This document shows, piece after piece, positions 1-64,000 of a DNA stretch of 64,000 nucleotides. Position 1 is the first letter of the stretch, and each line of letters starts with the position of its first letter. The notes below the pieces were generated by a model. It was given only the letters and a program-made list of their open reading frames with translations. It made no database searches and was not told the origin of the DNA. The DNA comes from an uncultured Acetatifactor sp. (GTDB lineage Bacteria; Bacillota; Clostridia; Lachnospirales; Lachnospiraceae), in NCBI GenBank assembly GCA_947595925.1, contig CANQEV010000009.1, positions 1-64,000 of the forward strand, in the 5' to 3' direction. The translations under genes and the position numbers were made by a program.

Positions 1-7
1 ACAAAAA

Positions 8-25
8 AAGCAAGGAAAACCTTGC
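8..25 (-). terminator. Rho-independent terminator-like hairpin, minus orientation
   Basis: A perfect 6-bp stem (GCAAGG/CCTTGC) with a four-base loop is followed, when read on the minus strand, by a run of seven T (positions 2-8). On the plus strand it is followed by A's, so it would only stop leftward transcription. No minus-strand gene is visible between it and the tRNA, so what it ends is unclear: possibly a small RNA or a relic. Confidence 0.4.
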
Positions 26-130
26 AAAATAAGGAAAAAAATTAATTAGAATTAGCTGTCAAGCGGCAAACTCGGGAGGCTTTATAGGAAAACAGATTTT
101 TCAAAAAAGTTCAAAAAAGCAGATTTTCTA

Positions 131-159
131 TTGACATAAGGGGAAAGATTTGATAAGAT
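131..159 (+). promoter_or_regulatory. Sigma-A promoter of tRNA-Thr
   Basis: TTGACA at 131-136 and TAAGAT at 154-159 are separated by exactly 17 bases, about 30 bases before the tRNA. The box match and spacing are those of a strong housekeeping promoter. Confidence 0.8.
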
Positions 160-191
160 ACAAAACGGTGATTGCGAAAGCGAGTCCATAA

Positions 192-264
192 GCTGCTGTG
201 GCTCAGTCGGTAGAGCGTCACATTGGTAATGTGGAGGTCACCGGTTCGATTCCGGTCAGCAGCT
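192..264 (+). tRNA. tRNA-Thr (anticodon GGU)
   Basis: A complete 73-nt cloverleaf can be folded by hand: 7-bp acceptor stem GCTGCTG/CAGCAGC, D-arm GCTC..GAGC, anticodon stem TCACA/TGTGG around loop TTGGTAA, and T-arm ACCGG/CCGGT with the TTCGATT loop. The anticodon GGT reads threonine codons ACC and ACU. The 3' CCA is not encoded. It has its own promoter upstream and terminator downstream and is a single-gene transcript. Confidence 0.97.
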
Positions 265-266
265 CG

Positions 267-300
267 AAAACCTGTGAGGGAGATCCTTGCAGGTTTTTTT
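267..300 (+). terminator. Terminator of tRNA-Thr
   Basis: The arms AAACCTG and CAGGTTT, extended inward through two G-T pairs to AGG/CCT, are followed by a T-run ending at 300. It separates the tRNA from trmO. Confidence 0.8.
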
Positions 301-349
301 GATACTAGCGATTTTCGCCGCCGGTAAAAATAGGAAATGGAGATCCATT

Positions 350-1057
350 ATGAAAAAAGGCAGGCAGCTGGATATCATTGCATATATCCATACGGATTTT
401 GAATCCAAATTCGGGGTCCCCCGGCAGAGCGGTCTGGTGCCGGAGCTTCGGGCGGAGATCATTTTTGAGCCGGAGTACCGGCGGTCGGAGGCGCTGATGG
501 GCCTGGAGGAATTTTCTCATATTTGGCTGATCTGGGATTTTTCCGAAGTGCGCCGCGAAAACTGGTCCGCCACGGTCTTCCCGCCCAGGTTAGGGGGGAA
601 GGAGAAAAGAGGCGTCTTCGCCACGAGATCTCCCTTCCGGCCGAATCCCTTAGGGCTTTCCTGTGTAAAAGTCGAGGAAGTCCGCCGCGAGGGGAAATAT
701 GCGCCTTCCATTCTGGTTTCCGGGGCGGACCTTATGGACGGGACGCCTATCTACGACGTCAAGCCTTACCTGCCTTATACGGACGCCAGGCCGGAGGCCG
801 TGGGAGGTTTCGGACAGGAACACAGAGAGGATCATATAGAGGTATCGTTTCCGGAGGCATTGCTGAAAAGGCTCCCGGAGGAAAAAAGGGCTGCCGCCCT
901 GGGAGTGCTCCGTCAGGATCCCCGGGCGGCTTATCACAAGGGGGCGGATTACCTGTACGGCGTTGCGTTTGCAGGATGGGACATCCGGTTTACAGTGTCG
1001 GACGGGGTGCTGGAGGTGAGAGACGTGGTCCCCGGAGGGAGCCAGAGGGTGAAATGA
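350..1057 (+). CDS. trmO: tRNA (N6-threonylcarbamoyladenosine(37)-N6)-methyltransferase TrmO
   Basis: This 235-residue protein is a TrmO/TsaA (YaeB, UPF0066) family member. The family methylates the t6A37 modification of ANN-decoding tRNAs such as tRNA-Thr, using S-adenosylmethionine. The family signature RSPFRPNPLGLS lies near residue 95, followed by the DLMDGTPIYDVKPYLPY motif, and a C-terminal domain completes the usual length. I chose ATG 350 because the frame upstream to 287 runs through the tRNA terminator and has no clear ribosome binding site. Lying directly behind a tRNA-Thr gene is a fitting neighbourhood but may be chance. No promoter of its own was recognised. Confidence 0.93.
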   Translation: MKKGRQLDIIAYIHTDFESKFGVPRQSGLVPELRAEIIFEPEYRRSEALMGLEEFSHIWLIWDFSEVRRENWSATVFPPRLGGKEKRGVFATRSPFRPNPLGLSCVKVEEVRREGKYAPSILVSGADLMDGTPIYDVKPYLPYTDARPEAVGGFGQEHREDHIEVSFPEALLKRLPEEKRAAALGVLRQDPRAAYHKGADYLYGVAFAGWDIRFTVSDGVLEVRDVVPGGSQRVK

Positions 1058-1110
1058 TGGGAACGATAAGGCGACAAAGAGATAGAGATAAGGCGGTCGC
1101 GGCCTTTATA

Positions 1111-1138
1111 TAAAAAGAACCCGGCGGGCAAGCCGGGC
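1111..1138 (-). terminator. Terminator of the minus-strand gene 1176-1460
   Basis: The stem CCCGGC/GCCGGG with a six-base loop is followed, on the minus strand, by TTCTTTTTATA. On the plus strand there is no T-run, so it mainly serves the gene to its right. It sits in the convergent gap after trmO. Confidence 0.65.
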
Positions 1139-1175
1139 TTAGGCTGCATATTCATCCTGGGAAAGATTTCTTGCG

Positions 1176-1460
1176 TCACAGGTAGGAATTCTGGGAGTGG
1201 CGAAGCAGAAATTTTACGGGATAACCGGATTCTTCGCAGATGGAACGGACGATTTCCTCTGCCGCTTCCCTGGAACTGTCGTTGATGCAGATGATGCAGT
1301 TCTGTTTTTTGCTGAACAGGGAAGGCTTGGACCAACGGATGTAGTAGGAGATCCGATTCTGCAGAAGGGCGCGCTCGATCAGCTGTTTGCACTCCAGGCT
1401 GCTTATCTCACAGAGTTCGATTTCGTTGTTGACTTTGATGTTGGTGAATAGTGTCTGCAT
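1176..1460 (-). CDS. Small conserved-type protein of unknown function
   Basis: A 94-residue cytoplasmic protein with no signal peptide or membrane segment. The start is set at ATG 1460 because GGGGAGG (minus strand, about 1470-1476) lies nine bases upstream; an in-frame ATG at 1478 would overlap that site. The sequence alternates predicted strands and helices, carries three cysteines and a basic patch (RWSKPSLFSKK), and looks like a small alpha/beta fold. I do not recognise a named family. It is a single-gene unit with its own terminator. It could be a small ligand-binding or signalling protein, but nothing in the sequence proves a function. Confidence 0.7.
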   Translation of the reverse strand: MQTLFTNIKVNNEIELCEISSLECKQLIERALLQNRISYYIRWSKPSLFSKKQNCIICINDSSREAAEEIVRSICEESGYPVKFLLRHSQNSYL

Positions 1461-1526
1461 AGTTATGTACCTCCCCAAACTATTATAGAGTATATCACAG
1501 ATTGTTATAAAAGTGCAATGAAATAC

Positions 1527-1555
1527 TTGATACTTTTTTTAGAAAAAGGTACAAT
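1527..1555 (+). promoter_or_regulatory. Sigma-A promoter for the gene at 1670
   Basis: TTGATA (1527-1532) and TACAAT (1550-1555) have 17-base spacing. The expected start of transcription near 1562 lies after the in-frame ATG at 1556, so that ATG cannot be the start codon and the mRNA leader is about 108 bases. Confidence 0.7.
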
Positions 1556-1669
1556 ATGAGTAACGGTTCAGTCGGTCGAAAAACCTGGGAAGGCTATGCC
1601 AGAGCGTTTCCCTGGATATTCAGCCGGCGGAATGTCAAATGGCAAGGACAGAAAGATGGGGAACAAATC

Positions 1670-1954
1670 ATGGAACTGATGGATAAGCTTGCGGAGAAAG
1701 GCAATATTGCGGTAAACAAAGCAAAGGACTTGGCGGAGATCGCGAGATTGAAAGCGCAGATCCTTTCCTGTGAGGATGTGATTAAGAAGAATTATCAGGA
1801 GATAGGAAAGATCGTCTATGAAGAGTATCAGGATTTTCCCGAGGAACGAATGGCGGAGGCTGCCTATCTGAAACAGTGCCGGGCGATTGCCAACGCCAAG
1901 CAGGGGGTTGAAAAGCTGGAGGCCCAGATCAGGGAGCTTCAGAAAAAGTCCTGA
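1670..1954 (+). CDS. Small helical (coiled-coil) protein of unknown function
   Basis: A 94-residue, highly charged, almost entirely helical protein with a heptad-like pattern and no membrane segment. Similar N-terminal helices occur in clostridial proteins that end in a zinc ribbon, but here no C-terminal CxxC pair is present, so this is either a short version or a different family. ATG 1670 is preceded by GGGGA and fits the promoter at 1527-1555. A terminator follows. It is a single-gene transcript of unknown role. Confidence 0.7.
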   Translation: MELMDKLAEKGNIAVNKAKDLAEIARLKAQILSCEDVIKKNYQEIGKIVYEEYQDFPEERMAEAAYLKQCRAIANAKQGVEKLEAQIRELQKKS

Positions 1955-2015
1955 TCTGCGGAACAGGGAACAGATATCCGGTTTTGCGCGGTCCAATCGG
2001 GCGACCGGCCAATTT

Positions 2016-2064
2016 TCCCGTCGGATCTGAACGAACGATGTTCAGGATCCGGCGGGATTTTTGT
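2016..2064 (+). terminator. Strong rho-independent terminator
   Basis: A long stem pairs TCCCGTCGGATCTGAAC with GTTCAGGATCCGGCGGGA with one bulge and one mismatch, around a seven-base loop, and is followed by ATTTTTG. It ends the 1670 gene; it lies just beyond the 3' end of the minus-strand penicillin-binding protein but lacks a T-run on that strand. Confidence 0.85.
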
Positions 2065-2071
2065 GGTTGTG

Positions 2072-4777
2072 TCAGTTCAGGCCGGCTGCCGCGGCGTCAA
2101 TGGCAGCCTGCGCGGCAGCATTCCGCTGTTCGATATATTGACGCTGCTGCTCAATAATGGCGTTGGCGTTGGGATCCAGGAAAAATACGGCGTTGTGCTG
2201 GCACTGTGTCGTAGAGGGAGGCATATTTATGGTCTGTGTGCCGTCTGCGTTGGTGTAGACCATGGTGGAGCCCCTTAGGAGAGCCGGGTCTTCTATCAGC
2301 GGCAGCTCGATCACGCCGTTGTACTTGAAAGGACACTCAGGGCTGGCTATGAGCAGATCATAATTGCAGATCTCGCCCTGGTAATGGATATTGCAGTAGT
2401 CGATCGGTTCCGTTCCCTCCGCGAAGAGTTCCGTTTTGACATGGCCGTCGCAGACGCCGGGGATGGGAAGTTTGCCGGACTTGGAACAGATGGCAACTTC
2501 AACGATGCTGTCAGGCCTCTCAAAGCTCTTCGTGGGAAGATCCTGATGGATCCTGGCCATAATGGCCTTCCAGATCTTCTGGGAGATAAAGGACTGGTTG
2601 TTCGTACCGTCGGTGACCATGGCGATATTGTTATCGTAGCCCGCCCAAACCGTGCAGCAGTAATAGGGGGTATAACCCGCAAACCACACGTCGTGGGTCT
2701 TGGTGGTGGTTCCGGTCTTTCCGGCGGCAGGCATATTGTCCAGGCGGCAGCGGGTAGCGCTTCCGCTGGAGATAACGTCCTGCATGGCGCTGGTCAGAAG
2801 GTACGCCGTGGTCTCCTTCAACACCTGTCTGTGCTTGGGATCGGTGTTGTCCAGGATCACGTTCCCGTCGGCATCCGTCACCCGGGAATAGAGCTTCGGG
2901 GTCATGTAGGTCCCATGATTTGCGATGGAGGCGTAAGCCGCATTCAGCTCATAGGGGGATACGCCCTTGGTCAGTCCGCCCAGGGCCAGGGACTGGTTGC
3001 TGGTGTCGGTAAGCCACTGGCCGTTGTAATAATTACCTTCCTCCAGGGAAGTAAAGCCGAAATTGATCAGGTAATCATATCCCAGATGGGGCGTGATCAC
3101 AGTGAGGTTCTTCACCGCGATGATGTTCATCGAATCCCGGATCGCGGTCCGAATGGAGTTGATGCCCCGGTAGCCGGTCCTGTACCAGTTGTTTACCGGG
3201 GTGCCGTCGTCGTAGTTAAAGGGCGCGTCATTGTACACCGTCGCCAGCGTCATGCCGGAGCAGTCCAGGGCGGGGGCGAAGGAGGCCAGTACCTTAAAGG
3301 TGGAACCGGGCTGGCGGTAAGCGCCCACGGCGCGGTTCAGAGTCCGGCGTCCCTCCTTTACGCCGCGTCCGCCCACCAATGCCACGACATATCCGGTGGT
3401 GGGATCGCAGATCGTCAGCGCCACCTGGGGCTGGGCGGTGAGGGAGATGCTCTCCTCGTATCTCTCGGGATCTTCCTCGATGCCAAGTTCGTTCATCATG
3501 GCGGCGCGGTAGGTGTCGATGGCCGCGTAGGCATCGTCCTTGGAGTGGAAGATCAGGTTGAAGTTGGATTTTCCATTTTTCTTAAACCAGGACATCATGT
3601 TTTCTTTGCTGTAATTCTGGTTTGTCTCGTCGTTGATCCTTATCGTCAGGGCGTAATTCAGGTACCAGTCCGTCTGCTCGGGATAATTTTCCGCGTTGGC
3701 GACTTCCGCGTCGGCGATGGCCTGGATGGTGGGATCCATTGTGGATTCGATCCGCAGGCCGCCGCTGGTCAGCAGGCTCTCCGCCAGCGCCTCAGAGTAG
3801 CCGGACGCCACAAGATCTTTATATACCTGCTCATATACGGCGTCCGAAAAATAGGAGCCGGTGGTGGAGGTACTCACGCGGTAGCTGGTGTCATAGAGCC
3901 CGATCCGCTCATAGACGTCCTCGGTGTCCGCTATAGCCTCGTCATACTGTTCCTGGGTGATGAATTCCAGCTCCAGCATTTTGTCCAGGCATGCCTGGCG
4001 GCGCTTCTTGTTGGCCTCCGGGTGAAGGAGCGGGTTGTAGCCGGTGGGGTTCTGGGTGATGGAGGCGATGACCGCGGACTCGGAGATGGTCAGCTCGCTG
4101 CAGGATTTTCCGAAATACCGCTGGGAGGCCGCCTCCACGCCCAGGGTGTTCTGCCCCAGGTTGATGGCGTTCATATAGCGAAGCAGGATCTCGTCCTTGG
4201 AGAAATTTTTCGTGATCTCCAGGGCCAGGTACTGTTCCTGAATTTTTCGCTTGATCTTTTTTATGTCATTGTCCCCCTCTGAGGTCCAGGAGGTGAAGAT
4301 CGTGTTCTTTAAGAGCTGCTGGGTGATGGTGCTGCCGCCCTGGGAGAGTCTGAAGCCGGACTCCACCCAGGTTTTTCCGGCGCGGAGGATGGCCTTGAAG
4401 TCGATGCCGTTGTTCTGGTAAAAGCGCTCGTCCTCGATGGCGATGAAGGCTTGTCCCAGATGCTTTGGAATCTGGTCCATGCCGACCTCGATGCGGTTGG
4501 AGTTGGTGCTGACGTACTGGTCGATCTCATTCCCCTCGCAGTCGTACACGATGGTGGCCTGTCCGGAGGCCACGACGTCCGCAAGCCGGATCTTGGGGGT
4601 GGATTCCAGGATCCCACGGAATGCTCCAAAGCCCAGAGCGATGCCGCACACGGCGGCGCCCACGAAGCACAGCAGTCCCACGCGGATGAGATTCAGACCC
4701 AGGGTCCGTCCCCATTTTATTGATTTGGAGTTCAGCGCCCTCTGCCTGGCGCGAACAGCCCTTCTGCCATAATTCAT
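2072..4777 (-). CDS. Class A penicillin-binding protein (bifunctional transglycosylase/transpeptidase)
   Basis: This 901-residue protein polymerises lipid II and cross-links peptidoglycan on the outer face of the membrane. A basic N-terminus precedes one membrane anchor (about residues 28-52). The GT51 glycosyltransferase domain follows (about 75-250) with EDERFYQNNGID, GGSTITQQLLKN and the RKIQEQ..ALEI block. The transpeptidase domain carries SxxK (STFK, near 491), SxN (SMN, near 547) and KTG(T) (near 685), so both activities look intact. A cysteine-containing C-terminal tail ends in an Ala-rich helix. AAAGGA lies upstream of the ATG. It is monocistronic and divergent from yigZ. It is a PBP1A/PonA-type enzyme; the exact paralogue name cannot be assigned. 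Confidence 0.95.
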   Translation of the reverse strand: MNYGRRAVRARQRALNSKSIKWGRTLGLNLIRVGLLCFVGAAVCGIALGFGAFRGILESTPKIRLADVVASGQATIVYDCEGNEIDQYVSTNSNRIEVGMDQIPKHLGQAFIAIEDERFYQNNGIDFKAILRAGKTWVESGFRLSQGGSTITQQLLKNTIFTSWTSEGDNDIKKIKRKIQEQYLALEITKNFSKDEILLRYMNAINLGQNTLGVEAASQRYFGKSCSELTISESAVIASITQNPTGYNPLLHPEANKKRRQACLDKMLELEFITQEQYDEAIADTEDVYERIGLYDTSYRVSTSTTGSYFSDAVYEQVYKDLVASGYSEALAESLLTSGGLRIESTMDPTIQAIADAEVANAENYPEQTDWYLNYALTIRINDETNQNYSKENMMSWFKKNGKSNFNLIFHSKDDAYAAIDTYRAAMMNELGIEEDPERYEESISLTAQPQVALTICDPTTGYVVALVGGRGVKEGRRTLNRAVGAYRQPGSTFKVLASFAPALDCSGMTLATVYNDAPFNYDDGTPVNNWYRTGYRGINSIRTAIRDSMNIIAVKNLTVITPHLGYDYLINFGFTSLEEGNYYNGQWLTDTSNQSLALGGLTKGVSPYELNAAYASIANHGTYMTPKLYSRVTDADGNVILDNTDPKHRQVLKETTAYLLTSAMQDVISSGSATRCRLDNMPAAGKTGTTTKTHDVWFAGYTPYYCCTVWAGYDNNIAMVTDGTNNQSFISQKIWKAIMARIHQDLPTKSFERPDSIVEVAICSKSGKLPIPGVCDGHVKTELFAEGTEPIDYCNIHYQGEICNYDLLIASPECPFKYNGVIELPLIEDPALLRGSTMVYTNADGTQTINMPPSTTQCQHNAVFFLDPNANAIIEQQRQYIEQRNAAAQAAIDAAAAGLN

Positions 4778-4842
4778 ATTGTCAGGTCCTTTCTGAGAGC
4801 CGAAGCGCTTGCCAACGGCTGTGAAATCTTAGAAACGCTATT

Positions 4843-4871
4843 AGTATATCAAATTTTTTTGCGTAAATAAA
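4843..4871 (-). promoter_or_regulatory. Possible promoter of the penicillin-binding protein gene
   Basis: On the minus strand a good -10 box TATACT (4843-4848) has a poor -35 (TTTATT) 17 bases upstream. It lies about 65 bases before the start codon in the divergent gap shared with yigZ. Confidence 0.4.
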
Positions 4872-4898
4872 GGTTTTCTTCACAGAATTAAGAAATGT

Positions 4899-4927
4899 TT
4901 CACAAAAACGGCAAAATATGTTATGAT
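4899..4927 (+). promoter_or_regulatory. Promoter of yigZ
   Basis: TTCACA (4899-4904) and TATGAT (4922-4927) are 17 bases apart, about 70 bases before the GTG start. Confidence 0.65.
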
Positions 4928-4998
4928 GAGCGGAGAGGAAAACAAGCGCTGCGGAGCGGCGTTTTTGAAAAAATATCTCAGGAAAGGGTTCGGAAGAA

Positions 4999-5646
4999 GT
5001 GCGGGAGCTGCAGGACGGGACGTACCGCGTCCTCCTTACGGGGGGCCAGGGGGAATATGAAGAAAAAAAGTCGCGCTTTATCGCCACTGTCCGGCCCTGC
5101 GGAAGCGAGGACGAGGCGGCGGCCTTCATCGAAGAGACGAAGAAAAAGTACTGGGACGCCAGGCACAACTGCTCGGCTTATGTGATCGGAGGCAGGGGGG
5201 AGCTGACCCGGTGCAGCGACGACGGGGAGCCCCCGGGGACGGCGGGACGGCCCATGCTGGAGGTGCTCCTGAACTCCGGGATCCGGAACGCGGCCGTTGT
5301 CGTGACCCGGTATTTCGGCGGCGTCAAACTGGGGACGGGGGGCCTTGTGAGGGCCTATACCCAGGCCGTGAAAGAGGGGCTTGCCGCATGTGAAACGGGT
5401 GTGATGCGGCCGGGAGCGGAATTCTGCCTGGATACCGACTATAATCATATCGGTAAGATCCTGTATCTGCTGGCCCAGCGGGAGCTGGAGCCCCTGGAGA
5501 GCGGGTACGGGGAGACGGTGAGCCTGAAAGTCCTGGTCCCGGCGGAAGACGCGGAGGATTTTATAAGGGAAGTGACAGAGGCCACCGCCGGAAGGGCAAA
5601 GATCCGGAAGGCGGGGGCGTATGAATATGTGCAGAGGGAAATGTGA
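4999..5646 (+). CDS. yigZ: YigZ/IMPACT family protein
   Basis: A 215-residue member of the YigZ (UPF0029, IMPACT N-terminal) family. The typical core is present: KSRFIATVRP near residue 24, the RHNCSAYVIG block, the SDDGEPPGTAGRPML signature near 73, and VVVTRYFGGVKLGTGGLVRAY near 100, followed by the ferredoxin-like C-terminal domain. In eukaryotes the related IMPACT protein modulates Gcn2; the bacterial role is poorly defined but ribosome-linked regulation is often suggested. Translation starts at GTG 4999, with AGGAAAGG about ten bases upstream. It has its own promoter and is divergent from the penicillin-binding protein gene. Confidence 0.93.
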   Translation: MRELQDGTYRVLLTGGQGEYEEKKSRFIATVRPCGSEDEAAAFIEETKKKYWDARHNCSAYVIGGRGELTRCSDDGEPPGTAGRPMLEVLLNSGIRNAAVVVTRYFGGVKLGTGGLVRAYTQAVKEGLAACETGVMRPGAEFCLDTDYNHIGKILYLLAQRELEPLESGYGETVSLKVLVPAEDAEDFIREVTEATAGRAKIRKAGAYEYVQREM

Positions 5647-5790
5647 CTTTGGGGAGAGGACGCCGTTTCGAGGACGGGAAAGCCGCAGGGCGGCGGGAAA
5701 CGGGCGGAGACCTGCGGACGGGACGGGGCGGACTGCCGCTCCGGCAGAGGAGGCGTGGCCTGGCGGCGGCCCGGATCTTGCCCGGGCGGA

Positions 5791-5819
5791 TTGACAAGCG
5801 GGGAATTTTTTTCTAAAAT
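5791..5819 (+). promoter_or_regulatory. Strong sigma-A promoter of mgtE
   Basis: TTGACA (5791-5796) and TAAAAT (5814-5819) are separated by 17 bases. The implied start near 5826 gives a leader of about 115 bases before mgtE, too short to hold a typical M-box magnesium riboswitch, but holding the small frame at 5862-5963. Confidence 0.85.
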
Positions 5820-5861
5820 ATACATGGTTTTATCATGCGTTTTGAAAGGTGGTGGTTTTTT

Positions 5862-5963
5862 ATGTCAGGAGACAAACAGAGTTCCGATATGGTTCCCGGA
5901 CGAAGTAGCAGCATAAAAAAACATCACAAGGAGAAATGCCATGGAAGAAAAACTGGAATTTGA
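5862..5963 (+). CDS. Possible leader peptide overlapping the start of mgtE
   Basis: A 33-codon frame starts at ATG 5862, with GAAAGGTGG eight to nine bases upstream (a better-placed site than many real genes have), and ends 23 bases inside mgtE in another frame. The peptide is basic and Ser/His/Lys-rich (SSSIKKHHKEKC) with one Pro. Ribosomes finishing on it would cross the mgtE start and its ribosome binding site, so translation of the two may be coupled. Leader peptides regulate other magnesium transporters (MgtL of enterobacterial mgtA), but no such case is known to me for mgtE. It may also be a chance frame. Confidence 0.4.
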   Translation: MSGDKQSSDMVPGRSSSIKKHHKEKCHGRKTGI

Positions 5964-7290
5964 GGAACTCCAGGAGCTTCTGGATACGAAACAGTACACG
6001 AAGCTCCGTCAGTGCCTTGCCGAAGACAATGAGGCGGATACCGCCGCCTGGATGCAGACTCTGGAAGAGGCGGACATGTTCAAGGTGTTCCGGATCCTGC
6101 CGAAGGATCTTGCGGCGGACGTGTTTTCCTATCTGGACGTGGACAACCAGCAGAGGATCATCACCAGCCTGTCCGACAGGGAGGCCGCGGGCATCATCAA
6201 CAACCTGATGGCGGACGACGCGGCGGACCTGATGGAGGAGATGCCCGCCAATATCGTAAAGAAACTGCTGGCCAACGCCAGCCCGGAGACGCGCAGGGAC
6301 ATCAACCATCTGCTCCGCTACCCGGAGGATTCCGCCGGGAGCATCATGACGGTGGAGTATGTGGATCTGAAGGAAAATCTCACCGTGGAGCAGGCCATCG
6401 AGCGCATCCGCAAGGTGGGAGTGGATTCCGAGACCATCAATATCTGCTACGTGCTGGACGCCCAGCGGCACCTGAAGGGCACGGTGGCCCTGCGCTATCT
6501 GCTCCTGTCAGATGACGACGAGATCATCGGCGACATCATGCATGAGAACGTCATCGCCCTGGGCACCATGATGGACCAGGAGGAGGTTGCCAGGCAGTTC
6601 CAGAAATACGACTTCACCACCATGCCTGTGGTGGACAACGAAAACCGGCTTGTGGGAATCATCACCGTGGATGATATCGTGGATATCATGCAGGAGGAGA
6701 CCACGGAGGATATGGAGAAGATGGCGGCCATCCTCCCCAGCGACAAGCCGTATATGAAGACCACCGTCTGGGAAACCTTCTTAAAGAGGATCCCCTGGCT
6801 GCTGCTCCTGATGGTGAGCGCTACCTTTACCGGGGCCATTATCCGCTCCTTTGAGGACGCCCTCAGCGTATGCGCGGTCTTAAGCGTGTATATCCCCATG
6901 CTGATGGACACGGGGGGAAACGCCGGCGGGCAGGCCAGCGTGACCGTGATCCGCGGGCTCTCCCTGGGGGAGATCGCCTACCGGGACGTGCCGAAAGTGA
7001 TCTGGAAGGAGAGCCGGGTGGCTCTGATCTGCGGGCTTACCCTGGCGGCGGCAAATTTTGTGAAGCTGATGATCTTTGATCATGTCACGGTGATGATCGC
7101 CGTGACGGTCTGCCTGACCTTGATGGCGGCGGTGCTCATGGCGATGCTGATCGGATGCCTCCTGCCCGTGGGGGCGAAGCGGCTGGGCTTCGATCCCGCC
7201 GTGATGGCGAGCCCCTTCATCACCACCATCGTGGACGCGCTGTCCCTGCTGGTGTATTTCCGGGTGGCGGCGGTCATTCTGGGATTGTAG
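5941..7290 (+). CDS. mgtE: Magnesium channel/transporter MgtE
   Basis: A 449-residue MgtE, the standard length. The helical N domain (about 1-125) contains the superhelical repeats around LADVFSYLD and LMADDAADLMEE; two CBS domains (about 130-250) form the cytosolic magnesium sensor; the membrane part (about 285-449) has five helices with the conserved P-x-L/M-x-DTGGNAGGQ motif near residue 320, which lines the pore. The channel imports magnesium and closes when cytosolic magnesium occupies the N/CBS region. AAGGAG lies about seven bases before ATG 5941. It is expressed from the promoter at 5791. Confidence 0.96.
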   Translation: MEEKLEFEELQELLDTKQYTKLRQCLAEDNEADTAAWMQTLEEADMFKVFRILPKDLAADVFSYLDVDNQQRIITSLSDREAAGIINNLMADDAADLMEEMPANIVKKLLANASPETRRDINHLLRYPEDSAGSIMTVEYVDLKENLTVEQAIERIRKVGVDSETINICYVLDAQRHLKGTVALRYLLLSDDDEIIGDIMHENVIALGTMMDQEEVARQFQKYDFTTMPVVDNENRLVGIITVDDIVDIMQEETTEDMEKMAAILPSDKPYMKTTVWETFLKRIPWLLLLMVSATFTGAIIRSFEDALSVCAVLSVYIPMLMDTGGNAGGQASVTVIRGLSLGEIAYRDVPKVIWKESRVALICGLTLAAANFVKLMIFDHVTVMIAVTVCLTLMAAVLMAMLIGCLLPVGAKRLGFDPAVMASPFITTIVDALSLLVYFRVAAVILGL

Positions 7291-7338
7291 CCGGCAGACG
7301 GAGGCTTTGAGAGCCTTACGGGGGATTGTCAGGAACGG

Positions 7339-7452
7339 CGTTTTAACATAAGGAACGCAGCCGTAAAACGGCCTGGGACGCCGGGAACGCGGCTGCGCAG
7401 ATGAGAGTTTTGGGAGGGCGGGGCACCGCCGGAGGGCTTTTTTCGACGGGAA
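7339..7452 (+). terminator. Hairpin-rich gap after mgtE, possible terminator
   Basis: Several competing stems are visible: CGTTTTA/TAAAACG, GCCGT/ACGGC, CGCAGCCG/CGGCTGCG (7356-7363 with 7390-7397) and GGCGG/CCGCC (7417-7430), with a run of six T at 7438-7443 seven bases after the last stem. The layout suggests an imperfect terminator or a regulatory leader of the AraC gene. Confidence 0.35.
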
Positions 7453-7481
7453 GGAACGGCCCGTAAGATCGGAGAGTTTTT

Positions 7482-8336
7482 ATGGAACAGGATCAGACGA
7501 TCTCGATAGAAGAGATCAATCCCACTTTTTTATACACCTGGAAGGGGACCCGCCATGAGGATGAGGCGGTGTATCACTGCCACGACCACCTGGAGCTGGC
7601 GTTTGTGCTCTCCGGGGAGGGGAAGTATCATATTGAAGGAGAGATCTATGACATTACGGAGGGGGACCTGATCATCCTGAATCCGGGGATCCGGCACCAG
7701 GCGCTCTTTTTGAAACAGGCGGAGATCCCCACCACGGAGTTCTTTGTGGGATTCTCCGACATCCAGTTTCCGGGTTTCTGCCCCAATCATCTCCCCACGC
7801 CAAAGGGCAGCTATGTGCTGCACACGAAGGGGGAGCTGCGGCAGAGGTTCTTTAAGATCTGTTCCTCCATGGAGGCGGAACAGGCCGTCCGCAGGCAGGG
7901 CAGGTATTACATGCTCAAGTCCTATCTGATGCAGATGCTGATCCTGATGGTGCGGGAGCAGAGCGGGCCGGTGGAGCAGAGCGGCGGCTTTGCCTTTGAA
8001 TCCACAAACAAGAAGTACGTTGTGGAACAGATCCTGAATTATTTTGAGGACCATTACAGCGAGAAGATCTCCCTGGATCAGATCGCGGAAAATATGTACC
8101 TGAGTCCCTTTTACGTCTCGAAGATCTTTAAGAGCGAGACGGGGGACGCGCCCATACACCACCTGATCAAGATCCGGCTGGAGAAGGCGAAGGAACTGCT
8201 GGAGCAGGGCGCCACCGGCAACATTCAGGAGGTGGCGGCCATGGTGGGTTACGACGACGCTTACCATTTCAGCAAACTGTTCAAGAAGCGCTTTGGGATC
8301 ACGCCGACCCAGGCCAAACGGGCGATGAAAGAATAA
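7482..8336 (+). CDS. AraC-family transcriptional regulator with cupin sensor
   Basis: A 284-residue regulator. The N-terminal half is a cupin-type ligand pocket (YHCHDHLELAFVLSGEGKYHIEGE near residues 28-50, with the His-x-His pair), the kind that binds sugars. The C-terminal 100 residues form the double helix-turn-helix of the AraC family, with ISLDQIAENMYLSPFYVSKIFK and the second-helix signature VGYDDAYHFSKLFKKRFGITPTQ. No sugar-use genes lie beside it, so its targets are elsewhere or include the gene 48 bases downstream, which seems to share its transcript. Confidence 0.93.
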   Translation: MEQDQTISIEEINPTFLYTWKGTRHEDEAVYHCHDHLELAFVLSGEGKYHIEGEIYDITEGDLIILNPGIRHQALFLKQAEIPTTEFFVGFSDIQFPGFCPNHLPTPKGSYVLHTKGELRQRFFKICSSMEAEQAVRRQGRYYMLKSYLMQMLILMVREQSGPVEQSGGFAFESTNKKYVVEQILNYFEDHYSEKISLDQIAENMYLSPFYVSKIFKSETGDAPIHHLIKIRLEKAKELLEQGATGNIQEVAAMVGYDDAYHFSKLFKKRFGITPTQAKRAMKE

Positions 8337-8384
8337 GGATGCGGGATAAATAATGAAGCAAAAACATATTTGGGAGGGCAAAGA

Positions 8385-9053
8385 ATGAGATACTTTTTTG
8401 AGTCGAAACCGGAGAAAAAAGACGGGGGATGGGTCATTCAGATTCCTTTCAACGTCTGGGAGGTCTGCAGGCAGCGGGACGTGATCCAGGCGGACATCGT
8501 TCTGGACAATAGGATCATCCAGTGCGAACTTCTCCCGAAGGAAAAGGGAAATTATGAGATCCACCTCACTGAGGAGGACTGCGCGGGGGTGGAGCCGGGA
8601 GTGCCTCATCAGATCCTGCTCCATGTGACGGGCTCCCTGATCCGCATGGATCAGAACAGCCCTTACAGCTTTGAAAATCCCGTGCGGAGGATCGACAGCA
8701 TGGAGGTGATCAAGCAGCCTGAGGACGGTCTCTGCGGGCAGGCCTGCGTGGCGATGCTGGCGGGGCGGACCATCGCGGAGGTGATCACCATCATGGACTG
8801 CCGGGAGTGGCAGGCTACCATGGGAAGAATGATATCCGCCCTGAACTATTATGGCATAGACCATTCTGACGTCATAAATTACACGGAGGGACGGGACGTG
8901 GTCCTTCCGAAATGCTGTATCATGATGGAGAGGATGGGCCGTTACTGCCACTACCTGATCCATTACGACGGGCTTTTTTACGATTCCAACCTGGGCGTTC
9001 TGCAGGAGTACGACATGAGCAAGCTGCTGGGATTTTTGGAGATCAAGTGCTGA
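8385..9053 (+). CDS. DUF1905-like domain fused to a C39-type cysteine peptidase-like domain
   Basis: A 222-residue protein. Residues 1-90 resemble the small beta-barrel DUF1905 domain (GGWVIQIPFNVWEV, then a stretch ending VPHQILLHVTG). Residues 110-222 look like a C39/papain-like peptidase fold: KQPEDGLCGQACVAMLAG carries the Gln-x5-Cys-Gly-x-Ala-Cys signature, and YCHYLIHYDG with the following DSN supplies candidate His and Asp/Asn. There is no signal peptide, so it would act in the cytoplasm. GGGAGGG eight bases before ATG 8385 fixes the start; a TTG at 8370 lies within that site. It follows the AraC gene without a terminator, so co-transcription is likely. Substrate unknown. Confidence 0.7.
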   Translation: MRYFFESKPEKKDGGWVIQIPFNVWEVCRQRDVIQADIVLDNRIIQCELLPKEKGNYEIHLTEEDCAGVEPGVPHQILLHVTGSLIRMDQNSPYSFENPVRRIDSMEVIKQPEDGLCGQACVAMLAGRTIAEVITIMDCREWQATMGRMISALNYYGIDHSDVINYTEGRDVVLPKCCIMMERMGRYCHYLIHYDGLFYDSNLGVLQEYDMSKLLGFLEIKC

Positions 9054-9084
9054 CCGGCTCTGGGGAATATCGTCACTGAAGGCA

Positions 9085-9160
9085 GAAGGCCGCGAAAGAA
9101 GCAGTTGGCCGGGAATTTAGGGACGGCGCGAAAGAAGCAGCTGTCCGGAAATTAGGAAAC
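9085..9160 (+). repeat. Short imperfect direct repeat after 9053
   Basis: The motif GCGAAAGAAGCAG followed by a T/G-rich spacer and CCGG-AAATTTAG-like bases occurs twice about 35 bases apart. No coding function is seen; the gap 9054-9435 otherwise holds a terminator, an inverted repeat and the groES promoter. Confidence 0.5.
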
Positions 9161-9172
9161 TGCGGAAATACA

Positions 9173-9206
9173 GGCATAGCCGTGGGCTGCGGCTATGCCG
9201 TTTTGT
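9173..9206 (+). terminator. Terminator of the AraC/DUF1905-C39 unit
   Basis: A perfect 10-bp stem (GGCATAGCCG with CGGCTATGCC at 9190-9199) and seven-base loop is followed by GTTTTGTG. Confidence 0.8.
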
Positions 9207-9218
9207 GTGTCATGGGCG

Positions 9219-9241
9219 GTGATAATTTTTGAAATTATCAC
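9219..9241. promoter_or_regulatory. Perfect inverted repeat upstream of the groES promoter
   Basis: GTGATAATTT and AAATTATCAC are perfect 10-bp arms separated by three bases, about 30 bases before the -35 box of groES. This could be an operator for a dimeric repressor; it is not the HrcA-binding CIRCE sequence. A weak terminator is the alternative, since AGATTTTTAAT follows. Confidence 0.5.
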
Positions 9242-9272
9242 AGATTTTTAATATTTTGTTTAGAAAAAGACA

Positions 9273-9301
9273 TTGTAAGAGTTGGAAAAATGTAGTAAAC
9301 T
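9273..9301 (+). promoter_or_regulatory. Probable groESL promoter
   Basis: TTGTAA (9273-9278) and TAAACT (9296-9301) with 17-base spacing; each matches four of six consensus bases. The leader is about 130 bases. Confidence 0.5.
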
Positions 9302-9435
9302 GTGTATTGCTTAAAAATCACCGCATATAAAAATATGTGGGATGCGCGCCAGGGCCCCGCGTGATGCAGAAGGGGCGGGTGCGCGGAAAAAGAAAATAAA
9401 ATGATCCGAGAGATCATAAAAGGAGGCAAATCATT

Positions 9436-9720
9436 ATGAAGTTAGTACCTTTAGGCGACAGAGTGGTATTGAAGCAGTTGGCTGCGGAGGAGACGACAAA
9501 GTCCGGTATCGTTCTGCCCGGACAGGGCAAGGAGAAGCCCCAGCAGGCGGAAGTCATAGCTGTCGGCCCCGGCGGCATGGTGGACGGCAAGGAGATCAAG
9601 ATGGAAGTCAAGGTCGGCGATCAGGTGATCTATTCCAAGTATGCCGGATCGGAAGTGAAGCTGGAGGATGAGGAGTACATCATCGTAAGGCAGAGCGACA
9701 TCCTGGCTGTTCTTGCCTGA
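9436..9720 (+). CDS. groES: Co-chaperonin GroES
   Basis: A 94-residue GroES, full length. It caps the GroEL barrel as a seven-membered ring. The sequence opens with the typical LVPLGDRVVLKQL, has the mobile loop KSGIVLPGQGKEKPQ near residue 24 and the roof loop region, and ends YIIVRQSDILAVL. AAAGGAGG lies nine bases before the ATG. It is the first gene of the groESL operon, 96 bases before groEL. Confidence 0.98.
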   Translation: MKLVPLGDRVVLKQLAAEETTKSGIVLPGQGKEKPQQAEVIAVGPGGMVDGKEIKMEVKVGDQVIYSKYAGSEVKLEDEEYIIVRQSDILAVLA

Positions 9721-9792
9721 GCCGAAGGCTGATATGGCGCGGGAGGAAACCTGCGCGGCAGTGATTTTTGAGTGACTGTAAAAGTATATTAA

Positions 9793-11439
<1,647 letters not shown>

Positions 11440-11440
11440 C

Positions 11441-11738
11441 CCCCACAGTTCAGCCAGCCGCAAACGCAGGCCGGAAAATCGTGCTCGCACGAATTTTCCG
11501 GCCTGTTTTGCGGCTGAGGGAACGCCCCTTTATGAGCAAAGTGACGCTGCGAAGCAGCGTCAGGAGCGCCGGCAGGCGCGGGCTTTGCGAATAGAAAAGG
11601 GGCGTGGGCTGAACTGTGGGGCCTGACAGAACGCCCCTTTATGAGCAAAGTGACGCTGCGAAGCAGCGTCAGGAGCGCCGGCAGGTGCGGGCTTTGCGAA
11701 TAGAAAAGGGGCGTGGGCTGAACTGTGGGACTTGACGG
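11441..11738 (+). repeat. Multi-branched structured repeat, copy 1 (with a duplicated 109-bp arm)
   Basis: The element is closed by a perfect 15-bp inverted repeat (11441-11455 with 11607-11621). Inside are two arms. Arm A pairs AGCCGCAAA (11456) with TTTGCGGCT (11507-11515) around a long hairpin GGCCGGAAAAT..ATTTTCCGGCC. Arm B pairs ACGCCCCTTT (from 11522) with AAAGGGGCGT (to 11605) and contains two smaller hairpins (GACGCTGC/GCAGCGTC and GCGCC/GGCGC). Arm B plus the right closing arm is repeated in tandem, period 109 bp (11521-11629, 11630-11738). It starts just after groEL and may act as its 3' end. A second, inverted copy lies at 55846-56007. Confidence 0.85.
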
Positions 11739-11862
11739 AACGCCCTCGCCTATTTTGTATAAATTCTGCAAATTCTGCATTTAAAAAAGCAATAATTCTC
11801 ATGAATCCCCTGTCAAAAAAGAGTATAGTGAAAAGAAAACAAAAGATAAGGAGTCGTTGCAG

Positions 11863-12342
11863 ATGGAGACGGAGGAGCAGAAATTTGAGGCTCTGTATCG
11901 GGAAGGCGCTGAAAAAGTAAGGGTTTATGTGAGAAAAAAGGTTCCTGACCGGGAATTGACGGAGGACATCGTGCAGGAAGTGTTCTGCGTGGCATGGAGA
12001 AAGCGGGGGGAGTTTACGGCCAGCGGAAATCCCATGGGCTGGCTGATCCGGGCCGCAAAGTTTAAGATACTGGAGCAATATCACAGAACGGAGGGCGGGA
12101 GCCAGGTCCTGGAAGAATTTGACGAGAGGCTTGGAATCCTGGAGCCCGGGTACGCAATAGCGGAGTGGATGGAAATCCTGGAAGATCTGCTGGATCAATG
12201 TAATTACCGGATCTTTCAGGATTATTTTCTGCGCGGTTTTACGATGAAGGAGATCGCGGAGCAAAAGGGCATGAAGGAGAATAATATACGGATTCGGCTT
12301 TACCGCATGAAAAAGAGGTTGATCAGCCAGTTAGAAGACTGA
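11863..12342 (+). CDS. ECF-type RNA polymerase sigma factor
   Basis: A 159-residue sigma-70 family protein of the extracytoplasmic-function class. Region 2 is seen at about residues 20-85 (ELTEDIVQEVFCVAW, then GWLIRAAKFKILEQYHR), and region 4 at about 105-155 (FQDYFLRGFTMKEIAEQKGM followed by the recognition helix NNIRIRLYRMKKRL). AAGGAG nine bases upstream supports ATG 11863 over an in-frame TTG at 11857. No anti-sigma gene lies next to it, so its control is unclear. The KTSC gene follows after 100 bases and may be in the same transcript or be a target. Confidence 0.9.
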   Translation: METEEQKFEALYREGAEKVRVYVRKKVPDRELTEDIVQEVFCVAWRKRGEFTASGNPMGWLIRAAKFKILEQYHRTEGGSQVLEEFDERLGILEPGYAIAEWMEILEDLLDQCNYRIFQDYFLRGFTMKEIAEQKGMKENNIRIRLYRMKKRLISQLED

Positions 12343-12442
12343 AAGATACAAAAATTCTTTGAGGTGTAATAAAATCCTGTTTTTTCCTCATATATAAAAT
12401 GAAACTATTTATGTATTCATTCGAAAGATAAAGGAGGAAATT

Positions 12443-12691
12443 ATGAAAAGAATTACGTTTGGAGAAAAAGTGATCGCGTCGGCCGGATACGATGCCCTGC
12501 GCGGGGTCATGGAACTGGAATTCACGCAGACGGGAAACGTCAGCCGGTTTCACGGCGTTTCGGAGGAAATCTGGTACGGGCTGAAAATGGCGGATTTTCC
12601 TGATAAGTATTTTCGGACCCATATCAGGGGACGCTACGAGGAGCGTCTGTTTACGAACAGAGGGGGCTGCGGGACCACGAGAAGTTTGTGA
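12443..12691 (+). CDS. KTSC domain protein
   Basis: An 82-residue protein. The KTSC pattern is visible: an initial strand ending in Ser-Ala-Gly-Tyr-Asp (here ASAGYD), LRGVMELEFTQTG, then a helix-forming segment (VSEEIWYGLKMA) and YFRTHIRGRYEE. KTSC domains are small and found alone or attached to phage or RNA-related proteins; their role is not established. AAAGGAGG lies eight bases before the ATG. The tail GGCGTTRSL is not conserved in the family as I know it. Confidence 0.75.
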   Translation: MKRITFGEKVIASAGYDALRGVMELEFTQTGNVSRFHGVSEEIWYGLKMADFPDKYFRTHIRGRYEERLFTNRGGCGTTRSL

Positions 12692-12841
12692 TCCGCGCCG
12701 GGGATTAGCGCCGCAGCGCTGCGTTCGAAACCGCCGCGGTCAGGCGGATGGAGGGCGGGCGCAGGCCGAATGACATGGGCGGAAGCGTTTGGTTTCTGTC
12801 GAGATTTTTTTTGATTTTCTCTTTCGCATTAAAAAGGAATA

Positions 12842-12850
12842 TGTTATACT
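12842..12850 (+). promoter_or_regulatory. Extended -10 promoter for the deacetylase operon
   Basis: TGTTATACT forms an extended -10 box (TATACT at 12845-12850 with TG one base upstream). No good -35 is visible, as is common for extended -10 promoters. It sits about 70 bases before the start codon. The rest of the gap 12692-12918 is GC-rich with a small AGCGC/GCGCT hairpin and no gene. Confidence 0.5.
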
Positions 12851-12918
12851 AAAAAAACGGGATTGTACAGAGATTGATATTTTTGGCATTTCCTGACTGC
12901 ATGAGGTGGGTGATCGAC

Positions 12919-13905
12919 ATGGAGGAAGAGCGGCAAAAGGAATCAATTGACAGAGGAAATCGCGTTAAATTGCTGAAAAAACTGATCGTGTCCACTCTGG
13001 TGATGGGAGTGACGGTTCCCTGGGTGCTGTGCGCGGCGCTGTTCGTGCAGACGACGGGTATCAGAAAAAATCTGGAAACAGAGCGCGGGGAGAAACAGGA
13101 ACTCAGCTCACAAATAGAGGAACTGGAGGAAATCATTCAGAAACAAGAGGAAAAGATCGCACAGGTGACCGACCAGATGTCCGAACATGAGGCGAGGATG
13201 GAGGCGGAGCTGCAGGAGGAGATCGCCAGCATACAGGAGGAACTTGGAGCGGAAGAGCAGGAGACGGTGCACAAGGTGTATCTGACTTTTGACGACGGCC
13301 CCAGCAAAAACACAAACGAGATACTGGATATATTGAAGAAGTACGATGTAAAAGCGACGTTCTTTGTCCTGGGAAAACCGGGAAAGGAAAATGAGGCGGC
13401 ACTGAAGAGGATCGTGGAGGAAGGCCATTCTCTGGGAATGCATTCTTACAGTCATAAATATGCCGATATCTATGCGTCGAAAGAGAGTTTTGCCGAGGAC
13501 TTTCAAGAGATTCAGTCCTTTTTGCAGGACGTTACGGGTGTGACCAGCAGGCTGTACCGCTTTCCGGGAGGCAGTTCCAACACGGTGAGCGACGTGGATA
13601 TCCATGAGCTGATCGGGTATCTGGAAGAACAGGGCGTGGTATATTATGACTGGAATGTTTCCTCCGGGGACGCTTCCTCCCAGGAACTCTCTGAGGAAAC
13701 CATTTACCAGAACTGTATTGCGGGAATCGCGGGAAGGTCCAACTCCGTAGTCCTGCTCCATGACGCAGCAGGTAAAAGTACGACAGTGGAAGCGCTGCCG
13801 AGGATCATTGAAACCCTCTTAAAGATGGACAATGTGGAAATACTGCCGATTACGGAGGACAGCGAGCCGGTGCAGCATGTGAAGGCGGAGAAAAGTGAAA
13901 ATTAA
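12919..13905 (+). CDS. Membrane-anchored polysaccharide deacetylase (NodB domain) with coiled-coil stalk
   Basis: A 328-residue protein. One membrane helix (about 20-40) is followed by a coiled-coil stalk (about 45-115, Glu/Gln-rich heptads) and an outside NodB domain (about 120-310). The metal-binding motifs are present: TFDDGP, HSYSH and RFPGG. Such enzymes remove N- or O-acetyl groups from cell-wall glycan. AGGTGG nine bases upstream supports ATG 12919; an ATG at 12901 overlaps that site. A bactofilin gene follows by 25 bases, suggesting that the enzyme is placed by a cytoskeletal scaffold. Confidence 0.9.
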   Translation: MEEERQKESIDRGNRVKLLKKLIVSTLVMGVTVPWVLCAALFVQTTGIRKNLETERGEKQELSSQIEELEEIIQKQEEKIAQVTDQMSEHEARMEAELQEEIASIQEELGAEEQETVHKVYLTFDDGPSKNTNEILDILKKYDVKATFFVLGKPGKENEAALKRIVEEGHSLGMHSYSHKYADIYASKESFAEDFQEIQSFLQDVTGVTSRLYRFPGGSSNTVSDVDIHELIGYLEEQGVVYYDWNVSSGDASSQELSEETIYQNCIAGIAGRSNSVVLLHDAAGKSTTVEALPRIIETLLKMDNVEILPITEDSEPVQHVKAEKSEN

Positions 13906-13930
13906 CTTTTAGGGTAAAGGAGGACGTGCT

Positions 13931-14944
13931 ATGGGTTTTTTTTCAGATCTGAAAGAGGATTTAAATCAGGCGGTGACGGAGCTTATGCCGGATGAATTGC
14001 GGGAAGGGCAGTTCCGGGAGGAAGAATCGAATGGGGGGGAAGAGCAGGATGCCCCGGCCGTTTCCGCTGCGGATGAAGGGCAGGGGGAAGATGAGCCTAC
14101 CGAGCAGCAGATGGTCAATTTGGAAGAAATGCTTCAAAATATCGACGAACTGCGGATTACCGAGGAAGAAGAGGAAGAGGCGGAGGAAACATACGGCGAG
14201 CCCTCTATGGGGATAACGGTAGAGGCGCCGGAAGAGGAAAGCCCTGAAGAAGAAAATGCGGCAGATCTGTCCCGTGAAGCCGAAGAGTCTTTTCCCGCAG
14301 GGCTGGAAGGCGCGGAAGACGGCGGCGATTCAAAAGACGAAAATCTGGAGCAGGAACTCAGGGCCGCGTTCGGCGTCTCCGGCAATGAAGAGACGATGGA
14401 GGAATATCTCTATAAGCAGGCGATGCGCGCAGGTTCCGAGGTCATCGATAAGAGCTGGATACTGGATCTGAAAGATATGGAGGCGACGGACGAGAATGCC
14501 CTTGTCACGGCCGGAATGCGGGTGAAGGGGGACATTCTTTCCAACGGAAATCTGGATGTGGTCGGAGAGGTGATCGGGAACGTCCAGGTCAGCGGAAAAC
14601 TCAGCATCACGGGACGGATCCGGGGCAATTCCAAGGCGGACGAGATCTATGCGGACGCCGCAAAGATTACGGGAGACCTGATCGGGGACGGAACGGTTAA
14701 GATCGGGGCGGGTTCCGTGGTGAGAGGCAATATCGAGGCCACCAGCGCGGCCATAGCCGGAGCGGTGAAGGGGACGATCGACGTGAAAGGCCCCGTTGTC
14801 CTGGACGCCACAGCCGTGGTGTTCGGAAATATCCGCGCAAAGTCCATGCAGATCAACAACGGCGCAAGGATCGAGGGGATGTGCGTGCTTTGCTATGCGG
14901 AGCAGAGCGCTTCGAAGTTCTTTGAGGCCCAGGAAAACATGTAG
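13931..14944 (+). CDS. Bactofilin-type polymer-forming protein with acidic N-terminal region
   Basis: A 337-residue protein. Residues 1-150 are very acidic (long Glu-rich runs) and probably disordered. Residues about 190-320 form the bactofilin (DUF583) beta-helix, seen as repeats of G-x-(I/V/L)-x-G spaced about 18 residues, such as GDILSNGNLDVVGEVIGNV and GRIRGNSKADEIYA. Bactofilins polymerise without nucleotide and position wall enzymes and morphogenetic proteins. The gene lies between a wall deacetylase and the pyrH-frr-uppS-cdsA-dxr-rseP cluster, 12 bases before pyrH, so it is tied to envelope growth. The long acidic head is unusual; most bactofilins have short disordered ends. Confidence 0.88.
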   Translation: MGFFSDLKEDLNQAVTELMPDELREGQFREEESNGGEEQDAPAVSAADEGQGEDEPTEQQMVNLEEMLQNIDELRITEEEEEEAEETYGEPSMGITVEAPEEESPEEENAADLSREAEESFPAGLEGAEDGGDSKDENLEQELRAAFGVSGNEETMEEYLYKQAMRAGSEVIDKSWILDLKDMEATDENALVTAGMRVKGDILSNGNLDVVGEVIGNVQVSGKLSITGRIRGNSKADEIYADAAKITGDLIGDGTVKIGAGSVVRGNIEATSAAIAGAVKGTIDVKGPVVLDATAVVFGNIRAKSMQINNGARIEGMCVLCYAEQSASKFFEAQENM

Positions 14945-14956
14945 AGAGGGAAAGCG

Positions 14957-15649
14957 ATGCGCATTTTGTTAAAACTTAGCGGGGAGGCTCTCGCGGGAGA
15001 TAAAAAGACGGGATTTGACGAGGTCACTGTCAGAAAGGTGGCGCTTCAGGTAAAGAGTCTTGTGGACCAGGGGATCCAGGTGGGAGTCGTCACCGGGGGA
15101 GGCAATTTCTGGAGGGGCCGCACCAGTGAGAACATCGACCGGACCAAGGCTGACCAGATCGGCATGCTCGCAACGGTGATGAACTGTATTTACGTCTCGG
15201 AGATCTTCCGGTCCGTGGGCATGATGACCGGTATCCTGACGCCCTTTGAGTGCGGTTCCTTCACAAAGCTTTTTTCCAAGGACAGGGCAAACAAATATTT
15301 TGAAAAAAATATGGTGGTTTTTTTTGCAGGAGGGACCGGACATCCTTATTTTTCAACGGACACGGGCGTCGTGCTGCGGGCGGTTGAGATGGAGGCGGAC
15401 GTGATCCTGCTCGCAAAATCCATTGACGGCGTCTACAGTGCGGATCCTGCGAAGGATCCGGCCGCGGTAAAATACGACGAGATTTCCATCGACGAGGTGA
15501 TCGAAAAGAATCTTCAGGTGGTGGATATGACCGCCTCCATCCTTGCCAGGGACAATCGGATGCCTATGTGGGTATTTGACTTAAACGAGGAAAACAGCAT
15601 TGTGAACGCCATGACGGACAGGTTTCACGGGACAAAGGTCACGGTGTAA
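14957..15649 (+). CDS. pyrH: UMP kinase
   Basis: A 230-residue amino-acid-kinase-fold enzyme that converts UMP to UDP with ATP, feeding pyrimidine nucleotide and UDP-sugar synthesis. LLKLSGEALAG opens the protein, with VVTGGGNFWRG near residue 48 and the nucleotide-binding FFAGGTGHPYFSTDT near 123. GAGAGGG lies before ATG 14957. The order pyrH-frr-uppS-cdsA-dxr-rseP is the common bacterial one; here rpsB and tsf, the usual upstream partners, are replaced by the bactofilin gene. Confidence 0.97.
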   Translation: MRILLKLSGEALAGDKKTGFDEVTVRKVALQVKSLVDQGIQVGVVTGGGNFWRGRTSENIDRTKADQIGMLATVMNCIYVSEIFRSVGMMTGILTPFECGSFTKLFSKDRANKYFEKNMVVFFAGGTGHPYFSTDTGVVLRAVEMEADVILLAKSIDGVYSADPAKDPAAVKYDEISIDEVIEKNLQVVDMTASILARDNRMPMWVFDLNEENSIVNAMTDRFHGTKVTV

Positions 15650-15693
15650 ACGATAACCCAAAGCCTGTTACCAGGCGGAAAGAGAGGGAAGTT

Positions 15694-16245
15694 ATGAACG
15701 CAAGATTACAGCAGTACGATGAAAAGATGAAAAAGGCTCTGGATTTTTTGGAGTCGGATTTCGCTTCGATCCGCGCGGGACGGGCGAATCCCCATGTGCT
15801 GGACAAGATCCAGGTGGACTATTACGGCACCCCTACGCCGATCCAGCAGGTTGGAAATGTGACGGTTCCCGAGGCAAGGATCATTCAGATCGCGCCCTGG
15901 GATAAGTCCATGCTGAAGGCGGTGGAAAAGGCGATCCTGACCTCTGACCTGGGAATCAATCCCTCCAATGACGGCAGCGTGATCCGGCTTGTATTTCCAG
16001 AGCTCACCGAGGAGCGCAGAAAAGATCTGGCGAAAGAAGTGAAGAAGAAGGCGGAGGATGGAAAAGTCGCAGTCCGCAATATCCGCAGGGACGGCAACGA
16101 CGCTTTCAAGAAGCTTTTGAAAGAAGATGTCTCCGAGGACGAGGTAAAGCAGCTGGGCGAAGAACTCCAGAAAATGACGGATAAATACATCAAAGAGATC
16201 GACGTCATGACTGAGACGAAGACGAAGGAGATCATGACCGTATAG
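15694..16245 (+). CDS. frr: Ribosome recycling factor
   Basis: A 183-residue RRF, full length. Together with EF-G it splits the post-termination ribosome. The conserved start (MKKALDFLESDFASIRAGRA), the YYGTPTPIQQ loop and the C-terminal helices with VRNIRRDGND are all present. GAGAGGGAAG lies before the ATG. It follows pyrH by 44 bases in the same operon. Confidence 0.98.
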   Translation: MNARLQQYDEKMKKALDFLESDFASIRAGRANPHVLDKIQVDYYGTPTPIQQVGNVTVPEARIIQIAPWDKSMLKAVEKAILTSDLGINPSNDGSVIRLVFPELTEERRKDLAKEVKKKAEDGKVAVRNIRRDGNDAFKKLLKEDVSEDEVKQLGEELQKMTDKYIKEIDVMTETKTKEIMTV

Positions 16246-16410
16246 CGCGGGGAGATCAATTGGATTTAGAGAGGGGCGGTGGAACCGGTGGCCGGCGCCG
16301 CCCCCGACTGATATTGCGCCGCGGGAGCGCCGCCCGGCATGGCAGCTTTGGGAAAAAGGCCGTCGGCGGGCTGTGCAAGCGGCAAATGGAAAAAAGCAGG
16401 AGTGTTTGAT

Positions 16411-17130
16411 ATGGATCAGAATCGGAAGATCCCCCGGCATGTGGCCATCATTCTGGACGGCAACGGGAGATGGGCCAAGGCCAAGGGAATGCCCAGAAAC
16501 TACGGGCATGTGCAGGGGGCAAAGACGGTGGAGGTCATCTGTGAGGAGGCGTACCGCATGGGGATACAATACCTGACGGTCTACGCTTTTTCCACGGAGA
16601 ACTGGAACAGGCCCCAGGACGAGGTTGACGCCCTGATGAAGCTCCTTCGGAACTACATGAAGACCTGTCTCACCACGGCGGAGAAGAACCGGATGTGCGT
16701 CCGGGTGATCGGGGACAAGACTAGGCTGGATCAGGATCTCCAGGAGCGGATCGCCGAGCTGGAGGAGGCCACAAAGAACAATGACGGGCTTCACTTTCAG
16801 GTCGCCATCAACTACGGGGGGCGGGATGAGATCCTCCGGGCCATGCGGAAACTCTCTCAAAAGGTGCAGACCGGGGAACTTTCCCTGGACGCCCTTACGG
16901 AAGAGAGCCTGGGGGAGTGTCTGGACACGGCGGGGATCCCGGATCCGGATCTTCTGATCCGGACCTGCAACGAGCAGAGAATATCCAATTTCCTGCTCTG
17001 GCAGCTGGCGTACACGGAGTTTTATTTTACGCCCGTGGCCTGGCCGGATTTTACGAAGGAAGAACTGGAGAAGGCTGTGGACGCCTATAACCACAGGGAC
17101 AGAAAGTACGGAGGACTAAAGGAGGAATAG
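16411..17130 (+). CDS. uppS: Undecaprenyl diphosphate synthase (cis-isoprenyl transferase)
   Basis: A 239-residue UppS. It condenses isopentenyl diphosphate units in cis onto farnesyl diphosphate to make the C55 lipid carrier for wall synthesis. HVAIILDGNGRWAKAKG carries the catalytic Asp and the P-loop-like Asn-Gly-Arg; the C-terminal RTCNEQRISNFLLWQLAYTEFYF block is also typical. GCAGGAG about six bases upstream supports ATG 16411; the frame open to 16339 has no better site. A GGGGCGG/CCGCCCC hairpin lies in the 165-base gap after frr but has no T-run. Confidence 0.97.
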   Translation: MDQNRKIPRHVAIILDGNGRWAKAKGMPRNYGHVQGAKTVEVICEEAYRMGIQYLTVYAFSTENWNRPQDEVDALMKLLRNYMKTCLTTAEKNRMCVRVIGDKTRLDQDLQERIAELEEATKNNDGLHFQVAINYGGRDEILRAMRKLSQKVQTGELSLDALTEESLGECLDTAGIPDPDLLIRTCNEQRISNFLLWQLAYTEFYFTPVAWPDFTKEELEKAVDAYNHRDRKYGGLKEE

Positions 17131-17132
17131 GG

Positions 17133-17969
17133 ATGTTCTGGACAAGACTGGTCAGCGGGGCGGTCCTGCTTGCTATCGCGCTTGTTACCATGAGCCTTGG
17201 AGATATTGCGCTTGCCCTGACGCTCTTTGCCATCTCTGTCATCGCCTTTCGGGAGCTGACGAAGGCCATGAAGTGCGCGGGGGGCGAAAAGAACTGCAGC
17301 CTTCTGGAACTGGTGGGGTTCGTCGGTATCGCGGCTTATTATCCGGCCTGTTATTTTGCGGCGGCGGGAACGGATCTGAGCGTTCTCCTGGCGGTGATCC
17401 TGGCAGTGTTTCTGGCAGAGCTCTTTGTGTATGTCCTGACCTTCCCGAAATTTCAGGCGGAACAGGTTGTCGGGGTGTTCTTTTCGTTTGTCTACGCCCC
17501 GGTGATGCTGGCCTTTGTGTATCTGACAAGGGAGTTGCCCCACGGGATCTATCTGGTCTGGCTGATCCTGATCAGTTCCTGGGGGTGCGATACCTGCGCT
17601 TATGTGGTGGGAATGCTGATCGGCAAAAAGAAGATCTTTCCGGTGTTGAGCCCGAAAAAATCCCTGGAGGGGTGTTTTGGGGGCGTTTTGGGAGCGGCCC
17701 TGCTCGGCGGGCTCTACGGGTATTTCTTTATCCAGCCCCGTTTCCCGGACAGGCAGGTGGTCTGGATCATCGCGCTGATCTGCGGCGTTGGCGCGGTCAT
17801 GAGCATGGTGGGGGATCTTGCGGCCTCCGCGGTTAAGAGAAACCACAATATCAAGGATTACGGGAAGCTGATCCCCGGACACGGGGGGATCATGGACCGG
17901 TTTGACAGTATGATCGTCACCGCTCCCATGGTGTATTTTCTGGCAGTCTTCCTCTTGCAGGCGGGCTGA
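17133..17969 (+). CDS. cdsA: Phosphatidate cytidylyltransferase
   Basis: A 278-residue integral membrane enzyme with about eight hydrophobic helices. It makes CDP-diacylglycerol from phosphatidic acid and CTP, the branch point of phospholipid synthesis. The C-terminal CDS signature is present: VGDLAASAVKRNHNIKDYGKL followed by PGHGGIMDRFDSM. The start codon lies two bases after the uppS stop, so translation is likely coupled. A 39-bp tandem repeat starts directly behind it. Confidence 0.96.
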   Translation: MFWTRLVSGAVLLAIALVTMSLGDIALALTLFAISVIAFRELTKAMKCAGGEKNCSLLELVGFVGIAAYYPACYFAAAGTDLSVLLAVILAVFLAELFVYVLTFPKFQAEQVVGVFFSFVYAPVMLAFVYLTRELPHGIYLVWLILISSWGCDTCAYVVGMLIGKKKIFPVLSPKKSLEGCFGGVLGAALLGGLYGYFFIQPRFPDRQVVWIIALICGVGAVMSMVGDLAASAVKRNHNIKDYGKLIPGHGGIMDRFDSMIVTAPMVYFLAVFLLQAG

Positions 17970-17970
17970 A

Positions 17971-18126
17971 CGGGAATGACCTCCCGCCAGGCCGCCGTCG
18001 GACGGAAAACGGGAATGACCTCCCGTCAGACTGCCGTCGGACGGAAAAAGGAAATGTCCTTCCGCTAGGCCGCCATCGGACGGAAAACGGGAATGACCTC
18101 CCGCCAGGCCGCCGTCGGACGGAAAA
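17971..18126 (+). repeat. Four-copy 39-bp tandem repeat between cdsA and dxr
   Basis: Four units start at 17971, 18010, 18049 and 18088, each exactly 39 bp, with a broken fifth start at 18127. Each unit has a small stem (GGGA/TCCC) and a second CCG/CGG stem. In unit 3 the first stem reads GGAA/TTCC, a paired change on both sides. The block begins one base after the cdsA stop. In one minus-strand frame it would spell a 13-residue peptide repeat, but no start or ribosome site supports it. Copy number may vary between strains. Confidence 0.9.
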
Positions 18127-18212
18127 AGGAACGATGCGCCTGCCTCTGGGCTTCGGCGTGGTGCGGACTGCCGCGGACAATATGATCGGAAAGGTATGGG
18201 TTTAAGACTGAA

Positions 18213-19364
18213 ATGAAACGAATCGCGGTTCTGGGATCCACCGGCTCCATCGGGACGCAGACATTGGAAGTGATACGGTCAAATGCGGGGGAACTGCAGG
18301 CGACAGCGCTTGCGGCCGGCAAAAACATAGACAAAATGGAGGAGCAGATCCGGGAGTTTTGTCCGAAGATCGCCGGGATGTGGGACGAAGAGGCGGCAAG
18401 GGAGTTAAAGACCCGGGTCGCCGATCTGGATGTGCGGGTCGTCTCCGGGATGGAAGGACTTCTGGAGATCGCAGAGATGCCGGAGGCGGACGTCGTGCTG
18501 ACCGCGGTGGTGGGGATGATCGGCATCCGGCCCACCATCGCCGCCATAAAGGCCGGCAAGGACATCGCCCTGGCCAATAAAGAAACGCTGGTGACGGCGG
18601 GGCACATCATCATCCCCCTGGCGCGGGAGAGAGGCGTGAAGATCCTGCCGGTGGACAGCGAGCACAGCGCGATCTTCCAGTCCCTGAACGGGGAGCCCCG
18701 GTCAAGGGTGGAGAAGATCCTGCTCACCGCCTCCGGCGGACCATTCCGTGGGCGCACGCGGGAGGAGATGCGGGGCATCCGGGTGGAGGACGCCTTAAAG
18801 CATCCCAACTGGGCCATGGGAAGAAAGGTCACCATCGACAGCTCCACCATGGTGAACAAGGGGCTGGAGGTGATGGAGGCAAAATGGCTCTTTGACGTGG
18901 AGCTGGATCAGATCCAGGTGGTGGTGCACCCCCAGAGCGTCGTCCACTCCATGGTGCAGTATGAGGACGGGGCGGTGATCGCCCAGCTGGGGACGCCGGA
19001 TATGAAACTTCCCATCCAGTACGCGCTGTTTTACCCGGATCGCCGGTATCTGGGAGGGAAAAGACTGGATTTTTATGAGCTGGGGAATCTGACTTTTGAG
19101 AAGCCGGACCCGGAGAACTTCGAGGGCCTTGCCCTGGCGTATCGGGCTGCCCGGGCGGGCGGCAGCATGCCCACGGTCTTCAACGCCGCCAACGAGAGGG
19201 CGGTTGCGCTGTTCCTGGACGGGAAGATCGGCTATCTGGAGATCCCGGAACTGATCCGGGGCGCTATGGACGCCCATACAGTACAGGAGGATCCCACCGT
19301 CGATCAGATTTTGGAGGCGGAACAGTCTGCCTACGAGTGGATCGCGTCGAAAACCCGGCAATGA
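18213..19364 (+). CDS. dxr: 1-deoxy-D-xylulose-5-phosphate reductoisomerase
   Basis: A 383-residue DXR. It catalyses the second step of the MEP isoprenoid pathway, making 2-C-methyl-D-erythritol 4-phosphate with NADPH and a divalent metal. The nucleotide-binding GSTGSIGTQTLEV is at the N-terminus; LANKETLVTAG near residue 110 and the metal-binding PVDSEHSAIFQ near 147 are intact, with the flexible loop HPNWAMGRKVTIDSSTM near 195. It supplies precursors to the uppS product made in the same operon. The repeat at 17971 separates it from cdsA. Confidence 0.98.
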   Translation: MKRIAVLGSTGSIGTQTLEVIRSNAGELQATALAAGKNIDKMEEQIREFCPKIAGMWDEEAARELKTRVADLDVRVVSGMEGLLEIAEMPEADVVLTAVVGMIGIRPTIAAIKAGKDIALANKETLVTAGHIIIPLARERGVKILPVDSEHSAIFQSLNGEPRSRVEKILLTASGGPFRGRTREEMRGIRVEDALKHPNWAMGRKVTIDSSTMVNKGLEVMEAKWLFDVELDQIQVVVHPQSVVHSMVQYEDGAVIAQLGTPDMKLPIQYALFYPDRRYLGGKRLDFYELGNLTFEKPDPENFEGLALAYRAARAGGSMPTVFNAANERAVALFLDGKIGYLEIPELIRGAMDAHTVQEDPTVDQILEAEQSAYEWIASKTRQ

Positions 19365-19442
19365 CAAGCGGAACAGAGGGGAATGGGTTTCCCGGCCGGG
19401 TCATACACTGATTGTAATGGAGGAGCATTTCGGAAGGATATT

Positions 19443-20510
19443 ATGTCGAATCATTTTTTAATTACGCTGCTGCTGTTTATCGTGATCTTTGGGATCGTTG
19501 TGGTATCCCATGAATTCGGGCATTTTCTCCTGGCGAAAGTCAACGGCATCCACGTGGTGGAGTTTTCCGTGGGCATGGGGCCGAAGATCATCAGCTGGGG
19601 AAAGAAGGATACCCTGTATTCCATCCGGCTCCTGCCCATAGGCGGGGCCTGTATGTTTGAAGGAGAAGACGGTCTGGAAGAGAAAGAAGACCAGAAAAAG
19701 AGTGATAAGGGAGCTTTCCCCGACGCCAATGTCTGGGCCCGGATCTCCACGGTGTTCGCGGGACCGTTCTTTAACTTTATCCTGGCCTTTCTCATGGCTC
19801 TGGTCATGGTGCAGCTGGTGGTGGTGCGAGATCCCGTTATCGGCGACGTTTCCGAAGGCGGAGCGGCGCAGGCGGCCGGCATGCGGGCCGGGGACCGCAT
19901 CCTTTCCATGGACGGGGAGAAGATCTATCTCTTTGACGAGATCTATGTCTTTGCACAGATGAGCAAGGGGAGCCCGGTTCAGATCGTCTATGAGAGGGAC
20001 GGCGAGAAATGCGAGACGACGCTGGTGCCGCAGTACGAGGAGTCGGACGGCAGATATTACTACGGGTTTATCAGCACCGACATGGTGGACGTCAAGGGCC
20101 TGGACGGGATCAAATATGCCTGGTACGAGGTTCGGGCGGGTGTGAAGAACACTTACAAGAGCCTGCTGATGCTGGTCACCGGAAAAGTGGCCAGGACCGA
20201 GGTGGCGGGCCCCGTGGGAATCGCCAATATGGTGGGAGAAATCTATGAGGAGACCAAGGAGAACTGGCTGGACGTCCTGGTGAACATGATGAACATCACC
20301 ATGCTTCTCTCCGTGAACCTGGGCATCATGAACCTCCTTCCCCTGCCGGCCCTGGACGGCGGCAGACTGGTCTTTTTGATCGTGGAGGTCATCCGGGGAA
20401 AGGCCATCGCGCCCGAGAAAGAGGGCCTTGTACACCTGATCGGGCTGGTGTTCTTTATGATCCTGATGGTATTTGTGTTCTTTAACGACATACGGAACGC
20501 GCTGTTGTGA
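19443..20510 (+). CDS. rseP: RIP-family site-2 zinc protease RseP
   Basis: A 355-residue intramembrane metalloprotease (M50). The zinc-binding HEFGH sits in the first membrane helix near residue 22, a PDZ domain lies at about 150-225, and the second catalytic motif NLLPLPALDGG precedes the C-terminal membrane helices. Family members cut membrane-bound anti-sigma factors and remnant signal peptides. GAAGGA seven bases before ATG 19443 supports this start over the longer frame from 19383. It ends the envelope operon; ispG, the frequent next gene, is absent. Whether it acts on an anti-sigma of the ECF factor at 11863 is unknown. Confidence 0.95.
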   Translation: MSNHFLITLLLFIVIFGIVVVSHEFGHFLLAKVNGIHVVEFSVGMGPKIISWGKKDTLYSIRLLPIGGACMFEGEDGLEEKEDQKKSDKGAFPDANVWARISTVFAGPFFNFILAFLMALVMVQLVVVRDPVIGDVSEGGAAQAAGMRAGDRILSMDGEKIYLFDEIYVFAQMSKGSPVQIVYERDGEKCETTLVPQYEESDGRYYYGFISTDMVDVKGLDGIKYAWYEVRAGVKNTYKSLLMLVTGKVARTEVAGPVGIANMVGEIYEETKENWLDVLVNMMNITMLLSVNLGIMNLLPLPALDGGRLVFLIVEVIRGKAIAPEKEGLVHLIGLVFFMILMVFVFFNDIRNALL

Positions 20511-20609
20511 GCGGAGGGGCTGCATGGCGAAAAGGGCGCGTGGACGCGGCCCTGGGGCCAAAGCCGGCGCGGGAGAAGTAACAGGGCTGGACAACTATGT
20601 ATTTCGCAC

Positions 20610-20638
20610 TTGAATTTTCCGGCGGATTGTCCTATACT
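20610..20638 (+). promoter_or_regulatory. Promoter of the transaldolase-like gene
   Basis: TTGAAT (20610-20615) and TATACT (20633-20638) with 17-base spacing, about 50 bases before the start codon. Confidence 0.75.
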
Positions 20639-20689
20639 AAAAATAGCTTTTGGAACCACAAAATAATAAACAGATAAGGAGAGACTGAC

Positions 20690-21343
20690 ATGAAATTTTT
20701 CGTTGATACCGCAAAGGTAGAGGACATTAAGAAGGCAAACGACATGGGCGTGATCTGCGGCGTTACCACAAACCCGTCCCTGATCGCAAAGGAAGGCAGG
20801 GATTTCAAGGAGGTCATCTCCGAAATCGCTTCCATCGTTGACGGTCCCATCAGCGGCGAGGTAAAGGCTACCACCGTTGACGCCGAGGGCATGATCAAAG
20901 AGGGCCGGGAGATCGCCAAGATCCATCCCAACATGGTTGTCAAGATCCCCATGACCGTTGAAGGTTTGAAGGCCTGCAAGGTTCTGACCAGCGAAGGGAT
21001 CAAGACCAATGTGACCCTGATCTTTTCCGCAAACCAGGCGCTTCTGGCAGCACGGGCAGGCGCTACCTATGTTTCTCCTTTCCTGGGCAGACTGGACGAC
21101 ATCAGCCAGAGAGGCGTTGACCTGATCCGTGAGATCGCGGATATCTTTGCCGTTGCAGGCATCGAGACCGAGATCATCGCAGCCAGCGTGCGCAACCCCA
21201 TCCATGTAACGGACTGTGCTCTGGCAGGCGCGGATATCGCTACGGTTCCCTACTCCGTGATCGAGCAGATGGTAAAGCATCCCCTGACCGACGCTGGCAT
21301 CGCAAAGTTCCAGGCGGATTACAAGGCGGTATTTGGAGAGTGA
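20690..21343 (+). CDS. fsa: Fructose-6-phosphate aldolase / TalC-type transaldolase
   Basis: A 217-residue small transaldolase-family enzyme (MipB/TalC subfamily). The sequence [32 protein letters not shown] near residue 28 and the Schiff-base lysine in VVKIPMT near residue 86 are all present. The short class works either as a transaldolase in the non-oxidative pentose phosphate pathway or as a fructose-6-phosphate aldolase; sequence alone does not separate them. It uses very optimised codons, so it is probably abundant. It has its own promoter and terminator. Confidence 0.93.
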
Positions 21344-21375
21344 CAGACGGCCGGGTTTCAGGGCGTTGAAAACTG

Positions 21376-21418
21376 AAAAAAGAGACCTCCGGCAGGAAAC
21401 TGCCGAAGGCTCTTTTTG
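21376..21418. terminator. Bidirectional terminator between fsa and the SASP gene
   Basis: GAGACCTCCGGCAG pairs with CTGCCGAAGGCTC around GAAA, flanked by AAAAAA on the left and TTTTT on the right, so it can stop transcription in both directions between these convergent genes. Confidence 0.8.
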
Positions 21419-21477
21419 GTTTTAAGAGGAAACCTATTTCAGAAAGTTTTCACTCTTATACAGTACGGAAAGATGAA

Positions 21478-21678
21478 TTACTTCATCTGCTCCTCCTGCT
21501 TTCTGATCATACGACGAACCATCTCGCCGCCGATGGAACCTGCTTCACGAGAGGTAAGGTCACCATTGTAACCCTCCTTCAGGTTCACGCCCAGCTCAGA
21601 AGCTACCTCAGTCTTAAAACGATCCATTGCTGCCTTAGCTTCAGGGATCTCCATTTTGTTGGTATTCTTGCTTGCCAT
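21478..21678 (-). CDS. Alpha/beta-type small acid-soluble spore protein
   Basis: A 66-residue SASP. These proteins coat DNA in the dormant spore, protect it from UV damage and are degraded at germination. The two signature blocks are visible: AAMDRFKTEVASELGV with the helix following, then LTSREAGSIGGEMVRRMIRKQEEQ. The Glu-Leu-Gly-Val region corresponds to the part cut by the germination protease GPR in the family. GGAGGTG lies before the ATG. Expression is expected in the forespore under sigma-G; I could not place a convincing sigma-G promoter. This is the best evidence that the organism sporulates. Confidence 0.95.
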   Translation of the reverse strand: MASKNTNKMEIPEAKAAMDRFKTEVASELGVNLKEGYNGDLTSREAGSIGGEMVRRMIRKQEEQMK

Positions 21679-21889
21679 TGTTTTTTCACCTCCAATATTC
21701 TGGATTTTTCTATTTTAAGATGGCGTGGCAGACACTTTCTCAGAGAGAGCCTTCTGCCTGCGCACGCCGGTAAAGGGTTTCTGTTCCGAGTAAGTATTTG
21801 TCTCGTTCATCTTGAGGATAGTATTAGCATGGACGGACAAAATATTATGGCAATTTTTTACATGCGCGGATCATGAAAAAGGGGAAAAC

Positions 21890-23299
21890 ATGAACGGAGA
21901 CAAAACAAAAAGATTTCTGAAAAAAGCGGCCGTTATCCTGTTCTGGCTTGCGGCGTGGCAGGTTTTTGCCATGGCTGTCCGCAATCCCTTTCTGGCGGCC
22001 TCTCCGGTGGAGACCTTTCAGGCCCTGGTCTCCGATATGGGAAAAAGCTTTTTCTGGAGAACGGTGCTTGCGAGCCTTGCCAGAATTTCCATTGGTTTCT
22101 TCCTTGGACTGATCCTGGGAATCCTGGCCGCGGCGGTGAATCATCGGTTTCCTGTCCTGGAAGAGATCGTCAGCCCGGTGATCAGTCTGGTGAAGACGGT
22201 TCCGGTGGTGTGCTTTGTGGTTCTGCTCCTGATCTGGCAGGGCCCGTCCTTTCTTTCCGTGGCGGTGAGTTTCCTCATCGTGTTCCCCGGCGTTTATTTC
22301 AGCGTTCTGGAGGGGTTGAAAGCGGTGGATCCGAAGATGCTGGAGATGGCGAAAATCTTCCGGCTGCCCGGAAAGACGGTTTTTTTCTATATTTACCGGC
22401 CTGCGCTGAAACCGTTCCTTCTGGGGAGCATGAAGAGCAGTCTCGGCATGGCCTGGAAGTCCGGCGTCGCTGCGGAAGTCATCGGCCTGCCCGACTATTC
22501 CATCGGCGAGCGGATCTATCTCTCGAAGATCTATCTGGATACCGCCGGGATCCTGGCCTGGACGGCGGTGACGGTATGCCTGAGCCTTCTATTTGAAAAG
22601 GCGGTTTTAAAACTGGTGGAGATTTTCTTTGAATGGAACGCAGAGTGCCGTGCGCCTGCGGGACCGAACGAGCCCGCCTGGGGAGGCGCGGCGGCAAGGG
22701 CGGATTCCGATAAAGGCGGCTCTGGATATGGCGTTGCGGCAGTGGACCTGGAAAAAACCACGGACAAGATGCTGTTCTCCGGTCTGTCGATAAAACTGTC
22801 CGCCGGGGAAACGCGCTGGCTCACCTGGCCCTCCGGAGAGGGTAAGACCACGCTTCTGCGGATCCTCGCCGGAGTGGAGAGGCCGGATAGAGGAGATGTG
22901 CGGTACGACAGGGAGCGGCTGTTTTTAAGCATGCTTTTTCAGGAGGACAGGCTCTGCGAGGATGCTTCCGCCCGGCGGAACGTACGCATGGTCACCGGGG
23001 ACTGGGAGAGGGCGGAGGAAATTCTGAAGGAGCTGCTGGACGAGTCCCTTCTGGAGAAACCCTGCAGGCTGCTGAGCGGCGGGGAAAAGCGCCGGACGGC
23101 TCTGGCAAGGGCTCTGGCGGCGGAAAGCGACCTGCTTTTTCTGGACGAGCCCTTTGCCGGATTGGATGAAGAAACGGCTCAAAAAGCCTGGAGGGCGATC
23201 CAAAAATGGCAGGGGAGCAGGGCGCTTTTGATCGCAAGCCATATTCTGCCCCCGGGACAGGAACCGTCCGGGATGCAAAAAGTCCGGCTTGTGCGGTAA
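21890..23299 (+). CDS. Fused ABC transporter: SsuC-type permease joined to SsuB-type ATPase
   Basis: A 469-residue single chain. Residues 1-260 form a six-helix permease of the nitrate/sulfonate/taurine class, with the coupling-helix sequence EMAKIFRLPGKTVFFYIYRPAL near residue 170. Residues about 285-469 form an ABC ATPase: Walker A WPSGEGKTT, signature LSGGEKRRTALARAL, Walker B LLFLDEPFAGLD and switch His in ASHI. The first Walker A glycine is replaced by Trp, and the ATPase is short. GGGG before ATG 21890 fixes the start. No substrate-binding protein lies beside it. Substrate is unknown. Confidence 0.88.
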   Translation: MNGDKTKRFLKKAAVILFWLAAWQVFAMAVRNPFLAASPVETFQALVSDMGKSFFWRTVLASLARISIGFFLGLILGILAAAVNHRFPVLEEIVSPVISLVKTVPVVCFVVLLLIWQGPSFLSVAVSFLIVFPGVYFSVLEGLKAVDPKMLEMAKIFRLPGKTVFFYIYRPALKPFLLGSMKSSLGMAWKSGVAAEVIGLPDYSIGERIYLSKIYLDTAGILAWTAVTVCLSLLFEKAVLKLVEIFFEWNAECRAPAGPNEPAWGGAAARADSDKGGSGYGVAAVDLEKTTDKMLFSGLSIKLSAGETRWLTWPSGEGKTTLLRILAGVERPDRGDVRYDRERLFLSMLFQEDRLCEDASARRNVRMVTGDWERAEEILKELLDESLLEKPCRLLSGGEKRRTALARALAAESDLLFLDEPFAGLDEETAQKAWRAIQKWQGSRALLIASHILPPGQEPSGMQKVRLVR

Positions 23300-23306
23300 A
23301 AAATAT

Positions 23307-23335
23307 TTGTGTTTTTGAGAAAGGTATGCTATAAT
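23307..23335 (+). promoter_or_regulatory. Promoter of tig
   Basis: A perfect TATAAT at 23330-23335 with an extended -10 TG (23327-23328) and a weak -35, TTGTGT (23307-23312), at 17 bases. Confidence 0.75.
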
Positions 23336-23436
23336 CGTAAAATGACTGTGATAATGTCCGGTTTTCCCAGATGATTCCTGAGATGGAAAAGGCGGGAATT
23401 GAGATACAGGGGCAATATGAAGGAGGAAGAGCAAGA

Positions 23437-24762
23437 ATGGGTTTACAGTTGGAGAAGTTAGAGCACAATATGGCGAAGATGACCATCGAGGTCGGCGCGG
23501 AAGAGTTGGAAAAAGCGCTGGAGAAAGCTTTCCAGAAGCAGAAGAACAAGATCAACATCCCCGGTTTCCGCAAGGGCAAGGCACCCCGGAAACTCGTCGA
23601 GAAGATGTATGGACCCGAGGTGTTTTATGAGGACGCAGCAAACATTCTGATTCCTGACGCCTACGACAAGGCGGTGGAGGACTGCGGGGAAGAGATCGTT
23701 TCTTCGCCCAAGATCGAAGTGACGGAGATTGAGGCCGGCAAGGGCATGGTGTTCACCGCGGAGGTTGCCTTAAAGCCGGAAGTTACCCTTGGAAAGTATA
23801 AGGGCGTAAAGGTGGACAAGGCCGACACCACCGTGACGGAGGAGGAAGTGGCGGCGGCCATCGACAAGGAGAGGGAGTCCAATGCAAGGGCCGTGAACGT
23901 GACTGACAGAGCGGTTAAGAGCGGGGACGAGACCATCATTGATTTTGAAGGCTTTGTAGACGGCGTGGCTTTCGAGGGCGGGAAGGGAGAGAACTATCCC
24001 CTGACCATCGGTTCCAATGCATTTATTCCGGGCTTTGAGGACGGACTGATCGGCGCGGAGCTGGAGAAGGAAGTGGACGTAAACGTCACCTTCCCCGAAA
24101 ATTATCAGGCGGAAGAGCTTGCCGGCAAGCCTGCCGTATTCAAATGCGTGGTCAAGGAAATCAAAGAAAAGATCCTTCCCGAACTGGACGATGAGTTTGC
24201 CGCCGACGTATCTGATTTTGATACCCTGGCCGAGTACAAGGAGGACGTAAAGAAGAACCTTGAGGAGAGAAAGGCCGCCAATGCCAAGAGAGAAAAGGTT
24301 GACGCGGTGGTGGAGGCCGTGATCGCCGACGCGAAGATGGATATCCCCGAGGCTATGATCGAGACTACCCAGAGACAGCTCATGGACGAGTACGCGCAGA
24401 ATATGCAGGCCCAGGGTCTCAGCCTGGAGCAGTATATGAAATACACCGGCCTGGACGTGGATACCTTGATGGAGCAGCTCAGACCCCAGGCGGAGGATCG
24501 GATCAAGGGCCGTCTGGTTCTGGGAGCTGTCGCGAAAGCGGAGAACATCACCGTGACGGAAGAGGACTACGAGGAAGAGGTGAAGTCCATGGCGGAGGCC
24601 TACGGCATCGAGCTGGAGAAGGCGAAGGAGATGCTGGGCGAATCCGCGAAAAAATCCATCATGGAGGACATCGCGATCAAGAAGGCCCAGGAGTTTGTAG
24701 TGGAGAACGCCAAGGAAGTAAAACCTTCCAAGAAGAGCGCCGCCGGGGATTCTGAGGAATAA
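23437..24762 (+). CDS. tig: Trigger factor
   Basis: A 441-residue ribosome-bound chaperone and prolyl isomerase. The N-terminal ribosome-binding domain contains the loop IPGFRKGKAPRKLVEKMYG near residue 33; an FKBP-type domain (about 150-240) includes DFEGFVDGVAFEGGKGENYPLTIGS; a helical C-terminal domain completes it. AAGGAGG nine to ten bases upstream places the start at ATG 23437, not at the upstream in-frame ATG at 23371. It is followed by a hairpin and then the clpP promoter. Confidence 0.97.
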   Translation: MGLQLEKLEHNMAKMTIEVGAEELEKALEKAFQKQKNKINIPGFRKGKAPRKLVEKMYGPEVFYEDAANILIPDAYDKAVEDCGEEIVSSPKIEVTEIEAGKGMVFTAEVALKPEVTLGKYKGVKVDKADTTVTEEEVAAAIDKERESNARAVNVTDRAVKSGDETIIDFEGFVDGVAFEGGKGENYPLTIGSNAFIPGFEDGLIGAELEKEVDVNVTFPENYQAEELAGKPAVFKCVVKEIKEKILPELDDEFAADVSDFDTLAEYKEDVKKNLEERKAANAKREKVDAVVEAVIADAKMDIPEAMIETTQRQLMDEYAQNMQAQGLSLEQYMKYTGLDVDTLMEQLRPQAEDRIKGRLVLGAVAKAENITVTEEDYEEEVKSMAEAYGIELEKAKEMLGESAKKSIMEDIAIKKAQEFVVENAKEVKPSKKSAAGDSEE

Positions 24763-24794
24763 ATTCCGTATCGCGCATACAATAGAAGGGGAAT

Positions 24795-24829
24795 GGGTTG
24801 CGTTCCGGCCTGGACGCAACCCTTGTCTG
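24795..24829 (+). terminator. Terminator of tig
   Basis: A 9-bp perfect stem (GGGTTGCGT/ACGCAACCC) with a ten-base loop, followed by the weak T-tract TTGTCTGTG. Confidence 0.6.
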
Positions 24830-24871
24830 TGTAGCGGGATGTTAAAGTTTTATTAAATTCTCTTCTTTTCG

Positions 24872-24900
24872 TTGAAAATTGGTAAAAAGTGGGATATGCT
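24872..24900 (+). promoter_or_regulatory. Promoter of clpP-clpX
   Basis: TTGAAA (24872-24877) and TATGCT (24895-24900) with 17-base spacing, about 40 bases before clpP. No CtsR-type heptad repeat was seen. Confidence 0.7.
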
Positions 24901-24942
24901 AGATAAGAAAACTGAAAAAACTGAGAAAGGAAGGTATTTACA

Positions 24943-25536
24943 ATGAGTTTAGTGCCTTATGTCATTGAACAGACCAGCAAAGGGGAGAGATCTTACGACA
25001 TCTACTCCAGGCTGCTGAAGGATAGAATTATATTCCTGGGCGAGGAAGTAAACGACGCCTCCGCCAGCATCGTTGTGGCGCAGCTTCTTTTTCTGGAGGC
25101 GGAGGATCCCGAAAAGGATATCCACCTGTATATCAACAGCCCCGGGGGAAGCATAACCGCGGGAATGGCGATCTATGACACCATGCAGTATATCAAGTGC
25201 GACGTATCCACAGTCTGCATCGGCATGGCTGCCAGCATGGGAGCGTTCCTGCTGGCCAGCGGGGCAAAGGGAAAGCGTTTTGCCCTTCCCAACGCGGAGG
25301 TGATGATCCACCAGCCCCTCGGCGGAACTCAGGGTCAGGCGACGGAGATTGAGATCGCGGCAAAGCACATCCTGAAGACCAGGGAAAAAATGAACCGCAT
25401 GCTGGCGGAGATGACTGGAAAGGATTATGAGACGATCTGTGCCGATACGGAGCGCGACAACTGGAAAAGCGCCGAAGAGGCAAGGGAGTACGGACTTGTG
25501 GATAAGGTCATCACCTTCCATGATTCTGTGAAGTAA
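24943..25536 (+). CDS. clpP: ATP-dependent Clp protease proteolytic subunit
   Basis: A 197-residue ClpP, normal length. The catalytic Ser is in [11 protein letters not shown] near residue 98, the His in MIHQPLGG near 123, and the Asp follows in the AERD-type segment of the C-terminal half. It forms a double heptameric chamber fed by ClpX, encoded 13 bases downstream. The N-terminal axial loop ([24 protein letters not shown]) is typical. Confidence 0.98.
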
Positions 25537-25549
25537 GGAGTTTTTGTAA

Positions 25550-26800
25550 ATGGCAGGAAAGATTGCTGACGATGAAATAAAGTGTTCCTTCTGCGGGAAA
25601 CATCAGGGGCAGGTTCGAAAGCTCATCGCCGGCCCCGCGGGGGTCTATATCTGTGATGAGTGCGTGGACATCTGTGCGGATATCCTGGAGGAGGAATTTG
25701 AGGACGACGACCGGCCCGGGGACGCGAATATGGATATCAATCTTCTGAAACCCCGGGAAATCAAGGGCTTTCTGGATGATTATGTCATCGGGCAGGACGA
25801 GGCGAAGAAGGTGCTCTCCGTTGCCGTGTATAATCATTATAAGAGGGTGACTGCGCCGAAGGCCGCAGGGGACGTGGAGCTCCAGAAGAGCAACATTATT
25901 ATGATCGGGCCCACCGGTTCCGGGAAGACCTATCTGGCCCAGACATTGGCGAAGATCATCAACGTGCCCTTTGCCATCGCAGACGCCACGACGCTGACTG
26001 AGGCAGGTTATGTGGGCGAGGATGTGGAGAACATCCTGCTGAAACTGATCCAGGCGGCGGATTACGACGTGGAGCGCGCCCAGTACGGGATCGTCTACAT
26101 CGATGAGATTGACAAGATTACAAAAAAGGGTGAAAATGTATCCATTACCAGGGACGTGTCCGGCGAAGGAGTGCAGCAGGCGCTCCTGAAGATCATAGAA
26201 GGCACGGTTGCCAGCGTTCCGCCCCAGGGAGGAAGGAAACATCCCCACCAGGAGCTGATCCAGATCGATACGACGAATATCTTATTCATCTGCGGCGGCG
26301 CCTTTGACGGACTGGAAAAGATCGTGGAGGAAAGACTGGACCGGAAATCCATCGGGTTTAACACGGAAGTCTCCCAAAAATCCTCGAAGGAGATCGACGA
26401 CCTGCTCCAGGAGGTCGTGCCCCAGGATCTGACGAAATTTGGCCTGATCCCGGAGTTTGTGGGCCGCGTGCCCATTAACGTATCCCTGCAGGGACTGGAC
26501 AAGGAAGCGCTGGTGCGCATCCTGACGGAGCCGAAGAACGCCCTGATCAAGCAGTACCAGAAACTCTTTGAGATGGACGAAGTAAAGCTCTCCTTTCATA
26601 AGGACGCAGTGGAGACTATCGCGGAAAAGGCATTTGAGAGAAAGACCGGTGCCAGAGGACTCCGCTCGATCCTGGAGAGCGTCATGATGGACATCATGTT
26701 TGAGATTCCTTCCGACGACTCGATCGGCGAATGCATCATTACAAAGGATGCCGTAGAGGGGAAGGAAGGGCCTGCGATCGTGCGGCGGGAAGGACAGTAA
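25550..26800 (+). CDS. clpX: ATP-dependent Clp protease ATP-binding subunit ClpX
   Basis: A 416-residue AAA+ unfoldase. A four-cysteine zinc finger (CSFCGK then CDEC) opens the protein, followed by the Walker [16 protein letters not shown] near residue 120, the pore loop GYVGED, Walker B VYIDEIDK and sensor motifs including TGARGLRS. It unfolds tagged proteins and passes them to ClpP. The gene overlaps the clpP transcription unit. lon, often next in related genomes, is absent; engB follows instead. Confidence 0.98.
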
Positions 26801-26891
26801 GCCGCATGCCGGGGCCGGCGGCGGGGAGAGATCCGTCCCGGACCTGCGAAGGGTGGACGGCAGATCGTTTCCCTGAAAGGACAGAGGAAAA

Positions 26892-27491
26892 ATGGTAATA
26901 AAAAATGTGAGCTTGGAGACGGTCTGCGGGATTACCAGCAAGATTCCGGACAACGCGCTTCCGGAGGTCGCTTTTGCCGGGAAGAGCAACGTGGGGAAAA
27001 GTTCCCTGATCAACGCGCTCATGAACCGGAAATCCCTGGCCAGGACCAGTTCCCAGCCGGGTAAGACCCAGACGATCAACTTTTATAATGTTAATAACGC
27101 CCTGTATTTTGTGGATCTTCCCGGGTACGGCTACACGAACGCGAACCAGGAGGTCAAGGCAAAGTGGGGGAAGATGGTGGAAAATTACCTCCACAGATCC
27201 AGACAGTTAAAGCTGGTTTTTCTTCTCATCGATATTCGCCATGCCCCCTCGGAAAACGACAGGATCATGTACGACTGGATTCTGAGAATGGGATTTCAGC
27301 CGGTCATCATCGCGACAAAGCTGGATAAGATCAACCGCAGCCAGATTCGGAAACAGGTGGAACTGGTCCGCACCGGATTGGGCGCAGGTCCGGATGTGAA
27401 GATCATTCCTTTTTCCGCGCAGTCGAAGCAGGGAAGGGACGAGATTTACGCCCTGCTGGATGAACTGACAGGGGAAGGAGATAAAAAATAG
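26892..27491 (+). CDS. engB: Ribosome biogenesis GTPase EngB (YsxC/YihA)
   Basis: A 199-residue Ras-like GTPase needed for assembly of the large ribosomal subunit. G1 is GKSNVGKSSLIN near residue 26, G3 is DLPGYGY near 75, and G4 is TKLDK near 139. The length and the FAGKSNVGKSS signature are diagnostic for EngB. AAAGGA lies before the ATG, 91 bases after clpX. Confidence 0.96.
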   Translation: MVIKNVSLETVCGITSKIPDNALPEVAFAGKSNVGKSSLINALMNRKSLARTSSQPGKTQTINFYNVNNALYFVDLPGYGYTNANQEVKAKWGKMVENYLHRSRQLKLVFLLIDIRHAPSENDRIMYDWILRMGFQPVIIATKLDKINRSQIRKQVELVRTGLGAGPDVKIIPFSAQSKQGRDEIYALLDELTGEGDKK

Positions 27492-27544
27492 CAGTCTTTT
27501 CGATACGTTTTTAGCAGAACGCAGTGAAAGGAATGGATAAAAAC

Positions 27545-28708
27545 ATGAAAAAGTATGCGAAAGCTCTGGTCAATCTCTTAGTCGCAGCAGTTATATTTCT
27601 GTGTGTCTGGTTTGTGCTTCCCAGGGTTCTCGCGTTCTTCGCGCCTTTTCTGATCGGGTGGATCATCGCGCTGATGGCGAGCCCGATCGTTAAATTTTTT
27701 GAGGAAAAGGTCAAATTAAAGCGAAAGGCCGGCTCCGCGTTTGTGATCATCGCGGTGATCGGCCTTATTGTGCTTTTGATCTATTTTTTAGGGAGCGTGC
27801 TGGTGAGGGAAGGCTCCGGATTTGTGAAAGAACTGCCCGGCCTGATCGCCGTCGCGCAGAAGGATTTTGACGAGATTGCAGAACACCTGAACAGCATCTA
27901 CGATAAGCTCCCCCAAAACATTCAGCAGGGGATCACGGATTTTGGCAACGAGCTCAGCGATCTGATCGGCAGCCTGATCGGAAGGGTCAGCAGTCCCACG
28001 CTGATGGCGGTGGGCAATTTTGCAAAATATCTGCCGAAACTTCTGATCGGCGTCATTATGACGCTTTTGTCCTCATACTTTTTCGTCGCGGAGCGGGAGA
28101 ATATCCTGGAGTGGTTTCGGATTCACACCCCGGAAGTGGTGCGGGCCCGATACCTCTTGATCAAGCGCAGCATGGTGGAGGCAGTGGGAGGCTACCTGAA
28201 GGCACAGCTGAAGATAGAAATTTGGATGTATCTTCTTCTTGTGGCAGGGCTTTGGATCCTCCAGGTAAATTACGTCTGGCTGATCGCGCTGGGAATTGCC
28301 TTTCTGGACTTTCTGCCCTTTTTCGGGACAGGCACGGTAATGATCCCCTGGGCGGTTATCAAGCTGCTGAGCGGGGATTACCAGATGGCGGTGGGCCTCC
28401 TGATCATCTGGGGCGTGGGACAGCTTGCAAGGCAGATCATCCAGCCCAAGATCGTTGGGGATTCCATTGGCATGCCGCCCATTCCCACGCTGTTTTTGCT
28501 CTATATGGGTTATCGTTTTTACGGCGTGATCGGCATGATCGTAGCGGTGCCCCTGGGCTTGATCCTCTACTCCATGTATAAGGAAGGAGTGTTCGAGACT
28601 ACAAAGAATTCTCTGTTGCTCTTGATCCTGGGACTGAACCGTTTCAGAAAACTGACGCCGGAAGATCTGAAACAGGATCAGGAGGAAATGCAGGAAGAAA
28701 ATAAATAA
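27545..28708 (+). CDS. AI-2E family transporter
   Basis: A membrane protein of about 387 residues with two N-terminal helices, a long soluble segment (about 85-150), and a block of further helices with the family motif DFLPFFGTGTVMIPWA near residue 255 and the QLARQIIQPKIVGDSIGMPPIPTL block near 300. Members export varied compounds, including autoinducer-2 or sodium ions; the substrate here is unknown. Start choices are GTG 27524, ATG 27533 or ATG 27545; AAAGGA at 27526-27531 best serves 27545, although the 12-base spacing is long. Confidence 0.9.
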   Translation: MKKYAKALVNLLVAAVIFLCVWFVLPRVLAFFAPFLIGWIIALMASPIVKFFEEKVKLKRKAGSAFVIIAVIGLIVLLIYFLGSVLVREGSGFVKELPGLIAVAQKDFDEIAEHLNSIYDKLPQNIQQGITDFGNELSDLIGSLIGRVSSPTLMAVGNFAKYLPKLLIGVIMTLLSSYFFVAERENILEWFRIHTPEVVRARYLLIKRSMVEAVGGYLKAQLKIEIWMYLLLVAGLWILQVNYVWLIALGIAFLDFLPFFGTGTVMIPWAVIKLLSGDYQMAVGLLIIWGVGQLARQIIQPKIVGDSIGMPPIPTLFLLYMGYRFYGVIGMIVAVPLGLILYSMYKEGVFETTKNSLLLLILGLNRFRKLTPEDLKQDQEEMQEENK

Positions 28709-28732
28709 AATTTTAATTTTAGTTGAAACTTT

Positions 28733-28775
28733 GCCTTCTAAAAGCAGTCTTATACTTTTAGAAGGCTTTTTTATT
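28733..28775 (+). terminator. Strong terminator after the AI-2E transporter
   Basis: A perfect 12-bp stem (GCCTTCTAAAAG/CTTTTAGAAGGC) is followed by TTTTTTATT. Confidence 0.92.
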
Positions 28776-28832
28776 GCCGCTAAATCTGAGAAGAAAAAAA
28801 TTATGTTTTGGAAGGGAACTGGGAGGTATGAA

Positions 28833-29531
28833 ATGATTTCTACAATCGCAGTTTATAATAATAAGACGAAGGCGGTTCAGAGACTGAAAGGGCTCTGCCC
28901 GGGAGAGCAGATGGAGCTTATAGAGATCCGCGTCCGAAAAGAGCTCTTTGAGGAAATTTCGGCCGGGCGGATCCAGATGATCCTGATAGACATTATGGCG
29001 GAGTCCGGAGGCTGGAACGAGGGCGTCCGGCTGATCTGTGATATCCGAAGAAGGAGCCGGATCCCCATCCTGGTGATCTCCGGGCAGGAGAGCGAGGAGG
29101 CGAAGATAGAAGCCCTCAGCGCGGGAGCGGATGATTACGTGAATGCCGGGGACAACCCCCTGGTGCTCCTGGCCAGAATGAAATCCCATCTGCGCCGATA
29201 TTGCCAGCTCTCCGGCATCTGCAGAAATGTGGACAAAATTTATCGCGTGGACGGGCTGGAGATCGACGACACCCAGAGAAAGGTGACGGTGGACGGAAGG
29301 GAAGTCAGGCTCACTCCCATTGAGTATCAGATCCTGGTACTCCTTGCAAAGGAGACCGGACACCCTCTCTCCATCTCACAGATTTATGAGGCGATCTGGC
29401 AGATGGACGCGGTCGGTGTGGACAACACGATCGCCGTGCACATCCGGCATATCCGGGAGAAGATCGAACAGAATCCAAAGCAGCCCAGATATCTGAAGGT
29501 GGTCTGGGGAATCGGTTATATGGTCGGCTGA
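28833..29531 (+). CDS. Atypical orphan OmpR-type response regulator
   Basis: A 232-residue protein. The N-terminal domain (about 1-125) is receiver-like: one Asp sits at the expected site in ILIDIM, Ser in VISGQ replaces the usual Thr/Ser position, but the N-terminal acidic pair is absent (VYNNK) and the Lys-Pro of normal receivers is replaced by NAGDNP. The C-terminal domain (about 135-232) is a clear winged helix with LTPIEYQILVLLAK and VHIRHIREKI. No kinase gene is adjacent. GGGAGG upstream supports ATG 28833; the longer frame from 28731 runs through a terminator. It may act without phosphorylation. Confidence 0.88.
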   Translation: MISTIAVYNNKTKAVQRLKGLCPGEQMELIEIRVRKELFEEISAGRIQMILIDIMAESGGWNEGVRLICDIRRRSRIPILVISGQESEEAKIEALSAGADDYVNAGDNPLVLLARMKSHLRRYCQLSGICRNVDKIYRVDGLEIDDTQRKVTVDGREVRLTPIEYQILVLLAKETGHPLSISQIYEAIWQMDAVGVDNTIAVHIRHIREKIEQNPKQPRYLKVVWGIGYMVG

Positions 29532-29638
29532 AAAAGACTTGAAATCTGTGCGGAAATGCTCCATACTGTAGATAACCGTTTGCGTCCGGAATCCATGTGG
29601 CGGAAACTCGGACGGCCGCGGCGGAAAGGACGGAAGAG

Positions 29639-30577
29639 ATGGCGGAGCAGAAAGCAGTCGCAGGTCAGGACACAGTCGCAGGTCAGAAGGGAACTGCAGC
29701 GCGGAGAGAGGCCGTGGAGAATCAGACGCCTCCTGCGCGCGTCTCTGAGCGCAATACCCGGTCATGGAGGGAACGCTGGGATTCCTGGGAGGGCCTTGGA
29801 GCCGGCACGATCAAGCTGATCGCCGTGCTCTCCATGCTGATCGATCACACTGCCGCCGGGATCCTGGGCAGATACTTAAATCAGGCGGGGATCCGGACTT
29901 ACTTGTTCGCGGCGGATCCGGTACGGGATGCCTGGCTGGAACAGTACGGGGATCTGTACTTTTTGTATGATTTCATGCGGAACGTGGGGCGGTTGGCGTT
30001 TCCGATCTACTGTTTTTTCCTGGTGGAGGGGCTGAAGTATACCCGTAACCAGTGGAAGTACCTGGGCCGGCTGGTGATCTTCGCGTTTCTCTCTGAAATT
30101 CCCTTTGACCTCCTGTTTAACAACGCCGTTCTGGAGTTCCAGAGCCAGAACGTGTACTTCACCCTGGCGGTCAGCCTTGCGGTGATGATCGGGCTGAAGG
30201 AACTGGGGCAGAGGCTTCGCCTTCAGGGAACCTCTCAGGCGGCAGGTTTCTTGACTATGATACTGGGCCTCGCAGCCGTTGGAGCGGGATGCATCTTGAC
30301 GGTGTTTCTGAAAACGGACTACAGCTACCGCGGCGTGCTCTGCACGGTGGCCATCTATCTGTTTTCCGGCAGCAGAATCAAGCAGCTCCTGGCCGGCGCC
30401 GTGGCCTTCTGCTGGGAGCTTCCCGCCGCGCCTCTGGCTTTTCTTCCCCTGGCGCTCTATAAAAAGAAGCGGGGGCTGAAATTAAAATATTTCTTTTATG
30501 CCTTTTATCCGCTGCATCTCCTGGTTCTTTATCTGATCGCAGTGTGCCTGGGGATCGGGCAGCTGCCGGCGCTGTAG
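29639..30577 (+). CDS. TraX-like membrane protein
   Basis: About 312 residues. After a hydrophilic, Ala/Glu/Gln-rich N-terminal segment of about 45 residues, the TraX family core begins with IKLIAVLSMLIDH, then NVGRLAFPIYCFFLVEGLKYTRN and FAFLSEIPFDLLFN, with about eight to nine membrane helices. F-plasmid TraX acetylates pilin; chromosomal relatives in Firmicutes have unknown substrates and are probably membrane acyltransferases. No conjugation genes are present. GGAAAGGA eight bases upstream favours ATG 29639; a GTG at 29597 is possible but has no such site. Confidence 0.85.
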   Translation: MAEQKAVAGQDTVAGQKGTAARREAVENQTPPARVSERNTRSWRERWDSWEGLGAGTIKLIAVLSMLIDHTAAGILGRYLNQAGIRTYLFAADPVRDAWLEQYGDLYFLYDFMRNVGRLAFPIYCFFLVEGLKYTRNQWKYLGRLVIFAFLSEIPFDLLFNNAVLEFQSQNVYFTLAVSLAVMIGLKELGQRLRLQGTSQAAGFLTMILGLAAVGAGCILTVFLKTDYSYRGVLCTVAIYLFSGSRIKQLLAGAVAFCWELPAAPLAFLPLALYKKKRGLKLKYFFYAFYPLHLLVLYLIAVCLGIGQLPAL

Positions 30578-30666
30578 AGCGATGCCGGTCATGCCGCGGC
30601 AATGGCCGAGTGCGGATGGAACATGTCTGCTCAAGGCTGTTTTGGATAAACGCCGCAAAGAAAATG

Positions 30667-30695
30667 TTGACGTGACCCGTCAGAAAACTTATACT
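30667..30695 (+). promoter_or_regulatory. Strong promoter of the SPFH gene
   Basis: TTGACG (30667-30672) and TATACT (30690-30695) with 17-base spacing. Confidence 0.85.
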
Positions 30696-30702
30696 GGAAG
30701 TT

Positions 30703-30738
30703 AGGGGAGCAGGGATAGAAAAGGTTTCCGCTCCCCTG
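30703..30738 (+). promoter_or_regulatory. Leader hairpin before the SPFH gene
   Basis: AGGGGAGC pairs with GCTCCCCT over a loop of about 20 bases, just after the expected transcription start and followed by GTTTCAT. It could stabilise the mRNA or act as a weak attenuator. Confidence 0.55.
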
Positions 30739-30773
30739 TTTCATACAGCAAATAAAAAATGGAGGGTAAGTAC

Positions 30774-32111
30774 ATGGGTTTGATCGAGGCGTTTAAGGGC
30801 GCGGTGAGCGGCGTGGTGGCAGATCAGTGGAAGGAGTATTTTTACTGTGACGCCATCGACAACAAGTATCTGATGGTTCGGGGACATAAGAAGACCAACG
30901 GGAAGGCTTCCAACAATCGGGGGGATGAAAACGTCATCTCCAATGGTTCCATCATTACCGTGGCGGACGGTCAGTGTATGATTATCGTGGATCAGGGAAA
31001 GGTGGTGGATCTCTGTGCGGTGGCCGGGGCCTACACTTTTGACGCATCCTCGGAGCCCTCTGTTTTCACCGGAAACCTGGGGGATTCCATCCTGGAGACT
31101 TTTAAGGCCATCGGAAAGCGTTTCACCTTCGGCGGGGATGTGGCGAAGGATATGAGAGTATACTATATTAACACCAAGGAGATCATGGGCAATATGTACG
31201 GAACGCCCAAACAGGTTCCTTTCCGGGTAGTGGACGAGAGGGCGGGGATCGACATGGACATCTCCATCCGCTGCCATGGCCAGTACAGCTACCGCATCTG
31301 CGATCCCGTATCCTTCTACACGAACGTCTGCGGCAACGAGAAGGAGTGCTTCCCCCGGGAGCGGATCGACGGCCAGATGAAGTCAGAGCTCCTGACCGCT
31401 CTGCAGCCCGCCCTGGGAAGGATTTCCGAGATGGGAATCCGGTATTCCGCTCTGATGACGCATACCCAGGAGATTGCGGACACGCTGAATGCGGAACTCT
31501 CAAAGAGCTGGGCTCAGGATCGAGGCATTACCATCGTGAAATTCGGCGTTTCCTCCGTGACGGCAGACCCTGAGGACGAGGCGATGCTGAAGGAGATGCA
31601 GAAGACCGCGGCCTATGCGGATCCCACGCGTATGGCGGCATACCAGGGCATGGCCCAGGCAGACGCGATGAAGATGGCGGCATCCAATACCGCTACGGGT
31701 CCCGCCATGGCCTTCATGGGCATGAATATGGCGCAGCAGGCAGGAGGCTCGGGCGTGGCGGACCTGTTCGCCCTGGGACAGCAGCAGAAGGCCGCCCAGC
31801 AGGCAGCGGCCGCAAATACGAATGCTTCTGCTCCTTCCGGTGATTCCTGGAAGTGCAGTTGCGGCGCTGTTGCCACCGGCAATTTCTGCCCGGAGTGCGG
31901 CGCGAAGAAACCCGCCACCGCGGTGGGTTGGACCTGCTCCTGCGGCACGGTGAACCAGGGGAAGTTCTGCACGAACTGCGGGGCAAGAAAGCCTGCGGGC
32001 GTACCTCAGTACAAGTGCGATAAGTGCGGCTGGATGCCGGAGGATCCTGCGAATCCGCCGAAATTCTGCCCGGAGTGCGGAGATCCTTTCGGGGATGAGG
32101 ACCTGGTGTAA
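30774..32111 (+). CDS. SPFH-domain protein with C-terminal zinc ribbons (YdjI-like)
   Basis: A 445-residue protein. The first 290 residues are an SPFH/band-7 type domain of the YdjI (virion-core-like) group; an Ala/Met/Gln-rich linker follows (about 290-355), then three CxC/CxxC zinc-ribbon units (WKCSCGAV..CPECG, WTCSCGTV..CTNCG, YKCDKCGW..CPECG). In Bacillus subtilis YdjI belongs to a membrane-stress operon and helps localise a PspA-type protein. No PspA gene lies here. GGAGGG nine bases upstream sets ATG 30774; the ATG at 30759 precedes that site. Own promoter and terminator. Confidence 0.87.
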   Translation: MGLIEAFKGAVSGVVADQWKEYFYCDAIDNKYLMVRGHKKTNGKASNNRGDENVISNGSIITVADGQCMIIVDQGKVVDLCAVAGAYTFDASSEPSVFTGNLGDSILETFKAIGKRFTFGGDVAKDMRVYYINTKEIMGNMYGTPKQVPFRVVDERAGIDMDISIRCHGQYSYRICDPVSFYTNVCGNEKECFPRERIDGQMKSELLTALQPALGRISEMGIRYSALMTHTQEIADTLNAELSKSWAQDRGITIVKFGVSSVTADPEDEAMLKEMQKTAAYADPTRMAAYQGMAQADAMKMAASNTATGPAMAFMGMNMAQQAGGSGVADLFALGQQQKAAQQAAAANTNASAPSGDSWKCSCGAVATGNFCPECGAKKPATAVGWTCSCGTVNQGKFCTNCGARKPAGVPQYKCDKCGWMPEDPANPPKFCPECGDPFGDEDLV

Positions 32112-32147
32112 TGTGAAAAGCCATATCCGGCGGGGAACTTTCTTTTA

Positions 32148-32184
32148 CTGCGCCCTGTGAGTTCCATGGGGCGCAGTTTATTGT
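32148..32184 (+). terminator. Terminator of the SPFH gene
   Basis: CTGCGCCC pairs with GGGCGCAG around a loop of about 13 bases, followed by TTTATTG. Confidence 0.75.
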
Positions 32185-32270
32185 ATAAAAAACCGTTAAA
32201 CAGGAAACGGAAAGTCAAGAAGCGGCTGTCTTTTGCCGACAGCGGAAGCTCTTGGGATCAGGGAGGCGGC

Positions 32271-33047
32271 GTGGAAGAACTCATACAGGTAAAAGAACTT
32301 TGCAAGACATTTAAGCTCTCCGCGAAGCAGCAGAAGCTGGAAAAGACAAAGGAAAAGACCAAAGTGGCCGTGGACGGGCTTTCCTTCACGGCTTACAAGG
32401 GGGAAGTGTTTGGCCTGCTGGGGCCCAACGGAGCGGGAAAGACCACGACGCTCCGGATGCTGGCCACCCTGATCCGGCCGGACAGCGGGGACGCCCTGCT
32501 GGACGGGGTCAGCGTGACAAAGGACCCGGAGACCGTGCGGAGCCGGATCGGGTTCCTGACCAGCGAGCTGAAACTGGAGGATTTTTTCTCGCCGAACTAT
32601 CTCTTTCAGTTTTTTGCCAGTCTATACGGCGTGCCCCAGGACAAGGCGCTGGCGCGCCGGGAGGAGCTCTTTTCCCGCTTTGGGATCGACCGGTTTGCGG
32701 AGGTGAAGGTGGGGGATCTGTCCACGGGCATGAAGCAAAAGGTAAGTCTTGTCATAAGCCTCGTGCACGACCCGGATATCATCATTTTTGACGAGCCCAC
32801 CAATGGCCTGGACGTTCTGACGGCGAAGGTGGTGACGGATTTCCTGCTGGATCTTCGGGCACAGGGAAAGACCATTCTGCTCTCCACCCATATCTTCAGC
32901 CTGATCGAAAAGATCTGCGACAGGGTTGGCATCATGATCAGCGGAAAGATGGCGGTGTGTGACACTCTGGAGAAGATCTGCGGCGGCAAAAGCCTGGAGG
33001 ACCGGTTCTTTGAGGTTTACCGGGAGAAGGCAGGTGACCTGGAATGA
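32271..33047 (+). CDS. ABC transporter ATP-binding protein, NatA type
   Basis: A 258-residue ABC ATPase. Walker A GPNGAGKTTTLRMLA is near residue 52, the Q-loop region follows, the signature is LSTGMKQKVSLVISLVHDP (near 150), Walker B IIIFDEPTNGLD and switch His in STHIF. It closely resembles NatA, the ATPase of a two-gene sodium or drug exporter. Translation probably starts at GTG 32271, seven bases after GGGAGG. An open frame reaches back to 32157 but that part overlaps the upstream terminator. The permease gene overlaps it by four bases. Confidence 0.9.
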   Translation: MEELIQVKELCKTFKLSAKQQKLEKTKEKTKVAVDGLSFTAYKGEVFGLLGPNGAGKTTTLRMLATLIRPDSGDALLDGVSVTKDPETVRSRIGFLTSELKLEDFFSPNYLFQFFASLYGVPQDKALARREELFSRFGIDRFAEVKVGDLSTGMKQKVSLVISLVHDPDIIIFDEPTNGLDVLTAKVVTDFLLDLRAQGKTILLSTHIFSLIEKICDRVGIMISGKMAVCDTLEKICGGKSLEDRFFEVYREKAGDLE

Positions 33048-34228
33048 ACAATATGCTGGTGATCATAAAAAAGGAACTTGCCAGGTTTTTTGGCGATAAA
33101 AGGCTGGTATTCACAACGGCGATCATGCCCGGGCTGCTGATCTTTCTGATGTACACCCTCATGGGGGAGGGCCTCATGCGAGAGTTCACCACGGAGGAGG
33201 ATTACATCGCAAAGGCTTATGTCAGAAACATGCCTGCGGAGCTGGAGTCCTCGCTGAAAGAGCTCCCGGTGGAGTGGGAGATCTGGGACGGCGGGAACCC
33301 GGCGTCGGATCAGGTGCTTCAGGAGATCGCAGAGGGCGAGAGGGACGGTCTGTTGGTGTTTCCCGATCGCTTCATGCAGGATATGTTGGCCTATGAAGCA
33401 GGCCAGGGAGAGGCACCCAATGTGGAGATCTACTATAACAGTGAGGAGAGTAATTCCGGGGCCTTTCGCAGCGCGGCGGTCCGCTTTCTGGATCAGCTGG
33501 AGGAGAGCGTCGCAAATAAATTTGACATCAACAGGGGAGAGGGGAGCCTGGGAGATTACGACCGGGTCTCTGAGCAGTCCGTTATGGGGCAGCTTCTGGC
33601 GGGGCTTCTGCCCATGCTGATCATGACCTTCATCTTCAGCGGCTGTACCGCCGTGGCACCGGAGTCCATCGCCGGGGAAAAGGAGAGAGGGACCATCGCC
33701 ACGCTGCTGGTGACGCCGATGAAGCGCAGCGCCCTGGCCCTGGGGAAGATCGTGAGCCTCAGCGTGATCGCGCTGCTGGCGGGACTCTCCAGCTTCCTGG
33801 GGACGATCCTGTCCCTTCCGAAGCTGATGACGGACGAGGTGGATTTCGGGGCGGCGAGCTATACGGCGCTGGACTACGGCCTGTTGTTTGCGGTGATCCT
33901 CTCCACCGTGCTGGTTACGGTGGCGGTGATCTCCCTGATCTCCGCGGGGGCGAAGAGCGTGAAAGAAGCGTCCACCGCCATAGCGCCCTTTTTGAGCGTG
34001 ATCGTCATAGTGAGCCTTCTTCCCCTGTTCCACCTGGGAGGCGGAGGAAAGGTTGCGGACCTGATCCCGCTGTATAATTCCGTGATGACTATGAACGGCA
34101 TCTTTAGCTTTGAGTCCAGTGTCTCGGACGTTGTGATCACAGTCCTCGTGAATTTTGCGGCTGCGGGGATTCTGGGCGGGATTTTGACAAAGATGTTTTC
34201 CAGTGAAAAGGTTATGTTCAACAGATGA
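33044..34228 (+). CDS. ABC-2 type permease, NatB type
   Basis: A 394-residue membrane subunit. One N-terminal helix (about 20-42) is followed by a large outside domain (about 45-175), then five helices (about 180-390) with the family motif SIAGEKERGTIATLLVTP near residue 207. It pairs with the ATPase encoded immediately upstream; ATGA overlap couples their translation. NatAB exports sodium in Bacillus; substrates of relatives vary, so the exported compound is not known here. Confidence 0.9.
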   Translation: MNNMLVIIKKELARFFGDKRLVFTTAIMPGLLIFLMYTLMGEGLMREFTTEEDYIAKAYVRNMPAELESSLKELPVEWEIWDGGNPASDQVLQEIAEGERDGLLVFPDRFMQDMLAYEAGQGEAPNVEIYYNSEESNSGAFRSAAVRFLDQLEESVANKFDINRGEGSLGDYDRVSEQSVMGQLLAGLLPMLIMTFIFSGCTAVAPESIAGEKERGTIATLLVTPMKRSALALGKIVSLSVIALLAGLSSFLGTILSLPKLMTDEVDFGAASYTALDYGLLFAVILSTVLVTVAVISLISAGAKSVKEASTAIAPFLSVIVIVSLLPLFHLGGGGKVADLIPLYNSVMTMNGIFSFESSVSDVVITVLVNFAAAGILGGILTKMFSSEKVMFNR

Positions 34229-34244
34229 GACAATATTAGATAAA

Positions 34245-34277
34245 AAAGGAACCCGTGAAACGGGTTCCTTTCGTTTT
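34245..34277. terminator. Bidirectional terminator between natB-like gene and csp
   Basis: A perfect 12-bp stem (AAAGGAACCCGT/ACGGGTTCCTTT) with a three-base loop has T-rich sequence on both sides in the correct orientation for each convergent gene. Confidence 0.9.
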
Positions 34278-34294
34278 GCAGATTAGGATCAGAC

Positions 34295-34510
34295 TTAAGC
34301 TACTACGGTAACGTTGGTAGCGCGGATCTTGCTGCTGTTCTGAGGGTCGCTCTCGGTGTCGAAGGTAACCTTCTGGCCTTCCTCCAGGGACTTAAAGCCC
34401 TCTGCGTTGATAGCGGAGAAATGTACGAATACCTCCTCGCCGGTAGCATCATTGGTGATGAAACCATAACCCTTCTGTGCGTTAAACCACTTAACTGTAC
34501 CGTTGTTCAT
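34295..34510 (-). CDS. Cold-shock protein (CspA family)
   Basis: A 71-residue single cold-shock domain protein. RNP1 (KGYGFI) and RNP2 (VFVHF) are present in [19 protein letters not shown] and [10 protein letters not shown]. It binds single-stranded RNA and melts secondary structure. AGGAGGTACC lies upstream of the ATG. The mRNA has a leader of roughly 210 bases with a long stem, which points to post-transcriptional, possibly temperature-dependent control. Confidence 0.97.
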
Positions 34511-34722
34511 ATTGGTACCTCCTTTTTAATGCTGGGCACTGCCCGCTTTCAGTTTTAGTAATTCTAAAGCGAGGACACAAAAATCACATATTTTTGTAGA
34601 CCATCATTCCATCATCTTCAGGCAGACGTAACTGCCCCAACTCTGCACTTCGTAGCCAGGACCGCGGAAGCGAATGATGACTTACAAAAATATGTGAGTT
34701 TAATGACTTACTTTTAGAATAC
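34511..34722 (-). promoter_or_regulatory. Long structured leader of the csp mRNA
   Basis: The 26-base arms 34584-34609 and 34672-34697 pair almost perfectly (a few mismatches near one end) around a 62-base loop that contains a GGCAG/CTGCC stem. The arms lie entirely in the untranslated leader. In Escherichia coli the long cspA leader acts as a thermosensor; this one looks analogous in size and position, although its sequence is unrelated as far as I can see. Confidence 0.7.
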
Positions 34723-34728
34723 GATCTT

Positions 34729-34757
34729 AGTATAGTATTTTCCAAGGAAATTGTCAA
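34729..34757 (-). promoter_or_regulatory. Strong promoter of csp
   Basis: On the minus strand TTGACA (34752-34757) and TATACT (34729-34734) are 17 bases apart. Confidence 0.9.
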
Positions 34758-34924
34758 TCAGTATTTTCTCTGAAATAGCAAAAAAAGGAATAATTTTGAA
34801 AAAATATAGACAACCTCTTCGAATCTTTCCTGATTTTTTAATTGCCAGATGGTATATTTTGGGTGAAACTGTGAAAAATAGGATTGCAATTTATGGCAAG
34901 GCAATGCAAAGAAGGGGTGTGGTG

Positions 34925-35713
34925 ATGGGAGTGATGATTCCTTTGTGGTACGTGGTCTGCCTGGGGCTGGCGGCAGCTTATTTCGGCTTTTGGTTTGGCA
35001 GGAGCCGGAACTGGGGGATGATTGAAAAGATGGAGACGGAGAAAACGGCGGGGCCTGGCGGTCTGGAAAAGGGAGAAGCCGGATCTGACGGCCCGGGAAG
35101 AGTCCGCGGAGGATACGGTGAGGAAAAGGGCGGAGCGGGACACGGCGGTGAAAAAAGCCGGGCGAGAGCCGGGGCGGAGAAAGACAGGCTGGGGGGCAGT
35201 ACCGGCGCCGGGAAGAACGCTGGGCCCTATGCCGGGGACAGAAGGATAACGGTTTCCCGGGGCGGCGATAAATATTACGGAAAAAATTTATATTGTCCCA
35301 CGGCCGGCCGTGCCATGAATTTTCAGGAGGGGGAGGAAAACGGCGTGCGGATTTTGACGACGGACAGCAGGCTTTATTCACCGGTTTCCGGAAGGGTCCT
35401 GAAAATTTCTCCCCGGGGGAATGCGTTTTTGATCCGGACGGACTGGGGGCGGGACGTGACGGTGCGGGCCTGTACCAATGAGGATGATCTGCTGGACCGG
35501 TATTTTCGCCCGAGGGTGGTCCGGGGAGAGATCGTCCGCCGGGGAAGGCTCCTTCTGGAGTATGACCGGGAGACGCTCTGCAGAAAGTGCCAGGACACAG
35601 CCGTGTATGTCTCGGTGGGGGATGAGAGCGGGGGGAAACTGGAGGTGGAGGAGGATCTTTCTGTAAAGGTCGGGGATTCCCTCCGCTGGCTGCAGCCGGA
35701 AGATCCCTCTTGA
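34925..35713 (+). CDS. Membrane-anchored protein with PTS EIIA(Glc)-like domain
   Basis: A 262-residue protein. One N-terminal membrane helix (about 2-26) leads to a Gly/Lys/Arg/Glu-rich, probably disordered stretch (about 30-115), then a beta-sandwich resembling the glucose-specific EIIA domain: LYSPVSGRVLKISPRGNAFLIRTDWG, then VRGEIVRRGRLLLEYD. The phosphorylatable His of true EIIA (in an LIHIGLDT-type motif) is not present; DVTVRACTNEDD stands there instead. It is therefore unlikely to pass phosphate. AAGGGGTG sits just before ATG 34925. The copZ promoter begins inside its last codons. Confidence 0.65.
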   Translation: MGVMIPLWYVVCLGLAAAYFGFWFGRSRNWGMIEKMETEKTAGPGGLEKGEAGSDGPGRVRGGYGEEKGGAGHGGEKSRARAGAEKDRLGGSTGAGKNAGPYAGDRRITVSRGGDKYYGKNLYCPTAGRAMNFQEGEENGVRILTTDSRLYSPVSGRVLKISPRGNAFLIRTDWGRDVTVRACTNEDDLLDRYFRPRVVRGEIVRRGRLLLEYDRETLCRKCQDTAVYVSVGDESGGKLEVEEDLSVKVGDSLRWLQPEDPS

Positions 35714-35738
35714 CGAATACCCTATGGGGGTATAAAAT
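35710..35738 (+). promoter_or_regulatory. Promoter of copZ
   Basis: TTGACG (35710-35715) and TAAAAT (35733-35738) are 17 bases apart. The whole spacer is occupied by the CsoR-like palindrome. Confidence 0.85.
35717..35733. promoter_or_regulatory. CsoR-type copper operator
   Basis: ATACCCTATGGGGGTAT is a near-perfect match to the A/T-TACC(C)-N3-GGGGGTA operator class bound by CsoR/RcnR-family repressors. It fills the copZ promoter spacer, so bound repressor would block RNA polymerase; copper would release it. No csoR gene lies in this window. Confidence 0.75.
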
Positions 35739-35906
35739 AAGAGAGAACGGAGCCGGGCGTAGAGGGGCTTGAAGCCTTATGCGGGAGGAAAATCCGTTTC
35801 CGGGGAGGAACCCGGGAAAAGCGGCAAATTCCGGCCGGAAACCGCGGCGGACGGGCAGGACTCTGCCGCCGGGAACCGTAAAATGAGAGAGAAAAGGAGA
35901 CGGAAA

Positions 35907-36116
35907 ATGAAGAAGACGCTTGTGATCGAGGGAATGATGTGCGGACATTGCACGGGGCGCGTGCAGAAGGCGCTGGAGGCAGTTGAGGGTGTAAAGGAAG
36001 TGAAGATGAGCCTGGAAAATAAGACTGCAGAGGTGGATGCCGGGGACGGCGTTGCGGAGCAGGCTTTAAGGGATGCCGTGAAGGAAGCTGGCTATGAAGT
36101 AATAGAGTGCAGATAA
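35907..36116 (+). CDS. copZ: Copper chaperone CopZ (heavy-metal-associated domain)
   Basis: A 69-residue HMA domain protein. The metal site is MCGHC in IEGMMCGHCTGRV near residue 10. Family members bind Cu(I) and pass it to a CopA-type ATPase or to CsoR. AAGGAG lies before ATG 35907; the open frame extends upstream to 35769 but without a site. Copper control is supported by the operator in its promoter. No CopA or CsoR is encoded nearby, so it is an isolated member of the copper regulon. The 170-base leader is long for such a small gene. Confidence 0.92.
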   Translation: MKKTLVIEGMMCGHCTGRVQKALEAVEGVKEVKMSLENKTAEVDAGDGVAEQALRDAVKEAGYEVIECR

Positions 36117-36144
36117 AAAACCCGTGTTATCTCGAAAAAATCTA

Positions 36145-36173
36145 TTGATTGTCCGCTTGGCTTTTAGTAAAAT
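36145..36173 (+). promoter_or_regulatory. Promoter of the LacI-EAL gene
   Basis: TTGATT (36145-36150) and TAAAAT (36168-36173) with 17-base spacing, 25 bases before the start codon. Confidence 0.75.
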
Positions 36174-36198
36174 AGAATCAGTAGATTGGAGGTAGCAT

Positions 36199-39100
36199 AT
36201 GCTCGCGGGGAAAAGGGTATTGGGGCTTTGTGTGACAAAGATACACGACAAGACGAGGGCGGATCTGGCGGACAAGATCAATCATGCGGCCCTTGCAGCC
36301 GGTTTTAAGCTGGTGTGTTTTAACAGCTCGGAGGATTTTTATAAGGACAATGTGTACAGCATAGGCGCAAAGTCTTCCTATGACAGGATCGATTATTCTG
36401 TTGTGGATGGATTGATCCTGTGCGCGGAGCATTTTTACAGCGAGAGCGTGGTGAAAGAGCTCCTCTCCCGGGCAAAGGAGAACGGCGTGCCCGTTGTGGT
36501 CCTGAACGGAGAGGGGGAGGGCTGTTATCAGGTCCGAAGCGACTGCGAGGAGGCCTTCCGGGAGCTGATCCGTCATCTGATCCGGGATCATCATGTGAAA
36601 GATACCTTTTTCATTGCCGGACGACGGGAGAAGGATGCCAATTCCGCCCAGAGACTTCGGATCTACCGGGAAACGCTGGAGGAGTTTGGCCTTCCCTTCG
36701 ACGGAAGCCGGGTGGCTTTTGGGGAATACTGGGATGAGCCGGCCATGCGGATCACGCAGGAACTGGCCCATCTTGGCAGGATCCCGCAGGCGTTTATCTG
36801 TGCAAACGACAGCATGGCTTTCGGAGTGTGCCGTCAGCTGAAGGAACTGGGATACCGTGTCCCGGAGGACGTGATCGTCACCGGCTTTGACGGGATCCCG
36901 GCGGTAAGGTACCTGCTTCCCAGGCTTTCCACCTGCCGGGAAGACCTGCAGGGGCTGGCCGAAACCTGTGTGGACACCTTTGTGCAGATCTTTGAAGGCG
37001 GGGAGCCGGAAAAGGTAAGGAAGGTTCCTTACACGGCCGTGTTTTCAGAGTCCTGCGGCTGTGAGACGGTGACGGACCAGGAGAGCAGGCAGGCCGCGGC
37101 AGCTCTATATCAGCACATGGAGGAAACGGAGGCCCATGAGGATTATGTGGCTTCGGAGGTCAGCCATATGCTGAATATCGAGAACGTGGAGGAGATTTAT
37201 CAGCCTCTCTCAAAGCTGATCCTGGCCAATTCCACGTTCTGTCTGAACAGTGAATTCTTAAAGATCGCTTCCGGCAAGTCCGTGGAAGGGATTTCCGTGG
37301 CTGTGCCCTGTTATTATGACAGAAACCGCAGCGTGGGCTATCTGCCGGACAAGGAGATGCTTCCGGATGCCAAGGGCTTTGCTGAGGATGAGAGCTGCTA
37401 CATCATTACGGCAATCTATTCCAAGGACAAGGCCTGCGGTTACTATGCGGTGCGGACCGATGACGTGAATTCGGTTTATCATAAGATTAAAGTGATTCTG
37501 CGGTATGTGGACCTGGTGGTGGACTCCCTGATCATCCAGTTTAATCAGAAGAATATGATGTGGATCATGGAGAACGCGGGTTATATGGATTCCACCACGG
37601 GATTCGCCAATCTGAAAGGCGTGTCCAGGTGGTTTGAAGAGTTCGCAAAGGTTGCAAACAATCACCGGAAGACCCTGGCATTCTCTATTTACGCCCTTCC
37701 CAATTATACATACATATATGAAAATTACGGCCTCCGGGATATCGAGGAAGTGATGACGGCAGTGGCGGAAAGGCTGAGGGAGGTCAATCAGAAAGACTGT
37801 TTCCTGGCCAAAATTTCCGAGAGCGAATTCCTTGTGATAAATTATTTCGACGACCCCGAAGCTGTGTCGAGGACGATTCAGGGCGCTACCTCGGCATTTT
37901 ATCCACTGATCGAGGAGTACAACCGCAGCAGCGGCAAGGGCTATTATGTGGAGGTAAACGCGGGCTGTACTGTGGCGGACGCGGGCTGGGAAGAGGCGCT
38001 GGAGGTGTATATCAAGTGCGCGTCCGGTGAGCTTTTCCTGAACCGCTTAAAACAGGGCGCGTCCGAGACGGTGAAGGAGACTGTGTCCCATAAGGATTAT
38101 TACAGCGTGTTTAACCTGCTGGTGGACAATAATCTTTTTACCTATCATTTTCAGCCGATTGTGGACGCGAAGCTGGGGGAGATCTGCGCTTATGAGGCCC
38201 TGATGCGGACCTCCGGCGGCATCAATCTCTCTCCTCTGGACGTGCTGGACATCGCGAAAGAGTTCAAGCGTCTGAACGAGATCGAGCATGCCACCCTGTT
38301 CAACGTCATGAGACGGTACGCGGAGGAGTTTGAAAAGTTCCGTGGGAGGAAGGTCTTTATCAATACCATCCCCAATCATTTCCTCAGCAACGAGGAGTGC
38401 GATGAACTGATCTCAAAGTATAAGAGTTTCTTCGATTATTTTGTCTTTGAAGTGACGGAGCAGGAGACCAGTTCTGACGATGAGCTGAAAGCTATCAAGC
38501 GTCTCTGCGGCAGCAGCGGGGAGGTGCAGATCGCCGTGGACGATTATGGGACGGGGCATTCCAATATCGTGAATCTGCTGCGCTATGAGCCCCAGATCAT
38601 CAAGATCGACCGCTATCTCATCGACGGAATTGATTCGGACACCAATAAGCAGATGTTTGTGAAAAACACGATCGAGTTCGCCTCCATGAACAATATTAAG
38701 GTATTGGCGGAGGGCGTCGAGACTGTGGGAGAGCTGCGCACGGTGATCCAGTACGGCGTGGATTATATACAGGGGTATTATACGGGGCGTCCCGCGCCGG
38801 AACCCATCGATGCCATTGCGGAGAAAGTCCGGGAGGAGATCATCGACGAGAATCTCCGTCTGTCCAAATTTGACAACGACAGGCAGAAAGTGTACACTGC
38901 CCGCGACGGCGAAACGCTGAATCTGGTGAATCTCACCCTGGAAAAATACAATTATATCAACATTGTGTCCGGGGAGGTTACCCTTCTCGGAAAGAAAGAG
39001 TGCACGCTCAATATCATCACCAGGGTGGCGGACAACGCGAAGGCGCGTCTGATCCTGATGGATGCAAATTTAAGCGGCACGGATGAACCGGCCATTCAGC

Positions 39101-40065
39101 TGGGACAGGGCAGCAGCGTGGAGCTGGAGGTACGGGGCTTCAACACGATCACCAAGAACGGCATCTGGGTGACAAAGAATTCGGAACTTCGCCTGACGGG
39201 AGGCGGGTCCCTCCTGGTCAACACCAATCAGAATGATGGCGTGGGGATCGGTTCCAGATATGAGGAATCGTACGGCTCTATCATTCTGGAACACACCGGA
39301 AGGGTGAAGGTGATCTCCTCAGGGGATAAGGCGGTGAGCGTCGGCGGCGGCTACAGCAGCGGGGGCATTGAAATCCGCAGCGGAATCCTGGAGGTGGCGG
39401 GGTCCGGTATTTCGGTGATCGGCATCGGCAGTTCCATCGGGGACGCGGATATTCAGATCGGAAACGCGGAAGTCCTGGTGAAGGAGTCCGGAAACGAGGC
39501 CGTCGGAATCGGCACTGCCAGCGGCACGGCGAGGATCACGTCCCGGGGCAGGCTCAACGTGGTTTCCGACGGCGAGAGGTCGGTGGCCATCGGTTCCCTG
39601 AAGGGGAAGGATTGTCTTATGGAACTGGCTTCCGGTGAAATCTCGGCCGTGGTACACTGCGACATGGGCGCTGTGATCGGATCCTACAGCGGGAGCGTAA
39701 ACACAATCTGCGGAGAGTGCCGCGTAAAGGTTTATGGAGAAGGCGCCAATGTGACCGGCATGGGCAGCAGCATGGGGAACTGTGTCACGGAGATCCAGGG
39801 AGGCGTCCTGGAGATCAGGGTGCTCTCCGCCAACGCCCAGCCTTTCGGCAATGAGAACGATAAGGTGGTCATCACCGGAGGAAACGTGATGACCCCGGAC
39901 TGGGAGCAGGAGGTTCCCGCAGTAAACGCATACGGCCAGAAACTTCACAGGGAACTGCGGGAGGAGAAGACGTTCGAACAGCTGGTTCACACGTCCCATG
40001 GAGATTATATCTATCGGGCGGAACGCTGTGCGGAACCGGACCTGCTCAGCGTTTATCTGCCATAA
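36199..40065 (+). CDS. LacI-type sensor + degenerate GGDEF + EAL phosphodiesterase + C-terminal beta-helix
   Basis: A 1288-residue protein with no signal peptide or membrane helix. Residues 1-300 form a LacI/periplasmic-binding-type fold without a DNA-binding head (FICANDSMAFGVCRQL, VIVTGFDGIPA), ending in SESCGC. A GAF-like middle is followed by a degenerate GGDEF domain (about 460-600; SESEF replaces GGDEF). The EAL domain (about 640-890) keeps its key residues: EAL near 666, INTIPN, FEVTEQ, VDDYGTGHSN, IKIDRYLIDG, LAEGVET and YIQGYYTGRP, so cyclic-di-GMP hydrolysis is likely. Residues about 900-1245 are a glycine-rich beta-helix with seven VGIG-like turns. GGAGG precedes the ATG. Confidence 0.85.
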   Translation: MLAGKRVLGLCVTKIHDKTRADLADKINHAALAAGFKLVCFNSSEDFYKDNVYSIGAKSSYDRIDYSVVDGLILCAEHFYSESVVKELLSRAKENGVPVVVLNGEGEGCYQVRSDCEEAFRELIRHLIRDHHVKDTFFIAGRREKDANSAQRLRIYRETLEEFGLPFDGSRVAFGEYWDEPAMRITQELAHLGRIPQAFICANDSMAFGVCRQLKELGYRVPEDVIVTGFDGIPAVRYLLPRLSTCREDLQGLAETCVDTFVQIFEGGEPEKVRKVPYTAVFSESCGCETVTDQESRQAAAALYQHMEETEAHEDYVASEVSHMLNIENVEEIYQPLSKLILANSTFCLNSEFLKIASGKSVEGISVAVPCYYDRNRSVGYLPDKEMLPDAKGFAEDESCYIITAIYSKDKACGYYAVRTDDVNSVYHKIKVILRYVDLVVDSLIIQFNQKNMMWIMENAGYMDSTTGFANLKGVSRWFEEFAKVANNHRKTLAFSIYALPNYTYIYENYGLRDIEEVMTAVAERLREVNQKDCFLAKISESEFLVINYFDDPEAVSRTIQGATSAFYPLIEEYNRSSGKGYYVEVNAGCTVADAGWEEALEVYIKCASGELFLNRLKQGASETVKETVSHKDYYSVFNLLVDNNLFTYHFQPIVDAKLGEICAYEALMRTSGGINLSPLDVLDIAKEFKRLNEIEHATLFNVMRRYAEEFEKFRGRKVFINTIPNHFLSNEECDELISKYKSFFDYFVFEVTEQETSSDDELKAIKRLCGSSGEVQIAVDDYGTGHSNIVNLLRYEPQIIKIDRYLIDGIDSDTNKQMFVKNTIEFASMNNIKVLAEGVETVGELRTVIQYGVDYIQGYYTGRPAPEPIDAIAEKVREEIIDENLRLSKFDNDRQKVYTARDGETLNLVNLTLEKYNYINIVSGEVTLLGKKECTLNIITRVADNAKARLILMDANLSGTDEPAIQLGQGSSVELEVRGFNTITKNGIWVTKNSELRLTGGGSLLVNTNQNDGVGIGSRYEESYGSIILEHTGRVKVISSGDKAVSVGGGYSSGGIEIRSGILEVAGSGISVIGIGSSIGDADIQIGNAEVLVKESGNEAVGIGTASGTARITSRGRLNVVSDGERSVAIGSLKGKDCLMELASGEISAVVHCDMGAVIGSYSGSVNTICGECRVKVYGEGANVTGMGSSMGNCVTEIQGGVLEIRVLSANAQPFGNENDKVVITGGNVMTPDWEQEVPAVNAYGQKLHRELREEKTFEQLVHTSHGDYIYRAERCAEPDLLSVYLP

Positions 40066-40085
40066 ACAGAAAATATACAAAAGAG

Positions 40086-40118
40086 TCCCTGCACATAATG
40101 CCGTGCAGGGATTTTTCT
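40086..40118 (+). terminator. Terminator of the LacI-EAL gene
   Basis: A perfect 9-bp stem (TCCCTGCAC/GTGCAGGGA) with an eight-base loop, followed by TTTTTCTT. Confidence 0.9.
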
Positions 40119-40296
40119 TGTGGGCCGGGATATTCTAAAGTTTATACTTTTTTAACACTTCTTTTAGAGTTTCTTTGTTGTGTTTTGAAAATACTGTGTT
40201 ATATTAGTTATAGAACAAATGAAAGATAATGACTTTCCGGGACGCAGGGCGGCGTCAGATGTCCTGCGGGACCCGGACGTAAAGGGGGCATGGCTT

Positions 40297-42885
40297 ATGA
40301 ATATTCAAAAATTTACGCAGAAATCCCTTCAGGCGGTGGAGGGATGCGAGAAGCTGGCGATGGAGTACGGGAACCAGGAGATCGAGCAGGAGCATCTCCT
40401 ATACAGTCTCCTCACCGTGGAGGACAGTCTGATCCTAAAGCTGATCGAAAAGATGGAGATCCAGAAGGAGCATTTCCAGAACCGCGTCCTTGAGGCGGTG
40501 GAAAAGCGGGTAAAGGTCCAGGGCGGGAACCCTTATATCGGCCAGTACCTGAACAAGACCCTGATCAATGCGGAGGACGAGGCAAAGCGGCTGGGGGACG
40601 AATATGTATCGGTGGAGCACCTGTTCCTTGCCATGCTGAACGCGCCCAATAAGGAGATCTCCGCGATCTTTCGGGAGTACGGCATTACAAAGGAGCGCTT
40701 TCTGCAGGCGCTTTCCACCGTCCGGGGCAATCAGAGGGTGACCAGCGATAATCCGGAAGCAACCTACGATACGCTTGAAAAATACGGGCAGGAGCTGGTG
40801 GAGAAGGCCAGGAATCAAAAGCTGGATCCGGTGATCGGCCGGGACAACGAGATCCGCAACGTCATCCGGATCCTGTCCCGGAAGACCAAGAACAACCCGG
40901 TGCTCATCGGGGAACCCGGCGTGGGCAAGACCGCCGTGGTGGAGGGACTGGCCCAGAGGATCGTCCGGGGCGACGTCCCCCAGGGCCTGAAGGACAAGAA
41001 GATCTTTGCCCTGGATATGGGCGCGCTGGTGGCCGGCGCGAAGTACCGGGGCGAGTTTGAGGAGAGGCTGAAGGCGGTTCTGGAAGACGTGAAGAACAGC
41101 GACGGCCAGATCATTCTCTTTATCGACGAGCTGCACACGATCGTGGGGGCCGGAAAGACGGACGGCGCCCTGGACGCGGGCAATATGTTAAAGCCCATGC
41201 TGGCCAGGGGGGAGCTCCACTGTATCGGGGCGACGACCCTGGACGAGTATCGTCAGTATATCGAGAAGGATCCCGCCCTGGAGAGAAGGTTCCAGCCCGT
41301 CATGGTGGACGAACCCACGGTGGAGGATACCATTTCCATCCTGCGGGGCATCAAGGAGCGCTATGAAGTCTATCACGGCGTGAAGATCATGGACAACGCG
41401 CTGGTCAGCGCGGCCACGCTCTCACACCGCTATATCACCGACCGTTTTCTCCCGGACAAGGCCATCGACCTGGTGGACGAGGCCTGTGCCCTGATCAAAA
41501 CGGAACTGGACAGCATGCCCTCGGAGCTGGACGAGATGTCCCGGAAGATCATGCAGATGGAGATCGAGGAGGCGGCTCTGAAGAAAGAGGACGACAGGCT
41601 CAGTCAGGAACGGCTGGAGGAGCTGCAGAAAGATCTTGCGGAGTGGAAAGCCCGCTTTTCTGAAAAGAAAGCCCAGTGGGACAATGAGAAAGCGTCGGTG
41701 GAACGCCTGAGCAGACTGCGGGAGGAGATCGATCAGGTCAACTCGGACATCCAGGTGGCCCAGCGGGAGGGGAATCTGGAGAAAGCGGCGGAGCTCAGCT
41801 ACGGAAAGCTGCCCTCCCTGAAAAAGCAGCTGGAGCAGGAGGAAGAGAAGGTGGGAAGCGCCGGGCTTTCCCTGGTGCATGAGAAGGTCTCCGAGGAGGA
41901 GATTTCCAAGATCGTCAGCCGTTGGACCGGCATCCCCGTGACGAAGCTGACGGAGAGCGAGCGCAGCAAGACCCTGCACCTGGACGAAGAACTGCACAGA
42001 AGGGTCATCGGCCAGGACGAGGGCGTGGAGAAGGTATCCGAGGCCATCATCCGCTCAAAGGCCGGCATCAAGGATCCGTCCAAGCCCATCGGTTCCTTCC
42101 TGTTCCTGGGGCCCACCGGCGTGGGCAAGACGGAGCTGGCAAAGGCCCTGGCGGCAAGTCTCTTTGACGATGAGGGCAATATGGTGAGACTGGATATGAG
42201 CGAATATATGGAAAAGCACTCCGTTTCCAGACTGATCGGAGCGCCTCCCGGATACGTGGGCTACGAGGAGGGCGGCCAGCTCACCGAGGCGGTCCGCAGG
42301 AAGCCATATTGCGTGGTCCTCTTTGACGAGGTGGAGAAGGCCCATCCCGATGTGTTTAATGTATTATTGCAGGTTCTGGACGACGGGCGGATCACCGATT
42401 CCCAGGGCAGGACGGTGGACTTTAAGAACACCATCCTGATCATGACCTCCAATATCGGTGCCCAGTACCTTCTGGACGGCATCCGGGAGGACGGCAGCAT
42501 ACGGCCCGAGGCGGAGGAGGCGGTCATGAACGATTTGAGGGCCCATTTCCGGCCGGAGTTTCTGAACCGGCTGGACGAGACGATCCTGTTTAAGCCTCTG
42601 ACCCGGGAGAACATCGGCGGGATCATCGATCTGCAGATGCAGGACGTGAACAGAAGGCTGCAGGATAAGCAGCTCAGCATAGAGCTGGACGAGGATGCAA
42701 AGCGGTTCATCGCGGAGAATTCCTACGATCCCGTCTATGGCGCAAGGCCCTTAAAGCGGTATCTGCAAAAGAACGTGGAGACGCTGGCGGCAAAGCTGAT
42801 TCTCTCCGGCGGGGTCGGCGCGGAGGACGTGATCCGGATCTCTCTGGAGAACGGAGAGCTGAAAGCCAGTGTAAAAAAACTGTGA
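40297..42885 (+). CDS. clpB: Disaggregase ClpB
   Basis: An 862-residue ClpB, full length. The N-terminal repeat domain (1-150) is followed by AAA-1 with Walker A GEPGVGKT (near 205), the long coiled-coil middle domain (about 395-515), and AAA-2 with Walker A GPTGVGKT (near 605) and pore loop GYVGYEEGG. It rescues aggregated proteins with DnaK. AAAGGGGG upstream sets ATG 40297; the frame open to 40219 has no better site. It is monocistronic and lies between the two cyclic-di-GMP genes. No CIRCE or CtsR box was found upstream. Confidence 0.97.
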
Positions 42886-42905
42886 CAGAAGAACAAAATG
42901 TGGGA

Positions 42906-42953
42906 AATGGCGGTCAGATTTGCAAATTTGACCGCCATTTTAGCAATTTTTAT
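42906..42953 (+). terminator. Terminator of clpB
   Basis: An 11-bp stem (AATGGCGGTCA/TGACCGCCATT) with a twelve-base loop is followed by TTAGCAATTTTT. Confidence 0.85.
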
Positions 42954-43127
42954 TAGATTTAAGCAATATATCACTTTTTTTTTTGTGCGAAAGGCATTAT
43001 AATAAATACGATGTAGGTAGTGGCATGTGAATGATTCTATGCGGATATGCAGTGAGGCCCGGGAAACGGATGCGCAGTTTTGCCGGGTGATATCGCATGC
43101 TTTGAGATGAGACGGATGAGGAGACGG

Positions 43128-44993
43128 ATGGTTAAAAAGATTGCTGCTTTTATCGGACAACTTACGCAGGAATATCAATCGGAGATGATCCGGGCGGTGA
43201 TCGACACCGCGAAGGAACTGGGCTACCGGATAGATATTTTCAGCGAATTCGGCTCCTATGGAGAGAATTACCTGCATGCGGAGGGCGAGAGGAACATCAT
43301 CAATCTGCCCTATATAGAGGATTATGCAGGAATCCTTGTCGCGCCGGATACCTTCGGCGTGAAGGAGATGGAGAAACAGCTGGACGTGCTGCTTCTCAGA
43401 AACGCGAAGGTTCCCATCGTCAGTCTCCGCCAGGAAAAGGAATGTTATTACAGCGTGCAGGTGGATAACCAGGCGTCCATGGAGAGCATGGTGGAGCATT
43501 TCGTGGCGGAACACGGAATGAGAAGAGTCTGTTTTATGAAGGGACGCGTGGATCTGAAGGACGCGGAAGAGCGCTACCAGGGGTATCTGAACGTGATGGC
43601 CCGGCATGGCCTCCCGGTGACGGAGCACATGGTCTTTCAGGGAGATTACTGGAGGGACAAAGGGCCCGCGGCGGTGGACTGGTTCCTGTCGGGTTCGGAG
43701 AGACCCGAGGCCATCGTCTGCGCCAACGATTTTATGGCGATCTCGGTCCTGGGAGAGCTGAAGGCCAGGGGCGTGAAGGTCCCGGAGGAGATCGCGGTGT
43801 CGGGCTTTGACGACCTGGAAGAATCCAAGTATGTGGAGCCCGCCCTGAGCAGCGTGCATGTGCCGAGTCTGACCATGGGCCGGGAGGCGGTGCTGTTGAT
43901 AGACAAACTCCTCAGAGGGGGGACTTCCGAACAGGTGGTAAGGCTCCCGGTGGAGATCGCGTTCCGCAGAAGCTGCGGCTGCGGCGAAAGCGAGGCGGGC
44001 CGCTGGACGGAGAAGCTGTACCGGGAAAAGCTCTATCTGACGAATGTATTGGTACAGAACGGATTTATGAACGCGGACTTTGACAACTGCGACAATCTGG
44101 AGGAACTTCTGAATATCTCCTGCCAGTATTCCCTGAATTTCCCTTACGCTGCGCTGTATTTCTGCCTGTGTGACGTCATGGACGAGAACGGCGAACGGCT
44201 GCAGGATCAGACGAAATATACGGAGTATGTGACGCTCCGGGCGATCATGAGCCGGGAGAAGGGACTGGAACTGATGGACGAGAGATTTCCGCGCCGTCAG
44301 ATCCTGCCGGAGAAGTACCGCCCGAGGGATAAGGCGTTGTACTTTTTCCCGCTGCATCACAAAAACCACTGTCTGGGGTATCTTGCCATCGACACGGACC
44401 GGCAGGAAGAGCTGAAGGATTTCTTCCAGTGCTGGACCCGGGAGACCTGCAGCTATATGGATAAGATCCTGCTGTATGAGGAGAACCAGAGCCTTCAGGA
44501 ATTCCGCAAACTGTCTACCGTGGACGATCTGACAGGACTGTTTAACCGCCGGAAAATGGAACAGGAGCTGAGTAAGATCCTGGCGCCGTTGAAGGTACGG
44601 GACGTAAAGTTCTTTGTGGTCAGCCTGGATATGGACGGCCTGAAAGCCATCAACGATACTTACGGACATCTGGAAGGGGATTGCGCGCTCCGGGATTACG
44701 CCGGCATTCTGAAAAAAGCGGCGGGGGAGGACGGACTCTGCTGCCGGATGGGAGGAGACGAGTTTTCCATACTTGTTCCCACGGAAAAAGAAGAGGTCGT
44801 GAAAGCGCTGCTGGACAGGATCCGGGAAGGCGTGGCGGAGTACAACCGGACGTCGGATAAACCCTATCAGATGAGCGGGAGCATGGGCTACGCGGAGTTT
44901 CGGAAAGAGGAAGAACTGACCAACTGCCTGCGCCGCGCGGATATCAATATGTACGCCGACAAGATGGCGCGCAAGAAGGGGAGAAAGAACTGA
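43128..44993 (+). CDS. LacI-type sensor fused to a diguanylate cyclase (GGDEF)
   Basis: A 621-residue cytoplasmic protein. Residues 1-285 form a headless LacI/periplasmic-binding-type sensor (CFMKGRVDLKDAEERYQGYL, IVCANDFMAISVLGELK, VSGFDDLEESKY), ending RRSCGCGESE. A middle helical/GAF-like domain (about 300-440) leads to an intact GGDEF domain (about 455-620): DDLTGLFNRRKM, SLDMDGLKAINDTYGH and RMGGDEFSILVP. It should make cyclic-di-GMP. The inhibitory RxxD site just before GGDEF is absent. AGGAG six bases before ATG 43128 fixes the start. It begins a run of surface-related genes and mirrors the EAL gene on the other side of clpB. Confidence 0.9.
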   Translation: MVKKIAAFIGQLTQEYQSEMIRAVIDTAKELGYRIDIFSEFGSYGENYLHAEGERNIINLPYIEDYAGILVAPDTFGVKEMEKQLDVLLLRNAKVPIVSLRQEKECYYSVQVDNQASMESMVEHFVAEHGMRRVCFMKGRVDLKDAEERYQGYLNVMARHGLPVTEHMVFQGDYWRDKGPAAVDWFLSGSERPEAIVCANDFMAISVLGELKARGVKVPEEIAVSGFDDLEESKYVEPALSSVHVPSLTMGREAVLLIDKLLRGGTSEQVVRLPVEIAFRRSCGCGESEAGRWTEKLYREKLYLTNVLVQNGFMNADFDNCDNLEELLNISCQYSLNFPYAALYFCLCDVMDENGERLQDQTKYTEYVTLRAIMSREKGLELMDERFPRRQILPEKYRPRDKALYFFPLHHKNHCLGYLAIDTDRQEELKDFFQCWTRETCSYMDKILLYEENQSLQEFRKLSTVDDLTGLFNRRKMEQELSKILAPLKVRDVKFFVVSLDMDGLKAINDTYGHLEGDCALRDYAGILKKAAGEDGLCCRMGGDEFSILVPTEKEEVVKALLDRIREGVAEYNRTSDKPYQMSGSMGYAEFRKEEELTNCLRRADINMYADKMARKKGRKN

Positions 44994-44994
44994 T

Positions 44995-45168
44995 ATGGTA
45001 CCGAAGGACCCGGCAATGCTGCTGAGTTTTATCAATATGAAACTGCGTGACTGTGGCAAGGATCTCGAGGGGATCTGCGAGGAACTGGACGTGAGCCGGG
45101 AGGAAATGGAAGCAAGGCTTGCCGGCATCGACTATCATTACAGCGCCGAAAGAAACCAGTTCGTGTGA
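44995..45168 (+). CDS. DUF4250 protein
   Basis: A 57-residue protein in a frame starting one base after the GGDEF gene stop codon. The family pattern is clear: PKDPAMLLSFINMKLRD, a Cys-containing second helix (LEGICEELDVSREEMEARL) and the end YHYSAERNQF. DUF4250 proteins are small helical proteins common in clostridia, of unknown function. The stop-start spacing suggests translational coupling with the diguanylate cyclase, although no strong ribosome site is visible. Confidence 0.85.
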   Translation: MVPKDPAMLLSFINMKLRDCGKDLEGICEELDVSREEMEARLAGIDYHYSAERNQFV

Positions 45169-45260
45169 GGGGCATTCCTGACGAAATGGGACGAATCCCG
45201 GGGAATTATGGCAAGCCTGCACACATAAGTATGTAGGGATAGCAATACCGGGTGGCGGAT

Positions 45261-45953
45261 ATGAAGAGATGGTTATTGGGAATGGCGGCGCTGGATCTGG
45301 CGCTTTTGATCGGGTGCATCGCCGTCCTGCTGTGGAAGACGGGGATTGCAAGGACCGTTTCCAGCGGTTCTGCAGAGGCGTCCTGGCAGCAGGAAGAGCA
45401 GAAGAAGATCGCCATCACCTTTGATGACGGACCGCATCCCACCTACACGGAAGAACTGCTGGACGGACTGAAGGAACGTGGTGTGCACGCCACGTTTTTT
45501 GTTACGGGGGAGCATGCGGAGCTTCATCCGGACGTCATACGACGGATGCAGGAGGAAGGTCACCTGATCGGCAACCACACGTACAGCCATATCCAGCTAA
45601 GGAGCAGTAACAGGGAGCAGTTCCAGGAGGAACTGATCAAGACCAATGAGGTCATAAAATCGATCACCGGGGAAGAGGTCATTTATGTGAGGCCGCCCTA
45701 TGGAAGCTGGGACAAAACCTTCGAGAAGGAGCTGAACATGTTTCCGGTCCTTTGGACCATTGATCCCACGGACTGGAGCTGCCTCAGCGCGGATGCCGTG
45801 ACGAAACGGGTGGTGAAGAAGGCGAAGGAAAACGGGATCATCCTGCTCCATGATTACTATGAAACCAGCGTGGAGGCGGCTCTGGCCATCATAGATGAAT
45901 TGACGAAAGAAGGCTATACTTTTGTCACGGTGGATGAGATCCTCATGGAATAA
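45261..45953 (+). CDS. Polysaccharide deacetylase (NodB domain)
   Basis: A 230-residue protein with one N-terminal membrane anchor (about 5-25) and an outside NodB domain (about 48-228). Motif 1 TFDDGPHPTYT, motif 2 HTYSH, motif 3 RPPYG, the W-containing motif 4 (TDPTDW-type, here IDPTDW) and motif 5 LLHDYY are present, so the enzyme looks active. It resembles peptidoglycan GlcNAc or MurNAc deacetylases. GGGTGG upstream supports ATG 45261. A second deacetylase of this class lies at 12919, but this one lacks a coiled-coil stalk. Confidence 0.92.
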   Translation: MKRWLLGMAALDLALLIGCIAVLLWKTGIARTVSSGSAEASWQQEEQKKIAITFDDGPHPTYTEELLDGLKERGVHATFFVTGEHAELHPDVIRRMQEEGHLIGNHTYSHIQLRSSNREQFQEELIKTNEVIKSITGEEVIYVRPPYGSWDKTFEKELNMFPVLWTIDPTDWSCLSADAVTKRVVKKAKENGIILLHDYYETSVEAALAIIDELTKEGYTFVTVDEILME

Positions 45954-45993
45954 GGCGGCAGGGCGCGTTGGGGAGAGAAACTGAGAGGAATTT

Positions 45994-47541
45994 ATGAGAG
46001 ACCATGATACAAGACCTTCAAAAAGAATGTCGGACCAGGAATTTAACCGTTCCCTGTATGATGATTTTGACAGGCCCACAGGGAAAAACAATCTTCTTGC
46101 AAAGGGGATCGTGACCGTGCTGGCGGTGCTGCTGATAGGGCTCCTGGTCCTGCTTCTGATTCTGGGAGGGAAGAGAGACGAGGATCCGGGGACGCCGGGT
46201 GTGGCGGGAGGGGAGCCTTCAGAGGAACTTTGGACAGGCGGAGAGAGCCTGCAGGACGACCCTTCCGGCGGGGCTGATGATCCGGTTTCCGAAGATTCAT
46301 CGGGGGATAGTTCTGCTGCGGACGGCGGTGAGGAAATCCCCAGCCGGTTGAAGGAGGTCCCCGGGGAGACGGAGGAAGTGACCCTGGGCGCGGACGTCTC
46401 GGAGTTTCAGGGAAATATTGACTGGGACCAGGTCGCGCAGTCAGGGATCGATTTTGTCATGGTGCGGGTCGGGTACCGCTCGGAGGCCGACGGGGAGATC
46501 AAAGAGGACCGCTGCGCAAGGTACAATCTGCAGGAGGCCGCGGCAAGGGGCCTGCATCTGGGAGCCTACTTCTTTTCCACGGCTGTGACGGAGGAGGAAG
46601 CCCTGGAGGAGGCCCGGTGGACCCTGGATCTGATAAAGGGGTATCCCATGACCTATCCGGTGGCCTTCAACTGCGAGGGCTTCCGGAGAGAGAACAGCAG
46701 ACAGTACAATCTGTCTTTAGAGGAAAGATCCCGCTTGGCGGAGGTGTTTCTTGACGCCGTGGAGGACGACGGATACGCGGGGATGTTCTACGCTGCGAAG
46801 GGGGAGCTGGAGGGGGATGCCTTCTGGAAGACCTCGGAGCTGGAGAACCGCTACCGCATCTGGGTGGCGCAGTATCCCGCCAGCCCCTACCCGGAGACGC
46901 CGGAGCCGGACTACGGGGGAACCTTTGCCATGTGGCAGCACACGGACCGGGGAACCGTGCCGGGCATTTCGGGCGGGGTGGATCTGGATACGGCGTACTT
47001 CGGATTTTCCCAGGCGGCTGCCGCCCGGGAGGAGGGAGCCGCAATCCCTGTGGAGATGGACCCGGAGGTGGGCGTCCGGTTTGAAGAAGTGGAGGAACAG
47101 GTGACGGCGAAGGATGTGACGAACCTTCGGAGCCGGATGGACCAGGAGGACGACTCCTGTATCGTCGCCCAGCTAAAGAACGGCGAGGTGGTCACCCGCA
47201 CCGGAAAGGGAAACAACGGCTGGTCCCGGGTGATTTATGCTGGACAGGCCCTCTACGCCGTATCCAGTTACCTTACGACGGACCTCAGCTATACCGCTCC
47301 AAAGGAAGAGGACAGCGGGTTTAAGACGAAATTTACGGCGGTCTCGGAGAATGTCACGGCAAAGGATGTGACAAATCTCCGGGATATCCCCAGCGTGTAC
47401 GAGCCCTCGACGGTGATCACGCAGCTCCACAACGGGGAGGTCGCCCTGCGCACGGGCGTGTCGGACCAGGGCTGGTCCAGGGTGGAATATGACGGTCAGG
47501 TGCTGTATTGCATCAGCAGTTACCTGATCACGGTGGATTGA
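45994..47541 (+). CDS. GH25-type lysozyme with two SH3-like domains
   Basis: A 515-residue protein. A 32-residue cytoplasmic start and one membrane helix (about 35-58) are followed by an acidic, Ser/Gly/Asp-rich linker (about 60-125). The GH25 barrel (about 128-330) opens with LGADVSEFQGNIDW. Two SH3-like wall-binding repeats follow, each starting VTAKDVTNLR. In active GH25 enzymes the strand ending in Leu-Asp-x-Glu carries two acids; here it reads AFNCEG, an Asp-to-Asn change, so activity may be lost or changed. It follows the deacetylase by 40 bases. Confidence 0.88.
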   Translation: MRDHDTRPSKRMSDQEFNRSLYDDFDRPTGKNNLLAKGIVTVLAVLLIGLLVLLLILGGKRDEDPGTPGVAGGEPSEELWTGGESLQDDPSGGADDPVSEDSSGDSSAADGGEEIPSRLKEVPGETEEVTLGADVSEFQGNIDWDQVAQSGIDFVMVRVGYRSEADGEIKEDRCARYNLQEAAARGLHLGAYFFSTAVTEEEALEEARWTLDLIKGYPMTYPVAFNCEGFRRENSRQYNLSLEERSRLAEVFLDAVEDDGYAGMFYAAKGELEGDAFWKTSELENRYRIWVAQYPASPYPETPEPDYGGTFAMWQHTDRGTVPGISGGVDLDTAYFGFSQAAAAREEGAAIPVEMDPEVGVRFEEVEEQVTAKDVTNLRSRMDQEDDSCIVAQLKNGEVVTRTGKGNNGWSRVIYAGQALYAVSSYLTTDLSYTAPKEEDSGFKTKFTAVSENVTAKDVTNLRDIPSVYEPSTVITQLHNGEVALRTGVSDQGWSRVEYDGQVLYCISSYLITVD

Positions 47542-47578
47542 CAGGTTTTGCAAGACGGAGCGCCTTGAGGAGGAAAGC

Positions 47579-48553
47579 ATGAAACACAAACCGGTAAAAA
47601 CCCATTTTCGTTGGAGAAAGAGAAGGATCCTTCTCTGGATCGCGGTGATCCTGTTTATCTTCCTGATACCCGCGATCGTGATGTCCGTCTATGTGTTCCA
47701 TCACGTGGGTTACATGGGAGTGGAGTCGGAGAAATACCTGCTTCAGGACGTATATGAGCCGAAGGATTTTTCCCTGAACGCGGTCGAACATACGATACGC
47801 ACGGGGGATGGGGAAGAACTCTGGTGTTCGGAGGTGGCCTGCGACGATCCTCAGGGCGTGATCCTGTATCTCAGCGACCTGCGGGAGCCCTCTGTGACTT
47901 ATTTTTACGGCCATGCGGCATGGATGCAGAAGAAGGGATTCACCTCCTTCCTTCTGGAAGTGCGCGCTCACGGGGAGAGCACGGGGCATAAGCTGGGCCT
48001 TGGATGCGCCGAGGTGGAGGACGTGAGAAGCCTGGTTCAATATATCAAAGGGATGGACGAGTATCGGAACCTTCCCATCATTGTCCAGGGGGTCGGCCTG
48101 GGAGGGACGATCGCGCTGAACGCCGTGGGAGCCATCCCGGAGGTAGACGCCTGTATCGCCATGTCGCCCTGGGCCGGGGCGGATACCCAGCTCACCCTTC
48201 TGATGAAAAAGTATTATGTGCCCGGGTTTATCAGAAATATAGAAAAGCCCATACTGCATCAGGCCCTTCGGATCCTGTATGGAAAGGAAGCCGCGGACCA
48301 GAACGACCCGAAGGTCCAGATCCGGAACGCGGGGGAAAAGCCGGTACTGGTGATCGCTTCCCTGCGAGATCCGCATGTCCCTGTGGAAAACAGCCGGATC
48401 CTGCAGGAAGAGGCCCCGGATGCGGAATTTTGGCTCCGGGATTCGGAGGACCATTATGTGGTGAAGGACAATGACCTGGTCCATGTGGAGCAGGATCAGG
48501 AGTACTGCACCTATGTCTCGGGCTTTTTGTTCAAGGTGATCCGTCAGAGGTAG
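47579..48553 (+). CDS. Membrane-anchored alpha/beta hydrolase-fold protein lacking the serine nucleophile
   Basis: A 324-residue protein with one N-terminal membrane helix (about 17-40) and an alpha/beta hydrolase domain. The strand-turn elements are visible (LEVRAHGESTGHKLGLG, then IVQGVGLGGTIAL). The nucleophile elbow, normally Gly-x-Ser-x-Gly, reads GVGLG, so Ser is replaced by Gly and classic hydrolysis is not expected. The acid and His can still be guessed in SLRDPHVPV and EDHYVVK. It follows the GH25 gene by 37 bases and is probably in the same transcript. Confidence 0.75.
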   Translation: MKHKPVKTHFRWRKRRILLWIAVILFIFLIPAIVMSVYVFHHVGYMGVESEKYLLQDVYEPKDFSLNAVEHTIRTGDGEELWCSEVACDDPQGVILYLSDLREPSVTYFYGHAAWMQKKGFTSFLLEVRAHGESTGHKLGLGCAEVEDVRSLVQYIKGMDEYRNLPIIVQGVGLGGTIALNAVGAIPEVDACIAMSPWAGADTQLTLLMKKYYVPGFIRNIEKPILHQALRILYGKEAADQNDPKVQIRNAGEKPVLVIASLRDPHVPVENSRILQEEAPDAEFWLRDSEDHYVVKDNDLVHVEQDQEYCTYVSGFLFKVIRQR

Positions 48554-48720
48554 ACGCTTTTTTGATCCCAGATGAGGGATAACAGGACGGAAGTTTCGGA
48601 CAAAATTTGTAGAAAAATATAATATGGGTATAAAATTCAAGAAACAAGAACCGATATAAGTAATGAGAAGCTGTCAAAACGGATTTTGAAGCGTGCGGAT
48701 TCATGGATGAGGAGAACACG

Positions 48721-49989
48721 ATGCAAGTAAATTATTCTCAGTTTTTTCAGGTCGGCAGATCGAATTATATCAGTGCGAAGAATTCCCAGGTACAAAACGG
48801 ATCTCTTCAATACGCGGGGAACGCCCAGGACGCCCGTGAGAAGAGGAGGCTGCTTGCGGAGAGCAGGCAGGCGGAGCAGTATGGCGCTGCGTCCGCCGAT
48901 GGAAAGAGAACCTATCAGGGCGGTCTGCAGTCCGGCATTGTCAATGACGGCGTAAATTACGCGTCCACGGTCCGGGAAAACCGTACCCGGGCGAAAGATA
49001 CCTCTCTGAAGCTGAAGCGGCTGCGGTATGATTTCAAGTCCATTTCCTCCCAGATTCTGCGGAGCAAGACTTCCAACAGCGCGAAGCAGGCGGCGTCGAA
49101 AGCCCGGCGTGAGGTAGTGCGCTTGAAGCGTCTGCGCCAGAACGGAGAGTACGATTCGGAGGAGATTCAGAGCGCGATCCAGCACGCCCAGGCCATGGAG
49201 CGGGTTGCGAAGAAAAAGGCGAGACACCTTCTGGAAGAAGAACTGGCAAAGACCGGCGGCCCCTGCCTGGGAGAGCTGGAGGATAAGGAACTTTCCGACG
49301 AAGAGATGAAGGAGTCGGAAGAGGTTTCCAGCGCCGGGGAAGGCGTGGAAGAGGGGGCGGCTTTGGAGCCATCCCCGGATCTGAACTTCGCGGAGCTTCA
49401 GGAAAGCCTGGAGCAGTCCTCCATTCCCTCTCAGGAGTCCATAAAGCAGATGGACGCCCTGCTGGAGAAGCTGGAGAGTGAGAGTTTAAGCGAGTCCCTG
49501 GGCGCGGAAATGATGGAAAGCGTGTCCGCCTCCATGGATGATATGTGGGATTCTCTGCAGGATTTATTAGAAGAGATGGGCCTGGAGGATCTGGCCGGAG
49601 ACCTGACGGGGGCTTCTGGCGGGGATATGGACCCCGCGGACCTGAAGATGATGAAGATGAAGCACCGCCTGAAAGAGATGAAGGAGATGGCGGAGGCGGA
49701 CAGCGAGTACTTAAAAGCCCTGTTCGACAGGCTGGCCAAGGAGAGCGCTTCTACAGCGGGAGGCGCCGCCATGAGCGGCAGTTCGGCGGGAAGTCCCTCT
49801 GGGGGCATCGCTTTGGGAGGCGGCGTTTCGTCGCCGGCCGCGTCGGGAGGCAATGCAGGCGGAAGCGGGGGAGCTGCTCCCGGGGCTGCTTTCGGCCCGG
49901 CGCTGACGGGCGGAAGTCCTTTTTCGGGTTCGGCGGCAGGGGGAGGAATGGGTGTGCCGGTCTCCGGCGGGATCGACATTTCCCTGTAG
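48721..49989 (+). CDS. Unknown protein with helical core and Gly/Ser/Ala-rich tail
   Basis: A 422-residue protein I do not recognise. An N-terminal stretch (QVNYSQFFQVGRSNYIS) is followed by a basic helical part (about 90-175), an acidic Glu/Ser-rich helical centre (about 180-300) and a flexible Gly/Ser/Ala/Pro tail (about 335-422). It has no signal peptide or membrane segment. GAGGAG nine bases upstream favours ATG 48721 over ATG 48703. The composition resembles a structural or scaffold protein. A terminator follows. Confidence 0.7.
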   Translation: MQVNYSQFFQVGRSNYISAKNSQVQNGSLQYAGNAQDAREKRRLLAESRQAEQYGAASADGKRTYQGGLQSGIVNDGVNYASTVRENRTRAKDTSLKLKRLRYDFKSISSQILRSKTSNSAKQAASKARREVVRLKRLRQNGEYDSEEIQSAIQHAQAMERVAKKKARHLLEEELAKTGGPCLGELEDKELSDEEMKESEEVSSAGEGVEEGAALEPSPDLNFAELQESLEQSSIPSQESIKQMDALLEKLESESLSESLGAEMMESVSASMDDMWDSLQDLLEEMGLEDLAGDLTGASGGDMDPADLKMMKMKHRLKEMKEMAEADSEYLKALFDRLAKESASTAGGAAMSGSSAGSPSGGIALGGGVSSPAASGGNAGGSGGAAPGAAFGPALTGGSPFSGSAAGGGMGVPVSGGIDISL

Positions 49990-50020
49990 ACAGAGGGCAT
50001 TTGACCCAAAATAATATGTC

Positions 50021-50056
50021 AGGGCGGCGAAAAACCGCCCCGTTTGTCATTTTTTG
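50021..50056 (+). terminator. Terminator after the Gly/Ser-rich protein
   Basis: AGGGCGG/CCGCCC stem with a six- to seven-base A-rich loop, followed by CGTTTGTCATTTTTTG. Confidence 0.75.
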
Positions 50057-50089
50057 TTGAGAAAAAAGCAAAATTTTATAGAAATTTAA

Positions 50090-50119
50090 TTGACAGCGGG
50101 GGCAAAATCAAGATAACCT
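50090..50119 (+). promoter_or_regulatory. Possible promoter of the citrate synthase operon
   Basis: A perfect -35, TTGACA (50090-50095), is followed at 18 bases by the weak -10 TAACCT. Confidence 0.4.
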
Positions 50120-50170
50120 AGAAGGGTAGGTAAAAAATGGCTGAATGACTTCAGGGACAGAAAGGAAACA

Positions 50171-51532
50171 ATGCTTATGAAGAAAATGGAAGAGTATCTG
50201 GCGGAGTATGCCGGGATCTGTTACAAGGAGGACGATATTGATCCTGCGCTGTTTGACGAGTACGGCGTAAAGAGGGGGCTTCGGGATAAAAACGGGAACG
50301 GCGTCCTTTCGGGGCTGACCAATATTTCCCGGATCGAGGCCTTTCGGACGGTGGACGGCGTAAAGACTCCCTGCGACGGAAAGCTTTGGTACCGCGGGTA
50401 CGATTGCATTGAACTGGTGAAGGGATTCCGGGGCAAGCGCTACGGTTTTGAGGAGGTGGCCTATCTTCTCCTGCTCGGAAAGCTCCCCACGGAGACGGAA
50501 CTGGAGCATTTCTGTGAGGTATTGGCAAGCGGCAGGACGCTCCCCAGGAATTTTACCCGGGACGTCATCATGAAAGCTCCCTCCGGGGATATCATGAACT
50601 CTTTGACCAGAAGCGTTCTGACTCTGGCCTCTTACGATAAGAACTGCAGCGACAACAGCGTGGAAAACGTGCTGCGCCAAAGCCTGGAGCTCATCAGCAT
50701 CTTCCCCATGCTGGCGGTTTACGCGTACCACGCCTATAATCATTACAGCAACGACGACAGCATGTACATACACCGGCCCCAGAAAAAGCTCTCCACGGCG
50801 GAAAACCTTCTGATGATGCTGCGGCCGGATCAGAAATATACGGAGCTGGAGGCAAAGGTCCTAGATATCGCCCTGGTCCTTCACATGGAGCACGGCGGCG
50901 GAAACAACTCTACGTTTACCACCAGGGTCGTGACTTCCTCCGGGTCGGACACCTATTCCGTGGTGGCGGCGGCCCTCTCCTCCTTAAAGGGGCCCAAGCA
51001 CGGCGGCGCGAATATCAAGGTTGTAGAGATGATGCGGGATATCAAGAAGCATGTCTCCGACTGGACGGACGAGACGGAGGTCCGGGCGTACCTTCAGAAG
51101 ATCCTGAATAAGGAGGCCTTTGATAAGAAGGGTCTGATCTATGGCATGGGCCATGCGGTGTACTCCCTCTCGGATCCCAGGGCCCAGGTGTTCAAGGGGT
51201 TTGTGGAGCAGCTTGCCCAGGCGAAGCACCGGGAGAAGGATTTCGCCCTGTATTCCATGATCGAGCGCCTTGCGCCGGAAGTGATCAGCCAGAAAGCCAG
51301 AATTTATAAGGGCGTCAGCGCCAATGTGGATTTTTACAGCGGATTTGTATATAGTATGTTGGAGATCCCTCTGGAGATGTACACGCCCATCTTTGCCATC
51401 GCCAGGATCGTGGGCTGGAGCGCGCACCGCATCGAAGAGCTGATCAATATGGATAAGATCATCCGCCCTGCCTATCTCAGCGTGATGCAGGAGCGGGAGT
51501 ATGTTCCGCTGGAGGAACGCGGGAAAGAGTAA
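50171..51532 (+). CDS. gltA: Citrate synthase
   Basis: A 453-residue citrate synthase. It condenses oxaloacetate and acetyl-CoA, the first step of the (here probably incomplete) TCA branch supplying 2-oxoglutarate for glutamate. Catalytic residues are visible: His in LHMEHGGGNNSTF (near 246), His in GPKHGGAN (near 280) and Asp in NVDFYSGFVY (near 388). The long N-terminal extension (about 40 residues) is typical of the clostridial form. Start is ATG 50171 or 50177, both downstream of AAAGGA. Confidence 0.95.
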   Translation: MLMKKMEEYLAEYAGICYKEDDIDPALFDEYGVKRGLRDKNGNGVLSGLTNISRIEAFRTVDGVKTPCDGKLWYRGYDCIELVKGFRGKRYGFEEVAYLLLLGKLPTETELEHFCEVLASGRTLPRNFTRDVIMKAPSGDIMNSLTRSVLTLASYDKNCSDNSVENVLRQSLELISIFPMLAVYAYHAYNHYSNDDSMYIHRPQKKLSTAENLLMMLRPDQKYTELEAKVLDIALVLHMEHGGGNNSTFTTRVVTSSGSDTYSVVAAALSSLKGPKHGGANIKVVEMMRDIKKHVSDWTDETEVRAYLQKILNKEAFDKKGLIYGMGHAVYSLSDPRAQVFKGFVEQLAQAKHREKDFALYSMIERLAPEVISQKARIYKGVSANVDFYSGFVYSMLEIPLEMYTPIFAIARIVGWSAHRIEELINMDKIIRPAYLSVMQEREYVPLEERGKE

Positions 51533-51538
51533 ACGATT

Positions 51539-52687
51539 ATGACGGGTACGATCTTGACCTATCTGAAGGAACACGGCAGGACATCCCTGAAGGAGATGCC
51601 GTTTAATGATGTGGACTCCCTGATCCTCTGCCAGCTCTCTTATCTGAAGTTCGACGGCATGGTCCCGGACGTGAACCTGGGGCGCGGTTTTACGGAACTG
51701 AGGGCGCTGGCAAAGGCTCCCGGCAGGGAAGGACTGTTCGCAGACGAGAGATATGCGAAGGTGAACCGGGAGCTGTTTCAGGGCATGCTGGAGAGCGAAC
51801 GGTTCGGAAAGCTCCGCCTGACGGATTATGTCAATTTCGTGGAAAAGGAGCGGGAGACCCAGTTCTCCGCGGTGACTTTTCTCTTGGAAGATGGGACGGT
51901 CTACATCGCCTTTCGGGGGACGGACGAGAGCATTGTCGGCTGGAAAGAAGACTTTAATATGTCTTATTTAAGTCCGGTGCCGGCCCAGAAGAGCAGCATC
52001 CGCTACCTGAATATGGCGGCGCAGCACTTTTCGGGGAAATTTTATGTGGGAGGGCACTCCAAGGGCGGGAATCTGGCGGTGTACAGCGCCATGAACTGTC
52101 TGCCCGAGGTGCAGGGCAGGATCGAAAAGATCTACAGCATGGACGGGCCGGGGTTCCGGCCGGAGCTCCTGAAAAAATGCGACTATGAGAAGATCGCGGA
52201 CCGGGTGGTGAAGATCCTGCCCCACTCCTCCCTGGTGGGGATGCTCTTTGAACAGGACATTCGATACCGGGTAGTGGAGAGCCGGAGCGTGGGCCTTTTC
52301 CAGCACGATCCCTACTCCTGGATCGTGAGAGGGGATCACTTTGTGGAGGCGAAGGACCTCTACGAGGGAAGGAAATTCATGGACAGCGCCATCAACGAGT
52401 GGATCCTGTCCCTGGACAGGGAGCATCTGGAAACCTTTGTGGAGGCCCTGTTTACGGTGCTGGGCGCACCCGAGGCGGACAACCTGGTGGATATGAGCGC
52501 GGACAAGAGAAAGAGCCTTCTGAGCATGGCGGCGGCCATGAAGGATCTGGATCCCCAGACTTCCCATATGATCGGGGAGACCATGAAGGCGCTGTTTGAG
52601 ATCGCGGGCAATAAGGTGCTGCAGGAGATCAATGATAAGATAAAGAGAATTGGTGAGGGCAGATCTGCCCAGGGAGATGTGAAGTGA
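51539..52687 (+). CDS. DUF2974 (Mbeg1-like) alpha/beta hydrolase
   Basis: A 382-residue protein of the DUF2974 family. The lipase-like region has FRGTDESIVGWKEDFNMSY near residue 122 and the nucleophile elbow GGHSKGGNLAVY near 170, with downstream DGPGF and HSSLVGMLF motifs common in the family. Ser, Asp and His are therefore present. Function is unproven; a lipase or esterase activity in the cytoplasm is plausible. It follows gltA by six bases and overlaps the YfhO gene by four. Confidence 0.88.
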   Translation: MTGTILTYLKEHGRTSLKEMPFNDVDSLILCQLSYLKFDGMVPDVNLGRGFTELRALAKAPGREGLFADERYAKVNRELFQGMLESERFGKLRLTDYVNFVEKERETQFSAVTFLLEDGTVYIAFRGTDESIVGWKEDFNMSYLSPVPAQKSSIRYLNMAAQHFSGKFYVGGHSKGGNLAVYSAMNCLPEVQGRIEKIYSMDGPGFRPELLKKCDYEKIADRVVKILPHSSLVGMLFEQDIRYRVVESRSVGLFQHDPYSWIVRGDHFVEAKDLYEGRKFMDSAINEWILSLDREHLETFVEALFTVLGAPEADNLVDMSADKRKSLLSMAAAMKDLDPQTSHMIGETMKALFEIAGNKVLQEINDKIKRIGEGRSAQGDVK

Positions 52688-55233
52688 AGACTCTGTCAAA
52701 AAAGAAGAGACGGTCCTTTCAGCCGGATGTGCAGCATGTGGCTTTGTTTTTGTCCTTTTTTACGCCCTTTACCATCATGCTTGCCATCTTTGTCGGAAAT
52801 TCCATCTATCCCTTCGGGGACCGGAGTTTTCTGTTTTCGGATATGTACCATCAGTACATGCCGTTCTTTCAGGAATTTTTAACCCGGATCAAGGCCGGGG
52901 ACGGGATCAATTACACCTGGAACGTGGGGATGGGCTCCAATTACCTGGCCCTCTACGTCTACTACACGGCGAGTCCCCTGCACTGGCTGGCGTTCCTCGT
53001 GCCGGAGCGGTTCCTGATGGAATTTATGAGCTACCTGGTGATCGTAAAGCTGGGGCTGGCGGGACTGACCTCCTATCTCTATCTCAGGACCCGGGGAGAG
53101 GGAGTCGATTCCCTCCGGCGGTGTGTTCCGGCGGTGCTGTTTTCCGTCTTTTACGCCCTGAGCGGTTTCCTCGCGGCCTATAACTGGAATATCATGTGGC
53201 TGGATCCGGTGATCCTGCTTCCCCTGATCCTGATGGGGCTGGAAAAGCTGGTCCGGCAGGGAAAGATGGGGATGTACTGCGTCGCTCTGGGGCTGTGCAT
53301 CCTGACGAATTTTTACATTTCCATCATGATCTGTATTTTTCTGGTCCTGTATTTTGTCTTTCTGTTCTTCACGGAAAAACCGGGGGTGAAAGGGGTACTG
53401 CGCTTTGCGGGGGCTTCCCTTCTGGCGGGGGGACTGGCGGCAGTCTTTCTCGTCCCGGAGGTCTGCGCGCTGCTTGCCACGGACTTCGGAGACATGGATT
53501 TTCCAGAGCAGTGGAAGTCCTATTTTTCGATTCTGGACGTCCTCTCCAGGCACTGCATGGGGATCTCCACGGAGCGGGGGCTGGACCACTGGCCCAATAT
53601 CTACTGCGGAAGCATGGTCTTCTTTCTGGTTCCGCTGTATGCCCAGAATGAGGGGATCCCGGCGAAGCGCAGGCTGGGTTTCCTGGCGCTGGCGGGGATC
53701 TTTCTGATCAGCTTTGCCACGAACGGCCTGGATTTCATCTGGCACGGGCTGAACTACCCGGATTCCCTTCCGGGAAGACAGTCTTTCATCTATATTCTGC
53801 TGGTTCTGGTCATGTGCTATGAATGTGTCGTAAATATCAACAGGATCCCGCCGGCAGCCATCGTCAGGTCCGTGCTGTGGGCGGCACTGGCCCTTCTTTT
53901 GATCGAAAAGTTTGTGGAGATTGATGATTTCCAGACCTGGACCTGGCTTTTGAACCTGCTCTTTGTAGTCCTGTATGCCTCCTTGCTTTATCTCTACCGG
54001 ACAAAGAGCGGCTGGAAGATCTATGCGGCGATCGGGACCCTGGCGTTTGTGGCTGTGCTGGCGGAAACTGCCGCCAATATGGCAATGACCAGCGTGGGGA
54101 CCACCAGCCGGACGGACTACCTGGCGGACCTGAAAGATTATGAAGCGCTGTATTCCCGAAACGAGGAGAAGACAGAGGGTTTTGAACGCTATGAGAAGTT
54201 CACGAGAAAGACGAAGAACGACGGCACCCTGGCAGGATTTCCCTCGGCGTCCGTATTTTCCTCTACGCTGAATTCCAGCGTGATGGACTTTTATAAAAAA
54301 CTGGGGATGCTGCACAGCAAGGTGTATTACGGCTATGACGGAGCCACAGCCTTTTCCTCCGCCCTCTTGAATGTAGGGTATCTCTTCGGGGAGTCGGAAG
54401 AATATGAGAACGAACTGTTTCACTTGATCGACACCCAGGGGAAGATTTCCCTCTACGAGGCGGTTTACAGTCTGCCCTTCGGCTATGTGGCGCCCATAGG
54501 CTATGATCTCCCGGAGAAGATGGAGGACAAGACCGTCCTGATCCAGAATAAGCTGGTGCAACAGCTCGGAGTGCAGGGGACCCTGCTGAAACAGATCAAG
54601 GCCAAGGATTCCGGCGATGACGTCCTGTTCACCCCTCAGGAGGGCGGCATTTATTACGGCTGCGTGACGAACACCGGTACAAAGAAGGTAGACGCCATCG
54701 GCGGGACGCCGGAGGAACAAAAGTTTAAGGATCTGAAAAAGGGCTGCATCCTGTACCTGGGATATCTGGAAAAGGATCAGACCATTACGCTGACAAACGG
54801 CGACGACAGCGACAGCAGCCAGAACATCTCCGTTTACATCTATAAGCTGGACACGGAAGTCTTGAAGGAGGCTCTGGAAATTCTTGGAAAGACGCACATG
54901 ACGGAGGTGAGCGTGGAGAACACCCATATCTCCGGGAAACTCTCACTGGAGGAAGCAGGGAGGCTGATCCTCTCCGTGCCTTACGAGAAGGGCTGGAGCG
55001 TCCTTGTCAACGGGGAGGAGCGGGAGCCCCAGACTTTTGGGGACGCTTTTCTGGCATTGGACCTTCAGCCGGGGGAGTATGAGATCGAGCTGCAGTACGT
55101 TCCCCAGGGAAAATATGCGGGAATCTATATTTCCATCGTAAGCCTTCTGATCTTTGTGGACGCGGCGCTGATCCTAAGGCGCAGGGCAAAAAAACGGGAG
55201 GATTTCGGAAAAGACGGCGGATCTGACGAGTAA
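52684..55233 (+). CDS. YfhO-family membrane protein
   Basis: An 849-residue integral membrane protein starting at GTG 52684. About twelve helices span residues 20-500 with family motifs FLFSDMYHQYMPFF and WNVGMGSNYLALYVYYTASPL near residues 40-95, then a large outside domain (about 520-810) and a final helix. Bacillus YfhO is a GT-C-type enzyme that glycosylates lipoteichoic acid; the acidic residue after the first helix (SDMYHQY) fits that class. The start overlaps the DUF2974 stop, so the two are translated together. Confidence 0.92.
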   Translation: MKTLSKKKRRSFQPDVQHVALFLSFFTPFTIMLAIFVGNSIYPFGDRSFLFSDMYHQYMPFFQEFLTRIKAGDGINYTWNVGMGSNYLALYVYYTASPLHWLAFLVPERFLMEFMSYLVIVKLGLAGLTSYLYLRTRGEGVDSLRRCVPAVLFSVFYALSGFLAAYNWNIMWLDPVILLPLILMGLEKLVRQGKMGMYCVALGLCILTNFYISIMICIFLVLYFVFLFFTEKPGVKGVLRFAGASLLAGGLAAVFLVPEVCALLATDFGDMDFPEQWKSYFSILDVLSRHCMGISTERGLDHWPNIYCGSMVFFLVPLYAQNEGIPAKRRLGFLALAGIFLISFATNGLDFIWHGLNYPDSLPGRQSFIYILLVLVMCYECVVNINRIPPAAIVRSVLWAALALLLIEKFVEIDDFQTWTWLLNLLFVVLYASLLYLYRTKSGWKIYAAIGTLAFVAVLAETAANMAMTSVGTTSRTDYLADLKDYEALYSRNEEKTEGFERYEKFTRKTKNDGTLAGFPSASVFSSTLNSSVMDFYKKLGMLHSKVYYGYDGATAFSSALLNVGYLFGESEEYENELFHLIDTQGKISLYEAVYSLPFGYVAPIGYDLPEKMEDKTVLIQNKLVQQLGVQGTLLKQIKAKDSGDDVLFTPQEGGIYYGCVTNTGTKKVDAIGGTPEEQKFKDLKKGCILYLGYLEKDQTITLTNGDDSDSSQNISVYIYKLDTEVLKEALEILGKTHMTEVSVENTHISGKLSLEEAGRLILSVPYEKGWSVLVNGEEREPQTFGDAFLALDLQPGEYEIELQYVPQGKYAGIYISIVSLLIFVDAALILRRRAKKREDFGKDGGSDE

Positions 55234-55321
55234 GACGGAGGGATTCGCTGTCTGTGGGGAGGAATTCTCATGGCGGCACGTGTATCATTGAGACAGAAAA
55301 ATACACAAGGAGGTACGGACG

Positions 55322-55816
55322 ATGGATCAGATTCAGATCGGAAAGTTTATTTCCGCGCTTCGCCGCCAGGAAGGGCTTACGCAGGAGGAACTGGGAGAAA
55401 GGCTGGGGGTGACGAACAAAACGGTCTCCCGCTGGGAGAACGGCAATTATATGCCGGATATTGAGATGATGCAGCTTCTCTCAAAGGAATTGCATGTCAG
55501 CATTAACGAGTTGCTCGCGGGGGAGAGGATCCCGGACGAGGAATTTCGCCGGAAAGCGGACGAAAACATTCTTTCCATGGCAAAGAGTAGCGCGTTTTCT
55601 TTTGAGGAGCGGAAAAGGTATTTCAAAAGGAAGTGGCGTCGGGAACACTGGTTGTTTCTCGGCGTTTTATTGCTGATCTTCGTGCTGGCCCTCACGCTGC
55701 CCTATGCGATAGAAAGGCCCTGGCTTGCGGGGCTGGCACCGCTGATCGGGATTCTGGAATATCTCTTTCAGAACAATCGGATGATGATATATGTGGAAAG
55801 CAATCTCTATGATTGA
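55322..55816 (+). CDS. XRE-family regulator with membrane helices
   Basis: A 164-residue protein. The helix-turn-helix (about 6-60; LTQEELGERLGVTNKTVSRWENGNYMPDI) is followed by a charged region and two hydrophobic helices (about 110-150). Membrane-tethered XRE regulators of this type are common in clostridia and often sense drugs or envelope state. AAGGAGG before the ATG fixes the start. The inverted structured repeat begins 30 bases after its stop. Confidence 0.9.
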   Translation: MDQIQIGKFISALRRQEGLTQEELGERLGVTNKTVSRWENGNYMPDIEMMQLLSKELHVSINELLAGERIPDEEFRRKADENILSMAKSSAFSFEERKRYFKRKWRREHWLFLGVLLLIFVLALTLPYAIERPWLAGLAPLIGILEYLFQNNRMMIYVESNLYD

Positions 55817-55845
55817 CTGCAAAGAAAGGGCGGGCATTCCCCTGC

Positions 55846-56007
55846 TGCAATTCAGCGCCCGCCATTCGCAAAGCCGCGCCTGCGGCGCTTACCGCTGCTT
55901 GCGCAGCTGTCTTTGCTCATAGAGCGGCGTTCCCTCAGCCGCCGGGTTTCGGGCAAAATTCGTGCAAGCACGATTTTGCCAAAAATCCGGCGGCTGGCTG
56001 AATTGTT
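55846..56007 (-). repeat. Multi-branched structured repeat, copy 2 (inverted)
   Basis: Read on the minus strand this matches the 11441 element over its whole length: outer arms with ATTCAGC/GCTGAAT where copy 1 has GTTCAGC/GCTGAAC; arm A closed by AGCCGCCGG/CCGGCGGCT where copy 1 has AGCCGCAAA/TTTGCGGCT; the TCGTGC/GCACGA tip conserved; arm B with GCTGC/GCAGC and GCGCC/GGCGC hairpins. The paired substitutions keep base pairing. It lies between the XRE gene and a response regulator and has no coding function that I can see. Confidence 0.85.
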
Positions 56008-56089
56008 GAGAATTATTTGAGAATTTCATGATAGAGTTATCCCATGAATGGAATCCTATTACAGTGCAGGTATCGGGAAGGGGTCTGTC

Positions 56090-56761
56090 ATGGCATATCA
56101 CATTTTGATCATTGATGATGAGGCGGAGGTCGTGGCGATGCTCCGGAGTTTCCTGACAAGGAACAATTATCAGGTGAGCTTCGCGCTGGAGGGCGCAGAG
56201 GCCGTCCGCAAGGCAAAGGAACAGCCGGATCTGATCCTGCTGGACATCAATATGCCGCAGATGGACGGCATCGAGATCTGCAGGGAGATCCGGGAGACGG
56301 TTTCCTGCCCCATTTTGTTTCTGACGGCCCGGGACCAGGACGCAGACAAGGTGGAGGGTTTTGAGGCCGGCGGGGACGATTATATCGTAAAGCCCTTTTC
56401 CCTGGCGGAGCTGAAAGCCCGCATTGAAGCTCATCTTCGCAGGGACCGCCGGGACAGGGAGATCCAGAGAAAGGTTTTCGGAGATCTCACCGTCGATTAT
56501 TCCGCCCGGGAGGTCTATGTGCGCGGCGAGAGCATCCATTTTAACCGCAAGGAATTTGACATCATCAAGCTGTTGTCCCTGAACCGGGGACAGGTCTTCG
56601 ACCGGGGAAAGATCTACGACCGGGTCTGGGGCCTGGAGGGGGACGGAGACGACACGGTGATTATGGAGCACATCCGCAAGATCCGGTTGAAGCTGGCAAA
56701 CGCCGGATGCGGGGCCTGTATAGAAACCGTATGGGGGATCGGGTACAAATGGATCGGATAA
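56090..56761 (+). CDS. OmpR-family response regulator
   Basis: A 223-residue canonical regulator. The receiver (about 1-120) has the acidic pair IIDDE, phosphoacceptor Asp in LILLDINMPQMDG, Thr in LTARD and Lys in IVKPF. The winged-helix DNA-binding domain (about 128-223) includes FNRKEFDIIKLLSLN and VIMEHIRKIRLKL. AAGGGG six bases upstream sets ATG 56090. It overlaps its kinase gene by 13 bases. Confidence 0.96.
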   Translation: MAYHILIIDDEAEVVAMLRSFLTRNNYQVSFALEGAEAVRKAKEQPDLILLDINMPQMDGIEICREIRETVSCPILFLTARDQDADKVEGFEAGGDDYIVKPFSLAELKARIEAHLRRDRRDREIQRKVFGDLTVDYSAREVYVRGESIHFNRKEFDIIKLLSLNRGQVFDRGKIYDRVWGLEGDGDDTVIMEHIRKIRLKLANAGCGACIETVWGIGYKWIG

Positions 56762-58140
56762 GAAAAGTCTTTCGCAGGGTTTCGATACCGGCCGCTTTTA
56801 TCATCTGCGGACTGAGCTGCCTGTTGGCGTCCCTTGGGCTCACAAAGCTGACCATGTGGTTCGCCCGAAAGAACATAGACGAGATCGAGAGCGAATATGA
56901 GGTCCGCGTAAATCTGCAGCCCATGGAAGAGGGCACCGTTTGGAGCAGCAATTTTTTGGAAGTGCAGTCAGGCCAGACGCCCCCTAAGATCGTCTATTAT
57001 TCCCTGGAATCCGGACAGCAGGAAACGCCTGCCCAGGCGCAGATACAGGCGGAAGCCGAGGTCTTAAAGGAGCAGGCGGAATATGAGTTCTACACGGCAT
57101 ACGAGGAAGGCGGGGAACCGGGAACTGCCTTTGTGGTTCCCCGGGAGGTCACTTTGGTCAATGCGGGAACCTTCCGGGAGACGGATCGGAAAAAGTATGA
57201 TTTTTTTCAAAATCTGGACGGCATCGCCTCCATTTTCTGGTACACGGTCTGTCTCTGCGCCGCCGCGGTGGTCTTTTACCTGTGGAAGATCAGAAAGCCC
57301 TTCCACATCCTGAACCGGGCGGTTGAGAAAATAGCGGAGAACGATCTGGATTACCAGGTCGATTATGAGGGCCAGGATGAATTTGGCCGTCTCTGTCATG
57401 CCTTCGAGGTCATGCGCAGGGAACTGGTGCGCAACAATCAGAAGATGTGGGATTCCGTGGAGGAGCGGAAACGCCTGAACGCGGCTTTTGCCCATGATCT
57501 GCGGACGCCCATCACCGTGCTGCGGGGGAATGTGGACCTGCTGCAGGGGGCGCTTTCGGAGGAGGCGTCCGCGGACAGGGAATTGACGGACTCCGTCCGC
57601 GCTATTTCCCAGCAGGTCACAAGGCTGAACGACTTCGTGAACACGATGGGGACCCTGCAGCGCCTGGAAGACTACGAACCCTGTCCGAAACAGACGGAGC
57701 CTTCGCAGCTGGAGAAGATGGTGTCGGAGACGGGAATGATGCTGTTCCCGGGCGGGAGGACGGAGATCCGTTCCGAGCTGGGAACAGAGGATCTTTACCT
57801 GGACAGGGAGGCGTTTGCCCAGATCTGTGAAAACCTTCTCTCCAACGCCGCCCGCTATGCCCGGGAAAAGATCACAGTTACCTTAAGCCGGAAAGAGGAA
57901 AAACTGATCCTGTGCGTGGAGGACGACGGCCCCGGCTTTACGGAAAAGGACCTGGCCAACGGGGCGCTGGCCTATTACCGGGGAGAGAAAACCTGCTCCG
58001 GAGGCGTCGTTCATTTTGGACTGGGGCTGTATATATGCAGTCTCTTGGCGGAAAAACTGGGCGGGGACATCAGCCTGAGCAACGGGCCCGGGGCCAGGGT
58101 AATTGTGACGGCGGCAGCAGTTCCTCCCCAGGTTTCCTAA
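56749..58140 (+). CDS. Sensor histidine kinase
   Basis: A 463-residue kinase. Two membrane helices (about 12-35 and 160-180) enclose an outside sensor of about 120 residues with no recognised fold. HAMP (about 182-235), the HisKA box (AFAHDLRTPITVLRGNVDLL near 245) and the ATPase domain with N box ENLLSNAARYA, VEDDGPGF and GLGLYICSLLAEKLGG follow, all intact. The start overlaps the response regulator gene, a standard two-component operon. Signal unknown. Confidence 0.94.
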   Translation: MDRIRKVFRRVSIPAAFIICGLSCLLASLGLTKLTMWFARKNIDEIESEYEVRVNLQPMEEGTVWSSNFLEVQSGQTPPKIVYYSLESGQQETPAQAQIQAEAEVLKEQAEYEFYTAYEEGGEPGTAFVVPREVTLVNAGTFRETDRKKYDFFQNLDGIASIFWYTVCLCAAAVVFYLWKIRKPFHILNRAVEKIAENDLDYQVDYEGQDEFGRLCHAFEVMRRELVRNNQKMWDSVEERKRLNAAFAHDLRTPITVLRGNVDLLQGALSEEASADRELTDSVRAISQQVTRLNDFVNTMGTLQRLEDYEPCPKQTEPSQLEKMVSETGMMLFPGGRTEIRSELGTEDLYLDREAFAQICENLLSNAARYAREKITVTLSRKEEKLILCVEDDGPGFTEKDLANGALAYYRGEKTCSGGVVHFGLGLYICSLLAEKLGGDISLSNGPGARVIVTAAAVPPQVS

Positions 58141-58196
58141 GGGAGACGGCCTGCGTCCTGCCGAGGTTTCCTGAGAGATGCGGCAAGTTTCCCGCC

Positions 58197-58308
58197 GGGC
58201 GGAGAGGGGGTGTGCCGGGAGAAGGATGTGTCCTGTCGGGTGGAGAGGGGTGTGTGCCGGGAGGAGGATGTGTCCTGCCGGACGGAGGGAGTGTGTGCCG
58301 GACCGGGA
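58197..58308 (+). repeat. Two-and-a-half-copy 41/42-bp tandem repeat after the kinase
   Basis: Units start at 58197, 58238 and 58280 (the last partial) and share GGAGAGGGGTGTGTGCCGGGAG..GGATGTGTCCTG. Each contains a short GGAT/GTCC stem. The gap 58141-58425 holds this repeat and a terminator but no gene. Confidence 0.75.
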
Positions 58309-58362
58309 CGACTTTTTCCTGAAAAAACCGCCGTGTTTGAGAAAATATTGAGATTCTGATAG

Positions 58363-58411
58363 TAAGATTCGGGTATAGGGCGTGTTGCCCTGGACCCGAA
58401 TCTTATTTTAT
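58363..58411 (+). terminator. Very strong terminator/leader hairpin before the lipoprotein gene
   Basis: A perfect 12-bp stem (TAAGATTCGGGT/ACCCGAATCTTA) extended by GGGC/GCCC at its top is followed by TTTTAT. It lies only 15 bases before the lipoprotein start codon and directly abuts its ribosome site. So either transcription of that gene starts inside or just before the hairpin, or read-through is regulated. Confidence 0.85.
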
Positions 58412-58425
58412 GGAGGTTTTTTGGA

Positions 58426-60828
58426 ATGAAAAAATGTGGAAAACTGTGCATCGCCCTGGCGGCGGCCGTTTTTTTGGCCGTGGGCTGCGGAAAAACGGAT
58501 CCCGGAGGCGCTTCCGGAAAGGGGGAATGGGGGTATCAGCCGGAATTTATCGACATGGAGGAAGAAAAGATCGCGGCGGAGGATCTGCGGCTTTCAGGGG
58601 ATACGATCTATTATTTTACCCCGGGGGAAGAGGCTTCGGAGGGCGTGTACGCGCCGGATCTGAACCGGTATTCCCTAAAGGACAGGGAGCGGACGGTCGT
58701 CTCCTTGGACTGGCAGACAGGGACAGACGATGTGGAAGGCCAGATCCTCAGCCGGGATGTCAGCCTGTTTGATATGGGGACGGGGGGCAATATCATTTGT
58801 ATCGCCCGGGAGGAACGAAAGGTCCGGGATCCCGGGGAAGAGTCCGAAACCAGGTACTTTTTTTATGGATTCGACGAAACAGGCGGGCAGATCTTCGCCC
58901 AGGATATCTCGGAATGGCTGGATGGGATCGCTCCCGTTCTGCTGGCCGGGGAGGATGGATCTTACCTTGCCAGCGGGTCCTGTGTGCGCCGCTTTGACGA
59001 GACGGGGAAAATGCAGGGAAGCATATCCGTGGGAAGCGGTGAGAGCCGGATCACAGGCCTGGGATACGGCGGCGACGGCAGGCTGTACGCGGCCTATCAG
59101 ACGATTGAGGGCGGGGGCTCTCTCGAAGGCTTTGTGATCCTCTCAGGGGATACGGAGGCATGTGCGCTGGCAAAACTGGATTTTGACGCGGGGACGGCGG
59201 AGGACGTTCGGGCGGATTTTGCCTACGGCACCCAGGGCTTCTTTCCCGGAGTGGAAGAAGATCTTCTGGTCTATGACAGCCGCGCCGTCTATGAGTACGA
59301 CGTGGAGACAGGCGAGAGCCGGAAGCTTTTTGACTGGCTTGGCTGCGACGTAAACGGCAGTTACGCGAAGGTGCTGGGGACGCTGGAGGACGGCAGCGTG
59401 GCCGCGGTTTACACCGACGGAGGCGCTGGGGCATATTCTGCTGTCTCTGTGGCAGTCGGCAGCACGACCTCGTTTTACACGGACGGAAGCCTGGGCCAGG
59501 GCAATGCCGGACTGGTATTGCTGAAGAAGACCCGGATCGACCCGGAGCAGGCGAAGAAAACGCTGGTTGTGGCGGTTCTCTCCGACGACAATTTCCTCCG
59601 GGACGCGGCGGTGGCGTTCAACAGGAGCAGCTCCGAATACCGGGTTGAGATCCGGCAGTACTATGACGGCTCGGGCGATGGGACCTACGAGGACGCTCTT
59701 GTGAACCTGAACAACGCCATCGCGTCGGACAACTGTCCGGACATCATCAGTCTGACCGGCCTGGACGCAGAGACGCTTGCGGAGAAAGGGGTCTTTGAGG
59801 ATCTGAATCCCTATCTGGAACAGAGCGGCGCGCTGAGCCGGGAGGATATTCTGGAGAGCGTGTTGAACGCTTATACTTTTGAGGATGGACTGATAGCAAT
59901 TCCGCGCCGCTTTATGGTCCAGACGGCGGTGGGAAACGCCGGGGAACTGGATGCGGCCGGGGCCTGGACTGCAGAGCAGGTGATCGCCTATGCGGAGGCT
60001 CATCCCAGCGCGGAATTGTTTGACCAGGGAACGAAGGACTCCGTGCTGGATTATTTGATGCGGTGCAGCCAGGAGACCTTTATCGACTGGGAGACGGGGA
60101 AATGCCGCTTCGACTCGGAATTGTTCCAAAAACTGCTTTCCTTTGTCAACCGTTATCCCGACGAGGCAGACCAGGGTGCCGCCCTTTCCTCGGAGTGGGA
60201 CAGACTGGCCGACGGCGGACTGCTTCTGTCAAAAGAGGTTCTGTCGGATTTTAATTCCGTTCAGGTCTATATGGAGATGTTTCAAAAGAAGGTCAGATAT
60301 ATCGGCTATCCCACCGCGGATGGGAGCGGCGGGCATATCATCGTCAATGCGGATCAGACCTACGGCATTTCCTCCCGGTCGGATAAAAAAGAAGGCGCGT
60401 GGCAATTTCTGGAAAACATCCTGACCAGGGAGACGGACAGCCGGTTCCAGACAGGGTTCCCCAGCAGCAGGAGCAGGCTACGGCTGGAAGCGAAAAAAGC
60501 GCTGAATTCCGGCTATGAACTGGATGAGGAGGGGAACCCGCTCCTGGACGAGAATGGGGAGCCTATTGCCGCCAACCTCGGTTTTAGCATGATGTATTAC
60601 GACATGAGCTCCAACCGGACGTATACCTACCGTCCGCCTGTGCAAGATGAGATCGACATTGTCCTGGAGGTGTTGGATCAGGTGCGGCTGGCGCCGGAAG
60701 AAAACAACGAGATCATGAATATCATCCGGGAAGAGTCCGCCGCTTTCTTTGCCGGGCAGAAGACGGTGGAAGAAGCAGCGGCAGGCATCCAGAACCGCGT
60801 TGGATTATATGTGAGTGAGAACAGATAG
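58426..60828 (+). CDS. Large solute-binding-type lipoprotein
   Basis: An 800-residue exported lipoprotein. The signal peptide ends in the lipobox LAVGC (Cys near residue 24). Residues about 35-370 have repeated Gly/Asp-rich strands that look like a beta-propeller; residues about 385-795 look like an extracellular solute-binding protein of the sugar (family 1) class (TLVVAVLSDDNFLRDAAVAFNRSS, LNNAIASDNCPDIISLTG, WQFLENILTRE). The usual ABC permease genes are missing. It may serve as a sensor partner for the kinase upstream. GGAGG lies before the ATG. Confidence 0.85.
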   Translation: MKKCGKLCIALAAAVFLAVGCGKTDPGGASGKGEWGYQPEFIDMEEEKIAAEDLRLSGDTIYYFTPGEEASEGVYAPDLNRYSLKDRERTVVSLDWQTGTDDVEGQILSRDVSLFDMGTGGNIICIAREERKVRDPGEESETRYFFYGFDETGGQIFAQDISEWLDGIAPVLLAGEDGSYLASGSCVRRFDETGKMQGSISVGSGESRITGLGYGGDGRLYAAYQTIEGGGSLEGFVILSGDTEACALAKLDFDAGTAEDVRADFAYGTQGFFPGVEEDLLVYDSRAVYEYDVETGESRKLFDWLGCDVNGSYAKVLGTLEDGSVAAVYTDGGAGAYSAVSVAVGSTTSFYTDGSLGQGNAGLVLLKKTRIDPEQAKKTLVVAVLSDDNFLRDAAVAFNRSSSEYRVEIRQYYDGSGDGTYEDALVNLNNAIASDNCPDIISLTGLDAETLAEKGVFEDLNPYLEQSGALSREDILESVLNAYTFEDGLIAIPRRFMVQTAVGNAGELDAAGAWTAEQVIAYAEAHPSAELFDQGTKDSVLDYLMRCSQETFIDWETGKCRFDSELFQKLLSFVNRYPDEADQGAALSSEWDRLADGGLLLSKEVLSDFNSVQVYMEMFQKKVRYIGYPTADGSGGHIIVNADQTYGISSRSDKKEGAWQFLENILTRETDSRFQTGFPSSRSRLRLEAKKALNSGYELDEEGNPLLDENGEPIAANLGFSMMYYDMSSNRTYTYRPPVQDEIDIVLEVLDQVRLAPEENNEIMNIIREESAAFFAGQKTVEEAAAGIQNRVGLYVSENR

Positions 60829-60887
60829 GCGAGAACGGGAATCGTGCAGCCGATTATGGTGAGATCCCTATTTATCAGAAATAACTT

Positions 60888-60923
60888 ATGAAAAAGAGCT
60901 CTGGAAACGGGGCTCTTTTTCAT
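60888..60923 (+). terminator. Terminator of the lipoprotein gene
   Basis: AAAAAGAGC/GCTCTTTTT stem, extended to ATG/CAT, with a loop of about twelve bases. Confidence 0.85.
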
Positions 60924-60940
60924 GAGAAAAGAAGAGCGTT

Positions 60941-60949
60941 TGTTATAAT
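60941..60949 (+). promoter_or_regulatory. Extended -10 promoter in the AT-rich stretch
   Basis: TGTTATAAT is a perfect -10 (TATAAT, 60944-60949) with the TG extension. No good -35 is seen. It probably drives the gene at 61102. Confidence 0.5.
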
Positions 60950-61052
60950 GAAATTTAAGAAATATGACGATATAAATTTATATTGGGTCTTTCCCTGTAA
61001 AAAGCTTCAGCAGGAGGTTCAAGACCTTTTTATGGGACAGGCAAAGTTGTAG
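60948..61052 (+). CDS. Possible small ORF or gene remnant
   Basis: A 34-codon frame (starts MKFKKYDDINLYW, ends DLFMGQAKL) with no ribosome site and with its start inside the -10 box just described. It may be a fragment of an older gene. Between 60986 and 61033 a GGTCTT/AAGACC stem followed by TTTTTAT forms a terminator-like hairpin in the leader of the next gene. Confidence 0.2.
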   Translation: MKFKKYDDINLYWVFPCKKLQQEVQDLFMGQAKL

Positions 61053-61101
61053 GTTTATGGTGTAAGGGAGACCAGGCATATAATAAAGTGAGGTATCGAA
61101 T

Positions 61102-62052
61102 ATGGATTCACGAAAATCAAATATTAGCAATATCGGCGTAGGGAGACAACTATGTGCGAATGAAGCTACCACGGCTATTTATAAGAAGTATGAGTCCTAT
61201 TTTAAAGTTGATTATGAAGATGAATGGCTGAAAATTTATACTATTATAAGAGAACCCTCTCCTGAACTTATAGCTGAACTCAAAGCCTATGATGAAAAGA
61301 TCGCGGAAAAGAATCGGAGAGTGAAGGAGTACATAGATACGATTGCAAAGGATGTATTTGATAATCTCGATGATGAGGCAAAAGAGTACATATTTGATCA
61401 TCCCAATTCGACAGCACATCATTTTGGAATGGGGATGGGCATTAGAAATCAATATGGCCTGTGGAAAGAACAGCCTTCTTTCTTAAAAGGCGTACATCCG
61501 GATGATCTTTCCGCCGAGATTGTGGAAAGGGTTGCTTCGTATATAATACCCAACTATGACTTTGATAGTCTATATTATAGGTTTTTGTATGATGATTTTG
61601 TCTTTAATCATCTGCGCAGGCTTTTTCATGCATTTTATGGATATTATCCTGACGAGATCATTGAAAAGTATGAAAATGAGCCGGATAGTGATTTTAACGC
61701 AGCTGAACGCGCTTGTGATGAAGTTAGGAATGCCGTAATAAATAAGGATCGTTTTGAAACTATGTGTAAAGAATACGGTATCAGCGATCAAAATAGAGAT
61801 GAACTGATACGCTATGTTGATCAGTATAACAAAAAGAGCTGGGATGTGATTCCATATGACATCGGGCTTTTGGGAAGCAGCAGTCTTGACGATGATTTGA
61901 GACAACGGTGCTTAAGATTACTACAAGCAGTCCTGGATCAACATTCGCAGCATGCGGAAGATCTGCCGGTATTTTTGGCTGCTCAACAAGATGCCATGCT
62001 CATTATGGAAAGCAAACGGAGAAAGCGTAAAAGAAAAAAGACTCAACGCTGA
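61102..62052 (+). CDS. Unknown protein with DUF6794-like segment
   Basis: A 316-residue soluble protein. Residues about 90-155 (DDEAKEYIFDHPNSTAHHFGMGMGIRNQYGLW) resemble the DUF6794 segment, a short helical motif of unknown function. The C-terminus is strongly basic (SKRRKRKRKK). The gene is clearly richer in A and T than its neighbours and uses codons unlike theirs, suggesting acquisition by transfer. GTGAGG precedes the ATG. It ends 88 bases before dinB. Confidence 0.65.
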   Translation: MDSRKSNISNIGVGRQLCANEATTAIYKKYESYFKVDYEDEWLKIYTIIREPSPELIAELKAYDEKIAEKNRRVKEYIDTIAKDVFDNLDDEAKEYIFDHPNSTAHHFGMGMGIRNQYGLWKEQPSFLKGVHPDDLSAEIVERVASYIIPNYDFDSLYYRFLYDDFVFNHLRRLFHAFYGYYPDEIIEKYENEPDSDFNAAERACDEVRNAVINKDRFETMCKEYGISDQNRDELIRYVDQYNKKSWDVIPYDIGLLGSSSLDDDLRQRCLRLLQAVLDQHSQHAEDLPVFLAAQQDAMLIMESKRRKRKRKKTQR

Positions 62053-62140
62053 CGATGAGGTTATCCGTAAGTCACTCATTGAGAATGGAGAAGCGATTCA
62101 ACAAAGGGTATTTCAAGATCAGCGGGAGGTGAAGGGAGAC

Positions 62141-63355
62141 GTGGAGCAGATCGTCATCCATGTGGATATGGACGCTTTTTTTGCCTCCGTGGAGATCCGG
62201 GACAATCCCGCCCTGCGCGGGAAACCGCTGATCATCGGTTCCCTTCCGGGAGAACGGGGAGTGGTTGCAACATGCAGCTATGAGGCGAGAAAGTATGGCG
62301 TCCACTCCGCAATGAATATCAAAGAAGCCTATCGGCGATGCCCCCAGGGCATTTATATGCACCCGAATATCGACAAGTACAAAGCGGTATCCGGACAGCT
62401 TCACGAGATTTGGAACGCCTATGCCTCCGCTGCGGAAACAGTCGCTCTGGACGAAGCCTATCTCGACGTTACCCAGCAGGCGCGGGATCTGGAGGGAGCG
62501 CGCCGTATCGCCATGACCATCAAGCAGCGCACCAGGGACGAGATCGGGCTTACCTGCTCCGTAGGCGTCGCCTATTCAAAAACGGCGGCAAAGACGGCGA
62601 GCGAGGAGAAGAAACCAGACGGATACTTTGAGATCCCCACGCCGAAGGATTTTGTGGATCTGATGATCGACCGCGATGTGCGCTCGCTTTACACGGTGGG
62701 GGAAATGACGGCGGAAAAATTGTATGCGTGGGGGATCCGTACTGTCCGCGATATCCAGGAAAAGCAGGATACTGTGATCCGGCTTCTCGGGAAACAGGGG
62801 CAGTGGATCACGAAACTGGCCTTTGGGATCGATGAACGGAAGGTCACGCCGTATCGCCCGCAGGATGCGAAATCCATCGGTCGTGAGGTCACGTTTCAGG
62901 AGGACGTGGATAATTTTGGTCTTTTGAAAGATGTGTTGGTCCTGCTCTCGCTGTGCGTGGAGCGCAGGGCGAAGCGGTACGGCCTGTATGGGAACGGTGT
63001 GACGTTAAAGCTGACCTATTATGACATGAAAAGTATCACCCGCTCCCGGATCACTTCCCCCTGTGACTGTGCCGCTGTGATCTGGCAGGAGGCCGTGAAA
63101 CTGTTGGATCATGTGGAAAAGCGCCCCGTCCGTCTGGTCGGCGTGAGCATCTATAATCTGTCCGGCGAGGAAGGACGGCAGATCACTCTGGAGGATTATT
63201 TTACGGATGCGCGGCAGCGCCGGGACGAGGAAGTGAAGCGGATGCTGGAGGCCCTGCAGGACCGGTACCGTCTGGATTTTGCCGGACATCTGGATCAGAT
63301 CTATCAAATGGACACGCTCCACAAGACGGTGGAATACATGAGGAAACATATCTGA
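62141..63355 (+). CDS. dinB: DNA polymerase IV (Y family)
   Basis: A 404-residue DinB-type translesion polymerase. The catalytic Asp in HVDMDAFFASVE near residue 9, YEARKYGVHSAMN (near 47), the second pair of acids in ALDEAYLDVT (near 102) and SVGVAYSKTAAKTASEEKKPDG (near 145) are present; the little-finger domain ends the protein. The usual C-terminal beta-clamp motif is not obvious. GGGAGGTG nine to ten bases upstream supports GTG 62141; the frame is open back to 61952 but that part overlaps the previous gene. Confidence 0.93.
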   Translation: MEQIVIHVDMDAFFASVEIRDNPALRGKPLIIGSLPGERGVVATCSYEARKYGVHSAMNIKEAYRRCPQGIYMHPNIDKYKAVSGQLHEIWNAYASAAETVALDEAYLDVTQQARDLEGARRIAMTIKQRTRDEIGLTCSVGVAYSKTAAKTASEEKKPDGYFEIPTPKDFVDLMIDRDVRSLYTVGEMTAEKLYAWGIRTVRDIQEKQDTVIRLLGKQGQWITKLAFGIDERKVTPYRPQDAKSIGREVTFQEDVDNFGLLKDVLVLLSLCVERRAKRYGLYGNGVTLKLTYYDMKSITRSRITSPCDCAAVIWQEAVKLLDHVEKRPVRLVGVSIYNLSGEEGRQITLEDYFTDARQRRDEEVKRMLEALQDRYRLDFAGHLDQIYQMDTLHKTVEYMRKHI

Positions 63356-63543
63356 CGGAGAGAAATATGCCTAAGTGAGACGCTGAGATAAGCCGATATA
63401 CGGACGCGCGTATCGAGAATGGCGGTGCGATGAAGTCAGAGAGGAAGATATCCTGATGGGGCTTTTGAAAATACGGGGCATGTTGTTTTGCCTGCGGCAG
63501 AAGGCATGTTGAACCGCGGAAACTCAAAAAGCTTAAAATGGGC

Positions 63544-63569
63544 TTGACAATTTTTCGGGGGGGTATAAT
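63544..63569 (+). promoter_or_regulatory. Unusual promoter with G7 tract in a short spacer
   Basis: A perfect TTGACA (63544-63549) and a perfect TATAAT (63564-63569) are only 14 bases apart, with seven consecutive G directly before the -10. At 14 bases the promoter should be weak; three more G would give the ideal 17. The gap 63356-63543 before it holds no gene, only minor hairpins. Confidence 0.55.
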
Positions 63570-63572
63570 GAA

Positions 63573-63671
63573 AGTGATATGGTTTGTGTAAATTGCATTT
63601 AAATTTATGAAGTGCTTTTTATTTAGCCCTGATGAACGAGCTAAGGATGTTCGTTTGTAACTCATATCACT
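63573..63671 (+). promoter_or_regulatory. Leader stem closing just before the ribosome site
   Basis: AGTGATATG (63573-63581) pairs perfectly with CATATCACT (63663-63671), enclosing most of the leader, including a GAAC/GTTC hairpin; GAGGAG follows within ten bases. Confidence 0.5.
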
Positions 63672-63694
63672 GAGAGCGAGGAGGAGAGAGTACT

Positions 63695-64000
63695 ATGGAT
63701 ATTGAATTGACGAAAAAAGCCGCAGAAGAAGGTGACGCTGATGCTTGTATAGAGGTAGGTAAGTGGATATATGAGCAGAAGCAAAATGCCCAAGGGATGC
63801 GGGAGGCAAATAAATGGTATGAGATGGCTGCGAATCTTGGACATCCTCAAGGCTATCGCATGGTGATTCTTGGGAAAAAGGTTTTCGCGCATGCTACAAC
63901 TCAAATGGCTGCATATCAGGAGGCCGGAGAGGCTTGGAATGAGATTGCAGACTGGGCTGATAAAATGCGAAAGCTTATCAATTGCAGCGATGATGACATT
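63695..64000 (+). CDS. Sel1-repeat-like protein, partial (runs off the window)
   Basis: The first 102 codons are seen. MDIELTKKAAEEGDADACIEVGKWIYEQKQ and ANKWYEMAANLGHPQGYRMV match the Sel1/TPR-like pattern (alternating helices with Ala-Ala-x-Leu-Gly-His-x-x-Ala/Gly). Such proteins are scaffolds for protein contacts. GAGGAGAG lies before ATG 63695. The base composition is AT-richer than the core genes, like the 61102 gene. Confidence 0.7.
   Translation, partial: MDIELTKKAAEEGDADACIEVGKWIYEQKQNAQGMREANKWYEMAANLGHPQGYRMVILGKKVFAHATTQMAAYQEAGEAWNEIADWADKMRKLINCSDDDI

What the first reader, a model, noticed from the sequence alone, without database searches (positions are those of the whole stretch)
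36199..40065. Cytoplasmic LacI-sensor/EAL protein with a C-terminal glycine-rich beta-helix
Four parts are visible in one 1288-residue chain: headless LacI-type sensor, dead GGDEF (SESEF), EAL with all catalytic residues, and about 345 residues with seven VGIG-type turns about 25-30 residues apart. Similar beta-helix repeats normally occur in secreted, sugar-binding proteins, yet there is no signal peptide or membrane helix here. The combination suggests a soluble cyclic-di-GMP hydrolase with a sugar sensor at one end and a polymer- or carbohydrate-binding module at the other. I know of sensor-EAL fusions but not of this tail on one.
Basis: partly seen in the sequence, partly recalled or inferred. 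Interest (0 to 1): 0.75.

Follow-up and report, generated by a model that had tools for sequence, protein, structure and literature searches.

The report
c-di-GMP phosphodiesterase with β-solenoid tail
An enzyme from a relative of gut and rumen bacteria that probably destroys the signal molecule cyclic-di-GMP carries a sugar-type sensor at its front and, at its back, a spiral domain akin to secreted proteins; this enzyme-plus-spiral unit recurs with many different front ends in related bacteria, and its role is unknown.

Summary
The ORF at 36199-40065 (+) encodes 1288 residues: a LacI-type sensor without DNA-binding domain, a degenerate GGDEF (SESEF), an EAL domain with all eight expected catalytic residues, and a strand-rich C-terminal tail, very probably a β-helix (AlphaFold2 block pLDDT 82-97 over residues 898-1197), akin to Clostridial β-helix proteins (hhalign 98.9%).

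It is not a one-off. I collected 61 proteins with complete EAL and tail; in 61 of 61 the tail stands directly behind EAL. Front ends vary: LacI sensor (32), GNAT (7), 4-5 hydrophobic segments + GGDEF (7), two hydrophobic segments (3), other soluble (12). EAL and tail distances correlate; the tail is under purifying selection and of near-fixed length, yet 7 of the 14 nearest N-terminal homologues lack it or keep only its start.

Best reading: a cytosolic c-di-GMP phosphodiesterase gated by a small-molecule sensor, with a co-opted β-solenoid as docking/assembly module. PDE chemistry is well supported by sequence; the tail's role is inference. New variant of a known kind; my paper searches found no description.

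The parts
36199..40065 (+). Whole gene: LacI-type sensor / GGDEF* / EAL / β-solenoid protein, 1288 aa
   Evidence: ORF, translation; full-length homologues in 4 of 60 other genomes of the first relatives search, 37-94% identity; promoter-like site 36145-36173 (such sites: 8 found, 5.2 expected) and GGAGG upstream
36199..37068 (+). LacI-type periplasmic-binding-protein-like sensor without helix-turn-helix (residues 1-290)
   Evidence: Pfam Peripla_BP_3/1/4; PDB sequence matches to CcpA, PurR, LacI
37573..38058 (+). Degenerate GGDEF domain (residues 459-620), signature SESEF at 37816-37830
   Evidence: Pfam GGDEF 30 bits; SESEF or SENEF in 12 of the 13 long-tailed LacI members of the genus, the 13th reads ADDSF
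38104..38796 (+). EAL domain (residues 636-866), predicted active c-di-GMP phosphodiesterase
   Evidence: Pfam EAL E 5.4e-46; catalytic residues aligned to solved EAL proteins; Foldseek to DosP, MorA, RocR and others
38797..38886 (+). Linker between EAL and tail (residues 867-896), partly helical; natural tail-less homologues end within it
   Evidence: helix in the model; six homologues stop 21-29 aa after the EAL profile end
38887..39903 (+). β-solenoid tail (residues 897-1235), seven G-I-G-type turns
   Evidence: block pLDDT 82-97 for 898-1197; turn spacing; kinship to secreted-type β-helices
39904..40062 (+). C-terminal extension of the tail (residues 1236-1288), in the long-tailed LacI members and the two-TM group
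   Evidence: length after EAL 418-434 aa in 16 proteins against 366-395 aa in 45; pLDDT below 50 from residue 1228
34751..35713 (+). Upstream neighbour with EIIA(Glc)-like domain, without histidines at the usual active-site places (recalled)
   Evidence: Pfam PTS_EIIA_1; found upstream in 9 of 11 named LacI-group loci; alignment
40219..42885 (+). Downstream neighbour clpB
   Evidence: Pfam; downstream in 10 of 11 named LacI-group loci, the 11th contig ends at the gene
43080..44993 (+). Diguanylate cyclase with a LacI-type sensor of its own (intact GGDEF), partner beyond clpB
   Evidence: Pfam Peripla_BP_3 + GGDEF; present in 8 of 11 named loci, the other 3 contigs end first

Best explanation
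A soluble cyclic-di-GMP phosphodiesterase. A cytosolic small ligand (probably a sugar or sugar derivative, by analogy with LacI-family sensors) closes the N-terminal two-lobed sensor; the change passes through the linker and the dead GGDEF domain to the EAL domain and changes its rate of c-di-GMP hydrolysis. The C-terminal β-solenoid, akin to secreted β-helix proteins, was joined to an ancestral EAL domain and kept as part of the enzyme while front ends were exchanged. It works as a rigid docking or self-assembly surface that places or clusters the phosphodiesterase (or sets its oligomer state), not as a conserved sugar-binding site. Shown here: anatomy, strand-rich repeat tail, EAL-tail linkage, correlated divergence, purifying selection, repeated natural loss or truncation. 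Inferred: catalysis, ligand, direction of regulation, and the docking/assembly role of the tail.
For: Domains and catalytic residues. Tail prediction and kinship to β-helix proteins. In 61 of 61 proteins the tail profile, which includes the last residues of EAL, begins 7-10 residues before the EAL profile ends, i.e. the tail follows EAL directly. Front ends vary: LacI 32, GNAT 7, 4-5 hydrophobic segments + GGDEF 7, two hydrophobic segments 3, other soluble 12; at least 9 changes of front-end class on the first EAL tree. EAL and tail distances correlate (r 0.77 over 53 non-redundant proteins; 0.84 over the 28 without a LacI sensor). Length after EAL is nearly fixed: 366-395 aa in 45, 418-434 aa in 16. 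dN/dS of the tail 0.097 against 0.090 for the sensor and 0.046 for EAL (window vs its 94% homologue). Conserved columns are mostly structural. The window genome has 14 GGDEF matches (this protein's own included) and 2 PilZ matches, so a c-di-GMP network exists. A LacI-sensor cyclase lies beyond clpB in 8 of the 8 named loci long enough to show it.
Against: No experiment. No interface, oligomer or partner was predicted; a tail-only model and its fold search could not be obtained. The tail is dispensable in nature: of 14 rows with E<=1e-90 to residues 1-882 in 397 genomes (at most two candidates per genome were scored), 7 lack it or keep only its start. Within LacI proteins the tail follows the LacI sensor (r 0.84) nearly as well as EAL (0.88), so there the whole protein is inherited together. 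Lack of family-wide polar patches does not exclude a ligand site in the LacI group, whose tails are 54-92% identical to the window's and share many polar residues. Cytosolic location rests on hydropathy and on EAL needing the cytosol.
Confidence: 0.5

Rival explanations
1. The tail is an intracellular carbohydrate- or polymer-binding domain: the enzyme reads a storage or nascent polysaccharide at one end and a soluble sugar at the other.
For: Tail kin to Beta_helix_3/Cthe_2159-type proteins; Cthe_2159 proteins bind cellulose and polygalacturonate according to PMC6712302 (passages); sugar-related neighbours: EIIA-like gene, PTS EIIC-EAL gene beside two GNAT-type members.
Against: PF14262 is below its cut-off (12.0 of 25.8 bits; 3 of 11 tails match at E<=1, best 0.0032). 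Few polar or aromatic columns are conserved over 61 tails.
Confidence: 0.2
2. The tail is an allosteric lid or spacer acting only within the protein: it packs on the EAL dimer and sets basal activity, with no outside partner.
For: Strict adjacency to EAL, correlated divergence, fixed length; conserved non-glycine residues include the linker and N-cap next to EAL (E880, I881, K897, Y899, L909, L912, Y917).
Against: Repeated natural loss with the rest of the enzyme intact; a roughly 300-residue solenoid is large for a lid.
Confidence: 0.2
3. The tail is a dispensable hitchhiker from a gene fusion, without function.
For: Absent or truncated in 7 of the 14 closest N-terminal homologues found.
Against: Purifying selection like that of the sensor, retention in 21 of 334 sampled genera and in a second family of the class, fixed length.
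Confidence: 0.07

Closest known systems
Composite GGDEF-EAL proteins (MorA, DosP, PA0861, PA0575)
   Same: GGDEF followed by EAL; among the best Foldseek and sequence matches.
   Different: No β-solenoid behind EAL is named in the 50 Foldseek rows shown; their sensors are PAS or other domains (partly recalled).
PBP-clan sensors in c-di-GMP enzymes such as RmcA (review PMC8846402: section 10 read, passages)
   Same: Two-lobed ligand sensor wired to GGDEF/EAL; the review says Periplas_BP domains, also found in LacI regulators, may bind sugars.
   Different: The review describes PBP-clan domains as periplasmic with a TM linker; here the sensor is LacI-like with no membrane segment, and there is a C-terminal tail.
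Cthe_2159 (PF14262) and Beta_helix_3 (PF18889) proteins
   Same: G-I-G-turn repeats; profile-profile kinship to such proteins.
   Different: Fused to EAL, no export signal by hydropathy, below the family cut-offs, near-fixed length, no PDB sequence match up to E 10.
LacI/CcpA/PurR effector domains
   Same: Effector-domain family.
   Different: No DNA-binding domain; output is EAL.
Bactofilins and other cytosolic β-solenoids (recalled, not tested)
   Same: Cytosolic β-solenoid that could stack end to end.
   Different: No sequence link tested or seen.

Membership tests
EAL-type c-di-GMP phosphodiesterase | EAL domain above curated cut-off | tested here: met
   157.3 bits against 31.3
EAL-type c-di-GMP phosphodiesterase | Metal- and substrate-binding residues (E, N, E, D, D, K, E, Q; roles recalled) | tested here: met
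   E666, N722, E754, D781, D782, K802, E838, Q858
EAL-type c-di-GMP phosphodiesterase | Hydrolysis of c-di-GMP to pGpG | not testable with these tools
   needs enzyme assay
GGDEF diguanylate cyclase | GG(D/E)EF active-site signature | tested here: not met
   SESEF at residues 540-544
LacI-family transcription factor | N-terminal helix-turn-helix DNA-binding domain | tested here: not met
   No HTH match among 7 Pfam matches up to E 1; PDB matches begin past the repressors' HTH
LacI-family transcription factor | PBP-like effector domain | tested here: met
   Peripla_BP_3 75.2 bits against 26.5
Cthe_2159 (PF14262) | Match above Pfam gathering score | tested here: not met
   12.0 bits against 25.8; best E 0.0032 among 11 tails
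Cthe_2159 (PF14262) | β-helix fold | tested here: inconclusive
   Strand-rich model with pLDDT 82-97 for 898-1197 and homology to β-helix families, but no coordinates seen and no fold search of the tail alone
Cthe_2159 (PF14262) | Secreted or surface protein | tested here: not met
   No signal-peptide-like or TM segment by hydropathy; fused to EAL
Cthe_2159 (PF14262) | Binds polygalacturonate or cellulose | not testable with these tools
   needs binding assay
Beta_helix_3 (PF18889) | Match to the Pfam repeat model | tested here: not met
   Not among the matches of P0001 nor of 11 tails up to E 1; it does match 4 of 5 secreted-type relatives

The most novel reading that the evidence does not exclude
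An adhesin-type β-solenoid has been taken into the cytosol and made into a dedicated accessory domain of c-di-GMP phosphodiesterases, where it assembles or docks the enzymes into local signalling clusters; front-end sensors are exchanged around this fixed EAL-solenoid core. This would be a new, lineage-specific way of localising c-di-GMP degradation.
Probability: 0.3. Interest if true: 0.75.

Novelty: new variant of a known kind. Interest (0 to 1): 0.55.

Why it matters
c-di-GMP enzymes are usually told apart by what lies in front of the GGDEF/EAL core (general knowledge). Here a large, conserved module sits behind EAL in 61 of 61 collected members whatever the front end, and natural tail-less homologues exist, even in the same genomes, which gives ready-made comparisons. 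If the tail localises or assembles the enzyme, it offers a tractable example of how local c-di-GMP pools are made in gut and rumen Lachnospiraceae, where c-di-GMP signalling seems little studied (my impression; one search listed 2 papers, neither on this). It would also show a secreted-type β-helix reused inside the cell.

Tried and rejected
Tail as unique to this protein: rejected. Tail as chance repeats: rejected. One gain of the tail with few losses: the first EAL tree (79 rows, 18 of them tail-less: G356 plus 17 mostly distant EALs) needed 3 changes, 2 forced; with the nearest tail-less homologues added the count rose to 7 changes, 3 forced by starred branches, so repeated loss (or gain) is the better statement. 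Both are quick trees with many weak forks and cannot tell gain from loss.

Operon with clpB and the cyclase: not supported. An inverted repeat followed by T's lies behind the gene (about 40086-40117, read; the scanner listed it on the minus strand only) and another behind clpB at 42904-42941; terminator-like sites overall were no more frequent than in shuffles (7 against 7.5). Synteny is conserved, co-transcription is not shown.

Conserved neighbours for the other architectures: 169 neighbouring ORFs of 48 loci, many with short flanks, gave no family shared by more than 3 loci. c-di-GMP-I riboswitch: no match, but the control genomes did not ring either, so nothing is concluded. Viral contigs: no relative of the LacI-group tails. 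PDB sequence search with the tail profile: nothing up to E 10. NCBIfam with the tails: nothing convincing. Fold search of the multidomain model showed only EAL/GGDEF structures in the 50 rows printed, so it says nothing about the tail.

Rows dropped: G135 and G431 (contig-cut) and weak matches such as G085 are not in the set of 61. L112 is in the set although its front is cut by the contig end.
Full report
WHAT IS THERE. The ORF 36199-40065 (+) encodes 1288 residues exactly as reported. Pfam gives Peripla_BP_3 (125-286), GGDEF (462-609), EAL (642-865) and a sub-threshold Cthe_2159 match at 925-1101. The 60 PDB sequence matches shown (of 108) are EAL or GGDEF-EAL proteins and LacI-family effector domains. 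The GGDEF signature is SESEF, so cyclase activity is not expected. The EAL domain keeps E666, N722, E754, D781, D782, K802, E838, Q858 (roles recalled). Seven G-I-G-type turns lie 27-31 residues apart; 0 of 2000 shuffles of the tail give seven.

FOLD. AlphaFold2 on residues 448-1288 with 12 sequences (window plus the 11 loci) gave mean pLDDT 78.6, pTM 0.55. For residues 898-1197 every ten-residue block mean is 82-97; most EAL blocks are 61-90; from residue 1228 on they are below 50. The tail is predicted as long runs of strands, as expected of a β-solenoid. I saw no coordinates or PAE, and a tail-only model and its fold search could not be obtained.

ORIGIN OF THE TAIL. A profile of 11 tails also finds, weakly, β-helix proteins of other Clostridia, several with signal-peptide-like starts read by eye (best E 1e-16 for such a protein in a scan of 30 loci). 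Profile-profile comparison of the tails with five of these gives probability 98.9%, E 3.2e-17 over 142 columns; the five had been picked by the tail profile, and shared glycine-rich repeats can inflate such scores. Of the five, four match Pfam Beta_helix_3 and one Cthe_2159. So the tail most likely comes from the secreted β-helix stock, but it is below the cut-off of either Pfam family.

HOW WIDESPREAD. With the tail profile: 29 of 138 genomes of the genus (own included) at E<=1e-3, of which 28 carry strong matches (32 rows, 4 genomes with two copies) and one (G085) only a weak one; 25 of 397 genomes of the family at E<=1e-20, in 21 of 334 genera; 26 of 295 genomes of the order at E<=1e-3, of which three (window, G076, G165) are full matches; the others cover at most about half of the profile, and those that I could classify are secreted-type β-helix proteins, a flagellin, or EAL ends; 3 of 398 genomes of the phylum at E<=1e-12, one of them (G1128) in another family of the class. 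The 11 named loci with the LacI version come from MAGs titled Acetatifactor or Lachnospiraceae, several from rumen.

ARCHITECTURE. I collected 61 proteins with complete EAL and tail (31 from the genus, 2 from G165, 27 from other genera of the family, 1 from G1128). In 61 of 61 an EAL domain stands directly before the tail. Front ends by profile and hydropathy: LacI 32 (23 with a GGDEF match, 9 without), GNAT 7, four to five hydrophobic segments plus GGDEF 7, two hydrophobic segments 3, other soluble 12. Pfam on nine representatives, none of the two-segment class, agrees. I saw no strong tail match without EAL; in G135 the contig begins inside the tail, so what precedes it is unknown.

EAL-TAIL UNIT. 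Length after EAL is 366-395 aa in 45 and 418-434 aa in 16 proteins (the longer ones have a C-terminal extension). EAL and tail distances correlate with r 0.77 over 53 non-redundant proteins and 0.84 over 28 without LacI sensor; within 25 LacI proteins the tail follows EAL (r 0.88) about as well as LacI (0.84). Between the window and its closest homologue dN/dS is 0.046 for EAL, 0.090 for the sensor and 0.097 for the tail.

NATURAL TAIL LOSS. A search with residues 1-882 in 397 family genomes (at most two candidates scored per genome) gave 14 rows at E<=1e-90 in 11 genomes: seven are tailed (1236-1289 aa frames, the window's included) and seven are not (909-1030 aa). Six of the seven stop 21-29 residues after the EAL profile; the seventh (G429) keeps about the first third of the tail, and the rest is not found in the roughly 0.7 kb held downstream. 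In G464, when stops are written as X, a weak tail match runs on to profile position 68, perhaps a decayed remnant. G759, G464 and G537 hold both kinds. On a quick EAL tree of 73 rows the tail label needs 7 changes, 3 forced by starred branches, against 11.3 in shuffles. The tail is therefore kept in many lines but not required.

NEIGHBOURHOOD. In the 11 named LacI-group loci the order SPFH - ABC - ABC - EIIA-like - this gene - clpB - LacI-sensor GGDEF cyclase recurs: the SPFH and ABC genes upstream in 10 of 11 (not in L130, the closest relative), the EIIA-like gene in 9 of 11, clpB downstream in 10 of 11 (the other contig ends at the gene), the cyclase in 8 of 11 (the other three contigs end first). 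The more distant G002 homologue (37% identity) shows none of these neighbours. The EIIA-like domain shows no histidine at the usual active-site places (places recalled). A review reports that EIIA(Glc) modulates the phosphodiesterase PdeS in Vibrio cholerae (PMC8846402, passage); whether anything alike happens here is speculation. Terminator-like repeats behind the gene and behind clpB argue against one operon.

FUNCTION. Shown: anatomy, predicted strand-rich repeat tail, linkage, selection, loss. Following from family knowledge: c-di-GMP hydrolysis by EAL; ligand sensing by the LacI-like domain. Inferred: the tail as docking or assembly surface. The carbohydrate reading is not excluded but has no positive support beyond kinship and sugar-related neighbours: over 61 tails only E880, N885, K897, Y899, Y917, D945, N982, S995 and E1181 are polar or aromatic columns conserved in 60% or more behind EAL, the rest being glycine, aliphatic or proline.

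LITERATURE. Searches with Cthe_2159 (7 papers), EAL + beta-helix + cyclic di-GMP + phosphodiesterase + Lachnospiraceae, any four (4 papers), EAL + beta-solenoid + c-di-GMP (none), EAL + right-handed + beta-helix (none), EAL + carbohydrate-binding domain + architecture (none), c-di-GMP with LacI and Lachnospiraceae terms (20 of 56 shown), cyclic di-GMP + Lachnospiraceae (2 papers) showed no paper whose title or abstract start describes this architecture. Of these papers I read passages of two and one section of one. The library lacks most subscription journals and holds no preprints.

Noticed in passing
L097:721-3267 (G322, another family of the order): A flagellin (Flagellin_N and Flagellin_C) whose middle part matches Beta_helix_3, with GAGIGGG turns; it was found as a weak match of the tail profile.
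   Followed up: partly
window 34751-35713: EIIA(Glc)-like domain without histidines at the usual places, with an N-terminal hydrophobic stretch read by eye, upstream of the LacI-group phosphodiesterase genes in 9 of 11 named loci.
   Followed up: partly
L103:5903-8026 and L105:1-1890: PTS EIIC-EAL fusion genes directly beside GNAT-GGDEF-EAL-tail genes.
   Followed up: partly
L103, L105, L113, L115, L123, L125, L169: GNAT acetyltransferase domains at the front of EAL-tail proteins (Pfam on L105 and L115); whether they acetylate or only sense acyl-CoA is open.
   Followed up: no
window 43080-44993: LacI-sensor diguanylate cyclase with intact GGDEF, one of several sensor-GGDEF paralogues in this genome.
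   Followed up: partly
window 40219-42885: The clpB ORF may start later: an in-frame ATG at 40297, 26 codons on, precedes the ClpB-like sequence.
   Followed up: no
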